From Tubulanus polymorphus (lineage: Eukaryota > Nemertea > Palaeonemertea > Tubulaniformes > Tubulanidae), in NCBI RefSeq assembly GCF_964204645.1, contig NC_134031.1, forward strand, positions 16,675,307 through 16,739,306: a stretch of 64,000 nucleotides of DNA, given 5' to 3'. The notes under the pieces were generated by a model that did no database searches, was not told the origin of the DNA, and worked only from the letters and a program-made list of their open reading frames with translations. A program made the position numbers and the translations under genes. Within the stretch, counting starts at the first letter, position 1. Each line of letters starts with the position of its first letter. Below are positions 1 to 64,000 of this stretch, in pieces.

Positions 1-235
1 GATTTATGTCTGTATGCAGACACTATGCATTATATATTCAACAAATGTTTGTTATTTTGTAAATTTTGTATTCAAATTTCTCGAGTGCTGTGGATTTTAA
101 CGATATTCATATATTGATGTATTAATAATGTATTGTGTACATTATCTTTGTTATAAAAACCGTCCTTGATCTGCTGATTATGTTAATGTATTATTATGCA
201 TGTATCACTTGTATTTACAATAAATGTGAGGATTA
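1..235 (+). other. Probable 3' UTR end of an upstream gene
   Basis: This AT-rich stretch has no open frame and ends with an AATAAA signal at 219-224. It looks like the 3' UTR of a plus-strand gene lying left of the window. No coding sequence of that gene can be identified with certainty here (see 505-669). Confidence 0.4.
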
Positions 236-302
236 ATTAACCGTAACTGAACTTTACTACCTTACGTTGACAGTACTAACCAGTACCAGTAGTCATGCAT
301 CT

Positions 303-376
303 GGATCCAGTTCCACAGTTCTCAGTTAGAGTTAACTCTGAGTCAAATCTTAACTCACAACTGTGGAACTGGGTCC
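303..376. repeat. Short palindromic MITE, GTTCCACAGTT family, copy 1
   Basis: The two ends are inverted copies of a GGAYCCAGTTCCACAGTT-like sequence and the interior is built from GAGTTAAC-type words. The same ends occur at 16687-16803, 16974-17088 and 18531-18644, so this is a dispersed non-autonomous family and not a chance hairpin. No protein is encoded. Confidence 0.7.
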
Positions 377-504
377 TGGGCATCTTCCAAAGTTGATTTA
401 AGTTCCTCTAAGCGTTGATCGGGTTACCACAGTTCAGAATTTGTGTTAAAAGGACCTGTGGAGTTGTTCCTCGAGCAGGTAATAAACAATGCAAAAATGT
501 GCAG

Positions 505-669
505 GAATTGTCAGGACAGGACTTGATTAGAGCCAAGGATGATGATGACAGTAACATTGTTCAGCCAGGACAATCAAAAGCACTCCCAAAGCTCTCCTCG
601 TCTCCCTCTAATGAGTCGGGACTGGTAGAATTCCACAGAGCCAAATTACAGCAATACCGTTCATTATAG
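505..669 (+). CDS. Possible last coding exon of an unidentified plus-strand gene
   Basis: A frame opens after a plausible acceptor (TGCAG at 500-504) and runs 54 codons to TAG: ELSGQDLIRAKDDDD, then an acidic/Ser-rich stretch, ending HRAKLQQYRSL. There is no usable ATG, so it would be an internal or last exon joined to sequence left of the window. It lies downstream of an AATAAA at 219, which would make it an alternative last exon. I do not recognise the family. Composition looks protein-like, but no domain is visible. Confidence 0.3.
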   Translation, partial: ELSGQDLIRAKDDDDSNIVQPGQSKALPKLSSSPSNESGLVEFHRAKLQQYRSL

Positions 670-1874
670 ACTTAAATATATTTATGTATATAAATTACTC
701 ATAATATTTCCTCAACGATACAAAAAGATACATGTAGATTTTCAACTTGTTTTACAGCAAAAATGCAAAAATCATCATCTATGATATTATATGACATGCC
801 GAATAGTACGTAGTAAAAGTTTGAAATTTGTTTTTGCGGAGATTTTTTTTGGATTGATATTTTCGATATTTTGCGATATATCGTACGGGACACACATGCA
901 CAAAACATACAATGTATAGACTCGATCACAACACTGAAATGACAATACGTAGCTACAGGCTTACAGCCACCTCAATGCACTATTACAATTACCCTTCCCT
1001 AGTTTGATACCGGTCATAGGAGCCTGTTCCACAGTTGCGACCTATGATTATCAGACCAGGCTATGCCTATTTTGTTCTATCCAACCCTTGGAAACGGGTC
1101 ATATATCTATGATTTAAGTCGAATAAGTGTTGAGCATGGCAGACGTCAATACATCATGGCTGACGATGATTCAATGAATTTATTTCATCATAAACCCTAA
1201 ATCTCGCGTCTTATTGAACATTCCAGGAGCAGAATATCGAGTAAAATTTAACTACATAATTCGGTTTAAAAATTCTCTCTAAAACATAATAATACGTCCT
1301 CGTGTATACACTCGAAGTAAAACACTCGTAAAAATTTACCTTCGAAGCTTGATTTTTGGATAAAATCTCAGAGAACAAAATCAAAATACAGATATGCAGA
1401 CTTAGTTCCTTAAATATCGTACCCCCTCCCCCATCCCCTCCCCTGTATATGTGCATGTTTAAGCATTACGTATATAGGGAAAAAATTACCGGGTACGAAT
1501 ACTAATTAAATAGATCACCCCCCCTTTTCCCCAGCCCCCAATTTTAGCAAAAGCAGATCTTTAATACCAAATAAACATCGACTTGACTCCATCTAATGAC
1601 TTATCCCTCTTTCTATATACAATATACATGTCACAAATAAATAGCTATTCATTATGCCATTAAGATCGTAGCATTCCTAGATCTCGCCGTCAATTTTGAT
1701 TATGGTTAAGCTGTCATGATAATTATTCGATTTGATTTTCAGTTGATGTATCAGTTCAGGTGGGTTTTGTCGATATCCGATTCATAATCTTCTATCGATG
1801 CATTTCATTCGGACCTTTCATCGGTTTTGTACATAGTTCAACGATCGATTTTGTCAAAGCACATATAAATAGTA
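670..1874. other. Intergenic / probable MEGF8 3' UTR and downstream
   Basis: No convincing gene. A minus-strand AATAAA (TTTATT on the plus strand, 1179-1184) could be the polyadenylation signal of MEGF8, giving a 3' UTR of about 0.9 kb that would include the MITE at 1875-2075. C-rich runs occur at about 1420-1445 and 1517-1540. Confidence 0.35.
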
Positions 1875-2075
1875 CAGTAGAGAGCCCGCTCAAAATCCGG
1901 ATTTGATCATTTTATGACCGATGAAATTCATCTGGTTTACAGAGTAATCCGGATCAAAAAAAATCTTATTTTACTTCTACTCGTGAATAGATGGACTATA
2001 AATAATAACCGGATTAGATCGAAATACTGATTCGACTTCGATCAGAATTAATCCGTGTTTGAGCGGGCTCCACCG
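1875..2075. mobile_element. Tc1/mariner-type MITE (TA target)
   Basis: A 201-bp element flanked by TA (1873-1874 and 2076-2077). Its ends are imperfect inverted repeats, CAGTAGAGAGCCCGCTCAAA on the left and CGGTGGAGCCCGCTCAAA on the inverted right. It has no ORF. TA duplication and CAGT-like ends fit the Tc1/mariner superfamily. Its right end is 8 bp from the MEGF8 stop codon, so it forms the start of that gene's 3' UTR. Confidence 0.8.
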
Positions 2076-2082
2076 TATTTCA

Positions 2083-5000
2083 TTAAGTATTTATCATCCG
2101 ACGTCTCAACTGTTGTTTCGACGACGAGCCGCTCGGATACATAACTCGCGTCGTAATCAACGCCGATCCGAGCGCCGTGCGCACGGGAACGTTCGAACCG
2201 CCGGGTAACTGTAACATGACCGTGCCGACGGCGGCGATCCCGTCGTCGGTCGGCTCTAACGCGATCGGCGTCACGTGGAACGGCGATCGTTGCCGATTGG
2301 TCGGATCGGTGTGTTCCGTTTGGGAATGATAGTGGTATAGACTATGCGAGTAGCGGCTGCCGTTCGGAATTTTCGGCAGGCAAATCTTGCGCGGCAACGT
2401 CGGCGAGCTCTGCGGCGTTGGCATGTCGTCCATGAGCACGAGTATTCGCGCGAACGGCCGCGAGGCCATGTTCTCCATTTCCTGCTCGCGGCGTTGACGA
2501 TTGCGGCGTTCGTCGAAGCCCTGTTTGATTTTCCAGAACAACACGCACAGATCGAGAAACAGGAAGAAACAACTGAAGAACACCGAGAAAAACACGAACA
2601 AGTCGATATGCGGCTGATCCTGGCGAAAGAACAAATTGCCGTAGCTTTCGGAACTCGGCGTCATCAACGACTGATCGTCGCCGAGAAATACCTCGAATTC
2701 CTGATTGGGCATCGATTGTTTCGCGAACAAAACGATATAAAAACGCGACTGACGCAAATTATGCACCTTCAGCGGTAAAGTTATAACCAAACGAAATTGC
2801 ACGTCGTTCACGATGAGCAACGAGTTCGCGTCTTCGACGGTGATGAATGTCGTCAAACCCTGCGCTTTATTAATGTTTAATATCGGTCGCGAACTGTTGT
2901 TGAGCGCCGCGCGCTTCGAGCGACGTTTCTTGACGACTTTCATTTTGTGTCGCGCGCACGTCAAACGACAGCTGCTGCTGCTCGGCGCCCAATCGACGAT
3001 GTACATCGGGTCGATGCAGACGCAATGGCCGCCGGATTGTTCGTCGACCAGTACGACGAACGTGTCCTCGTGCGGAGAGAAGAACACGTCGACGGCTGAA
3101 ATATCGATAAATCATTTGACTTATTATCATTTATTTATTAGAATTAATTAATTATTCGATACCTTGGAAAAAATGAAGAATATTTTAGGATAAGCTTGTG
3201 GCAATTGATTTCAGCATATACAGGGCTGCCAACCTCTGAAAAGTGCTATCAGTAACTAATTGAATTTTTTTGGTAAAATTTCGTTGAAATATGAAAGAAA
3301 ATGTTCAAATTAATCAGTAATCAACAGTAAGACCCTCAATTACATCTTTCAAATTTTTCTAAGCATCTAAAAAAACCAATCAGTATTTTTCATTATAGAA
3401 AAGTAACTTATACTGAAAATCCAGAACAGTTGGCAGCTTTGCATATACCGGGTTTGTATACACTTCAAAAGAGTTGAAATAATCAATTTCAAACAGTGGA
3501 GTCTGAAATAGAGCCAACTTCAGAGCCTTATCGAAACAAGAAGATTTATAAGTTGATCAATGATAATAATTTTACCTCCTTTAGAAACGTCGATCGTGAT
3601 TCGAATATCAACGTTTAGATATTTGGGCTGCACGACGAAGAAGACCGTACGATGTAACGACAGAGGAGACGGTTCACGCCCGCAGTCCCGCTGCGTTAAC
3701 GGGTCGAAACAATAGTCTCTATCTACGTTCACTTGTCGGTAACACTGGTGACCGTCGGTCGGCTTGCCGAAAAAGTATTCCTTACAATCCGAGCACTAAA
3801 ACGAAACAGCGAGCAATTCTTACAGTTAGACATTCAACTGGGGCAAAATCCAAGATAAGTCGTAGTTTGTAAACTGTGTAGGAAATACCAGCAATATTTG
3901 AAGTTTATTAACAAAAATTTGTTAAATCAACGTTTTGGGTGGAATGCTTCTACTAATCTTCATTTCGATCTCCAGTTTCACGAAAAACTTAAATTTTTGC
4001 TTTTAATTGGTTACTTCACATTTTCAATGCCAGCATAAATTCAAACGTAACCATTTTAAGCTTAAAATATGTAGAGAATCCCACAATAATATAATATGAA
4101 GTCCGAAAATGTTTCCTGAATATTAGATTCAAGGAAACATATTCAGAATTTTATCTTTTCGTTATTATTGTAGATTCTGTACATCATCATCACAACACGG
4201 ACATCATAGCGTTTTATCAATGGTTATTCATGAAACCCAAGTCTGGATGGGAAGATGGGTAGAAGCATTCTTCTTGAAATTATTCGTGATCAATCTTCAA
4301 TATTGTGTGAATGTTTTATACGTTTATATTCAACTGGGGAAGTTTTATGTGAAGCCGACGAACCTGTTGTTTCTGACAGGGAATACTGCTATCTTTACCA
4401 GTTCCGCATCTTGTTTCGGTGTTGTTCTTACAGCGACAATCCAAACCGTCCTTTTCGTTGCATTCGTTACTGTGACCATTGCACTCACATCTGAAAAACA
4501 TGTAGACTTTAGAATATGCCTTTTCAAAAAGGGTTCTGACATACGGATGAACTTTTTTCAATTCATCAAATCACAGGTCCCCAGAAAATCTTGCTTCATT
4601 TTCCTGAAATTCGGCCTCGAATCAAGTTAGTTAACTTGAGTGAAGCTTAAAGGCATATTTTGAACGAGAACTAACGAAAAGTACCGATGAGAGAATTTGT
4701 CAAATCTACGAACATAGTTTCCTCCAGAACCCCCTAAAAACCGGCATGAATGTTGAACAAAACTTACTTTCTACAAGCATCTGCAGTTTTAGAGTCGGAA
4801 GGCCTAAAATGTCCCCTTTCACAACTCTGACATCGATCTCCGATCGTATTATCTTTACAATTGACGCAAACGACTGAGTCTTCAGTGGCGCCATCTTTCA
4901 CCCATCTAGTCACCTAAAACGATATCGATATTCAAACAGGAGATCGTTAACGGCTTCGGCGAGGATTCGTATTCGACTCTAAATCAGTCGATTTACTTAC

Positions 5001-8000
5001 GCCTTCCAGCGTGAGTGGCAGACTGAGCGTCTGTGAGTCGTTGTAATGCTTCAGAGATATACACACATCCGCGTGTTCGAAACAGTGCGCTTTACACGGC
5101 AAACAATGACCCTTCGCCGGGTTTCCTACGTACAGCGGTTTACATATTCCACATTTAGTACCCTAAAAAGATAAGCCGATAACGTTAACAACTATTCAGT
5201 ACAAACATGTACGAGCAAGCGGTTTGGGCGAGTGGTTAGAGCATTCGACTTAGGGAAGCCAGGTCTTGAGTTCGAATCCCGTATATTACAGTAGTGTCCT
5301 CGGGCAAGACACTTATCCTCATAGCCTCTCTCCACCCAGGAGTAAATGGGTACCTGGCCTGATAGTTGACTCCTGAGTGCCTAGTAGCTGCTCGGATGTT
5401 ACTTCTCCCCAGGGAGAGATGACTGATACATGGAATAGAGTTACAAGCTGTGGGTAATAAAACAAAATTTGGAGCGCATCGGAACTCACTCGCGAGAAAA
5501 GGAAACTGCTTTAATTTTTCCAGATTTCCAGGTAAAGGCCTACCGCCCTGTTCTCGTCGGTTTTACTCACTTTAGTATTGTTTTTACATTCTAAACAAAC
5601 ATCTCTTCGCTGGACGCTTTCACAGTCGCTGTGACCATTGCAGTCGCAAGCCGTCGAACAATTGTGTCCGACGTAACCGAAATTACATTTACAAACGTCC
5701 GGCTCTACGCAAATACCGTTAGGAGCGCAGCCCTGCGAGCACTTAGGTTCGCAGTCCTTATTTCTGAAAAACGAAATAAATCGTGATACCGTGGTGAATG
5801 GAAGTTTTCTGGACAAGGCCCCCCCCCCGATATTGTTTAGTCTTTGTAAGACCGTTGAAGTCTGGGCCAGAGATCAGTCATAAATCTAGAGCGCACGAAT
5901 ACAGACCTATCAGAACGTTTATATCCTCTTTTACATTCGCATCTAAAACCGTTCAGTTTATCTCGGCATTGTTCTTCTTTACGACACGTGTGGTGCCCGT
6001 TCAAACACTCGTTCTCCGCGGGACACGTCGCGAACGACCACGTCGGCGGGCTAACGGCTTCGTTGATCCATTGCTGAACCGATGCTGCGCAAAGTAAAAG
6101 TAACCTATCAGATTTCCTATCTCATCTCTTTATAAAAACTACGAGAAAGTCTCATTCATTCTTTTTTAATATCGATATAGTAGATTGGTGCGGGTAAGTA
6201 GTTCGAGTGTTCCTCTTAGGGATGTCAGGTAATGGGTTCAAAACCTAGGATCCTCAGGCAAATTTCCTCCCTCTACCCAGGAACAAATATCTGGATGATA
6301 TCTGGATGATATCAAATATCTAGATGACTGCCAAGAAATAGGATGTTACATCTCCCTAAAGAGGGAGGACTGGTACAAAGTCAGTGGTATAGGCTATAGA
6401 GGTAACAATACCAATGTTTGCAGTTTGCAGTGAAACAGGCACTTTTAATTTTTAAATGTTCTGAAGCTATCAACATCGTATTATATGATCTTTCATTACA
6501 CAGTACCTGGAAGCGGTTCAGAGCCGAGAGTAATCCAGTTAAATTCGCATTTTCCGACCTTCGGTTGATCGAAGCCACCTTCCATGCACACGCCGATTCC
6601 GTCCAAAGCCTTTAGTTTGCCCAGCGTGCACCAACCGCAGCCCGGCGTGCTGATACAATGCGAACATTGCGTGTGCACGCTGCATTTCGTAGGACACTGC
6701 TTAGAGTCGCTGACTATGATGTGATAGCATTTTCCGTGAGTGCAGTGAAGAGGCAAGAATGCCGGCGGTATACACTGAAATATAAACGCGCCATTATCTA
6801 AACAAGCGCATCAATCACCGTTCACAAGCATATTATTCAGATTTCAAGATCAACTGAATCTTAAAACAGTAAATGTAAAGATGGATAGTACTTTGTATGT
6901 TAACTGGATTCTTTCAGTACTTATGCGTAGGAGCTTCATCAGGTGCATCATGCATTCCTATTTTTGATAAATTCAAGTTAACCTACAATGAACTACCAGT
7001 CTTCACATTTTGACATCAGTTTAACACACATGAAGATGACTATTAGAATATAGTGGAAACGTTGAATGAATTACTAGCTCAAGGAATCATTTCGGATATT
7101 ACTTTTTCATAATTGTTTTGGGATTCTCTATAGATTCATAACACGCATATAGCGTTGTATCAATGGTTACCAGTTTAACGCACGGTTTCTCCGAAACTTA
7201 AACCGATAGCGGAATTTAATCAGAATCTATACCTACCTGTTTCAGAGTCTGACTCCACACGCAACGCTGCCAACCACCTTCACCTCCCAGCGAGTCGAGA
7301 CAAGTCGTGCAATCTTTGTATAAATGACAGCGTTTCGGACAGCGATCGGGCGGCATCGATTGAAACGTCGGGTTTATCTCGATGGTTATATCGCGGAAGT
7401 GTAAACGATCGCAGTACCAATCGTAAATCGGACGACTCGAAAACGTACGATTCACTTCACCTGATACGGGAGAAAATCATTTCCAATCAATACATGGTTC
7501 CCACAGTTGCATAAATTAAAAATTCCCAGGTTTTTCCCAAGTATTTCATGGGTACTTTTTCAATTTTTCCAAATGGAAATGAACAGAGACTATCATGCTA
7601 CAGTCAACATTTTAGTGGTGACTGGTAGATAAAGGTGATTCTCAAGGGAAATTGCTGGAAAAAATTGAATGTTAATATTAATGAATTTCCCAAATATTTC
7701 CCTGATGTCAATACGATCAGCATTTTAACTTTAAATCATCGCTTATTAATCTACCGGTATATCATTGGACGTATCTTGGTGAATTTTTGCACCTCGATAT
7801 GCATCTGCATGAACTGGTGCAATGGTTGGTACCCTAGTTGAAAGAGACCGAATAATCACTATTCACTTACCGGACCATTTAAACTGACGCAGCCACATAC
7901 ACGTTTTGTTTTTGCATTTCTCACAATCCGAGGCTTGACACTTCTGTTCGTAGCACTGTTCCGAGTTGTGAAACTCTTGTTGTTTCTTCGAACATTTATT

Positions 8001-11000
8001 CGCCTCGGCGCAGCTACGATTGTACGCGATGCATTTACCTCCGCAATTACTGCACCATTTACAAACCTACAACGAGTATTTTGAGTTCGATTAAAAAAAA
8101 AAAAAATTTATGATAAGTAGGCGCTACTGGGACTGGTTTTATATACTAGTCAAGCCACGGGTTAACTCAATAACAGATAGACATTGACTTGTCTATGAAA
8201 CCAATAAAGCTCTGCTGTATTGCATAACTCACATTCTTAACAGAAGGATAAATAGGGTAACGCGCTGTACACTCCATGCAGCTCGTGTGCTGCGAACAGT
8301 CTCGAGGCTCAATACGTTCTTTATCACACTTGAACCCTTCGAATATCGAATTGTGACAATTCCTGCGAAAAAAATTACATTCCAATAAGTTTTTGTAACT
8401 TATAAAGACGGGGTATAAATAATTTTAGCAGAAATACTCACAGATCTGTCGGCTTGAACTGATCATCGGTATTGCTGTAACAATAAGTGTGAGCTTTGTT
8501 TTTCAATTTGACGTAACACGACGAACACCCGTTTATGAGGTAACACATGTAATCATTCATCAAAGAACAGAAATCAATCGGCAATGTAAGCTCGACGAGT
8601 CCGCCGTGCGACCGGCCGTCGTATCCTCCGGAAATCAAAATCTTGCCGTTCGCCGTTTTAACCGCTGCGTGCCCGATTCTGGGAGTGAATTTTTCGTGAT
8701 TCTTCACTGAAATAGAGCGAAAAGACAAAACATCGTAAACCGCGACGGTTCACCGTATTTCGGTTCGAATTGTATTCACTCATACCTAGTGTCGTGACGT
8801 CCAGATACACATTGCACGCATAAACGTAGATTTGAATATCAGCCGTGAAATCTTCGTTAACCGGAAAATGAGTGTTCAAATTAGCTTTCGATCGGCCGCC
8901 TAATATCACCATGTACTCGTCAGTGGTAACAGCAGCGTGGAAATATCGCGGTGACTGAAAATATATTACGCAATATGAGATATAAATCACTGCGAACAGA
9001 CCAAATCCCTCTCTCTCCCTAACACCTCTCTCCTGGTCACTCTCTCCTACTTCTTATCTGTCCCTCTATCTTTTACCTCTCCCTCTCCTACTCCTCTCAC
9101 CTTCTATCTCCTATTTCTCCCTCCCTAACTCTCTCTCCTACTTTTCCCTTCATATCTCTATCTCTCTCTTTTAGTTCTCTCTCCCTCTCTCTCCTACTTC
9201 TACCTCCGTATCTCTCCCTCCCTGCCGGTTTCGCGAAAAACCCGATCCGCTTACGCACCTTTTGTTTAAAATTGAAGTGATTGTCTTTCGGAGGGGGCGG
9301 CGACAGTATACTCCATCGGTTATTGCCGAGATCGAGCGCGTACAAACGATCCGACGGTATCGTTTTATCGATTTGGTATTCGTAGCCGCCGTACATGTAG
9401 ATGGCGTTACTAGGTTCGTGATACACCGCAGTATGTCCGTAAACGCCTGAAAACATTCAAATCCACTAGTATCAGATACATGTATATCGTAACCTGCCAT
9501 AAGAATTTTACACAAGGATTTTTTTCTTGAAGGCTGGTAATATTTACCGGTACCCACTTATCTAGCAGCTGGTTACATAAATGTTTAAATGAAGTCTAGC
9601 TCACCCGGCTGCCATTTATGAACTGATCAATTTGTTATCATTTGAACAGCATTTGCGGTGTTGAGAAACTACTGTAAATTTCCTGGGGTAGCCTCTCAAC
9701 CCTGCTTGTAACTGTTTACATGGTTCCCACCAAAGCACCAATTCAAAATTCCCAAGTTTTTACAAGTATTTCATGGGTGATTTTTTTCAATTTTCCCAAA
9801 TGGAAATGGAGCCTTCTTAAAAATTGACTTAAACGTTTTTCCAGTAATCTTGGTACTGTGGGAACCGTGCACTTAAACAATATATCTAAAATGGTAACTG
9901 GGTAACTGGCAGCAGTAGGGTGAATAGTCACTTCCGTTCGAGCATTTCGTAATCGAAAATCTTACCAGTTGGCTGAGCGCCGGTCGTTTCTAATACCCGC
10001 CACGAGTTCGTGCTCGCGTCGTAAACTTGGATTTTGTCGTTGTAGTAATTCTCGGTCGAGAATCCGCCGATTATGATCATTTTCGTGTCGGAAATGAGAG
10101 TCATCGTGTGGCCGGCGCGTGGCTGATGAACTCCGGTCGACTGAAAAATCATCGAATCATAGATTAACCCCTTAACATTCTAATCATTTTTTTTTCGATT
10201 CAATTATCGCAGGGCTTCGTTCAATTGCACAAAATCAATGATTTTCACTAGTTAACCTTCCATGTTCATTTTGAATGAATAGCAGCCACATCTATCGGAT
10301 GTCAGATATACAAAATAACAGCGATATATAATTATGACCAAAATGATTGGGTGGATAGGTTAGACCTCCTTAACCCAATATTCCAACATAAATACACTCT
10401 CAGAACATTTAAGGGGTTAAACGATTGTTATTTACGCATAAGGTTATCACGTACCAATTTCTTTTTCCAGTGATTATTATCAATACTGTACATCCACATG
10501 ACTGCCGAGTTGATAGACTCAGTCGTGTGTCCTCCATAAACAAACATCGACTTCAGAGCTGGAACACAGGCAGCCGCATGGAAATATCTGCAAAATTGAA
10601 ACAGAACTAAAATTTTCATGTATTTTTTTTTAATGAGCAGCAATGAGACTAATGAGACTGCCTAAGTAGTGCCTTTTAGTACCTTAGTAGTTCCTTTTAA
10701 TGAGACTACCTTAATAAGCTCTCTTTATAGCACTTTTCAGCACACAATGACAGTTATTCGTCATCAAAATAATAGTTTAGTTGAAACTGAACTAGAAACC
10801 ATTCCAATATTGAGAGTATTTTGTTGATTTTGGTAGTAATTGAGCTCTCGAAAGAGTAATAACTATTCCCATATTGTATTATTCGTTATCAGGTCTGTAC
10901 AGGTAAAACTTTGCTGAGTAACTAGGACACACCTGGCATGAGGAGCGCCGACCGATCGTAGTTCATTCCACGACCGCGTGAGACTATCAAACTGCCACAG

Positions 11001-14000
11001 GTCTTGTAGTATACCTCGCTGCACCGATATTCCGCCGAACATGTAGAATACCTCGCCGTTGCAGGATATCATTGTGTGCCCCATTCGAGCGAGAGGCGTA
11101 CCGAGATTATCCGGCCAGGCCATACGCCACGGGTCGTAATACGGCTCGACAAACGCCGGCCCGGTTTCGCTACACGCCGGACCGCGGTAATTTCCATTGC
11201 AGACGCACAATCCCAGCGTCTGAAAACGACCGAAATTATCGATGAAAACTAAGGATAATGGTGATAACAATAATATCTATCAGAATCATGATAATAATAT
11301 CTATATAATATCATCAATTGAATCTCGGTAAACAGAAATACGAGATAGACAGGATATTGATGATGATAGAGCTATAAATGCTGTACAATCACTAAGTTCA
11401 GGCCCCTTGGGAAAAATGGTTTAAGTAATAGTGATGAATTGAATACATGATGAATGATGATAAATTATGATAATTGATTTAACGAATAATAATAAAGCAA
11501 TAATAGCAAATAAAGCAATAATGCTCTTCTCATCTCGAATATGAGTTACCTTGTTACAATAGCCGTGACCAGCAGCGTTGAAACAGTTATCGGGACAGAG
11601 TTGTTCGCCGCAGTCGACGCCGCCGTATCCGTTCTTACAGACGCACGACCTTCCCGAGCAGACGCGATTCTTAGCGCAACCGATCGAACAATGGTTCACG
11701 CGATACGACGCATTAAAACCCTGTGTCCAGTTTCCTACAAGCAATTCAACTCTTTACAATGAACTCTTCATACAGATTTAACAGCATCGATTGTTTAGGA
11801 GACTTGAGTCGACTGACGCTTCTAATGCGACAGATAGCACCAAAATAAAGCTTAATTTTCTATGTTTTTTTGAAGATGACCAAAAGCTTGGTACCGGTAC
11901 TTTAGCAAATGGATGAATGAATGAATTTTTTCCAATATGAACATGAGTATGAATACAAAAATTTAATTACATGTTGATTGAAAATTTACATATTTGAGGA
12001 CACCCCGAGCCCTAAGAGCTGTACCTGAAGGGGGATACCCTCCCAGTAGCCACTTAACTATGTTATATATGGACGAATGAATGCAGTATTACAATCAATC
12101 AAAGAAACTGCCAAAATCATCATGCCCAGCATCACTCACATGGAATATTCCACTAACAGTTTTTGAGCAGTGGACGATGATGCCATATTGAATTAAGCGA
12201 ACCAAGGAGCTAGTTCACCCAGTAACATGACTGGAATAACTGGGTCACGAAACAAACGACAGGCATTAATTCAACTTTTTACAACTCTTCATGTTATTTA
12301 TCACTGAATTCTCACCTTGAGAAATATTAGCCTCGAAATAGACCGTGAGCAAGCCGGATTTAGCTTCGACGGAAATCGGTTTCAACAATCCTTGTCCGCA
12401 GAACGCTCCTATTTGAACGGCGTTATTTGCTTTTCCACCGGCGATGAAGTCGGGCAGACCGTCGTACACGTGTACATAATCCTTTAAAACAATAAACCAC
12501 ACAATTCAGCTAACACGTTGAAAATCGATAACAGAAGTTTCGGTTTCATTTCTATATCATACGGTGTATTAAATAATTCTGTCAAATATTTTTGGATTAA
12601 CGTGTACATGTATACCGCATCTAAAAACAAATCTAAATTGATATAAAACTTATGATCCTAAATAGGGATCATAAGTTTTCAGAGCAGAACCATGATAGTG
12701 ATCAAAATAGCAATCTGGGTTATGTTCTTTTACACATATCGAACTATTTAATCTCCTTGCAAAGAATTATTAAACAAGCTTCCAGAAAGTGTCCGATTCT
12801 ATAGGGTTCCTACTTACTGTAGAACATTTGACTTTGATGTCGGTTTCTATTGTGAACGTAATCGAGCTGTTCTCCCTCGCCGACAGTACCCACAGACAAT
12901 AGGCGTGACCCGGATTAACGACGCCAGCTCCTTCGTACGTTCCTAAAGCACCGTTCGTAGAAACGTCCTTCAATAGAGTCCGACCTTCACATTTCAAATA
13001 ACATTTTCCGCCATTCCTAGAAAAAAAAATTCCGGTAAATCAGATATACCGGGTATTGGGAGATTTCAAAGGGAGTGGCTAATATGTAGAAATGAGAATA
13101 CTATAGACTTTCGTCAACGATCCATGGGTATGAATGCTGAAGAGGCAAAATAGTTTAGGGGCCTCTCTGCCGGAATATTTTGAAAAGTTGATAGAAGAAG
13201 AAGTGATATCCCAGCTTTTAGTCATCATAATTTATTCCCTGGGTCATTTTTGTAAGAAATATGAAAATGATCGAAAATAGGAAAATTTAGGAATGTTGGT
13301 GAAATTTTTTGGGGGATTGCTAGTCACCCAAGTCTCTCCATTGTATAACAAACCTGGGATTTCCGTAGTAACCCGGCTGACATCGCTCGCAATGATCGCC
13401 CTCCGTATTGTCTTTACAAAAGCATTTTCCGGTAGCTTGATTGCAGAAACCTTTCTCTTCGACGCCGTGTCCATGACAGTCGCATCTTTTACAGCCTAAT
13501 ACAAAAATAACATGACTTATAAAAGGGCGTATACAGAGTGGCTACATTATTCCTGACAATTCCCTGACATAAAAGCTGTTTTCCCTGATTTGATCTGCTA
13601 AGAAGCTAATCAATTAACGTAGTCAAATACGTAAGACATAGACGGAACCTGTTTGATTTTACACACAATCTAGCAATCTCATCAAATTTTCAAATTTCCC
13701 TGACTTTTAGCTCCATTTTTTAAAAACAAAATTCCCTGACAGAAAAGAAAACTCCCTGATTTTTTCCCTGATTTCCAGGTAAGGGTTATATATGTATTGG
13801 TGAACCCTAAATAATCCCGGTAAGATCAACAGATCACACTGATCTGAATCAAGCAAATCCTACCCGTCGGTATTGTAGCATTGCCGTAGCTTCCGATTTG
13901 GCACAGTTCGCAATGATTTCCGGTCGTCCAGTGTTCGCATCGGTCGCAGATTCCGGTGCCGTTGGTGCACGTACTGTGATTATAACAGCCGCAGTTTACG

Positions 14001-17000
14001 CTACAATTCTCGCCGGTCCAGCCGATTTCACAATTACACATGTAATCCGGTGCGCCCGAACAATTGCCGTTGATACACTCGTAATAGCAACTGAAAATAT
14101 ACCAACGTTACATTGATGAACTGTTCAGGGATGAGAGGCAAGATTCTGACATTTACAGTTTTTAGAACATTTATGAAATTTCACAATGAATCTCTCATTA
14201 TATAACTTATGTGATTTATTGAGAAACTTCATATTTCATCAAAAGGAAGGACTTAAGACGAAAGACCATCGCTGGTCACACGTCTAAACTACTGATTAAG
14301 AGTCAAAAAGAAGGACAAAGACGATGTTTGTCCGAACTTTTTCCAAAAGAAGGACAATTAAGGACTTGGAAGGACCGCTGGAAACACTTATTAAGTGTTC
14401 AAAGAGTTCTAAAGGTATTGGATGATAATGTTGATTTAGACTCACGTTTTTTCGCAAGATTTTCGCCCGTCGCCGGTAAAACCTTGGTTACACGTGCACG
14501 TAAACGATTCGAATGTATTATTACACGTAGCGTTCGGGTGACAGTCGTGTAAATTCAATCGACATTCCTGCACGTCCGGACAGACGCCATACGACCAGGC
14601 AGCCGTCGGCTCCTGAAGGTATGCCGTACACGTTTGATTATTGTATGGACCTGAAAGTAAAATATAAACGAGCAAATCGTCAAGTATTTTTAAACAGACA
14701 TCGATCAGGGTGGTCACTTTTACCCGGACTCCCTGACTATTCCTTGACATGTACCGGTAAGTTATTTTCCCTGACTTGATCTGCTAAGAATCCAATCAAT
14801 TAACACAGTCAAATACCCAAGACATAGACGGAAACTGTTCGATCTAACACACGGCAGAGCAATCTCAACAAATTTCCAAGACTTTTCCCTGATTTTTAGC
14901 TTTTCTAAAAAATTCACCGACTTTCTTAAAGAAAATAAAATTCCTCGACTATTCTCTGATTTCCAGGTACGTAAGTGGCCTCCCCGTCCATTTTTAACAA
15001 ATCACCCGATTTCAAGACCTATCTTGACGACTTCGACGAACCCAACTTTCCCGGAGTATTTGTCTAAAAACATGAACGAACACGCTTACCGGTAAAATCG
15101 CCGCCTATGCACGCTCCGATCGTCGGATTATTAGTGTCGCCGCACCAGCCGCATTGATAATCCGACAAACACGTTTTGCAATTCAAGTGTTGCGAACAAT
15201 CGCGACATTTAATCGTGCTCTCGTAGTCGACCCATTCGGCGCATTCGCCGTGAATATAACGAGGAATGTATTCGGCGAACGGAAAACACGTCTGCAGTTT
15301 ATCGCACCACGTACATTCAGTATTACCCGCTAGGCAAGCCGAACAATTCTTGCGCCTGTGAAAGAAAAAAATTTCGAATTATCGTTCGAACTTCGCCGAT
15401 TTTTTATTTCACAGTTTAAAACGAAGATAAAAGATTTGCGATATTAAGATTCGACAACGTTAATGTGTTACATTGACATTTCGGATGGCTTACTTCAATC
15501 TCCGGGCCGGTTGCATTGTCATGGCTTAAACTTAAGACCAATCTAAGACCAACTTAGTTCTATAGCCAGTCGAACAACTTAAGACCAGTCTTAAGATTTA
15601 AGACCACTTTTGAACTGAAGTCATGACTGTGCAACTGTCCCCTGAGAATCAAGAGATTTTTTCTCAATAAATCTTTGCAAGTGGATAAGATCTATTTTAA
15701 ATATCAGTGTAACAGATTTCACTTGTTAAATCTTTGTACTACGGGCATTTATATAAATTTCGACCGAAATACTGCGTTCTTACATTATACACGAAGCGTT
15801 ACATCGAGCCGGTTCTCTGATCGACGAATCAAATCTACCACGTCTCGTACAGCGAGGATCGTTCGCTAACCATTCACACCTCGGGTTCTGTAAATAAAGT
15901 ATCAAATATGATAAGTAACAAACAACGAACAATAAACCGACGAAAGTTCAGAAATCAACAAGAAACAGATTGTGGTGATCATGAAAGGGTAGATGAATAA
16001 TCATATATACCATTGTATTCACAAAATTTGGAGGGTTCAATAAAGGGATTATTCATTTAAAATAGGTACAGACAAGATCTGAATCTACCAAAACCTCTGC
16101 CCCATGTGCAAAATTGGCCAATTTTTACCGCACTTGAATAAAACTATTGTTACTACGAAAATATCATGCCTACCTCGGTACAAGACTGACAACTGATCAA
16201 CTCGGAACAATCGGGGCATTCACCGGCGTCGAGAATTAAAAACTTGGACGACTTCATCGTTCCGCATTCGCCTTCGGTAAGCGCCGTGCTCTTACGTATG
16301 ACGCACGTGTCGGTAGCTAAACACCAGCCGCACGACGTATCGGTCATACACTTCAAACAGTTTCTGTACCGCGAACAGTTATTAGAGTTGTACGGCTCGA
16401 GAAATTCGGCGCTTATCATCTGCAAATAATCATACGAACATTGAGAATGAGGCGTGTTTAATCGACCAAACTGAGTCCATGTCTCCAGGCGTGGATCTAC
16501 GGCCCCCACCCCCTGCAACGCGGAGAAAATTTTTCTGGACCCTTTGTCTCACACGATTGTGGATGATGACAGTTGACGGTATATCGTTATTGCAACCTCT
16601 GATTCACGTGTGCTCCTCTCAGTACACGCAGATAAGAGCTCCATGAGCCACTTTCGGTATGGGTACACGTGCGTCAGTAACACGCAGGGTCCAGTTTCAC
16701 AGTCCCGAATTAAGATTTAACTCTGAGTTACTTCATCGAAAATGAACTAACTTTTACTCAGAGTAAACTCTAACTCTAACTAACATCTGTGGAACTGGGT
16801 CCAGGTCTCTATAGTAAGAACATGACCAAGATTCGGGGATCGATTATTTTTAAATCTCTTGAAACAAGGATTTATGTGCTTGAAATAATTCATTATGATA
16901 AGTGTCTATATGAACTCGTAGTGAAGCGAATGAAGAAAGCTACAAATCAATTTGTTGAAACCACTGGGAGAACGGGCTTCAATTCCACAGTTGTGAGTTA

Positions 17001-20000
17001 ACTCCGTTAAGAGTTAACTCCCGAGGGTATATAATTAGCTCGTTTTCAAAGAGTTTACTTAACTCACAACTGTGTGGAACCGGCCCCAACACAAAACAGG
17101 TCGAGTAGTTATTTAATGTTAAGGAAGTACATACATGTCTTGTGTAACCAGTCCATGAAACGCCCATAGTTGACTGAACCGGTTGGTCAGCTTTAGGCGG
17201 CATCGGTTGGTAGAACAATAGTTCCATGAAATATTTTCGTTGTCTCGACGTATCGGGAAATATTGGAGAACCCGGCGTCTGCCGAGATGCCGGCAGCTCC
17301 ACGTAGGTTTTACTGGTTTTTGCACTGCTACTCGCTACTTCTTCCTGAATGAGCAATACATAAACTGATCAGCGAAATCCTTGAAATATGTGCCTTTGAA
17401 ATTTAGATATTCCCCATTATTCAAATACTTCAGATAAGACTACTGGTACCTGATATCTCTAATTGTAGCAATTTTCAAGAAAATTAGAGTTATCTGATGC
17501 CAAAAATGGTAGTTTACTTGAAAATGAATGAGTAATTATTCTGATTTTGAGAGCATTTTGACATTAGTTAGAATGGCTGAGCTTGTTTTAGCAACTGCTC
17601 TCGAATATAGTAGTCAAAGTCAGGTCTGATGCTTCCAAGAGCGAAATATTTCGCAGGATTTCAAATCGAGCGAATCATACTGACCTTATTAGCCTCAGAG
17701 GCGTCAGTGCTGATATATAGTCGACCACGACCCATACGAATACCCATATAGACCTGGAGAAACGCCCCTTCAGCGCTCGGAGCGTCCATCGGATGAATAA
17801 ACCCTTTATAAACCAGCAGAATATTCTTATCCATCTCTTCAGCGATCTTCGGATGCGTCGTATATTCACTTTTCGTTTCGCGGATGATCGAAACCTAAAT
17901 AAAACCAACCGCAAACGTAATAACAAGTTCGGTGGCGCTCGTCCGTCCGTTCTAATTTTAGGCAAGTACTTCGAATTGACCCAATTTAGAATGGACCAAA
18001 TCAATGAACATTTTTAAATCTGCTGTTATCACTGGTCCAGCTAGACGCATCACTGTGATTGACAGGAAATTTCAAACGGACCTGGATCGGTCTTTTTGGT
18101 CGGTTCAAATTGATTCGTTCTAAAATGAAACAGACTTTTTAGCTAGCGCGAACGCTCGGTCTGTTCTTAATCAAAACTGACTAAATTCTCAACGGACGTT
18201 CTAGATAATGTAGCGCGACCTATAGCGTAGTCAAGCGAAACTTAACAAAATCTAAAATGCCAAGTCTCAGGTTTTACCTCATCCGGATAATCGAGGTTAA
18301 TCGGCGGGCGATGTTTAATCCACAGTAGACCGGCAGGAGGTCCTACTTTACGACATTGTTCTTGCTCCATCACTCGCGGACTCGGTTTACCCCACCAACT
18401 CGGTATATTCGACTTTCCACTAAACGACTCGGTCATATTACAAGCTCCGCCGCAGGTCGGTTCTGTAATTTGTCAAAAATACACGTCTACTTGTTTGGGT
18501 TTTATAAATAAACTTCATATAATCATTCAGGGGTCCAGTTCCACAGTTCTGAGTTAAGATTTACCGTAACTCTTTTGAGTTAACTCATTGAAAATGAACT
18601 AACTTTGGTCAACTCTTAACTCGCAACTGATGAACTGGGTCCAGAGCACTAACTGCCTACAGTGAAAACCTTTGGTTCCGGGCAATACGTTTGCTATGGA
18701 AAGGCATTTGTTATGGAGAGGTATTTGCTTTTGAGAGGTTAGAACTTGTGGCATCACACCACCTCGTTACTCAAGCCATTTATTTCCTATTTGCTACCAC
18801 ATACATCGACTGTTCACCGAAAGGTTTTCATTGTAGAGAGGCTGTTTTACTTAGAAATGATCAAGAATATTTTGGTTCCAAAGAAAACGTGTTCGTTATG
18901 GTTGGCGTTCATTATGGGAGATTTCAATGCATATTTTTTTACTGATTTACCGTGACACGGGCGACATACGGCTTCCATCACACACCAAGCACACTTCTGA
19001 CCGTAGTAAACGCCTGATAACGAATCAGGGTAGATCTTCGGACCCTGACCCTGAACGGTGCATGCTGTACACGTCATCAATGAGGCACATATTCCCGGAC
19101 ACGATGATTTCTTCGGTTTACTATCCAGACATTCCTAAACGATAAATTACAAATTGTTTCTTCAAGTGATATAGATATAACAGATATAGACGTATCGTTA
19201 CAATGTTTTTTCCACATGACACAAATAAATGATTTTGAAGACAGGGTCTCAACAAATCAATCATTCCTGGATATGACGCGTTTTTAAGGAGTTTTTAGAG
19301 GAGAAAATTTCAAATTTCGCTTTCATATCCGAATTATTGTAGACTCATCTTTAATCGGTACTATTCATCTCGGTTAACCATTAATTCGGTGGTTTTGTAA
19401 GCTAATTCCTATCCCTTCAGATTAGGAAACTACCACCAACATATCCTGGTCCTTATTGTACCAATTTAGACTATAGACTATCTGTAATTTCTAATTGCCT
19501 ATTTCTCAAAAAGAGTTTAAAGGGGTTTCTGGCATTTAACTCAAAGGAGTTTCAAGCACCTTTAAAAGCATTTTCCGTAAGAAGGAGTTTTTAAGGAATC
19601 AAGGAGTCGTAGGGACCCTGCTCGAAGATACGATATCTTTTGTTGTTATGCACGACCAAGTCAGCAGCACGGGTTGCTAAACAAACTTTGACGTCACAAG
19701 CTCAACCTCTATAACGCTAAAAACACTGATTATGAATCAGGTCGGCACTTACATTGATTCGTGTATGGTGTAAGCACCCGGACCGGTCGGGCTCGCGTTT
19801 ATCCAACTTCCTGATTTTATCGCACCACATGCATTCCGGATCGTTCAAACACACTCCCGCATAATACTGACTGCATTGGTTAACCGGTTCACCGACTCTG
19901 ATGTCATTCTGAATGAAAAACGTATGTCATTCACAAACGGCAAGTTCATTGAAGATTCCTTAAAGACATTTATTTTCTATATGGAACATATAGTTTATTA

Positions 20001-23000
20001 TTATTTTTTGTTCAAGGAAGTTCAGGGGCGGGACATTATCTAGTCTCTCATTGGTTTGGTAGGTCTAATCTATAAGGCTCACATAGGCGTGGTTGTGAAC
20101 CGTTATGGAGGATAATTTGAGAAAGGCTATTTTATCAGTTTTTAAAGATATTGTGTCATTAAAATGAAACTTTTCTCTTTTTTACCTGATGTAGAGCTAT
20201 AGACGGAGGAACGGTAAACGACACTAGATCGCCAAAAACGTTCCCCCGATATCCGCCGGTTATCAACAATGTATTGCCGTAAGCAACGACTGCCGAATGA
20301 CCGAACCGTCCGCCGTCGGGCTTCGATCCATAGGCTGAAAATGGTATGAAATAGATAAGTAGCAATATAATAAAAGAACTTGAAATTAGTTTATCTTTGT
20401 AGATAATCCGAATAAAGTTAAAATCTAAATGTTGAAAATACACTATTTCCCGTCCTAGCTTAAACAGGATACTAGGACAATTGCCCCCTGAATAGAATCC
20501 TTTTTAATCTGAAATAAAACCACCAAAATACCAAGATGGGGCAAATATACCAACTCCCTATGTTACAGACAACTACGTATAAGATCGATTAAGATCCATT
20601 TATTCGGAGTTTTCTATGAAATTGTTGAACGCTTTTTCAACGCTTAAAATCGAAATTCATTTGGATTAACACGTACAAAATAGTAGCACACGTAACAATG
20701 AAAGCTATAACTCTAAATACCTGTGAAATTCATCTGTAAGTAGGTTATGTCGACCCATTTGTGACAGCCGAGATGGTACAGGTAGATACCGTTATCATAG
20801 CAGATCTCTTCATTACTGTGTATGTGGCAATTACCGCCGTAGATGACCATGTAATTTCCCATTACGTTCGCCGAGTGGAAAGTGCGAACTTTCGGCTCCA
20901 CCCCTTTCATATCGTATCGAATTTCCGACCAGTAATTGAAGTCGACGTGGTACGAATAAATCGATTTCACGCGTTTGCTGAAACGCGAATAGTTCGGCGT
21001 CAATCCGCCGAAAACGACGATCGAACGCGACTCGCGATGAAACACGGCCGAGTGCCCGATCAAATTACGCCCGGAGCTCTTGCGACCTTTCGGCACGATG
21101 TAATCCCAATGCCTGGCGTCGGGAACGCGAATGCGATACATCTCGGCCGAGAACGAACCGTTTTGCAAACGCCCGCCGTAAACGTACAGCCACATGTTGT
21201 CGACGAACGTCATCGTGTGTCCGCCAACTCCGAGCGGTTGGATGAAACTCGACGTCGCCAGCCGTTTCCAAACGTAGATCATCGTATCGAACACCCAAAG
21301 CTCGTTCGTGTGACGTCCGTCTGCTAGGACGCCGCCGTACATATAGAATACCGTACCGAAACCGACGATCGTGTGCTCGTGTCGTGCCGTCGGCCAGAGC
21401 GACCGCGACGCGTTCACGCTGCCCCATACGTTCCGCTCGAAATCGAAATACTGCAAATCGTTGTGGTACGAATTCAAATCGTAACCGCCGAAGATCCACA
21501 AAATGTTCGTGCTCTCGATGAAAGCGCTCGCGTGGCCCGTGCGCGGTTTCATCCCTAGTCCGTCGGGGTACAGCGTATTCCAGGCGTTCGCGTGACGATC
21601 CTTACCGAACAACGACAATCCGCAATCGATTCCGGCGTAGCCGCGCTCGCAGACGCATGCCTCTTCGATGAAGCTGTACTTGCCGAAATGATTGTGGCAA
21701 TCGATGTTGCGTTTGAATTGACACGATTCCCCGAAATAACCGGCGTGACAATCGCATCGGTGTTTCTTGCACTCCCCGCGTCCGCTACAGTCTAACGGAC
21801 AGTCGGTGACCTTGAACATCGCCTGGAATCCGTTGAGCATGTAGTTACGATCGCTGTAGAAGAAAATCAACATCTGAAAAGAAAACATCATAAGTAACAT
21901 TAGTAATTCAATTAGTTAGTTTAAATTCAGTTTTCAAAATTTCTTTATTCGTTCTTTGTTCTTAATGCGATATCATCCGCATCTTGTTTACATCCTTTAC
22001 TCTTGACATACCATTTTATTATCATCACTATTGAATTTTCATTGTAGTTTTCATGGTAAACTTTGTGCAAACTTTAGTATAATGAAAATAAATATCATAA
22101 AAAATTGAGAACTGTGACCGTGTTCTATAGATGTGAATTAACAGGGTTTAGATTAGTTCATTTTCCATATTATTCTGACTTCACAGTCAAATTCAACCCA
22201 GAACAGTTGAGAACCAGGTTCTATACACTGGCGGATATGAATTCAAGAACAATTCTTTCCATTTTCTATCACCACACAGGAATATATGCTCATTTTTGGA
22301 CAGAAAAGGTGTTGTATTTGAGATTCAAGAAAAACTGTCTCCAGTGATCAACAACTGGGGGGTGGGGGACCATTGTTGAAACACTCTTTACATGCTGTAA
22401 CCACAATGTAAAATCCGACAATATGAAAACTTTAGTATTCCTGAAGATGATTATTGTTGAGATGTTAAACTAGGCCGTCTAGCTCGAGGAAACCTTTCTG
22501 ACTCAATTATTTTCATTGTGGGATTTATGTTGTACCCGGTGCAAAACAGCAGTCGGAAAAAGCAACCAACCATGAAAATAACATGATTTTATTGGCACTT
22601 ACGTAGCCTGAAGATGCGGATAGCGTGTCCGGTTGGCGATTTCCACTGAATGTCCCCAATAAGCGACTTTTATACGAGTTACCGTCATAAACGAACAGGA
22701 AATCAAACGAACATTCCGTGCTGAAACTCGTGAATTCCAAAGTGATAAACTGGTCCTTGAAAGGTGCTGGAAACGAAATAAATATATGATAAATGCTTAA
22801 TCTAATGAAATGCTGCACGTGAAACTAATCCATAATTTGGGGCGGGCCAGTTGCTCAAATCGCTAGATAGTCCGTTTTAATTTGGTCACATTTCTAGATC
22901 CGCTGTTATCACTGGTCCAGCTAGAACACTGATTGACAGACAATGAAAGCTAAGTTACTTTTCATATAGGCCTACGGGTAGCCTACGCTCATTCGGTTTA

Positions 23001-23485
23001 AATTGGTCTGCTTTGAAATAGAGTGGACCGTTTTAATTTGGTCACATTTCTAAATCCGCTGTTATCACTGGTCCAGCTAGAACACTCATCGACAGACAAT
23101 CGAAGCTAAGTTTCTTTTCATATACTTTCATTTGGTTTAAATTTGTCTGCTTTGAAATAGAGTGGACCTATTAACAATGGACTTTTCATTAAATGTGAAT
23201 ACCTGGGGTCATTCTAAATTGGACTAAATTTAGAATATTCTGAACAACATAGCGTAGTGACAATCAAATCGCACAATATTTAATGAAATGGCAAATTTTA
23301 ATTTCATTCGCTTCAGGCTTCAACCTACCTTCAATTAACCATTCACAATGAGAAGATTCCGGATATTTATTCGGTCCATCGCTGATGATGCCCTCGGTAG
23401 AACCCTTGATGACCGTTCTTCCATTGCAACCAAACGCTACGACTGGCAACAATGAAACCAACAGAAACTGCTGTAATCGATGCAT
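2083..23485 (-). CDS. MEGF8: Multiple EGF-like domains protein 8 (MEGF8), complete, 35 coding exons
   Basis: Single-pass membrane protein. Exons: 23485-23329, 22766-22603, 21873-20721, 20334-20186, 19908-19753, 19134-18951, 18462-18278, 17894-17695, 17344-17135, 16419-16174, 15887-15784, 15355-15090, 14650-14446, 14090-13864, 13495-13354, 13016-12818, 12481-12316, 11734-11550, 11219-10933, 10587-10455, 10140-9966, 9446-9259, 8954-8786, 8707-8442, 8362-8233, 8066-7871, 7460-7237, 6774-6507, 6084-5907, 5763-5571, 5162-5001, 4913-4768, 4490-4399, 3794-3576, 3095-2083. They sum to 8,337 nt, exactly 2,779 codons, close to human MEGF8. Order: signal peptide (1-20), CUB (20-107), EGF, kelch propeller, PSI/Cys-rich repeats, Ca-type EGF (CPDVQECRLN), laminin-EGF, second CUB, EGF, second kelch propeller, PSI repeats, laminin-EGFs, TM (about 2605-2629), cytoplasmic tail with MASRPFA (about 2651-2657). 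The doubled CUB-EGF-kelch-PSI module separates it from attractin. In vertebrates MEGF8 with MGRN1 ubiquitinates Smoothened and damps Hedgehog signalling; the same role here is inference. Confidence 0.93.
3221..3440. mobile_element. hAT-like MITE in last MEGF8 intron
   Basis: Ends are the inverted pair CAGGGCTGCCAAC and GTTGGCAGCTTT(G), with a 7-bp direct repeat GCATATA abutting both sides. The 220-bp interior is AT-rich and non-coding. A CAG start and a 7-8 bp duplication suggest hAT or a similar superfamily. Confidence 0.65.
5219..5470 (+). mobile_element. tRNA-derived SINE in MEGF8 intron
   Basis: The head has Pol III A-box (GGGCGAGTGGTTAGAGC) and B-box (GAGTTCGAATCCC) motifs at tRNA spacing. 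It continues with a conserved-looking body (TCCTCGGGCAAGACACTTA, then CCACCCAGGAGTAAATGGG). The cloverleaf does not close into an acceptor stem, so it is a SINE head and not a tRNA gene. A diverged copy lies at 6183-6410. Confidence 0.7.
6183..6410 (+). mobile_element. Diverged second copy of the tRNA-derived SINE
   Basis: It aligns by eye with 5219-5470: a GGTGCGGGTAAGTAGTTCGAG head, a decayed B-box (GGGTTCAAAACC), then TCCTCAGGCAAATTTCCTCC and CTACCCAGGAACAAAT. It contains a small internal duplication of ATCTGGATGATATC. It lies in the MEGF8 intron between exons 6774-6507 and 6084-5907. Confidence 0.55.
7490..7580 (+). repeat. CATGGTTCCCAC-family repeat, partial copy
   Basis: It shares about 85 bp with 9719-9812: CATGGTTCCCAC, AAAATTCCCAGGTTTTT, AAGTATTTCATGGGT and CCAAATGGAAATG in the same order. 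The matching right end seen in the second copy is not obvious here. Non-coding, within a MEGF8 intron. Confidence 0.5.
9000..9228 (+). repeat. Polypyrimidine (CT-rich) low-complexity tract
   Basis: About 230 bp composed almost only of C and T on the plus strand, with repeated CTCTCTCC and CTCCCTCTC words. It lies in the MEGF8 intron between exons 9446-9259 and 8954-8786, so the transcript is purine-rich here. The track of Lys/Glu/Arg codons it produces on the minus strand is not a real protein. Confidence 0.8.
9719..9871. mobile_element. CATGGTTCCCAC-family MITE, full copy
   Basis: The ends form an inverted pair, CATGGTTCCCAC on the left and GTGGGAACCGTGC on the right. The 153-bp interior matches the partial copy at 7490-7580. 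Non-coding, inside a MEGF8 intron. Confidence 0.6.
10168..10416. mobile_element. TTAA-flanked MITE
   Basis: A 249-bp element bounded on both sides by TTAA (10164-10167 and 10417-10420). The ends are inverted: CCCCTTAACATTCT on the left and AGAACATTTAAGGGG on the right. A TTAA target fits piggyBac- or Kolobok-type transposition. No ORF. Confidence 0.75.
12645..12679. repeat. Perfect 14-bp inverted repeat (hairpin)
   Basis: AAAACTTATGATCC and its exact complement GGATCATAAGTTTT are separated by 7 bases. It lies in a MEGF8 intron. It could be the core of a small palindromic element; no function is evident. Confidence 0.6.
13534..13790 (+). mobile_element. CCCTGA-rich non-autonomous repeat, copy 1
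   Basis: It shares its body with 14706-14985 and, inverted, with 52493-52749. Common blocks in order are TCCCTGA words, TTGATCTGCTAAGAA, CAATTAACRYAGTCAAATAC, AAGACATAGACGGAA, and CCTGATTTCCAGGTA at the end. Non-coding. Confidence 0.7.
14706..14985 (+). mobile_element. CCCTGA-rich non-autonomous repeat, copy 2 (intact ends)
   Basis: Same family as 13534-13790. The ends are an inverted pair, CAGGGTGGTCACTT on the left and AAGTGGCCTCCCCG on the right, which suggests a hAT-like DNA transposon derivative. It lies in a MEGF8 intron about 1.2 kb from copy 1. Confidence 0.7.
15504..15641. mobile_element. Short inverted-repeat element
   Basis: GGGCCGGTTGCATTGTCATG at the left and CATGACTGTGCAACTGTCCC at the right are imperfect inverted repeats. 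The interior is made of repeated CTTAAGACC/GGTCTTAA words. It is non-coding and lies in a MEGF8 intron. Confidence 0.6.
16687..16803. repeat. Palindromic MITE, GTTCCACAGTT family, copy 2
   Basis: Starts GGGTCCAGTTTCACAG and ends CTGTGGAACTGGGTCC, an inverted pair shared with 303-376. The interior holds GAAAATGAACTAACTTT, also found in the copy at 18531. Confidence 0.7.
16974..17088. repeat. Palindromic MITE, GTTCCACAGTT family, copy 3
   Basis: Begins GGGCTTCAATTCCACAGTTG and ends CAACTGTGTGGAACCGGCCC, again an inverted pair. It lies 170 bp from copy 2 in the same MEGF8 intron. Confidence 0.65.
17950..18200 (+). repeat. Diverged copy of the repeat duplicated at 22860-23180
   Basis: It contains CTGTTATCACTGGTCCAGCT followed by GATTGACAG, matching both tandem units at 22860-23180, with a GGACC-rich surrounding. 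It lies in a MEGF8 intron. Non-coding. Confidence 0.55.
18531..18644. repeat. Palindromic MITE, GTTCCACAGTT family, copy 4
   Basis: Starts GGGTCCAGTTCCACAGTTC and ends GAACTGGGTCC, the same family as 303-376. It lies in the MEGF8 intron between exons 19134-18951 and 18462-18278. Confidence 0.7.
22865..23180 (+). repeat. Two tandem units of about 156 bp
   Basis: The word CGCTGTTATCACTGGTCCAG occurs at 22901 and again at 23057, exactly 156 bp on. The preceding CCGTTTTAATTTGGTCACAT and following GACAGACAAT are also repeated. A third diverged copy is at 17950-18200. The pair lies in the first MEGF8 coding intron. Confidence 0.75.
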
Positions 23486-24104
23486 ATCTATTTTGCAAAG
23501 ATAGCTTCACAACAGGTGAAACCTATTTCGCATCTATGAACATATCTGAAAAAAATGATAAATCATTCGATATTTTGTTCATCATTCAAAGGCAGTGCCT
23601 CATCGATTAAAAGACATTACAACTAAATATAATTTCTGAAAATCAAATGGTTTCGCAAGTTCGCTTCAATGCAATTGAAATACTTTGATAAATTCCTCCA
23701 GTTTTAATGAGTTTTGGTCGAAGTTTGAAGATGGGCTAAATCTTCACTGAAAACCATGTACCCAGTGGGAATGGTATATCGCTATGTTGCTGCAGGCCCA
23801 GTACAAGGTGCGGGTGATCCATTGAATGGATAGGACCAACCACTTTGTTTTGGTCTTTAAGAACTCAACTGGGCTGGGTGAAGACATCATGGCCTTCTGG
23901 TTTCGTATACATAATGCAGATTGATGAATTGTAAGAATCATATTGTAGAACTTAGTATTCAGGACCAAAAGAAAGCAAAGAAATAGAGGCCTTCGAATCT
24001 TCTTCAATTTCAAGCAATTTTTCATTTTCTTCAAAATCAAACCAAAAAAGTCGATCAATTGAATTAATAATTGAGAGATTGATGGAGACATTTTCAGATT
24101 TACC

Positions 24105-24285
24105 ATGTCGTCGTCGATACTGCAATTCAAGGAGTCAGTCAGTTTAAATTCGACGTCGATAAGCGTCGGGTTAAATTCGCTTTTCTTCTTCGTTTCATTC
24201 CTGTCTCACAAAAAAATTGGAAAATGGATAAAATGTCAAAGAGAATCTCAATACAGAAGACAACAGTCCATCGAAGGTTTAGAGC
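24105..24285 (-). other. MEGF8: Probable non-coding first exon of MEGF8
   Basis: On the minus strand a donor ATG|GTAAAT lies at 24104-24105, downstream of a TATATAG box (24307-24313). A matching acceptor (TTTTTTCAG) precedes the MEGF8 start exon at about 23545, followed by 5' UTR and the ATG at 23485. This would give a 5' UTR intron of about 0.55 kb. The evidence is signal geometry only. Confidence 0.35.
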
Positions 24286-24306
24286 CGTGTCGCATCATCG
24301 GTCGTA

Positions 24307-24313
24307 CTATATA
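24307..24313 (-). promoter_or_regulatory. TATA-like box upstream of MEGF8
   Basis: TATATAG on the minus strand, about 20-30 bp upstream of the proposed MEGF8 first exon. Suggestive only. Confidence 0.3.
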
Positions 24314-24550
24314 CCGCCGGGTGGCCGATCTTTAGCATATCTGGTTTAAAAATTATCCGGAAGATGTCAGTACCGTCCGTGCTATTCAAATCTTTTTTCG
24401 CATCTTATAGAGTTTTATAACGACCCATTTACATGCTTACTCCTATGTTAGTGTAATGAAATAATTGTGCATATCAACAGAAATAATAGATCTATTATTC
24501 CGATATAGTATAGATTCATATTTGGTTTTGAATGCATTGCCGATATCTGC

Positions 24551-24623
24551 GGCTCTGTGGCTAAGCGGTTAAAGCGCCTGTCTAGTAAACAGGAGATCCT
24601 GGGTTCAAATCCCAGCAGGGCCT
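24551..24623 (+). tRNA. tRNA-Thr (anticodon AGT)
   Basis: A 73-nt cloverleaf. The acceptor stem GGCTCTG pairs with CAGGGCC (one wobble) and the discriminator base is T. The anticodon stem CCTGT/ACAGG encloses loop CTAGTAA with anticodon AGT (inosine-modified, reading Thr ACN codons). The T arm is CTGGG-TTCAAAT-CCCAG. A-box (TGGCTAAGCGG) and B-box (GGGTTCAAATCCC) promoters are intact, there is no intron, and CCA is not encoded, as expected for a eukaryote. It lies between MEGF8 and profilin. Confidence 0.95.
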
Positions 24624-25368
24624 ATTTTACTGAGGGCTGATTTTAACGCTTTTTGACAAAGCATCTCAGCAGACACATTTACCAAGATTGATACGCATTG
24701 TGCCTATCTATATCATGAAATGAAAATGAAAATATTATGGAATAGAAATTTACCAACCAGCTCACCACCTGTTGGTTGGGATTATTCTGAGGATGACATT
24801 TCGATTATTGTTCGGCTTAGATCGATGGTATCGTATTCATTCATATTTCGAACTTCTCCCTTTGATATCAATAACGCCCCCATATGTTAAAATCCTGTTA
24901 GTATCACAACAGCAACAACGCAAACACCGTACTTTCAGCCGTTATATACGTAGGTAACCAACAGAAATTTAGTGTTAAGTTAGAAAGAACATCAAGATGA
25001 GTGATGTTTCAAAAAATTGATACAAATGAAAAATGTGTGATCCCTGCTTTCGGCAACAGGGTCGGCCTTCTTTTCAGTATCAGATCTGATGACAATCAAA
25101 GACATGTCCGGTGAGCAACTTGTCGTCGAATATTTGATTCCTTTATGAATCATACACGGGAACGCGTGACTAGTCACATTCTCTCAGCCTGTCTCTCTCC
25201 CTGACCCTTCTGGTAGTGAAAGGTATTAGCAGTGGACACGTCATTAGTCAGTTTAGTCACTGAATTATTAAGATGTCAGAAAATAAGAATTCGAATAAAA
25301 CACTCTAATCCGTGTTAACTGTAGACGAATGAAGTCCCTCAATGGAATTGTATACGTAAGAAATTACT

Positions 25369-25412
25369 AAAATGAAACTCGTTTTTCGGCTGTTGACTAT
25401 ATCAGCCATCAT
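25369..25412 (-). ncRNA. Hammerhead-ribozyme-like motif
   Basis: On the minus strand CCTGATGAT is followed by a hairpin GGCTG...CAGCC and then CGAAAAACGAG. This order (CUGAUGA, stem II, GAAA) is that of a hammerhead core. Stems I and III were not established. Such motifs occur in Penelope-like and other retroelements, so it may be a decayed element end. Confidence 0.35.
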
Positions 25413-26025
25413 CAGGTGGAATGACCAGAAACAGATACTGTCAAAGCATACTCGATCATAGGACGATACGTAAGTGATGTGTCAGAATGAACAAAACTAG
25501 CAATAACGTCAGAGTACGGCCTGAAAAATTTTTTCAGAACTTTAGAATGAATCTGTCAGTTTTGTGAATGACCTTCGTTCACAGAAAGTCATTTCGAGAA
25601 GTGCGAATACGAATGTGCAATTGTTCAGGTTTTTTCCTATCATAAAAAACCGCCAGGAGCATAGAAATATATAGATTCTGTGTATCATAATTTCGGAGTG
25701 TCTTTTTTGCTCTGATAACGTGACCGACATATTTGATTTAGGCGACACCGACATCGAAATTGACTCCAATGTCACAGCTGGTTCCTGCCAACTGGCAATA
25801 TTCCAGATCAATCGTGAAGGTATCCGCATGTGACTGCTTCGTGCAAGATTTTACTGAACCGATTAAATGTAAACAAACTTTATGTGCTACTAAAAATAGA
25901 AGAAAGTTCCCATTTCAAAATCGTTTACGTCCTGTTCATATATTTATTTTTTGACGCTATATGGAATTTTTTTCGTCTGGATATGGATAACGTATTACAG
26001 TTACGAATACCAACAATACGATTTA

Positions 26026-26115
26026 CAGTCAAACTCGATTAAGCCGTCATTACATCTTTTGAGTCCGAATTTGTATTCCTAATTCAATTTACTAAGACGT
26101 GTAAATCGATATAAA
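26026..26115 (+). repeat. One-ended copy of a mariner-like MITE
   Basis: It begins TA-CAGTCAAAC, like the left end of 57911-58147, and shares TTTTGAGTCCGAATTTGTATT and the following AATTCAATTTA block with it. The inverted right end is missing. Confidence 0.5.
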
Positions 26116-26204
26116 GTCAACAAAATGCGCCGACTATGAATTTACCCTTATAGGAGTTTTTTGGGACAACAACGCGTCATGACGACTAATGAATTTACCC
26201 TTAA

Positions 26205-26400
26205 GCCCAACGCACACGGCAAAACATTTGTTTCGCCGAAACAGATAACACGTTTTTCAGAAATCGTTTTTTGCTCGTGAAAAGCGTTCTTCAGGTCGGC
26301 TTTTTTGTTTTGCCTCCCCGCAAACGGCATAACAAAAAACATCGAAAACGTTTTTTCTCGAGGAAAAAACGTTTTTTTTTCGGTGCCGTGTGCGTCGGGC
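26205..26400. mobile_element. TTAA-flanked MITE inserted in a duplicated host segment
   Basis: A 196-bp element with TTAA on both sides (26201-26204 and 26401-26404). Its ends are GCCCAACGCACACGGC and GCCGTGTGCGTCGGGC, inverted with one mismatch. The host word ACCCTTATAGGAGTTTTTTG occurs unbroken just upstream (26144-26163), and the element splits the second copy of it, giving a near-empty-site comparison. Internal ACGTTTTTT palindromes; no ORF. Confidence 0.85.
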
Positions 26401-28091
26401 TTAATAGGAGTTTTTTGGGCAACAACGTGTCTTGACATTGTGAACGGTAACCCCCAACAGAGTGTCGTTTGGTGGTTTCTACCACCGGACGGCTTTCCGT
26501 GTGTAGAATATAGTCACGAATTGAACACGCTGACGTCAATCAATTCGTATCAGAGTCCGTTAGTTATATCACTTCCCTGGTTATATTGAGGGAAAAGTCC
26601 ACTCACTAGGGCACATGGCACACCACACCAGCTGACACCGCAAACACAGATGCGAAATATAGCTGTGTTCTGAACCAGATCATATAAAAATCCCAATACA
26701 AGAAGACATCGATCAGATTTACGCATTTACAATATGCGCGCGGACTGGTAGAATGAATAAATCCTAACCATTTTCAATAACCAACACATTCGATTGTTCT
26801 AATTTTATAGTACTTAAAATGCACATATGTCATTTGTTTAGTATACAATATGTACCCTACTTGAGTACACTTTTTACTATACGTACATTCAAATCAACAA
26901 GATTATCCATTTTGTAAAAAATACATAATCTTTTTTTATGTATTTTTGATTTTGTCGACTATTTTTCACTGCAGTTCGTTAAGTATGCTAAGTACAAAAA
27001 TTTCCCATGATACCGAACTTGTCTCATACATAACATTTGTGTTTTATCAGTAAACATGGTCATTAATATGACTGTCATAGATATGTACGCAATAACCATC
27101 GATAATAGAGAGAAGTGTGAACTAAAATCTGCATTTTATTGTTTACCCGATTATAACGCTTCCTAAAGACAACAGATATCGAATATACGGTATACGCGCG
27201 TTCTATATAGTCGATACACATTCCAAGATTATCGAATTGGGTTTGAATTTATGTTTGCTCAATTAACGTTTGTCAGGCTTCTTAGAATAAATGGAAAGTT
27301 GTGTCATCTTATTCTTATAACTAAAGACAATGGGAAGATTTGAATTACAAATTTAGATACTATTTTCTTATCGTCACATAGAAAGGATCTTTTTTGATAA
27401 TATTCAGAAAAGAAGATCGGTCTTCAATTTTATTTTCCATCAGAAAAAAAATCCGTCAAATCAAATATAATTCAAAATATATACCAGATGACCACGAAGA
27501 AACTCACACATTGCCTATTTAAGTGCTTTGTACCCGATTGTCCTCATTGACGCGTTTTAAAGTCTCGATCTCGGCGCGTTTTGTACTCCAAAAGCGGAGT
27601 CCAGGGAGTCCACAGTTCGGACACGATAAGTCACACAAGCACCTGCAGGTAAAGCTAATGCGGGAGATGGTAACGTGATAATGCCTGGATGCTCTAGCTT
27701 TCGTTTTGAAAGACTATAAATTACTGTATATTATGTAGTTGTTGCCATATTGTATAATAATGACATTTTTTGTATATACTTCCTGTTGTTTTGTTTCTAC
27801 GGCCGGCTGCGCAAATAACTCATTCAAGGATGTTTACCTCCACCAGTAAAACATAAACAATAATTCATTTCGGCCTAGTTTTTTACCGCACTAACGCTTA
27901 TAAACCATTCGTTTCTAGTCCAAATGTTACAATGTACCAATTATATACAAATTCCATCATGATATGATCTTTTATTGTTCACGGCGTGTTGAAAATGATA
28001 CCGAAGGCATTAGTATGGAGATGCGTGGTTTGAACTTGAACAAGAGGTCGTGGTTCGGTACCGATGATGATGGTTAATGAGAAGAACGAAG

Positions 28092-28309
28092 CCCACTATG
28101 TACAAATTTTGAAATCGAGAATTTAACAGGGGTATATATACAAAGGAGAACAGGTTAATTATACCCCTGTGTTTAGTCAATATCCCACACCTGCCGATGA
28201 TCTCTAGGGTGAGATCGAAACGTCGTGAATTTTATATGTTAGATTGTTTGAATAAATGAATTCTCGATTTTAAAATTCTTTTAATTTGTACATAGTGGGT
28301 TTCTATCTT
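28092..28309. mobile_element. Inverted-repeat element containing a hammerhead-like hairpin
   Basis: CCCACTATGTACAAATT (28092-28108) and its exact complement (28293-28309) bound 218 bp. Inside at about 28191-28230 is CCGATGA, hairpin TCTC...GAGA, then CGAAACGTCG, a hammerhead-like arrangement with one core substitution. Non-coding. Confidence 0.6.
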
Positions 28310-29019
28310 ATTATCCGTTTATCACGTTTGAGTTTGGTTATCCTACTAGCAGAAATGACGACCACCCATATAATCTAGATCAATAAAGAAATCTAACTTC
28401 CTGGATTTCCTGAATTTGTTTTTCATAAGAACTGGCTAAGTAAGCCCGCGCAGTGTACGGTGAACAAGGAAAATTTGAACGTTTTCTACATGATAACAAA
28501 GATCTGAATGTATACTTGGAAAAAACGCCGCGGGAAAACCGTAATATTTCATACCAAGTTCGGAACAGGATGTATCCGTGACACGAGTCTGGCGACTTTC
28601 CGATTAAGTGGTGGTGTGCGTTATATTCATCATCTTCATAGGCGGATACAGACTAAAACAGGATGAAAATACAATTCATTTGGCTGTGGGTTTAATTCCA
28701 TATTTCAAAAAATAAATTAGTCAAAATGAATTAAGGATGATGAAATTCTTAAACTGTAATTACAAATAGTCACACGACCTACTAAAACCACCATGAGATC
28801 GTAGGTAGAATTTGAAAGATGTGAGCGTTGCATGACACATCACATGTTAATGAATGAATCTTGGCAACGGCTCAACGCAAATACTGTTTGGCGGGTTGCC
28901 ATTCGCTCGTTGATTGGTCGATAGTGAACCGTTTGAATGAAATACGTAAATTCCCGCTGCGCACGCACACGAAAACCCACCACAGTCAATGAAATTACCC
29001 ACGATCCATTGCGGTAGGG

Positions 29020-29026
29020 TATATAA
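29020..29026 (+). promoter_or_regulatory. TATA box, probable profilin promoter
   Basis: TATATAA lies about 30 bp upstream of a likely first, non-coding exon that ends at 29144 with the donor AAAG|GTTAGT. The next acceptor on this strand in a coding context is at 30191-30195, just before the profilin ATG. Confidence 0.4.
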
Positions 29027-30203
29027 CCGACGTAAACAGAGTCAAAGATAAACATATGCACGTTCGCAATAGAATACGCTCAGAATTATTTCATCGGGAA
29101 TTTACTTACGGATTTGCCTTTTTAATTCGATAATTTTAAGAAAGGTTAGTGAAATATAGATTCAACTAGTTTTCGATTACATATTTATTCAATTATCAAA
29201 CTGTAAATGGTTTTAAGGCGTGTTTTTTGCAACCAGACGGTTTGGTAGTATGTAGTACGTGGGTGCGCCATCTTCTCTCGAATTCTATAACGATAAGTTA
29301 GCAAGTTTAAATGTATTTCAATCTAATCTTACGACTGTTTCAAACTTGAAATTAGCTTGTATGTATTCTTTACTGTATTCATTTATCGGAAATCAAGTGT
29401 AGGACCTGAGAAATATATGTTTAGTGGCAACCTATTCAAAAACATTCATACCCTAGTAACCCAGTATTTTGTCATTTACATAATTTTATCTTTTAAAAAC
29501 TATAAATTTCGCCCGGATTTTATCGAAGAAAATTTATTTATGATCTCCAGCTTAATGGAGAGGCGTTATTCATGAAGATAGAAACGGAAATTTACCGATC
29601 ACAGTACAAACCAGATCAGGAACATATCGATTTAATGATAATAAGATTGGCACTGTGCCAATTGTGTCTGGCTTTCAGTACTCGGTTGTAGCGCGGTAAT
29701 AATAGCAACAGCAGTGATCGTGACGTCGATATACGGCGCGCGGGAAATAATAATAGCTAGACGACGTCAGGGCGAGGTGAATTATACGCAAATAGAGCCG
29801 TACGGATTGATCGAATGCCAAGCATTTTTTTGACGAGTTGATATTTACCCGACGACTAGACGCATATTTTTTCCAAGAGAAATTGGAAAAATCTATCCCT
29901 GAACTATATGGAAGCTGAGCCAACAATGAAGTTGCCCTCCTACATATAACAGAAACAACATTACTATGGCCTCGAAAGAGCCCGTGACATTCACGATATA
30001 TGACGGTCCCAATCAATTGAGCTATTGTTATACATCAAGGTTTCCGTTGGCGCATTAGCCCACGGGCTTCATATTTCCTCTATTCACGTTTTTGAAAAAT
30101 GCGCAACCACTTTCTAGGTTAGGCTAGGAAATGATACGTTATCGTTTTCTCTCTATTCCCGTCGTAATATTTCGTCTTCTCATTGTATTTTGCAGATTTC
30201 GAG

Positions 30204-31119
30204 ATGTGGGGTTTGATGGCACCGACTTCTGTGAACGCTCCTTCACAAGCCTGGAAGAAATGGCTCGAATACATACTGAAAGAGAAAAGTATGTTTTTCA
30301 AGTCGGCCGCTCTGGTTTATGAGAATGGCGTTACGGCGGCAGCTTCGAATGGTTTCCACGTATCCAGTTCGGAATTAGAGGTAAATATAATATTTATAGG
30401 TCACCAATTAGAACGGTTTCAAAGTACGTTGTACTACAACTACAAAGAAAACTTCATTCAATAGAATTTGATATTAAAATAAGTTGACTCATCATTTCGT
30501 CGCTTCTGGTCAACCGCAGTGATTTTCCACGATACTAGCATTATATATGAAGTCTTACTGGAATCTTACTCGCTCTCTTATCAGTCACTTATGATTTCAA
30601 ATTATTTGGACTTGATAAGTTTAGATAAGATTGAAACGTATAGAGTCCTAATGGGTGATTTGGGGCGCGCATAATTGAAAAACACTTGAAATCTATATAA
30701 CTGCACAGCTTGAACCTAAATCACATGAAATAAGCTTTTGAATTTGTTACGACGCATAATTCTGCTATACAACCTAAATAAATGACAAGTTTTGAAAAAC
30801 CGGGCAGATCTATTTAATTTATGTACATGTATTATGTATCAAGTTCATATTGTATAATCATTTTGTTTCGTTTGTGTAGATTGTGAAGAGAATTTTCCAT
30901 GGCGCTAAACCGGAAAGAATTATCGTCAATGACGTAACCTACTGTGTGAAAAGTATCGAAAACAATCACGTGATCGCCTTTAACGGTTCGAAATATTTGG
31001 TCATCAGCAAAAGTCAACAGATGTTCGTCTTCGGACTATGTACGTCGCGGATGCGTAGCACCGACGCATCCCACTTCATAGGACGGGTAGCTAATAGTCT
31101 ATCGGAGAAAGCTTACTAA
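30204..31119 (+). CDS. Profilin family protein, two coding exons
   Basis: Actin-monomer-binding family; profilins regulate filament assembly and bind poly-Pro proteins in the cytosol. Exons 30204-30380 and 30880-31119 (phase 0) encode 138 aa, the usual profilin length. The first exon starts at an acceptor (TTTTGCAG, 30195) with the ATG 8 bp inside. The N-terminal W-x2-W/Y helix (AWKKWLEYIL) is present, followed by the AALVYENGVTAAAS strand. The C-terminal half, PERIIVNDVTYCVKSI, KYLVISKSQQMFVFGL and a final helix, follows the profilin fold. Sequence is divergent from canonical animal profilin-1. A non-coding exon at about 29050-29144 probably supplies the 5' UTR. Confidence 0.75.
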
Positions 31120-34100
31120 TCGGTTGGAACCCTTTTAGGAAATTTTATCTCATTTCATAGAATCTTCTTGCACCAACAATGCAGTTATCTCTCCGAGAGA
31201 CGACGTCTGTTTTTGCTTGTCAAGGTCACGGTTGCGGCGGATGAGAGCTGGTGGTAATCAACTGACTAGACGGCATATAGAAACAATGATGCAGCGGCAT
31301 CTCGCAAACAAAATTCCGCGCGTGTCAACCGGTCGTGTTTGTGAACCAGACAGTTATTTACGCAGACGGCTGGAGTGACGAGAGACTTCATTATTTTATT
31401 GGCCGCGTTGTAGCGGTCAAATCAGTATTAGTTGCTGTTTGTTTCGCCATGTGTGACGTATGACAATTGACTTTCAGTAACGTTTGGACATTTGCCAAAT
31501 AACTCGGTCGTTTCCTGTGCTGCCGTAGAACATAGATTTATTGATGCGTTTCGAAATTAAACACCTCTGAAAAATCGAAATGCGTAGTTCATGGCGTGTG
31601 AAAGTCACACTGCCTTATTTGGCTATGATACAAAATTATTCTCTTTTCGAATTGGACGTTATCACGTCTGGGTTTTACAAGCCTCATTTTTCAACAATGT
31701 GGACTCATTTTTCCCACTGCTATCGTAAAGTATACAAAATTTCGGTTAATGCTTTTTTGTGTTTCTAATGAAAATTCTGTTATTGCTGTCTAAACATGCT
31801 GAACATTTTTAAGACAATCATTGAAAAATATTGCATCACGGTACCACGGTAAGCGTGGCTGGTATCAAATCTCTTCATTTCAACGTCTCTAAGGCCATAT
31901 GAAAATAAATTGTTCTTGATTCTCATCAGCTCCCTCTCCGAATTTAGCCGCCATCAGGTTTTTTTTCATCTTATTTTGAAATAAAATGTAAAACTACCAG
32001 TTTAAGAATTAGACTAACAATATTATTCACAGAAGTCATCTATTTGCTGCCAAGCATGTAGCTAAACACTTGAAGCATCTGATAGTCTAAATCTTCGCAA
32101 ACGTAGCCAGGGTTCAATAAGTTTAAATTGATTATTAAAAGCTAGTTCCATCACCCGTTTCCTGCACAAGTCTTCATTAGAGCTTTTGCAGTATTTTGTA
32201 TACAGAATATAAAATATAAACCTCCCTCTTTAATGATTTTTCACAACTTCTGATGAGAAAAATCAAGTAATTTATTTCGTATGGCCTTACTATGAATTTG
32301 CAGAGGTTCGCCACCGAAAAATTGTTCCCGAGGAGCGGCATATTTTCGCAGCGATATCCCATAAATTGTTGCTTAATCAGTTTTAGAAATAGTGGTTTTG
32401 AAATCGGTCGTCAATTAGTTTGAAAATGTCAAACGAAATATAAAATAGAAGAAATTATAAACTGTAGGATTTTCAGATGCAGTCAAAGAAATATCAACGA
32501 GCATTGTGAACAATAATTCCAAACGTAAACATGACAACATGATTTAGAAACTAGTCAATCCTTATTGTGTCTTCGAATCCCTTTTTCCAAAGGGATGCGG
32601 ACGAGTGATTAGTGCTCGATTAACATATCAATCAATGCAATATATTCAATACAAACGCGTTGTTTTTACTGAAAAAAAATGAACGTCTTGTAAATTGTAC
32701 ATATAAAAGGTATTTATTAGCTTTGTAAATAACTTGTATTTTATGAACGTACGTTCTGTGTGTGAGTGTGTATGATAACTTTGCTGGCGAACTCTGTGTT
32801 CTGGTATTCGAATTTTCTTGCGGGTGCTTTTGACCGTTTTATATACGTACTGCCTGGAAAAACCTAGCACTTCACCGATTTATTTGAAACCGCAATATTT
32901 CCCGCAGTGTTGTCCTATCGATGAATCAGGTGATTTGAGCGTTCAGAAATCGTAAGATAGATAAATCCAAAAATAGAATTAAACTTTGCACACAAAATTC
33001 TAGACCATCGATGTCAAAAGCTTTTTGTTGATACATTTGATAAAATTTGAACTTTTAAGTGAAAATTCATTGAAATTCTTGTGTATGTGTGTGTATGAAG
33101 TAAGCGAGTGCCTCGATATTCTTTTTCTATGTGTAATTGTGATCGTTTACCATAAAATCTAAATGGCGATTATATTGTGCTGGTGGTGTATCAAACACAG
33201 ATACAGTTTCTATCGTCATATGCAACGTGTTCAATGCAAGTATTTTAACATGTCTCGATTATAGATATACTGTCTCAACTCAGTATGTGTGGCGTGCACC
33301 TATAGTTTGATAGTTTACAACGAGTTATATAGCAACACATCGAAACCTAATTGAGAAAAATCATCAAATATACTGCTTTGAATATTGAATGCGAAATAAT
33401 ATCCACTGTCGAGACATATCGTAAAGATTTTTTGACATCCGACACTGTATTTGATTGTTTATGACTTATTTTCATATACCCACAATTTTGTCGAATGTCT
33501 TCTGTTAGTTACGCAAGGTTATTTCAAGAGAGAACAAACTGCGTGTCGTTATTGGCGACTGCAGTAAACGCAAACTGAAAAAAATTATCGCGATTTACTT
33601 CTGAAAATAGTAGACACCGGCAATTCTTTTTTCGACAGGATTTTAACGTGAGAAACGGGTCTAATTAAAGAAACAAGTAATTCTTGTTTTTTTATGACCA
33701 AAAGTAAGATTTTTGATCGACCTTATAATCTGAAGAAAAAACTGAAAACAAGGACTTCGTTATTCTCGATAAGAATGCTGTTGCTTTTTGAAGAATTCGT
33801 TTGGTTTGAAAGTGCTACTCGTGTGTGTGATTGTGATAATAACTGAAAATTGATGTACCTTTTTGTGCTTTGAATAAGTGTTTAATGTCTTTTTTTGTAA
33901 CATTTTGTACACGGAGAAAAGTATATTTTAAGACCTTCCTGTATCTAATATACATGTATATCAATCATTATTGAAAGAAAGATTTTACAAATCGATTTTA
34001 ATTCGTTTGATATTTTAATGAGAAGATGAAATAATTATCCGTACCTTGATCAGAAATTAAATCGGCAACTTATTCGAGATGCTGTTGATTTTCGATGTTA

Positions 34101-34236
34101 AAGATTAGAATGTATTGTTTGTTAATGACAGTCAAATTTAAGTTATTGTTTTTAGAAAAATAAACTAAAATTCGCTGTATTTAAAACTGCTGATTTTGAA
34201 TTTACTGAGATTTATTTTCTACTGGGAAGCTGCATG
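31120..34236 (+). other. Profilin 3' UTR and intergenic sequence
   Basis: 3.1 kb of AT-rich sequence with no supported coding exon on either strand. Part is probably profilin 3' UTR; an AATAAA at about 34158 is one possible end. No element with clear termini was found here. Confidence 0.4.
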
Positions 34237-34560
34237 AAACCTCGGTCAACTCGGACAAAATCTTCAGGACAGTTTCTATACGCACGACGTTTCTTGGTCC
34301 GACCAGGGAAGTGTGATGAGATGGAATACGGACGCTTTTAATTGCCGGATGTAGGCTATTCAATTCAGCCCGTACATCAAAGGTTACCGCAACAGCAGTA
34401 AGCTACGCTTATCGAGTGTGTGTTACCAGCTGAACACCAGTCAACATCAACTTTGATTCGGTCGCAGAACAACCCGCAATAGTTTTAGCCCGATAAATGT
34501 TCTGCGATCGATACTACGCATGCGCACTGCAGTTCATTGAACCACGTGGAAGTGGCTGTG

Positions 34561-34567
34561 TATAAAC
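34561..34567 (+). promoter_or_regulatory. TATA-like box of the RAG1-N-like gene
   Basis: TATAAAC about 60 bp before a donor AAAAAG|GTATGT at 34628-34629, which would end a short non-coding first exon. The matching acceptor TTTTTAG is at 35005, 2 bp before the ATG. Confidence 0.4.
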
Positions 34568-34657
34568 ATATTTTTCTTTAGAAAATCGGTTGAAATTCAA
34601 CAATTTCTCGTAAAATTTGTCCAAAAAGGTATGTATTTTTATTCTTCTATATCTCCG

Positions 34658-34755
34658 AAACCCGGAATCGGAACATTAAGTGTTTATATTGTGATTAAAG
34701 TCTGTTTTTATGTGTTAAACATATGTTTTTGCCAGTTCGTTCCGATTCCGGGTTT
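34658..34755. repeat. 17-bp inverted repeat inside the transposon's 5' UTR intron
   Basis: AAACCCGGAATCGGAAC and its exact complement GTTCCGATTCCGGGTTT are about 64 bp apart. It looks like a small secondary insertion or a structural hairpin of the element. Confidence 0.6.
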
Positions 34756-34976
34756 AGCGTTATTTGGGCATTGAAGATGTCAAATATTTCGGCCCAGACT
34801 CGCGCAGCTTTCGTTTCTGACGTCATGTTGCTATGTTACGACACAGACATATACATGAAGTATGATCTTTAAAATGTGTATTTACTACATAATAATGTTA
34901 CTTAATAACGCTTACATTAGGCCTACAAATTATTGTCCCCCATATAAACCAAGTTGCCTAAATAGCATCAGCAATC

Positions 34977-35906
34977 TCATTTAATTAACCTTTTCTTGTT
35001 TTTAGTCATGGATCTTTGTCGATTGTGTGGAAAAAATGCGAAACCTCCGGATCGTCGTCCTATCGATAAAAATAATTTCAAAAGCCATGTGAAGGAGTTG
35101 TTCAACATTGATTTTGATGATGATACTGAACAGTACCCGATATATATCTGTAATATGTGTCGTGTCAAATTACAAAAATGGCGTAAGAACAAAAACGTTA
35201 AAAAAACTGTCCCTGTGACTATCACAACATGAAACTTTGCCCACATTTTATCCAAATCTTTCGCAGTGCTTATGTGAATGGCGGAACATAATGTATCTTG
35301 AATTTTTGTAAACCACTGGTTAATTCCAAGTCTGGACGGCGACGTATTTGTAGTCAAAATTTTATCGATCGATTTTCCATTATGTACTGCTGCCATTCCA
35401 TTTGAACTGAATTTAAATACTCGATGGTTAATCACTTCAGTCATAGCCTTTTCCAAATATATAGTGTTCCTGCGAAAATAATAATAATGATTATTATTTT
35501 AACATGTACTTATCTGGATTTTTTATATTATGTTTATATATTATTTTCTGTATTCGTTTATTATTTTATAACCTAAAAGGATTGTATTGATTATAAAAAT
35601 AAATGTAAAAAATACCTGTATGTGTGTTTTCTCGTGTTCAGATCGCAGTCTCTGGTCAGCTGAGCCTGAGAAGTACCTATATGAAAAAGAAAAGGAAAGA
35701 ATAAAGTGCCTGCAATTAGGTGGAAACTATTCCGATATTACATTGATTCAAAAGGAATAACACTCACTAGAATCGGCCGAATTAGTTGATCCTGATCCAG
35801 AGGATTCCCGTAATATTTCCGTATCGATCTGAACCAATTCGTCACTATCAAAGAATAGTTCGTCAAAATCGTCATCATTTATAATTTCGTTGACAACCGT
35901 TGCCAT
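34977..35906 (-). CDS. Unidentified three-exon gene inside the transposon, antisense to the RAG1-N-like gene
   Basis: Exons 35906-35768, 35616-35676 and 35469-34977 have GT..AG borders in consistent phase (139, 61 and 493 nt, total 231 codons). The start is ATG with an acidic N-terminus (MATVVNEIINDDDFDELFF, then Ser-rich), next QLTRDCDLNTRKHTYRNTIYLEKAMTEVI, then INQWFTKIQDTLCSA and DLDKMWAKFH. The last 85 codons are the exact antisense of the RAG1-N-like CDS and look like shadow sequence, so the real protein may end or splice near 35230. The family is not recognised. The open frames and splice signals suggest a real second gene of the element. Confidence 0.5.
35008..35232 (+). CDS. RAG1-N-terminal-like zinc-binding protein of the transposon
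   Basis: A 74-aa protein. It begins MDLCRLCGKN and has four zinc-ligand cysteines, C4, C7, C48 and C51 (CRLC and CNMC). In between are the RR, the helix FKSHVKELFNID, and a YPIYIC approach to the second pair. The pattern CRxCG..RR..(I/V)..(L/V)F.ID...D....P...C..C resembles the Cys-rich N-terminal region of vertebrate RAG1 (CRICG...RR...VFRIDV...CHNC). The ATG is 2 bp after an acceptor; a short non-coding exon probably precedes it. The C-terminal tail is basic (KLQKWRKNKNVKK). No catalytic core follows before the stop. Likely role: DNA or protein binding for an element; not demonstrated. Confidence 0.7.
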   Translation: MDLCRLCGKNAKPPDRRPIDKNNFKSHVKELFNIDFDDDTEQYPIYICNMCRVKLQKWRKNKNVKKTVPVTITT

Positions 35907-36000
35907 TTTAATACAGCGGAAAGAACCGATATCACGATTGATAAAACACTATATCCGTCTGAAGCGATGTAGAGAGAATCGCACAATGATAACGAAAAAG

Positions 36001-36330
36001 TCCAAAAATGTTAGTAGTTTATTCAACGTTTCGTCTATGTCCTAATAGTCATCTTCAGAAATAATGAATACTACAGAAATTATGAGAGATATATACAATC
36101 CAGAGACAAAGAGACTAATTCAAGTAATCAGAGATGATACAAACTAAAGGAAAATTAACGTAGAAACAGTTACACGCTAAAACAGATTAAAGAGAAGCAG
36201 TTAAGAGACAGACTAGGGGGCACTTAAATTTAAGACAATTGTGAATACAAGTTGATCGACTAAAATTGATGAGGGGAAATCAGGTGTTGAGTTTAACCAG
36301 TTTACAGAGGAATTTTTATATAAGTTTATT
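36001..36330 (-). repeat. Retroelement-like fragment with a hammerhead-like end
   Basis: On the minus strand CTGAAGATGACTAT, a short loop, ATAGACGAAACGTTG and AATAAAC occur in that order near 36070-36030. This resembles the hammerhead-bearing ends of Penelope-like elements. The rest of the interval is AT-rich and non-coding. It lies within the 34304-36524 transposon, so it is either part of it or a nested insertion. Confidence 0.35.
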
Positions 36331-36622
36331 ATGGGATGAAAAACCGATATTCGGAAACAACTGAATTATTACGGAGATTCCCGATCTCGCTGGTTATCGC
36401 TTATCGGCGCGTTACGTAACAAAGCGCTCGCCGACGAACCGTTATCGGCTTTAGGGCAATTACAACGCACATTCGACAAGAGCTGCACAATAGCGTCCGT
36501 ATTCCATCTCATCACACTTCCCTGGTCCGACTAAGTCCGAGTTGGCCGAGGTTTTCTGTATGGTATAAATTCCTTCTAAAGAAACAACAGGTATTTGAGG
36601 TCGGAGGAACTATCTAAAGAGG

Positions 36623-36785
36623 AACCTCGTTATAACTGGCTCGGATACAACGATTCATCGGATATAACAAATATAGAATTTCGTCCAAAGTAAGAAAATT
36701 TAGATTATTTCATATTGGATAACGAACTATCGGTTGTAACGAACATATTTTCTGGTCCCGTGAAGTTTGCTGTAACGAGGTTGTA
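36623..36785. mobile_element. Pogo/Tigger-like MITE
   Basis: Inverted ends AACCTCGTTATAAC and GTAACGAGGTTGTA bound about 163 bp with further GATATAAC / GTTGTAACG words inside. ACCTCGTTATAAC-type ends are typical of pogo/Tigger elements. Non-coding. Confidence 0.5.
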
Positions 36786-36881
36786 TTTTGGTACAGTCCC
36801 GAACCACCATCCTGAAAAACTAGACGATCTTGCAAAAATGGAGAACTCGCCATGATTGCCACGGAAATTGATTAGAAGGAT

Positions 36882-36916
36882 CAGGGAAGTGTGATGTGAC
36901 TCATCACACTTCCCTG
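36882..36916. mobile_element. 35-bp micro-element: two fused ends of the RAG1-N-like transposon
   Basis: CAGGGAAGTGTGATG, five spacer bases, then CATCACACTTCCCTG. The two halves equal the termini of the element at 34304-36524. The 7-bp word GAAGGAT flanks it directly on both sides (36875-36881 and 36917-36923), a target duplication of the same length as for the large copy. It is therefore a genuine insertion of a near-minimal element or the product of a deep internal deletion. Confidence 0.85.
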
Positions 36917-36923
36917 GAAGGAT

Positions 36924-37619
36924 AAACTTGACAATCCGGACACATTTGCCCTCAGTGTTTGTTTGAATCACATTCCACGCATAACATTAATGAGGACACC
37001 TTGGCGAGCTCTAGTAAATGACATTTGCGGCAAATGACTAGGTTTTTAGAATTGCAGTCTGGTTCTTCTTTTCATGCAAGATTATCAAAGCGGAAAGACG
37101 CGAACGAACAACACTCGGAAACTTTAAGTGCCATATTTCCATTCAAGAGAGACGTCTGAAAAAAAATATACCGCTTTAAATAGCGCTAAAAGCACGACCT
37201 TTTATAAAATAAACACTATATAAGCTGGCTTTTGATCGTTTCCTAGACAGTACCTCGATTTTAATTCGCCGAAAGTTCATAGTGTTCAAACGGATTTTCT
37301 ATTCCAAAGAACAGCACCATAACGCCTATGAATCCCTCATTTCTTCCTCAATTTCCGCAAATTGTCATTATATAACTAGCATTCTTTAATGAGGTCATGT
37401 CTGACCGTCTACCGGTCAGCCACGCCAAACATTTATCGGAACAAGAACATCTTAAAGTAAGGACAACCTAACGTTATTGGCACGGATAACACGAATGAAA
37501 ATATTATCAGAACTTACACGTATATTCACGTTTATTCAACAACTATAAAATAACAGGTAGTTAGTTTTGAACTTAGTTTTGATAAATATATAAACAAATG
37601 TAGATGCGCAAATATAAAT
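36924..37619. other. Intergenic, no gene seen
   Basis: AT-rich sequence without convincing exons, leading into the 3' end of the minus-strand gene at 37620. No repeats with clear ends were found. Confidence 0.4.
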
Positions 37620-40105
37620 TTAATGTTTTCGTTTAGTCTTATAGCCATGAAAACGAACTTGTTTCTTGGGCTGTCCTAATTTTCCAGACGGCGTCGGACA
37701 AATCGAGGTATCGAGCGTTATTTCGTCGCTCTCATTTTGATATATCTCGATGTTTTCGCTGATATCGCTGTCACTGTGGTGATTCTCTTCGTGTGGAGTA
37801 GTAAGAGCGATCTCGTCTGCTGTTGGAGTTGTAAGCGGCTCGGGGACGGTAAACTTCTTCGCCGGTGTTTCTCCCGTTGTTTTGTTGAATAAACCTGGAA
37901 ATATTTCGTACGCGTTGCTACTAAGTTCGAGACAAGTTGGAACTGAATCATCGAGAGCCAGTAACAGTTCTTCAGCATTAGCTACTATTTTCTGTGATTT
38001 TAGATGCGCTTCGTTGGACTGAACGTCTGCATCAGTAGAGATATCGTTGATGTCCGAAGACAGTACTTCGTGTGGACTCAACTCTTCACTGGAGTTCCCG
38101 ACCACGGCTTCCTTATTTTCAACTTCCGATGATTCCGCCATTGCCTCAATACAGTCCATCGTTTTCATAGAATGGCCAGCTGGTATTTTGTCATCTTCCG
38201 TGTTTTCCTGCACGTTTTCGCACGACGACACATTTGACGTCTGGTGGTCGTCGTTGTTAAGTTGCGAAAGGTCGAGAGAAGGAATTTCATCCAGCACTTT
38301 ATTAACAGATTTCTCAATCATGTTGTCCACGAATATTTCTACCGAAGGCGAGGATGTCGGTTTTACTTCAGTCGTTTTTGCGTCTTCGTCGCTGAAAGTC
38401 ACGAATTCGAAATCATCGAGATCTGGTACACGTGGTATTTGAACCACGTGATGAGTCTTCTCGTCTGTCTCGTGGCTTTCTACCTTCCCTGTACGGTCAG
38501 TGACGATGATCGACGCTGTTAATTCAACTTCTTCTGTACTTTCTATTTTCTCGTTTTCTAGAATGTTAGGTTTCCTTTTCAGTGAAAAATCCATGTTCTG
38601 TGTACAAGAGTCACTAACTGTAATGATAGCGTTGGTTTGATGAGAATTTCTACGCGGTTCGGATGAATGCGAGAATTGTTCGGTAACAATCGCCGAGGTT
38701 TTTCCGTGAAACATCGTCGTTGTCATCTGTCCTCCACGTTCGTGACTTCGATTGCGAGATGCTTTACGCATCGCTTGCAAAATCTCCTGACGATCTTTGT
38801 CTTTGAAGGCTATTTCCAAACTATTCGACTTTTGAAAAAACGCATTTTCGCTAGTTCGCCTCAGGTGCTCCAGCCAGAAGTCGTGTGGATTGTCGGTTGA
38901 TGAATACGTTCCGCGCGATGGACGCCTATTTGGATCTTGTTGGGTATACATACAATACGGAGTGGTAAGATTTTGAGCTTTCACTTTTCTAGAGCTGTAT
39001 TGATCGTAGTGATTTTTGAAATCCGAATGAAAATCAGGCGCGTGGACAAGGAATTTTTTCTCAAGCGGAGGAAGCCGAGGTGATGCGTTTAGTTGCGAGA
39101 AATCATTCGTGTTGTCCGTTGTTCGTTTGACAAAATTAGAATTTTCTGGCGACGAAGGCGGCGTCAAACCTGAAACGAAGATTACTTTTCATGAAATATT
39201 GGAATGAAAATTGTTCGCATAGGTTTAATGAGCTTTTAAGTTCTATAAATGACATTATATTGATCACCGGCAACTAAAAGATTTCCTATTGATCTGCAAT
39301 GCATATCGTCTGTAGTGCCTTAGTAGCATTTCAACAACGCTTTCTTCGATGCATACGTTTTTAGGTATACTGCCATACCACGTACCAGTAAGACTAGCGG
39401 CATTATCTTCAAGAAATTCTTCCATTAAGATAACTTACTTTCTGGTCGACCCCTTATCACAATCGGGGTTTTTCGATCGGTTGTGACATCGCGATCCGAT
39501 TGCGTTGTTTTGCGTTTCTTCTTTCGTTTCATTCGTTTTTTGCTCTTTTGTTGTCTCCTTTGCTTGCCGCAGTCGGAGTCGGAAACGTCGGCCTCGTCCG
39601 AGCAAGTGGCAGGGGTGACACTACCGCGCCGAGGTTTTCTCGAATCGCGCTGCGATGAATCCAGACGTAGCCCGGGTTGATTTTGGTACCTGCTGGTTAG
39701 CTCAGGACTTGATCTGCTAGTTGACGCATCGCGACTGCTGCTCTGGATCGAAGATTCCTCCGTTTCCGTATAACTCATATCTTTGTTAGTTACACTCTTA
39801 TCTGGCATTTTTTCTCCCGAAGGAGCGGCAACTCGTGGACGCCGCTTACTCCTTCGTTTCTGTTTGCGACCGGCGCTTTGTAATCCGGTTCTCGATTTCA
39901 GACGACCTCTCGTTTCTTTGGAACGTTTCGTTGTTTTCACCACAGGATGTCCGCCAGATAATCCCAATTCATCCGCGGACGGGGAACGATATCCTTCCAA
40001 AAACGCGTTCTCTTTCGTTTCCGGTCGAAGTCCAGTCGACTGTAAACAGGTATCTTGTTTCGTTTCGACACGGTGTCTTCGTTGTCTGTGGTTTGTCCGC
40101 GTCAT
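37620..40105 (-). CDS. Unrecognised 738-aa charged, Ser-rich protein
   Basis: Two coding exons, 40105-39439 and 39169-37620, join in frame (GAA A|GT TTG) to 739 codons including the stop. A non-coding first exon probably ends at 40596 (TTAG|GTAAG). The N-terminal third is basic, with clusters such as KSKKRMKRKKKRK near residue 200 that look like a nuclear localisation signal, plus Ser/Arg stretches. The middle has HDFWLEHLRRTSENAFFQ and a predicted helix EIAFKDKDRQEILQAMRKA. The C-terminal half is acidic, and the protein ends KKQVRFHGYKTKRKH. KKQVRF fits the RVxF docking motif for protein phosphatase 1. No known domain was recognised; a nuclear or scaffold role is a guess. Confidence 0.65.
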
Positions 40106-40589
40106 TACTGTCCAAACATCGAAAATATATTTGCGTCAAACAAATGATCAAAATAACAAGGGTTCTGATATGCTCTTTACTCTGTAATTATGCCAACCCA
40201 TTAGCTTGGGTTGGATTAAACTACACGCGTACGTCTTATTAATGGTAACACTAAGCCAATGGTTATATTAGCATTTACGTATATATACTGAGGCTGTTGC
40301 CAATGTCTGCAATAATGATTAAAATCCGACAATAGATCGGGCTGCAGTCTCTCATTATGATCAGAGGAAAATATATACATCGATATATTGGCATTGCGTT
40401 GATGATCTCGGAAGTTAGACTCAGCTCTGTCGTACGTGGTATCTATATGATCCGATACATGTATCATATCTCATCATATTACGTAATTAGTTCGTAGCTA
40501 GGTCTCATTCAAAATTGACCAGCTTCTATAACAGTTCACTTAAACTATGAGAAATTAGGTCCAGTACACTAATCAAATTATAAAATACT

Positions 40590-40680
40590 TCTTACCTAAT
40601 GAGTGGTATTTCTTCGTTCGCCCATGTTAGTCTCTGGTGACAATCCACAGCAACGCGTTACCAACGATACTGTACTCAGC
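40590..40680 (-). other. Probable non-coding first exon of the 738-aa protein gene
   Basis: The minus strand reads ACATGGGCGAACGAAG, then ACCACTCATTAG|GTAAGAAG, a consensus donor at 40595-40596. The short ATG frame in it stops after 9 codons, so it is 5' UTR with a possible uORF. The matching acceptor TTTGGACAG lies at 40108, 2 bp before the ATG at 40105. Confidence 0.4.
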
Positions 40681-40806
40681 CGCCACTAGATCCGCCGTTG
40701 CTATGCTATTTTATAGTTTCTGATTTTCACCGTCTCGGGAAACTAATCAGGGGCCAGGTGTTTTTATTTTATAAAGGCCAGGGTTCGCAAAATTATTCAC
40801 ATTCTA

Positions 40807-41160
40807 TTGGCGAATGATCTGTCGGATGTGAATTTTGAGTCAGGACGATTAGAACTACGTATTTTACCACCGAGTGCCAACCCGACAGTATTTTCATTAC
40901 GCCGTATTGGCGTGTTTAGTGCAGTCTTCGTGTCGAGGGGTAAACCCGGGACTCTAAAACGAACTGAGTTCTTCGTTTTCTACACCGAGAGCAAACCAGA
41001 ATTTTCCGTTCTTTGTTGGCTTCGAAAAATTAACTTAGATTTATTTTTGCATTGTCAATAATAAGTTACCGGGGGAAAAGATATAATGTTTTGCACACTA
41101 TGGTCCGATGTCCCTCACCTATTTATGGACAATAAAGTACTTGAATTTGAATTTATCCTA
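40807..41160 (+). repeat. Probable LINE-type 3' end
   Basis: The segment ends ATGGACAATAAAGTACTTG then AATTTGAATTT, a tail form common at 3' ends of non-LTR retrotransposons. It is preceded by CCGATGTCCCTCACCTATTT. An 84-codon open stretch at 40807-41061 lacks an ATG and recognisable domains. Confidence 0.4.
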
Positions 41161-41276
41161 ATCCGCGTTTTACTTTTACGCAATAAAAAGATGGTTGCCC
41201 CTTGAAAAATATTTAGTCGAAGACAATAATCGCCTAATTTGTTCTTGATTGGTGAACATCAAAAGCAACTCCAACT

Positions 41277-41726
41277 ATGGAATATATAGGTGAAATCGTA
41301 TATCTGACTCTGGCCGCATTTTTATGGGGTTTTACGAATCCGATGTTAAAACAAGGCGGAGAAGGGATCGAAAGGGTGAAGAAGTCGAATCGAGTCTTCC
41401 AGTTTTTAGCAGAACTGAATTTTCTCGTGTCAACCGGACGCTTCATGATTCCGTTCCTCATGAATCAAGCCGGATCGATTGTGTTTTTCCTGACGTTACG
41501 AACGGCTGATTTAGCGCTGGCTGTGCCGATTACGAACGCGTTGACGTTCGTTTTCACGATCATTTCCGGATACGTGATCCTCGACGAGAAAGTCAGCAAA
41601 CAGACGTTCATCGGAATGTTGATGGTCGTTACTGGTGTATTTTGCTGCGTTATTGGTTCGCGTGCATTCGCGGGTCGAGTCGACGGCCCCGACCATCCTT
41701 GTCCCAACAGTGGTGGACATTCATAG
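41277..41726 (+). CDS. TMEM234: Transmembrane protein 234 homologue, intronless
   Basis: 149 aa in a single exon from ATG (41277) to TAG. It is a small EamA/DMT-like membrane protein with about four hydrophobic segments: YLTLAAFLWGFTNPML, FMIPFLMNQAGSIVFFLTL, LALAVPITNALTFVFTIISGY, and FIGMLMVVTGVFCCVIG. The signature order LWG.T.P.LK, PF..NQ.GS, (D)L.LAVP..N.L matches the TMEM234 family along its whole length. The function is poorly known; vertebrate TMEM234 has been linked to the kidney filtration barrier. Vertebrate orthologues have several introns, so the single exon is notable. The gene starts about 0.7 kb from the divergent 738-aa protein gene. Confidence 0.88.
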   Translation: MEYIGEIVYLTLAAFLWGFTNPMLKQGGEGIERVKKSNRVFQFLAELNFLVSTGRFMIPFLMNQAGSIVFFLTLRTADLALAVPITNALTFVFTIISGYVILDEKVSKQTFIGMLMVVTGVFCCVIGSRAFAGRVDGPDHPCPNSGGHS

Positions 41727-42551
41727 AATCAACTTTACTGCTATTAAATCCTTCATAATTTTGTATAGAAATATTTAGAAAATATACGTATGACGTCTAT
41801 ATTATAAGAAATAGTTTTATTTCATGTCTGTTGTCCGGCAGGTGACAGTTCAATTGTAACAGTGAAATTCTGAGGACACCAGGATATGTCAGCATAAAAC
41901 TCGATAAATTATCTTAATAATGGTACAAAATTTAAAGTTTGTTTAAACTGATTAATCGATGTCCAAATTTCTTGTAAGGAAGCCCCACTGTACTATGAAC
42001 AACTAGCCTGATCTGAAGATTTTGATCCAATTATATTCACACTGGGAGTTATCTATAATTATGAAGGTACTCTAGTCCCGGAAGTTTGTTATCAGCCAGG
42101 TGACTGGATAACCTCAGGATGAACCAAATATTTACATGCGGGATATGAATTATCTTCTAATATCATGAACAGATATTTTGGTCTCAGATGTTTGTCGCGA
42201 GTAGGTTCACGTCGTCCTTTGAGTCAAACCACTAGACCATCTTCTGTTATCGGACTTAGTGGAACTAAGTGAAATTGAATGTCAGTTAGAAGGAACCACA
42301 GCCTGGAAATGGTCAACAGGGGATTGAGCACTGACGCTGTATTTAGAACCTATTTCTAACATGGAAGACACTGTGAAATGCGTTATGACTGAACTAAGTG
42401 TTAGGGTTATAAGTTTTGACCACTAGTCGACTAGTTATGAAAACTGAAGTTCGCCCTGACTTGCTGGAAGATCTGTTTGTATTAAACAACTCATGTTTCC
42501 TCGTGAATTGATGTAAGAACAAGGAGAAAGATTCGAGAATACAATATTTCG
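41727..42551. other. Convergent intergenic region between TMEM234 and ILKAP
   Basis: 3' UTRs of two convergent genes plus unassigned sequence. Near 42190-42245 the minus strand reads GGTCTAGTGGTTTGACTC, an A-box-like SINE head remnant with no clear B-box. Confidence 0.35.
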
Positions 42552-45428
42552 TCATAGGGTTTTATTATCGTTTTTCGTAAATGCTACGATGATAACAGAA
42601 ACATTGTCACCGCTGAGACGTCTGACCGATTCTAATGCAATCTGTGAACACGCTGTACTGTACAGTAGAGATTCATCATCTTCACCCTGAAATAATCGAT
42701 AACGTCTACATCTAGATTACACTAGAGTAAGTGTAATGCAGTAAACTTTTAGACTAGAATGATTTGTAATACAGTAGATTCTGCTTTAATCGGTAGCAGG
42801 TATGGATTGCCAAACAAGAGTAAGGTAGAGTCTACTGTGATACATCAATTTGTGCCAGTCAAACATAGTTGAGACAATAGTTATGTTGGCTAATTTGATC
42901 CATACCTTCTCAAATATTTTGTCGATAAATTGAATCGCTTCCTGTGGTTTGAAACTTTTCCAAAGTCCATCGCAAGCAATGATCAGATACCTATGGATAG
43001 ACAGAACGAACATTATCCATTATGATATAGAAACATCTTTTTCACCTTGATGTGCCTGGAAAACAGTTAGCAATAAAGGCTTACCTGTCTCCATCTGTGA
43101 GTTGACAGCGTCTGATATCTGGGACAGAGGAAACCCCGAAACGTTTATAGGGACCATCACCAAATGAACGAGAAACTTCTAATATTCCATTCACGCGACC
43201 TTCCCTGGTTATGTATGAGAATTGGGTAAAATTATCTAGAGATTTTCAAACCCAAAACTTTCAGCCAATGGACGTGTATAAAATCCGAAAGCTTACTTAA
43301 CAGTGCCTCCAGCTTTCTGTATTCGTTGTCTTTCTTCGTACGCTATCGGACTATGATCTTTAGTAAGTGTTATAGGTATCGTTTCTTTAACATCATTTTG
43401 TCGACATAAAACAGCCTTGACAATAGAAATAAGCCATTCTAGATCTACCGAGTACAGGATTCTTCAAACATTTATCGCGATCCACCTATCGATTACTTAC
43501 CGTACTGTCACCAATGTTAGCTATATACAGCGTATCGTTTACTAGTAATACTGTCGTGGCAGTTGAACCATCTTTCCATTGAGGTTTTCTACAAATACAT
43601 ATAGTATACAAGTTACGATTGTCTATCATAGAATCAATTTAATAAGAACATCATTAGTCCTACAACTGACTGTTTGGCAGCTTCTTTGAGAAATTCTTCA
43701 TCCGTTTTTTTGTACACTTCTAACATACATTTCTTCATATCTTTCTCCAATTGCGTTAAATCGCCTGCAATAAATCAGATTGTAAGATGATACGGTTAAT
43801 ATTATTTTCTATGAACACTATTTGTTCGATTTTAGATTTTGAAATTTACTCCATTACCCTTTGGGAATTTCTCAGTCAGGTTGATATGCAAATGTTTAGC
43901 AGCGTAGTTTGAGGCTCGTTTTCCACCATGTCCGTCATACACAGCATAAAAACTCAGGCGACTCCTAGTAACAAGAAAAACATTGAAATTTGTAACAAAT
44001 CATTTTTGCTGTATTAAAAGAGGAATCAGAGCACTAGAAATTTTGTAATATATATAATTTTTATATTTGTTACTCAGAGGCGGATTGGATCTTGATTCTT
44101 ACTTATAAATCCTTGAATGGTCAGGCCCCACAATATTTGAAATCATAAGTGCAATACAAGGCATCCTCTAGAGTGTTAAGATCAAACAGTCAATCACTTC
44201 TAGTCATCCCTCGTGTCAATCTAGTCTCTGCGGGTCACAGGACCTTTTCTTACTCCGCCCCACTACTATGGAACTCCTTACCAGATGCAATTAAATCTAG
44301 TCCTTCTACTGACGTTTTTAAATTGCAACTTAAAACCCATTTGTTCACTAAAGCTTTTAACTAATGATGTAAATTGTTTTTTCTATCTTAATGTTTAAAT
44401 TGTATTTTTATATTGTAAAGCCAATGAGCATATTTTATATGGATTTTAGGCTCAATAAATTATTATTATTATTATAATTATTATTATCTAGGGTCTGATT
44501 CAGGAAGGTGCACCCTCAAAATAGGGCATATTCAATTAAAAGGGCACCCCATAAGAAATCTCATCAGAAAACTGGTATTTTGGAAATACAGAGAAGCTTA
44601 TGAATTTAAAATTTTTAGGTATCAATTTAGTATTTTTTTGTTAAACTTCAGGGCAACTTGATATTTCTAGGAGGGGGGTAGGCACCCCCTGCGCCCTCCC
44701 CTTGGATCTACCCCTGCTGTGATGAGTAAAACTTACACATCATGATTTGATCGAATGACCTGCGGTTTGAAATCATCAATAATAACATGGCTATCTTGCA
44801 TTTCATCGCGTTCACCTTGTAAACTCGCGCAAAAACTTTTCACTCTGTAACAAACTACCAAATGAGAATACATCCAGTGAAAAAGTGTTTTCACAATATA
44901 TTTCATCCCAACATAATAACATGTATATACGAAAGCAATTTATATAAAGTTTTTCTGTTTTTACCATTGACTCTGAATCGTTTTTCTTTGTTACTGATCT
45001 CGTGATTATCATCAGTAGATTTTCGTTTCGACTCATTTCTGTCGTTGGCACCATCGATATTAGCTGCAATTTTTTCTTCTCGTGCCACCGCGGATTCTGG
45101 TGGCAAATCATCAAATATTGACCCTTCATTGTTTGGGACCTGTAGTGTCTGAATTGGTGGGTATTTATCCGGCAATTTCTTAGCACCTATAAATATACAT
45201 AAATCAACAAATATCAGTCAGAATCAGAACCAAAAACTAGGGACAGTCATTAAATCAGACAGACAGACAGTGAAGCGCGAAAATTCTTTGACTTCTTTGA
45301 CCATTCACATTCTTATTAACAAAGTTGCTAGCAACTGATGGGGAATGTCCTAAAATCAGTAATTTTTATTTCTCGGTTTTGTACATCTATTTACCATTTG
45401 GTTCAGGTAGGTCGTCAAATAGGTCCAT
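42552..45428 (-). CDS. ILKAP: Integrin-linked kinase-associated phosphatase, PP2C family (ILKAP)
   Basis: Mn/Mg-dependent Ser/Thr phosphatase. In mammals it binds integrin-linked kinase and inhibits ILK signalling. Exons: 45428-45395, 45186-44965, 44842-44737, 43964-43858, 43764-43671, 43588-43501, 43415-43297, 43204-43085, 42990-42906, 42686-42552, giving 369 aa (human is 392). The N-terminus MDLFDDLPEPNG and a second FDDLPPE motif at about residue 30 match the family's disordered start. PP2C motifs in order: ERDEMQD, YDGHGG (metal-binding Asp), DGSTAT, NIGDS, VSRSFGDG, ACDGLW and GDNVSV near the end. The canonical GDSRA is GDSTA here. Introns hold a LINE fragment and a MITE. It is divergent from CAPZB, start codons 420 bp apart. 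Confidence 0.93.
44086..44480 (+). mobile_element. LINE 3'-end fragment in an ILKAP intron
   Basis: Translation of 44149-44364 ends LWNSLPDAIKSSPSTDVFK followed by LKTHLFTKAF and a stop, after RTFSYSAPLLWN. This is the standard C-terminus of reverse transcriptases of CR1/L2-like non-LTR retrotransposons. An upstream piece, LTYKSLNGQAPQYL, lies just before it with a stop between. The tail AATAAATTATTATTATTATT at 44453-44475 is the expected microsatellite 3' end. The copy is 5'-truncated and dead. Confidence 0.8.
44489..44717. mobile_element. Non-autonomous DNA element (AGGGGTAGATC end)
   Basis: The right end, read inverted, is CAGGGGTAGATCCAAGGGG. The left end AGGGTCTGATTCAGGAAGG is an imperfect partner. 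The interior has GGGCACCCC and GGCACCCCCT words. The ends resemble those of 60632-60882. Non-coding. Confidence 0.45.
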
Positions 45429-45848
45429 TAAAATGGCAATATATATATAAGCAGATTTCGCTAAAATAATGTAATTCAAGTATTCAATGGACCGTCCACC
45501 ATTTTGAATTTTTTGCGATGGTCACATGACTGAATGTGAACCGGTTCCGCTTCGATGGCGTATCCCAGTACCCGATAGTGGTGATCAGGCTCGAATCCTA
45601 GGTTTTCTATAAGTCCCTGAAATAACTTTTGTGGGATATTCATTTTCTTAGGATGAATATAATCACCATAAGGTGATATAATGAAGTTCCTAGTTTATAG
45701 TTACTGAATATGATGCACATGATTAACCTAGACATGTACTTCCGCGTTCGTCCCTGGCACGCGAGGATGAATCCGGCGTCCCGATTGGCTCAAACGCCCG
45801 TCTCTGCCATATTGTTACTTCCTTGTTGGGACAGCACTTCAAATAATC
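45429..45848. promoter_or_regulatory. Bidirectional promoter region of ILKAP and CAPZB
   Basis: Only 420 bp separate the two start codons, which face away from each other. The segment includes the 5' UTRs of both genes and a GATTGGCT (inverted CCAAT) word at about 45783. No TATA box stands out. An out-of-frame ATG at 45767 precedes the CAPZB start. Confidence 0.6.
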
Positions 45849-48941
<3,093 letters not shown>

Positions 48942-51740
48942 CGACCTCGACGACGTCGGTGCTATTTATTATTATATTTAGTAAAACGATAGTAATCAAT
49001 TAGAAACAGAAGAACGACGTCACGCACGTTTAATGATCTACGACAGATAACGAATTTGACCGGGGCCTATCGTTTTGAATCAGTTTATATCGTGGAAATG
49101 GGTTTCAGTTTATATTTTGCCATGACAACCTATTCTAACTGCACCTGTGCTGCTAACAAGTTACCCTAGTCTGCGTCTAGAGACAGCGTTTATTATCCAT
49201 TGTGAAGTAACGGCGTAAGTCAGAAAGTTGTCCGTATTTAATAATCTCTGCTGATGAATCGTTTTATGTTTCGTGATTTTCACATTTCGGCTTTGAATGC
49301 GTCAAGTTCATTAATTTACCCTATTTCTGCTTAATCAACTCGGTCCCATTTTAGTTGATATAGATATATGAATTATTTTTTTAACCAAACCCATGATCAA
49401 CAGTCAGAGTAGGAGTTGGCTGTTTTTACGATAGTTACATTGATGGTGTTGAATTTCGATTATATTTTATTAAATTATAAAGGTCAACTCTCGTATTCAG
49501 TTTGTTATTTGTATGAACTAACAGGCTAGCCAAATATTAATTACTTATAACATGGAAATAATTTGAGCCTTACTGATTTGCAGTGACTTGATTTCCATAG
49601 TAACGATATGGGGATATCGATTTTCTGGGGGATTTTCATCTGCCATAAGTTTGCGAAGATTCTCAGAATTTTAGCCAGGCCAAATTTTTTTTTAGCCAAG
49701 TAGGTTAACCTTTTTTTTAGCACGAACATCATTTCGTAAACTTCTTATTGTATTCCAACGACACGGTACGAACATTCATTAAGACTAGTCTAGACTTTTG
49801 TTAATTCCCACTCGTGGTATTATCAAATCATAAACCTGCCTAATCGTACGCAATCAAAAGTAAACTTATGAAAAATTGTACATTCACTTAGAATTGATAC
49901 CCGATATACAATTCCTTAATGGTGAACTAAATGTGTAAAGTAAAGCCTCAGATGCGGATCCAGGCGTAGACTTTGACAGGAGCATTACGAAATGAAAAGG
50001 GCATATACACTGGAGAAGGACAAGTTAGTATCCAGGCAGCCAAAAGCAGCCAAGTGTCTTGAAAATTTTCTAAGTTCAGTGCAACAATTTCTAAACGCTT
50101 GAGGGACATTTGATAGAATATAAGCTAAATCTTGTGCTGCAGACTGCTGTCTTATTGTCTGGAAAAAGTGCCCTGAAATATTGCTATTGTATTCTCAACA
50201 CGGCCTTGAGCTCCCATCTGGATCCGCCATCGAGCATTCTGTAGTACTTTTCATTCGCTGTTCGTATTGTTTCTTGCTTACGCAGGGATGACTGTATTTT
50301 ATATTATTATCATTATTATTATTATTATATGATTATTTGCTATTTCACTATTGATTACTCTGCATGTGCGTTGTACAGATAATTATTGTTTGTACTGAAT
50401 AAAAAACAAGAAGCAAACAAACCAAAAATACTTGGAAAGAGAAACTAATTAATTTTCCGTTAGCCTAGATTTATCTCTCTGCCTATATAGATATATACAT
50501 ATATATGCGATGAAGTATTCCTGAATTTAGCGAGCTACGTACGTGCGGCGTCCAGTTTCAGACAACTGTGCTATGAATGATTTATGTTTTGGTGCCATTC
50601 CAGTTGGAACATTCCGGAATAGTGCGATGATCTCTTTCACTCCTTTTGTTATACTCCGTTCTTGAATAAGAATGATGTTCCGCTTCTATTTAATTTGCAG
50701 AAATTTCAGAATATTTTCCTTTGAGAATTTTCTTATCAGAACAATGAACCTCAGAAAACGAAATCAATTGTTTGCTTAGAAAATTCCCCTGTCTTACTAA
50801 GTATTACTTAAATGTTTTTCGATTAGATCTTGATTTAATGCGATCAAAACGTAATTTGCAAGTCTGTTTGTATCCTTTTATAGAGCACTGTCTTGAAATG
50901 TTTTCACCTTGCAAAAGCCATTTATCTGGAAGAAAATGCTGATGTATTTTTTGGGGTCCAATGATTATTTCTATAGTACATGTACTTATAATGATGGATG
51001 AAGAATTTTGTATGTAACGCATCCATAGTAAAAATGTCTATGTAAAAAAATTAAAGTCATTATCATAGTCTAACTAAATAAATAATACATATGTACAGTT
51101 AATTGATTTAGTTTATGATTTGAATTGTTTTGTTTGCTGAGCAACTGCCTGGTGGAGAAAAGCTGGCTATGAAATACTATGAGGATGGACTTCAAAGATT
51201 CCCAATTAACTTTGATACACAAGAATTAACAATATTGTCTATGGATTGATAAACACAAGTCTCAATAAATCTGTAGGCTGGATAATAATGCAAGCAAGAA
51301 ATGGTCACTGATTAATTAGTTGATAAATCTTTATTTTTGAAATGAGGGTAGGTGAGGGTAGAACGCCGGATGATAGATTAGACGCAATTTTTTCTTAAGA
51401 CCGTATACTGCTGCCACCCAACGGCTCCACCCTAAACTATGTATAAAAACAAATGAAGAGATAAATTTAGACTTCACGTCAGCTGTTCCACAGAATAATA
51501 TTCTTTGAACATGAAAACAAAGGATCGAGATCAAAAATATGGTGGATAGTATTTTAAGGTTTCCAACTAATGATTTCCTAATAATTGAATAGACGAAATT
51601 TCGGAGTAGGGTAGGCCTAGTATTTATATTTTGTTGATTGATTGATAGGCCTAGATTAATTAAACCTTCACCGACCAAGCAGCAACAAGCTGTGATTTTT
51701 GTTCTCCCGATTTGATAATATTTTTCTGAATTCTTCCTTC
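48942..51740. other. CAPZB 3' UTR and intergenic
   Basis: No coding exon was identified. AT-rich, with an ATT microsatellite at about 50306-50330, a repeat at 49950-50232, and an AATAAA at about 50398 that could end a long CAPZB 3' UTR. The DISP3 5' UTR probably begins near 51740. Confidence 0.4.
49950..50232 (+). mobile_element. Non-autonomous repeat, GGCATATACA family, copy 1
   Basis: Blocks AAAGGGCATATACA, AGTATCCAGGCAGC, TCTTGAAAATTTT, TTGAGGGACATT and GTGCCCTGAAATATTGC recur in the same order, inverted, at 57185-57430. The ends GCGGATCCAGG and CTGGATCCGCC are inverted repeats. Confidence 0.65.
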
Positions 51741-51809
51741 AAGGAGACGGAGTGAGAAGACGTTGAGGAAACCTACCGTCATTCGCGTCGGATCTCTAAC
51801 GTGAGAAGA

Positions 51810-54800
51810 ATGCCGTTTAGATTAAATCGACACGGCCACAGCGCTGCTGGTCCCCTGAACATCGATGCTACGATCGGATCGGATTCAGACCTCGAGGATG
51901 AACATGAAGAACTAATGATGAATGGCGAAGTTAATAGTCGGCCACCTGGTGTCCGTTTCGTCAATCATTCAGTCGTCCCTCCGAATCGACCGTGTGCGAA
52001 CTTCTGTCGAAAAGCGGCCATTTTCGCTTTGACGAACACGTTCGTGTCTATATTTCTGTTGTTGTTCGGGGTCGGGCTATCGCTGGGACCCGGATTATGG
52101 AGTCTGATCTCGTTGGAGCCCAAAATGACGATCGACAAATCTCTGAAAGCGTTTACGATACCGAATCATAAAGTGATGAAACACGCGGACGCGTTAATCG
52201 TCGCCGTTCAACATTCGAGTCGATTTCGCAAACGAAGGAACGTTCGCAGCGTTGCCGATAGCGACGACAGCCCGAGCGACGTACCGGTTGGTCATCCCGC
52301 TGCGAGTTCCGCGCTGAAATTTAGAAATCGACCGTCGGTTTTGAAGAACAGGCAAATCGAAGAAGGAATCGATTTATCCGTACGGAATCACCCGGATAAT
52401 GAATTTCCTTTCGCAAGAACTTTTAGGTAGGCCTAAATCTGAATGTTATTAGCTGTTGAAATTATTTTCAAAAGTCAATAATCAGGGTGGTGGTCTACCT
52501 GGAAATCAGGGAATTTTTTTTTTTTTCGTTAAAAATGTCAGGGATTTTTGTAAAAAACCTTAACACCTTAAAGTCTTAGTAAATTGATGAGATTGCTAGA
52601 TTGTGTGTAAAATCAAACAGTTTCCGTCTATGTCTTATGTATTTGTGTTAGTTGATTGAATTCTTAACAGATCAAGTCAGGGAAAACAATGTGCCTGTCA
52701 GGGAACAGTCAGGGGAAAAGAAAAACAAGTAGAAAAAAGCGGCTACCCTTTGTCAGATCGACCAACGAAATATTTATTTGTCATTTATTTCAGATTTACT
52801 CAAAGGCAGTTGAGATGGCGATTACAGCTAGCTTACGTCGCACGCGACGAAAATCAAAATATATTCACGGCCGAACACCTGGCGGCGATTCACAAAATCG
52901 AACGCGCCATCATCGAACACAAACAATTTCCCGATTTCTGTTTAAAACTGGGAACTACGGTTAAAAACGACGACCCCGTTTTGCGGCACTATAAAGGCTG
53001 CTCGCCGCCGAATTCGTTACTGTCGTATTTCTATCCGTCGAAAGATAAAAACGGCGTGTTGCACTACGACGGTCTCGGCAGTCAACTGATCAACGTCGAG
53101 AGCGCGTTACGATTCGCGATGACTCACGATTCGTTTTATTATTTCGTCGGCGACCAGTTCAATTCCACTGAGCGTAAAGGCAATCTTATTCATACGGAGA
53201 TCGTGTTCGGCGCTCCTTTGAGAGGTAAGTTTGAGACGTTGTTCCGACTCTTCTCACAGTGCCAGATAGGAAAACTTGGCGTAATTTCGCAATGATATTT
53301 TCCTGTTCGGAAATGTGATAGACTTTCCTCTGATCCAGGACCACCCTTTTGAAAATCAGCCACTACCTGAGTGGATGTCAATATACTTTCAATACTGATA
53401 ATAAATTGCTGTGAAATATATTGAGCTAATGTGAAAATAGAAGATTACACCAAAGTCAAACGAAAATGTTCGTTTTTTGGGGGGGATTGAAAGCCTTGCT
53501 ACTTCAGCTGCCCCGATGTCATACGCTTAACAATGAATGAAGCCCCTTTAAAAGAATTCCAGCATATGGAGAACACTGGCGTTTGCTATGAATTGATTAA
53601 AAACATCTTTTCTCTAGGTTATCTTGGTATTAGTGATCGAAGAGAGGAACAAGACTCAAGATTCAGGGATTTCATTATAAGTTATATCGATTTATTCAAG
53701 AAAGCTTCAACCGAGTAGGTCCAACTCTTACTGTCTAACGCTATCGAAAACCATATCTACCCAGACCTGACCTACAACTATTCGAGAGTAGTTTCTACCC
53801 TTTCTAAGAGCTCTACTCTCAAAAATATCAAAATACTCTCATAATCAGAATAATTTTTAGTTCAATTAGAATTTAACTATTATTTAGACATTAAAAATAA
53901 CTCTGATTCGTAGTTAAAACTAGTAGAATTAGAAATATCAGGTGTTCTGGTCTGAATCTATACTTCAATTTAAATATTCCAGTCTGCCGAATTTTCGAAT
54001 GTAAATTTTTCATTGTCGTTTGAAATGTTTCAGTAAAGTATTGGTATTGTACGGAGGCGGTGAGATATTTGACTACGAGGTCGATCACACGTTCTGGAAC
54101 GACATGCACCTCGCCGAGTTCAGTTTCGCGTCGATAGTCATCATCATGTTGGCGTTGACGTCGTTTTCGCTGTGGCTCACGTGGTGGGGAATCGTGTCGA
54201 TCGTGCTCAGTTTCCCGATGTCGATATTCTTCTATCGAGTCGTGTTCGGTATTACGTCGTTGGGGATATTGAACGGAGCCGCCGCGTTCGTCATTATAGG
54301 CATCGGTAAGTTCGTAAGCGCTTGTCGGACAAAGGAATCAATTAACATAAATCATACTACGATCATCCTTGAAATAATGGGGCACCGGCATAAACCAGAT
54401 GGCACGACAATACATTCAGTCATATGTAGTGAAAATCAGTTCATTTTCGATGAACTTTCAATTGGACTTTTAGGCTCCGAATGGAAATGTTGTCAAACAT
54501 GTGTTGTCATCACATAGATATAAGATAAACGTTCCCAATATGTGTAGTATTATAGTTTTACTGGAAATTGATTTACTAACCAATTTAATTGAAATGTAGA
54601 AGAAATTAAAGCGCGATAACCCAGTGGCACTAGCGATCCTGGTGGATCCTCACCTGCCATAGGTGGAATCCTCGATTGCCACAATAGCGGTACCACATTG
54701 AATGAAATTGTTTGCTGTCCCTCAGCATGCCGTCCATCATCTTGTGTCTCAGACAAAACTGAGCTTATTTCTGTGCTTGATCCCAAAGGTCTAGGAACTA

Positions 54801-57800
54801 TGAGGGAATTTTGGATCCCCTGATCCGTGAGTATCCTGGAATTTTTATCTGTTATCCGTTGAATGAAATGAGTCAAACAACAGATATCTTTCAGGTGTCG
54901 ATGATGTATTTGTGTTTATAAACATATACAGACAACTGAATCATATGAAGAATGACGGTGAGCGTATGTTAAAGACGGTGTGTACGGCTGGAAAGGCTAC
55001 GTTGTTTACGTCCTTCACTACGGCTGCTGCATTCGCGGCCAACGTCGCTTCATCCGTAAGTTACTAAAATTTCAACTTTCACGAACAAATCGAATTCGAT
55101 TCTAGATTTCGTATTTCTTAATGAAGAAAAATCGGATTCTATATATTTGAAAACGATGAAAATTCCTGTTGGGTATTTCGCAATTCGAATGACATTGTCT
55201 GTCGTAGGTTCCTCGAATCTGGAATTCTAAGTATGCTAGATTTATATCGCTGCTTTCTCTTTTCAGATACCGGCGATCCACGATTTCGGTTTGTTTATGG
55301 CGTTAATGGTCGCCTGCTGTTGGATTATGGTTATGCTTATAATGCCGCCTGCCTTGAACATCTGGAGTAAAATGACACCGATGTGGAACAGATGTTTCGA
55401 TAAATGGTAACCTCTAATGTATTGGCATTTTCTCCTCTCGTCGAATCGATGATTTTAACATTTTTGACACGTGTCTTTCGATTAGAATTGTTAAGCTATA
55501 GAAATTTAACAAAAATCTTTCAACGAATGCCATTTCATTTCATTAATGTCCTGTGCATCTAAAGTCTGATATCCTTGATATCTGAAGTGTGTAATCCTAT
55601 CGAATAACCTATGATATATAAAAGTATTTTTCAATTAATCTGATGCATAAGCAATGAATTGGTCCTGGTTATAGAATTTCATACCTGGTAATTCAGTTTT
55701 TTACCTGCAACACCTCATAATGCAAAAACAAATTTGATTGCCTTGTAAATTGAATACACTGTACTCCCGATCCAGAGTACAAACTGACTATTCATGTCAG
55801 AGTAAATGTAGTTAGTAGCAAAAAATGATGTTGTTTTAACCTTTTAGAGCCTGTATTGTATTATCTAACTGGTATTTTGCAGTTGTGGTCGGGTAGCCTG
55901 TTGTATAAAGAATCCCCTAACGATGGGATTACAGTTGCCCAGGGATATACAACAGTTCCTCAGCACGAACTCAGCCCTAGTCGCTGATGATGATGATGAT
56001 GATTATGATAATGAGGATGGAGAGACAGACGTTCCATTATTGCATATCGAGAATGCAGCAGGGGAGGGTAAGCAATGGATTCGATATTATGATGTATTAC
56101 AGTAGACCTTACTCAATACCAGTCAAAGCCTTGTATTTTACTGAAATTTATTTTGTGAAGTTTTGAACTTTTCCAATTCTCAGCTCGGTATCTGGTCAGT
56201 TTGAGCGATATTTTCAATAAGGCAGAGTCTATTCTTTATTTTGCTGGTAGTTAGGTATAAGTCAATAATACATACAATTGAATGAAATGAATACAATGAA
56301 ATATTGAAATATATATTTAGCAGGGTTAGCCTATTTAAAGTGAGCACTTGTAGCAACAGGTATCCAAATACACACTCCATTCCCTCCCACAAATTCGCAC
56401 ACTCACACACATGGTCTACTGCTATTTCATATATATTTCGTTATTCATATCCCGATCATTACTCCGCGCATTTTCTTCATGTAGAAATTTTCTCTATGTT
56501 TTAGGATTATGGGACAGCGATGAACCGTTGATACAGTTGGAACAGGAATTATTGAGTAATAGCAGTGCTGGTACGAGTAAATGTGATCTAGCTGGTCGTA
56601 TACAAGTGTTGATTTACTATTTCATTGCAATTCCTGTGATAAAGGCACGATGGTTAATATTTGGTAAGTGAGCTCGTTCTGGCATAAAAGAAAAGTCAGC
56701 GTATATTCCTACAATGTACGAGAACACTGCATTCAATAAAAATGCTGATATATCGTTATAGTCAAAATGTACAATGCTTTTATATGAAATGTATGTGAAA
56801 AAAACCGATTGATAAGTACTGGTAGTGAATGGGATGTGCTTTGATATCACCGGGATGCCTGTTCCTTTGTAGGCTGCACGTTATATGTATAGTCTGTTCA
56901 GTATCAGTTGAGGGTAGTTCATCAAGAGAACACATAACATCTCAATATCTTGGTAGTTCCACTTCTGCCATCATTGCCACTACGAGTTATCTCGTATCTG
57001 ACCATTCATTCACTGTTAGTTATTCGCCCTCTGACACAGTTCCTGATTTGCTGGCGATGTGAACAAAGTAATTGCTGCTACGTGGAACCTCATTAGAATG
57101 ACTTCGGATTATGAAATATCAGTTATTATAAACCTAGAATTTTTTTCGAAAATTGGAAAATTGAAACAAGGTTCGATCACAGTCAGGGGTGGACCCTGTG
57201 CCCTCTTGAAAATAGTGTGGCAATATTTTTCAGGGCACTCTTTCCACCCGCAACTTATGATAAGACAGTTGTCCGCAGCATAAAATTTAGCTTTCTCTTG
57301 AATGTCCCTCAAGTACCTTGGTGGAAATTATACGAAAATGCACTGAAGTTTCAAAATTTTCAAGATCCTTGTTTTAGCTGCATGGATACTTAACTCGCCC
57401 TTCTTCAATGTATATGCCCTTTAGATAGAAGCAATGATGGCAGCTAATGTGTTAATGATAAAACTTCAAAATCAGAACTACTCAAGACCCATTGGTGCAC
57501 TCAACTTAATACGCTGGACAGACAAATCCTTGCAATACCAGAATTCCTTGCTTTCTTTGATCTTTCCTTTCAAAGTATCGATATTCCAAATGCAAACTGT
57601 ATAATTGCAGCAATATTTACTATGATATTAATCATCTGCTGTGTCCTCGTGCCTCAACTACACGTAGCTACACATCCACCACAGCTATTCAAACCAACCT
57701 CTAATTTACAACAATTCTATGATCTGAAAGCTAACCTCAGTAATTCGGCAATTCGCTGCGACGATTGCTCCGGACTTTTTACGGTAAGTATATTAAGCCC

Positions 57801-60800
57801 GATTTTGCAATACCGCTGATCACAAATTACATATGATTGTCATTGGATTAACTATCGGTACAGTTGAACCCTCGTATTAGAGTTCAGGCTTCAGTACAAA
57901 AAATCCTGCTACAGTCAAACTTGGTGAAGTCACTATCAGATAAATAGTTATAACACATAAGTTGTCTAGTTTTGCGTCCAAATTTGTATTTGTGATTCAA
58001 TTTATTCGGCATAAGTCATAATCATTCAAGTTGTCAGTGTAACAATCTTCGCAACTTCAGCAACTTAACCAAGATTGAGTGTTTTGCATGATTAAAATTT
58101 AGAAAAATTATTTGTCGAATGGTAATCATTGTATTGGGGTTTGACTGTATATTGTTGATGTAAGCCGAATGATTAGATAAAAGTAGATGAGTTAATCAGC
58201 CATTTTAATTGCTGTATAAAATTCCCATTCGAAATATGAAATGATAGCAATATCTTTTGCTCTACAAATGCACAGGTTACAAATGAAGGCACAAAAGATA
58301 AAAAGACTGCAAACAGTGATAAAACCGAAGAGATTAATAAAGATCTTGAAGCGATTTCTAAAAATAAAACCCAACTGAACGTCATCGATGATATACGGAA
58401 CGGGACGCTTAAAGCATCGGAGAAATCGAAACGATTTACGAGTAATAACTCGAATATTATAGAACCTGATCATCATCGGAATGCAGAGTCCACTCCAGCA
58501 GCGTCTGCTAATGTCGCAGACGATCCTGACAACGGTTCGGCGGCGAAAGATTTCAAACCGTGCGGCAAAAATGGAGAGAAATGCAAATATCAAGCGAGTG
58601 CGCCAGTACTCGAAACCGATGCAGCAGTGTTTGTAGTGTTCGGTATACTAGGCATAGATCGTAGTAACGTGTCTACAAATCATGTTCTAACTCAGAAGGT
58701 TAGTTGAACGCGTCGAAATGGAACGGCAGTAGCAAATATGATTCTTTAGTTTTGAATTGATTCGCGTTATTTCAGGGTAGCGTAATCTACGATAAGAAGT
58801 TCGAAAACGCCTTTAAAGATTTTCCGCGCATGCCTGGCAGCGGCGATGTGATCAAAGATCTGTGTCGAATCTGTAAATTGTTCGCTAACAACACGGAACT
58901 CGTTAAACCGAAAACAGCTCAATGTCTTCCAACCTGTAAGCACTCGGGTTCATTATGAGAACTTCGTAATAAGGATCATTGATTTATTACGTACGCATAA
59001 AATTTGAAAGCGACCCCCCTCCCTGCATGTACGCAAAATCGACCATTTTTTCATTTACATTAACCCTTTCAGTGCGTCTACATCGCAGTGCGGTGTACGA
59101 AGCAGTGATGGATTTTGCTAGTACACCGCACTGTGGTGTATTGATTTAATTAGTAATTACTAATTATCTCTCTTGAAAGATGGCAGCACCTGTCAAACAT
59201 AGTGAAATATTGGTAACTAACGATACACCGCGCTGTGATGTGGACGCATTATAGTGATATTCCCGTTATTTAACACTCTAGGGTGGAATTTTTCAGAATT
59301 TTCAAATTATCTTCAGCACTATAGGGTATTAATTAGCCAGCACTGAAAGGGTTAAGCATTACAGTACGCTATTGCACCGACCCCTCCCCTAATGCGTACG
59401 AAGTAAATCAATGACCCCATAATATGCGTTACAATGTTTAGGCTTGTTTCATGTGTATCGTTATGTGGTTGTTTTTCAGATGGTATTCCGGACTTTATCT
59501 TCAATCAATACGACGAATGCAAAAACTTGCCGAAAAACCATCGAGTATACCACCAACAGTTACCGGTTAGAGCTCTGATGGGATTCAGTAATCACGGAAT
59601 GTTACAATGGATGTCTTTTGCCTTTGAATCGGTAAATAGAATAGTTCGATGTTACAGTTTCGATATAATTTCGACATCGCTCTTTCAGTGTTGATATTCT
59701 TTTTTTTCGAACAGACTACAAAGAAAAGTGAATCGTATTTCGAAGCCTACAAACAGTACTTGAAATGGGAGGAATTCTTGAATCATATCAAAACTAACGT
59801 CCTCACTGCCGATTCTCCGCTGCAGAGCATCTTTCATACATCTAGATTCTGGGAAGATGTAAGTACAATTCAACCGATTTTTTTCGCCGGAATGTCCGTC
59901 TTACGCAATGCTTTCAACTGAATTTCAATTTCGACAGGTATTGAAGGAAATCGTCGCAGTAAGCAGTGCCATCTACGGTTTGATTCTGTCGTTATTCATA
60001 TGTACGGCTGCTGTCGCGATATTTACGGGACACATTGTATTATTAGCGATCATATTCGTTACAATTGTTGGTAAGTAATGATATCTCTACCTCTTTACTC
60101 TTTGGAAAATATGACATGGCAGTTCAAGTGGAGCAAAATCTGTTCGTTTCGACCTGTATACGCCTTATGCCGTAACAGTATAATCTGCTGATTGAAAAAA
60201 GACCAGTAGAGAGTTAGTAATCCAGAATCGCTAATACCTTCGATTGAAACTTGTCTAACACAATCTTATCTTAGATATTGTAATATTTGCAGGAATGATT
60301 TTGTTAGTGGTGGCTATATTTTTTATGTCTGGATGGGAGATGGGTGCGACTGAAGCGGTGTCATTATCTATACTAGTCGGATCATCGGTAGATTATTGTG
60401 TTCACCTAGTGGAAGGGTATTTACTCGCAGGTGTCAATCCACCGCTTCACGCTATGGAGGTATGTATTTATCGTGACACCTCTTAATCTGGATCAGTGTA
60501 ATCTGCATTTCGACCTGATCCACATATTATTCATGGTCCATGAAATGTACTGGTATATAGAATATGTTTAATCCGGATTCTCAGCAGATTCTTTGGTCTA
60601 AAATGATTTGAAGCAGGTTCTTCTGAACTGTAGGGGCAGATCTAGGAAAATTGGAAGGCAGGGGTCAAAAATTTTTTAGATCAAGCTGGGCATCATAAGC
60701 TATTAGTGGGGTCCCACCCTCGCTGTTGGATATTTTCTTAAGAAAAACATCCGAAAATATGCAATTTCGAAGTGGATGAGTCTCAAATTAGCAGGTTTTA

Positions 60801-61436
60801 ATGATCTACATGTATGCCTTGATGCTACCTCAATAGAAAAGCAGGGCCCCGGACCCCGAGACCACCCCCTTAATCGGCCCCTGTACTGGTGACAATATTT
60901 TTGAAATATATCCAAATATCACTATCTATAGGATAGTGATACTGTAATATAGATTTTGTCGTCCAGCCGGGTTAAAATAGAAGTGGAGAATGAAAATATT
61001 TACATTTACTCTTTCCATATCAACTTGTGAATTGTACCAGTAGTTATGAATTTTCCCTGAATTTCAGAGCAAACAGAAACTACGCGAATGGAGAACGAAG
61101 GCGGCCGCGAGTCACATCGGCGTATCGATACTGAGCAGCGCCATCACGACCGTAGTCGCCGCGATTCCGTTGACGCAAACGATGATTCAACCGTTCGCGA
61201 AATTCGGTCAGATCGTCACGATGAACACGACCGTATCGATTTTATACACGTTGACCGTGTGCATCGCGTTTCTCGCCATATTCGCGCCGGCGAATTATAC
61301 GAGTTCGTGCAAATCGCGAGTCATTTCGATTCTCGCCACGGGGACTGTAATCGGCGCGTTCGTTTTGGTATTATACGTATTATCGTTGTGCGGCGTAGCT
61401 ATACCGGGACCGAGTGGGGAGAGTTTGTTCGGTTAA
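51810..61436 (+). CDS. DISP3: Protein dispatched homologue 3 (DISP3/PTCHD2), complete, 16 exons
   Basis: Multi-pass membrane protein of the Patched/Dispatched RND superfamily. Exons: 51810-52426, 52794-53224, 53618-53714, 54034-54305, 54895-55055, 55267-55406, 55883-56067, 56505-56663, 57611-57783, 58276-58698, 58776-58935, 59480-59631, 59715-59858, 59938-60070, 60293-60459, 61068-61436. All phases agree: 1,260 aa (human is about 1,390). ATG 51810 is used; the GTG three codons earlier is not a start. TM1 at about 72-98, extracellular domain (FTQRQLRW, CSPPNSLLSYFYP, VLYGGGEIFDYEV), sterol-sensing domain at about 395-560 with GVDDVFVF, acidic cytoplasmic loop (DDDDDDYDNEDGE), second extracellular domain, C-terminal TM bundle with LVGSSVDYCVHLVEGYLLAG. 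The last motif and VFVVFGILGIDRS match DISP3 rather than DISP1. Vertebrate DISP3 is tied to sterol handling and neural proliferation. Confidence 0.93.
52493..52749 (-). mobile_element. CCCTGA-rich non-autonomous repeat, copy 3, in DISP3 intron 1
   Basis: Inverted relative to 13534-13790 and 14706-14985. It shares CCTGGAAATCAGGGA, TTCCGTCTATGTCTTA and TTCTTAACAGATCAAGTCAG. It ends 44 bp before DISP3 exon 2. Confidence 0.7.
57185..57430 (-). mobile_element. Non-autonomous repeat, GGCATATACA family, copy 2, in DISP3 intron 8
   Basis: The reverse complement of this interval aligns with 49950-50232 along nearly its whole length. The outer end CAGGGGTGGACCCTGTGCCC looks hAT-like. Non-coding. Confidence 0.65.
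57911..58147. mobile_element. Tc1/mariner-like MITE in DISP3 intron 9
   Basis: TA at 57909-57910 and 58148-58149 flanks inverted ends CAGTCAAAC and GTTTGACTG. A half copy of the same family is at 26026-26115. 237 bp, non-coding. Confidence 0.7.
59064..59351. mobile_element. piggyBac-like MITE (TTAA) in DISP3 intron 11
   Basis: TTAA (59060-59063 and 59352-59355) flanks inverted ends CCCTTTCAGTGC and GCACTGAAAGGG. Internal ACACCGC(A/G)CTGTG(G/A)TGT words repeat near both ends. Target site and CCCTTT termini fit piggyBac. 288 bp, no ORF. Confidence 0.8.
60632..60882. mobile_element. hAT-like non-autonomous element in last DISP3 intron
   Basis: The left end TAGGGGCAGATCTAGG and the right end AATCGGCCCCTGTAC are imperfect inverted repeats of a CAGGGGCxGAT type. 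About 250 bp, non-coding. Confidence 0.55.
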
Positions 61437-62519
61437 TCGTCAAAAACCACCAAGCGCGAAGATATGTTTTCTAGTCCTAAGTGATTGGTGATTTATCGAG
61501 ATATTGTGATACGGCTCATATTAGATTCAATATGGAATGGATTCAGCTCTGATAAATGATATTAGTATTGGATTTATTGATGTTTTTACTTTATTTGGTT
61601 TTACAAACCATTGATCTTTTTTTTTTAAAGAAATGATAATTTTACAATGACACTGATTAATGATGAATTGAAATAATGGATAGTGCAGTAATGCAAAAAA
61701 GGTCTCCCAACTTTTTGAAATATGATTACACCAGGTACTGTATATGTAAACTTAAACAAGGGTTTTAATGTGTTGCGGATTTTCAGTTACCGAGAATACA
61801 CTCGTGCTATATCAAGTATGTCTCGGACTTTCTTAAATGTAGATACTGAATAAATATGGTGGTTCACTTAGCACAGCATTTAAAAGAAAATGTATTGATG
61901 GTTCTGATTGTGAATTTTGAATATGTTGAAGGAAGTGAAGTAGAATTGATTTTTTAGTTGATTTTGAGAGAGTATTGATGATGTGTATGATATATTTTAA
62001 TGATCACAAGTAATGTCACTGACTGTCTGTCTGTCTGATATTGATTCAATCTCAAATTACATGAAATGTTATGTGTATGAAATAAACGATTCAATCATTC
62101 TAAAAATTATTTCTTACGTCTTGTATTTTCACGTTCGTGGCTCATCGCTTGGTGATTATGAATTTAATTTATGCCATTACCCAAAAGATCACCATTTATC
62201 CATTGGGTGCTCCTTATGTTTATCTGTCCATTAAAACAAATTATCACTGGTCTAATATAAGCGGCGAAAAAGTCTTCAAGGGTAGTTCCAAGCTGCAGAG
62301 TGATACCCGTTCTAGATAGGGGCCTGTATGCTGAAGGAAGCATTAATTTCGATTCCTTATAAATTCAAGGATGTTCCAACAAATTACTCGTAACAGATTA
62401 TGGTATATTTAAATGCGTATGATTATATGAACAGTGTGTACGAATAGTAGCCTCAAAATTCAGACTTTATCTCATAGAAATCGAAGCACAGATGAAAGAA
62501 ATTGATCATTAATTGATGT
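61437..62519. other. Convergent 3' region between DISP3 and caspase
   Basis: Probably the 3' UTRs of both genes. AATAAA at about 61850 could end the DISP3 transcript. No exon or element with clear ends was seen. Confidence 0.4.
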
Positions 62520-63680
62520 CTATTCAGAGGATAAACCGTCCGGCTTGAAATACCACTTTTTCTGCAGCGTATAAGTTGGATTAGGAGTCATTTTTTCACC
62601 TGTTTCCGTCGTGAAGCTATCAGCAACCTTTTGATTGACCTGTAATGATACAAGTTTGAGTGTATTAGCAAGACGTGCTCTTGCAATGAAACAATTGCCC
62701 ATGGGCCAATAGTTCAATCACTTTCTTTTTAAAATCGAAAGTTGGGCTTTTTTGTATTGTTTGCTCATAAAGAATTGAGTGACGATAAAGTAGGTGATGA
62801 ATTAAATTATTTAAAGAAATTGGCAGTGGACTCATAGTCGAGTCTGACATTAGATCACAACCTTTTTTAGCATTATACTCATTACTTTCCAAGGAGTCAA
62901 CAGTTATAGTCTAAATTGGTTCTTTGCATGATCCGCAGTATCAGACAACAACGGTAAGACAAAACCTGATATAACGATGGTTCATATCTTACTTTAGTCA
63001 ACAAATCCAATGCGTGTTCATCATGAGCATGGGAGCTGAATACCTCGCACAATGCTTGAATATACCAGCTTCCTTTTTCTTTATTACGCCATGAAACATA
63101 ACCTACAAGTATGCAAACAAGTAACACAATACACCGTCAAACATTCTTAATCGTTAACTGCGTTAAGAAATCTAGAGAAAATTCCTACCAGGCAAAGTAG
63201 AGAAGCCAATCAAGAGATCTGTAAAATTAGGCCATTTTTGAGACATCATCTGAACATCATTTTGGCATTTGGAGGTTAGTTTGTTTCTCGGAGGATCTGG
63301 GTCACTATCAGGAAAACCACCGCTACCATCACTATCAGTTGCTTGTACATTTACTATAGTACCACCATCCTTCATACCTGCAATCAATATTTAACATGAC
63401 TGCCATTCGTTAAATGGTAAGGACTTTGTTTCAGTTTTTGTTAACTATAAGTTCTCATTTACTCACCCCCACGACACGCTTGTATGATGAATAACTTCGG
63501 TTTTGTTTTCAAGGCGTCACAATTTCCGAACAAGCCGACTATTCCATTTAACTCGACTGTATCTAAATCAGTTCCGTACACGACATCTTTCGATCCGTGC
63601 GTAAGAATAGCAAACGCACACGAATCAACGAGATTGTGCTGTGGTTTTGAAACAAATTCATTCACTGCTTTCACAATATC
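62520..63680 (-). CDS. Caspase catalytic domain (C-terminal four exons; gene continues beyond the window)
   Basis: Cysteine-aspartate protease of apoptosis/inflammation pathways. Visible exons: 63680-63467, 63377-63189, 63102-62993, 62639-62520, in consistent phase, about 210 codons. The first carries the catalytic His in SCAFAILTHGS and the catalytic Cys in IIQACRGG. The second holds an Asp-rich inter-subunit linker (DSDGSGGFPDSDPDPP) and the small-subunit start (TDLLIGFSTLPG). The third is YVSWRNKEKGSWYIQALC, with the S1/S3 pocket residues SWR. The last is VNQKVAD...NPTYTLQKKWYF. The N-terminal prodomain and large-subunit start are outside, so initiator versus executioner type cannot be decided. 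Confidence 0.9.
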
Positions 63681-63689
63681 CTGAAACAT

Positions 63690-64000
63690 TTAAAAAATAA
63701 ATTTCACGTGAATCAGAGGCCAATTTTGAAGAACTCAAAAGAGCACTTTGATGTCCAAAAGGGCATTATTAGGTGTACTCCCACACTGAGGGGTTTATTT
63801 TGAAGGACTTTTCAAGTTCCGAAAGGGCACTATTAAAGGCAATATTGAGCATACTCACGCACTGAAATGCACCAACAATCATCTTTGTTGAAAAAAGGAA
63901 AAGGGGAACTAAAAAATTTGATAGACTTGCAAAAGTCTCATAAGTCCCCCTGAGAATCTATAAACATAATCAATGATTCAGTGATAGACATATGTATATA
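63690..64000. other. Caspase intron with a short degenerate duplication
   Basis: No exon seen. AAAAGGGCATTATTAGGTGTACTC at about 63758 and a similar GAAAGGGCACTATTAAAGG... GAGCATACTC at about 63819 form an imperfect tandem repeat of roughly 65-90 bp. Confidence 0.4.

Follow-up and report, generated by a model that had tools for sequence, protein, structure and literature searches.

A probable P-superfamily transposon with a RAG1-N/ZAD-like zinc module in place of THAP in Tubulanus polymorphus

The window analyzed here, 64,000 nucleotides of contig C7, contains a 2221-bp element that very probably derives from a cut-and-paste transposon of the P superfamily and is non-autonomous and recently mobile (Table 1). 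Its plus-strand protein of 74 amino acids, which reads with the cysteines C4, C7, C48 and C51 as listed in the first-pass annotation, is the truncated N-terminus of a transposase and not an independent protein. That annotation had described an element made of a RAG1-N protein alone, which did not hold: the element is an internally deleted P element, and the cysteine module is the N-terminus of the P transposase.

Table 1. Features of the element and its surroundings, in window coordinates
Feature	Position	Strand	Basis or remark
Very probable non-autonomous P-superfamily DNA transposon (internal-deletion derivative), 2221 bp	34304..36524	+	TIRs, TSD, at least 11 near-identical copies
Left TSD, GTCCGAC	34297..34303	.	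Sequence read directly
Right TSD, GTCCGAC	36525..36531	.	Sequence read directly
Left TIR, 33 bp, CAGGGAAGTGTGATGAGATGGAATACGGACGCT	34304..34336	+	Perfect inverted repeat of right end
Right TIR, 33 bp	36492..36524	-	Perfect inverted repeat of left end
Candidate 5'-UTR intron (GTATGT ... TTTTTAG)	34629..35005	+	Splice signals kept in long copies
Truncated transposase N-terminus, 72 residues + TT + stop	35008..35232	+	C-x2-C..C-x2-C RAG1-N/ZAD-like module
Deletion junction	35224..35225	.	About 3.6 kb missing relative to long copies (L031 1109-4712)
5' part of gene 2 exon 2, truncated	35225..35469	-	93% identity over 85 aa to 336-aa product; acceptor CGCAG
Gene 2 exon 1 (MATVVNEIINDDDFDELFF...)	35768..35906	-	Open in window and in L032/L033
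TIR-TIR palindrome, TSDs GAAGGAT (36875-36881, 36917-36923)	36882..36916	.	Putative excision scar left by a different copy of this transposon type

Ends, target duplication and copies

The sharp ends first annotated for this transposon are borne out by its terminal inverted repeats (TIRs), its target site duplication (TSD) and its further copies in the genome. The TIRs are perfect, as had been reported, although they measure 33 bp and not 32 bp, and the reported 7-bp duplication is present on both flanks. Absence of these ends and of the TSD from other copies had been named beforehand as the sign of a mistaken call; the ends are present there, and so, in nearly all copies examined, is the TSD. 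In the 268-Mb genome searched (G000), at least 11 other copies match the window element over all or nearly all of its length, two of them at 100%, while some 27 others, each of about 2.1 kb, represent a different deletion class. The TIR pattern occurs 58 + 58 times and a reversed control pattern 0 times, which, together with the near full-length copies, argues that the window element is not a product of chance.

Nine well-aligned 2221-bp copies differ from one another by 0-25 bases (L010 and L011 were misaligned and are left out of this count), and the window copy is identical in sequence to a copy on contig C3, so the family has moved recently. Perfect 7-bp TSDs are found in 30 of 32 tabulated rows, equivalent to 29 of 31 distinct insertions, and comparison of the insertion sites gives a palindromic target preference near TTR-GTTNAAY-YAA.

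Several further repeats were observed in and around the family. A 20-bp inverted repeat (34237-34256 and 36535-36554) lies outside the TSDs of the window element, which places the insertion within a palindrome or repeat older than itself. Within the candidate 5' intron there is a perfect 17-bp inverted repeat (34658-34674 and 34739-34755), possibly an internal transposase-binding repeat. Elsewhere, a 181-bp MITE is built of the same ends with the TSD GTAATTC (L034, C5:14489728-14489908), and ends paired at this spacing recur at C5:14525260-14525440.

Parental copies and their transposase

The first reading found no DDE core, which is correct for the window copy, where it is deleted, but not for the family, as the P-type transposase core (PF21787/21788/21789) is present in long copies. 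Among the matches listed for the proposed search with the termini are three copies of 5.5-5.9 kb with the whole transposase gene, each of them lesioned. The paired ends enclose 5,910, 5,910 and 5,511 bp (L031 on contig C6, L032 on C8 and L033 on C4, respectively), and these copies share both ends and the deletion flanks with the window element. In L031 the plus-strand transposase exons run from 892-2682, 2770-2931, 3018-3206, 3293-~3427 and ~3514-3819 with good splice signals, and the product matches PF21787 (RNase H, 2.4e-26), PF12017 (5.8e-4), PF21788 (2.2e-4) and PF21789 (1.7e-4). In the PDB its best and only relative is the P transposase of Drosophila (6p5a, 3.3e-7), in the alignment to which FDEMKV falls on residue D230 and VSDGAT on D303; both of these catalytic aspartates are conserved. 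The QDPLEEHF region, matched by PF21789 in a part of the protein outside the 6p5a alignment, may hold the equivalent of the third catalytic acidic residue, E531.

The lesions differ among the long copies: a stop in transposase exon 4 of L031, a 1-bp deletion in exon 1 of L032 and a 5-bp deletion in exon 3 of L033. With all three lesioned, no intact source of transposase is found among the TIR matches listed, nor was a fourth copy of the transposase body found in the genome at high identity. Neither the transposase nor gene 2, the second gene described below, has relatives in the viral contigs searched. L031 (C6:18193703-18199612) is a long copy without a TSD, 4 of its 7 flanking bases being different, and is perhaps a recombinant of two copies.

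At the deletion junction, 35224/35225, the sequence reads ACTATCA/CAACATGA and is translated as T-T-stop, so that the stop codon was created by the deletion. An independent RAG1-N gene is ruled out by this junction. Lost with the missing segment are the greater part of the transposase and the 3' portion of gene 2, and in the window copy the protein is cut short before any zinc motif beyond the first C2..C2 pair. Upstream of the protein, the candidate splice donor AG/GTATGT (34628/34629) and acceptor TTTTTAG/TC (35005/35006) are both kept in the long copies. Truncated transposases of a comparable kind are known from Drosophila as the KP products.

The zinc module

The THAP domain is absent from the N-terminus of four divergent P families of this genome, which instead carry a C2..C2 module before the P transposase. 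These are family A, to which the window element belongs, B (L039, L048, L049, L054), C (L050, L052) and D (L058, L062). The family C module finds that of family A at ~1e-8, which shows the modules to be homologous. Frameshifts occur in the module region of families C and D, so that the module there is read across two frames. From sequence comparison we take the module, with moderate confidence, to be a C2..C2 zinc domain that is intermediate between ZAD and RAG1-N and, at the family level, closer to RAG1-N, since RAG1 tops the profile search and yet zf-AD matches the window protein.

It is possible, though we find it doubtful, that the module is a plain ZAD captured by the P transposase, its likeness to RAG1 reflecting a general treble-clef C2C2 pattern. 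In favor of a plain ZAD, the window protein matches Pfam zf-AD (PF07776) at 1.6e-7 with 31.9 bits, above the gathering cut-off of 28, and shares its C2..C2 spacing, and all 36 zf-AD matches in the genome belong to the transposon family of the window. L031 matches at 5.7e-6, while the cut-off is reached neither by families B and C nor by the L031 exon taken whole. PF12560 (RAG1_imp_bd) does not match the window protein, nor anything in the genome in a search where no positive control rang, and genome matches to the RAG1 N-terminal protein were swamped by RING. A single-sequence AlphaFold model of the 74 residues is too weak for use (pLDDT 57.5), and a fold search with this low-confidence model gave the ZAD of Pita (7pok) as the best match at a non-significant E=0.84. 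The first-pass annotation had itself stated that a better match to ZAD would count against its RAG1-N-like cysteine module; for the window protein alone ZAD does match better, while at the family level the likeness to RAG1-N stands.

Against a plain ZAD, a profile of the A-D modules searched against 177,635 PDB sequences ranks the RAG1 N-terminal domain 21wb first (E=1.2e-5), where full-length RAG1 scores 0.19 and the top-ranked ZAD 0.41. An unmerged profile, built from A, B and C only and cut before any frame change, still places RAG1 first at 0.0015 and returns no ZAD, and a profile that includes RAG1 raises ZADs only to 0.09. The module HMM scores RAG1 at 29.6-31.8 bits compared to ~1 +/- 2.4 for shuffles with fixed cysteines, an excess of 12-13 SD, where the ZAD 1PZW reaches 2.7; the identity of the human RAG1 stretch used was confirmed by PF12560 at 1.6e-90. 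In families C and D only, and read across two frames, a further W/H..C-x2-C motif lines up with RAG1; ZAD has no such part. The module also differs from ZAD proteins in that it lacks a C2H2 array and is fused to a P transposase.

With the RAG1 N-terminal domain and the Chapa domain of Chapaev and TransibSU, the module shares the pattern C-x2-C ... I-D-(V/F)-x2-D-x3-(H/Y)-P-x3-C-x2-C and, in families C and D, a candidate later C-x2-C. It differs from them in its position on a P transposase rather than a Transib/RAG1 core, in a shorter insert between the C-x2-C pairs and in having no RING.

A second, convergent gene

A fragment of a second gene on the minus strand of the window element was absent from the first-pass annotation. 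Gene 2 is convergent to the transposase, on the opposite strand, and its main exon encodes 336 amino acids. Relatives of gene 2 adjoin families A, B, C, D, E and F. A THAP-type P element coexists in the genome (L044, C7:12739985), and no relative of gene 2 was found near it.

Neither a relative in the PDB nor a kelch domain was found for the gene 2 product. In family E the gene (L069:1325-1612) starts with a C2H2 finger (PF00096, 2.2e-6), while in one C-type element it starts with a PHD-like finger (PF00628, 9.4e-4, below the cut-off). Two near-identical C-type P elements whose gene 2 has the PHD-like finger are found at L118-L122 (C2:12842800-12849000 and C2:13927000-13931800). An origin of gene 2 as a split-off C-terminal domain of P transposase has one weak match to its credit (PF12596, E=0.045), which was not repeated in the other gene 2 members examined.

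Excision scars

A TIR-TIR palindrome lies 357 bp downstream of the window element, and 64 palindromes of the form CAGGGAAGTGTGATG-N(0-30)-CATCACACTTCCCTG are present in the genome, compared to 0 for the control. Perfect 7-bp TSDs flank 37 of the 41 palindromes examined, that of the window included. All 41 keep 15-19 nt per TIR with short fillers between, where the upper bound of 19 nt is the informative one, since the search pattern already required at least 15 nt per TIR. P transposase reportedly leaves a 17-nt 3' extension (PMC10983969), and the palindromes fit P-type excision scars in which about 17 nt of each TIR is kept.

The weaker rival is that these 31-38-bp palindromes are minute transposing MITEs, which we consider improbable. 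The TSDs flank them as they would inserted elements, and a 181-bp MITE does exist in the family; however, the palindrome interiors vary from site to site through the short fillers, and the retained TIR length clusters as predicted by end joining of staggered P-type cuts (PMC10983969). At one site a scar adjoins a full 2221-bp copy with GTCAAAC flanking both (L110 and L005, C8:4799044-4801306), as if a new element had landed in an old duplication.

Discussion

The element is placed in the P superfamily on the strength of its P-type transposase core, despite the 7-bp TSD and the lack of THAP. A tree of the RNase H region places families A-F and L060 on one side and the THAP-type L044 with Drosophila P on the other (99/98); E, F and L060 lie in the clade of A-D with N-termini that were not recovered, the module being seen in A-D. 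As in Drosophila P and zebrafish Pdre2/THAP9, the RNase H domain has a GTP-binding insertion and matches at D230 and D303, the ends are CA..TG, the scars fit a 17-nt staggered excision and there are KP-like internally deleted copies. Unlike in Drosophila P and zebrafish Pdre2, the TSD is 7 bp instead of 8 bp; the RAG1-N/ZAD-like module stands in for THAP, and a convergent gene is added. The freely accessible literature that was searched contains no account of a P element bearing a ZAD or RAG1-N module.

The parent is an element of about 5.9 kb, whose transposase consists of the N-terminal C2..C2 module followed by P-type HTH, RNase H and GTP-binding-insertion domains, with the second, convergent protein encoded on the other strand. 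In the window copy a 3.6-kb deletion spared both ends, the promoter and candidate 5' intron, the zinc module and the first part of gene 2. The module may replace THAP as the site-specific DNA-binding part. That the element is non-autonomous and mobilized in trans, as first proposed, is supported by this analysis; the movement itself we infer, with a full-length family transposase whose cuts would fall about 17 nt inside the 5' ends. If it is made, the product of 74 amino acids may be a repressor of the KP kind, as it retains the module and loses the catalytic core.

N-RAG-TP of Aplysia is a transposable element of RAG1-N-like sequence only and has been taken as the donor of the RAG1 N-terminus (PMC8355894). 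By its description, it resembles the short copies here, which encode the RAG1-N-like module alone, and differs from them in that the short form here is demonstrably a deleted P element. That our element is a true relative of N-RAG-TP, from which P-transposase copies captured the module secondarily, is very improbable: the module is RAG1-N-like and the majority of copies encode it alone, but the junction shows the short form to derive from the long one, and the fusion of module and P transposase, found in divergent families, must be older than the short copies.

The element had been thought to bear on how the RAG1 N-terminus joined a Transib-type core; that bearing has changed, as the module is found on a P-type core. 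Because it fronts a P-type transposase, at the usual place of THAP, a RAG1-like module appears from these comparisons to occur outside the RAG1/Transib lineage. With RAGL (RAG1L-RAG2L) transposons the family has in common the two convergent genes, the RAG1-N-like module and, for a single P family, an accessory protein with a PHD-like finger. It differs from RAGL in its P-type catalytic core, in a TSD of 7 bp rather than 5 bp and in that no kelch protein was seen; no RAG1 core was found anywhere in the genome (PF12940 best 15.8 bits, below the cut-off, in a search where no positive control rang).

Tentatively, the RAG1-N module could be an exchangeable DNA-binding module across the P clade with gene 2; N-RAG-TP might then be a deleted P element, and the RAG1/Transib and P lineages might share the module or have exchanged it. 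According to Kapitonov and Koonin, the Chapa and RING domains are found among known transposable elements only in the Transib/Chapaev group (PMC4411706), and the module, if a relative of Chapa, would be an exception to this rule for Chapa. The palindromes of this one assembly, if scars, indicate that excision in a P lineage without THAP leaves ends of the Drosophila P kind. For the origin of the N-terminal part of RAG1, a P clade whose transposases carry a module of this RAG1-N-like kind would enlarge the set of possible donors, and comparison of module and core would make the question of the donor testable.
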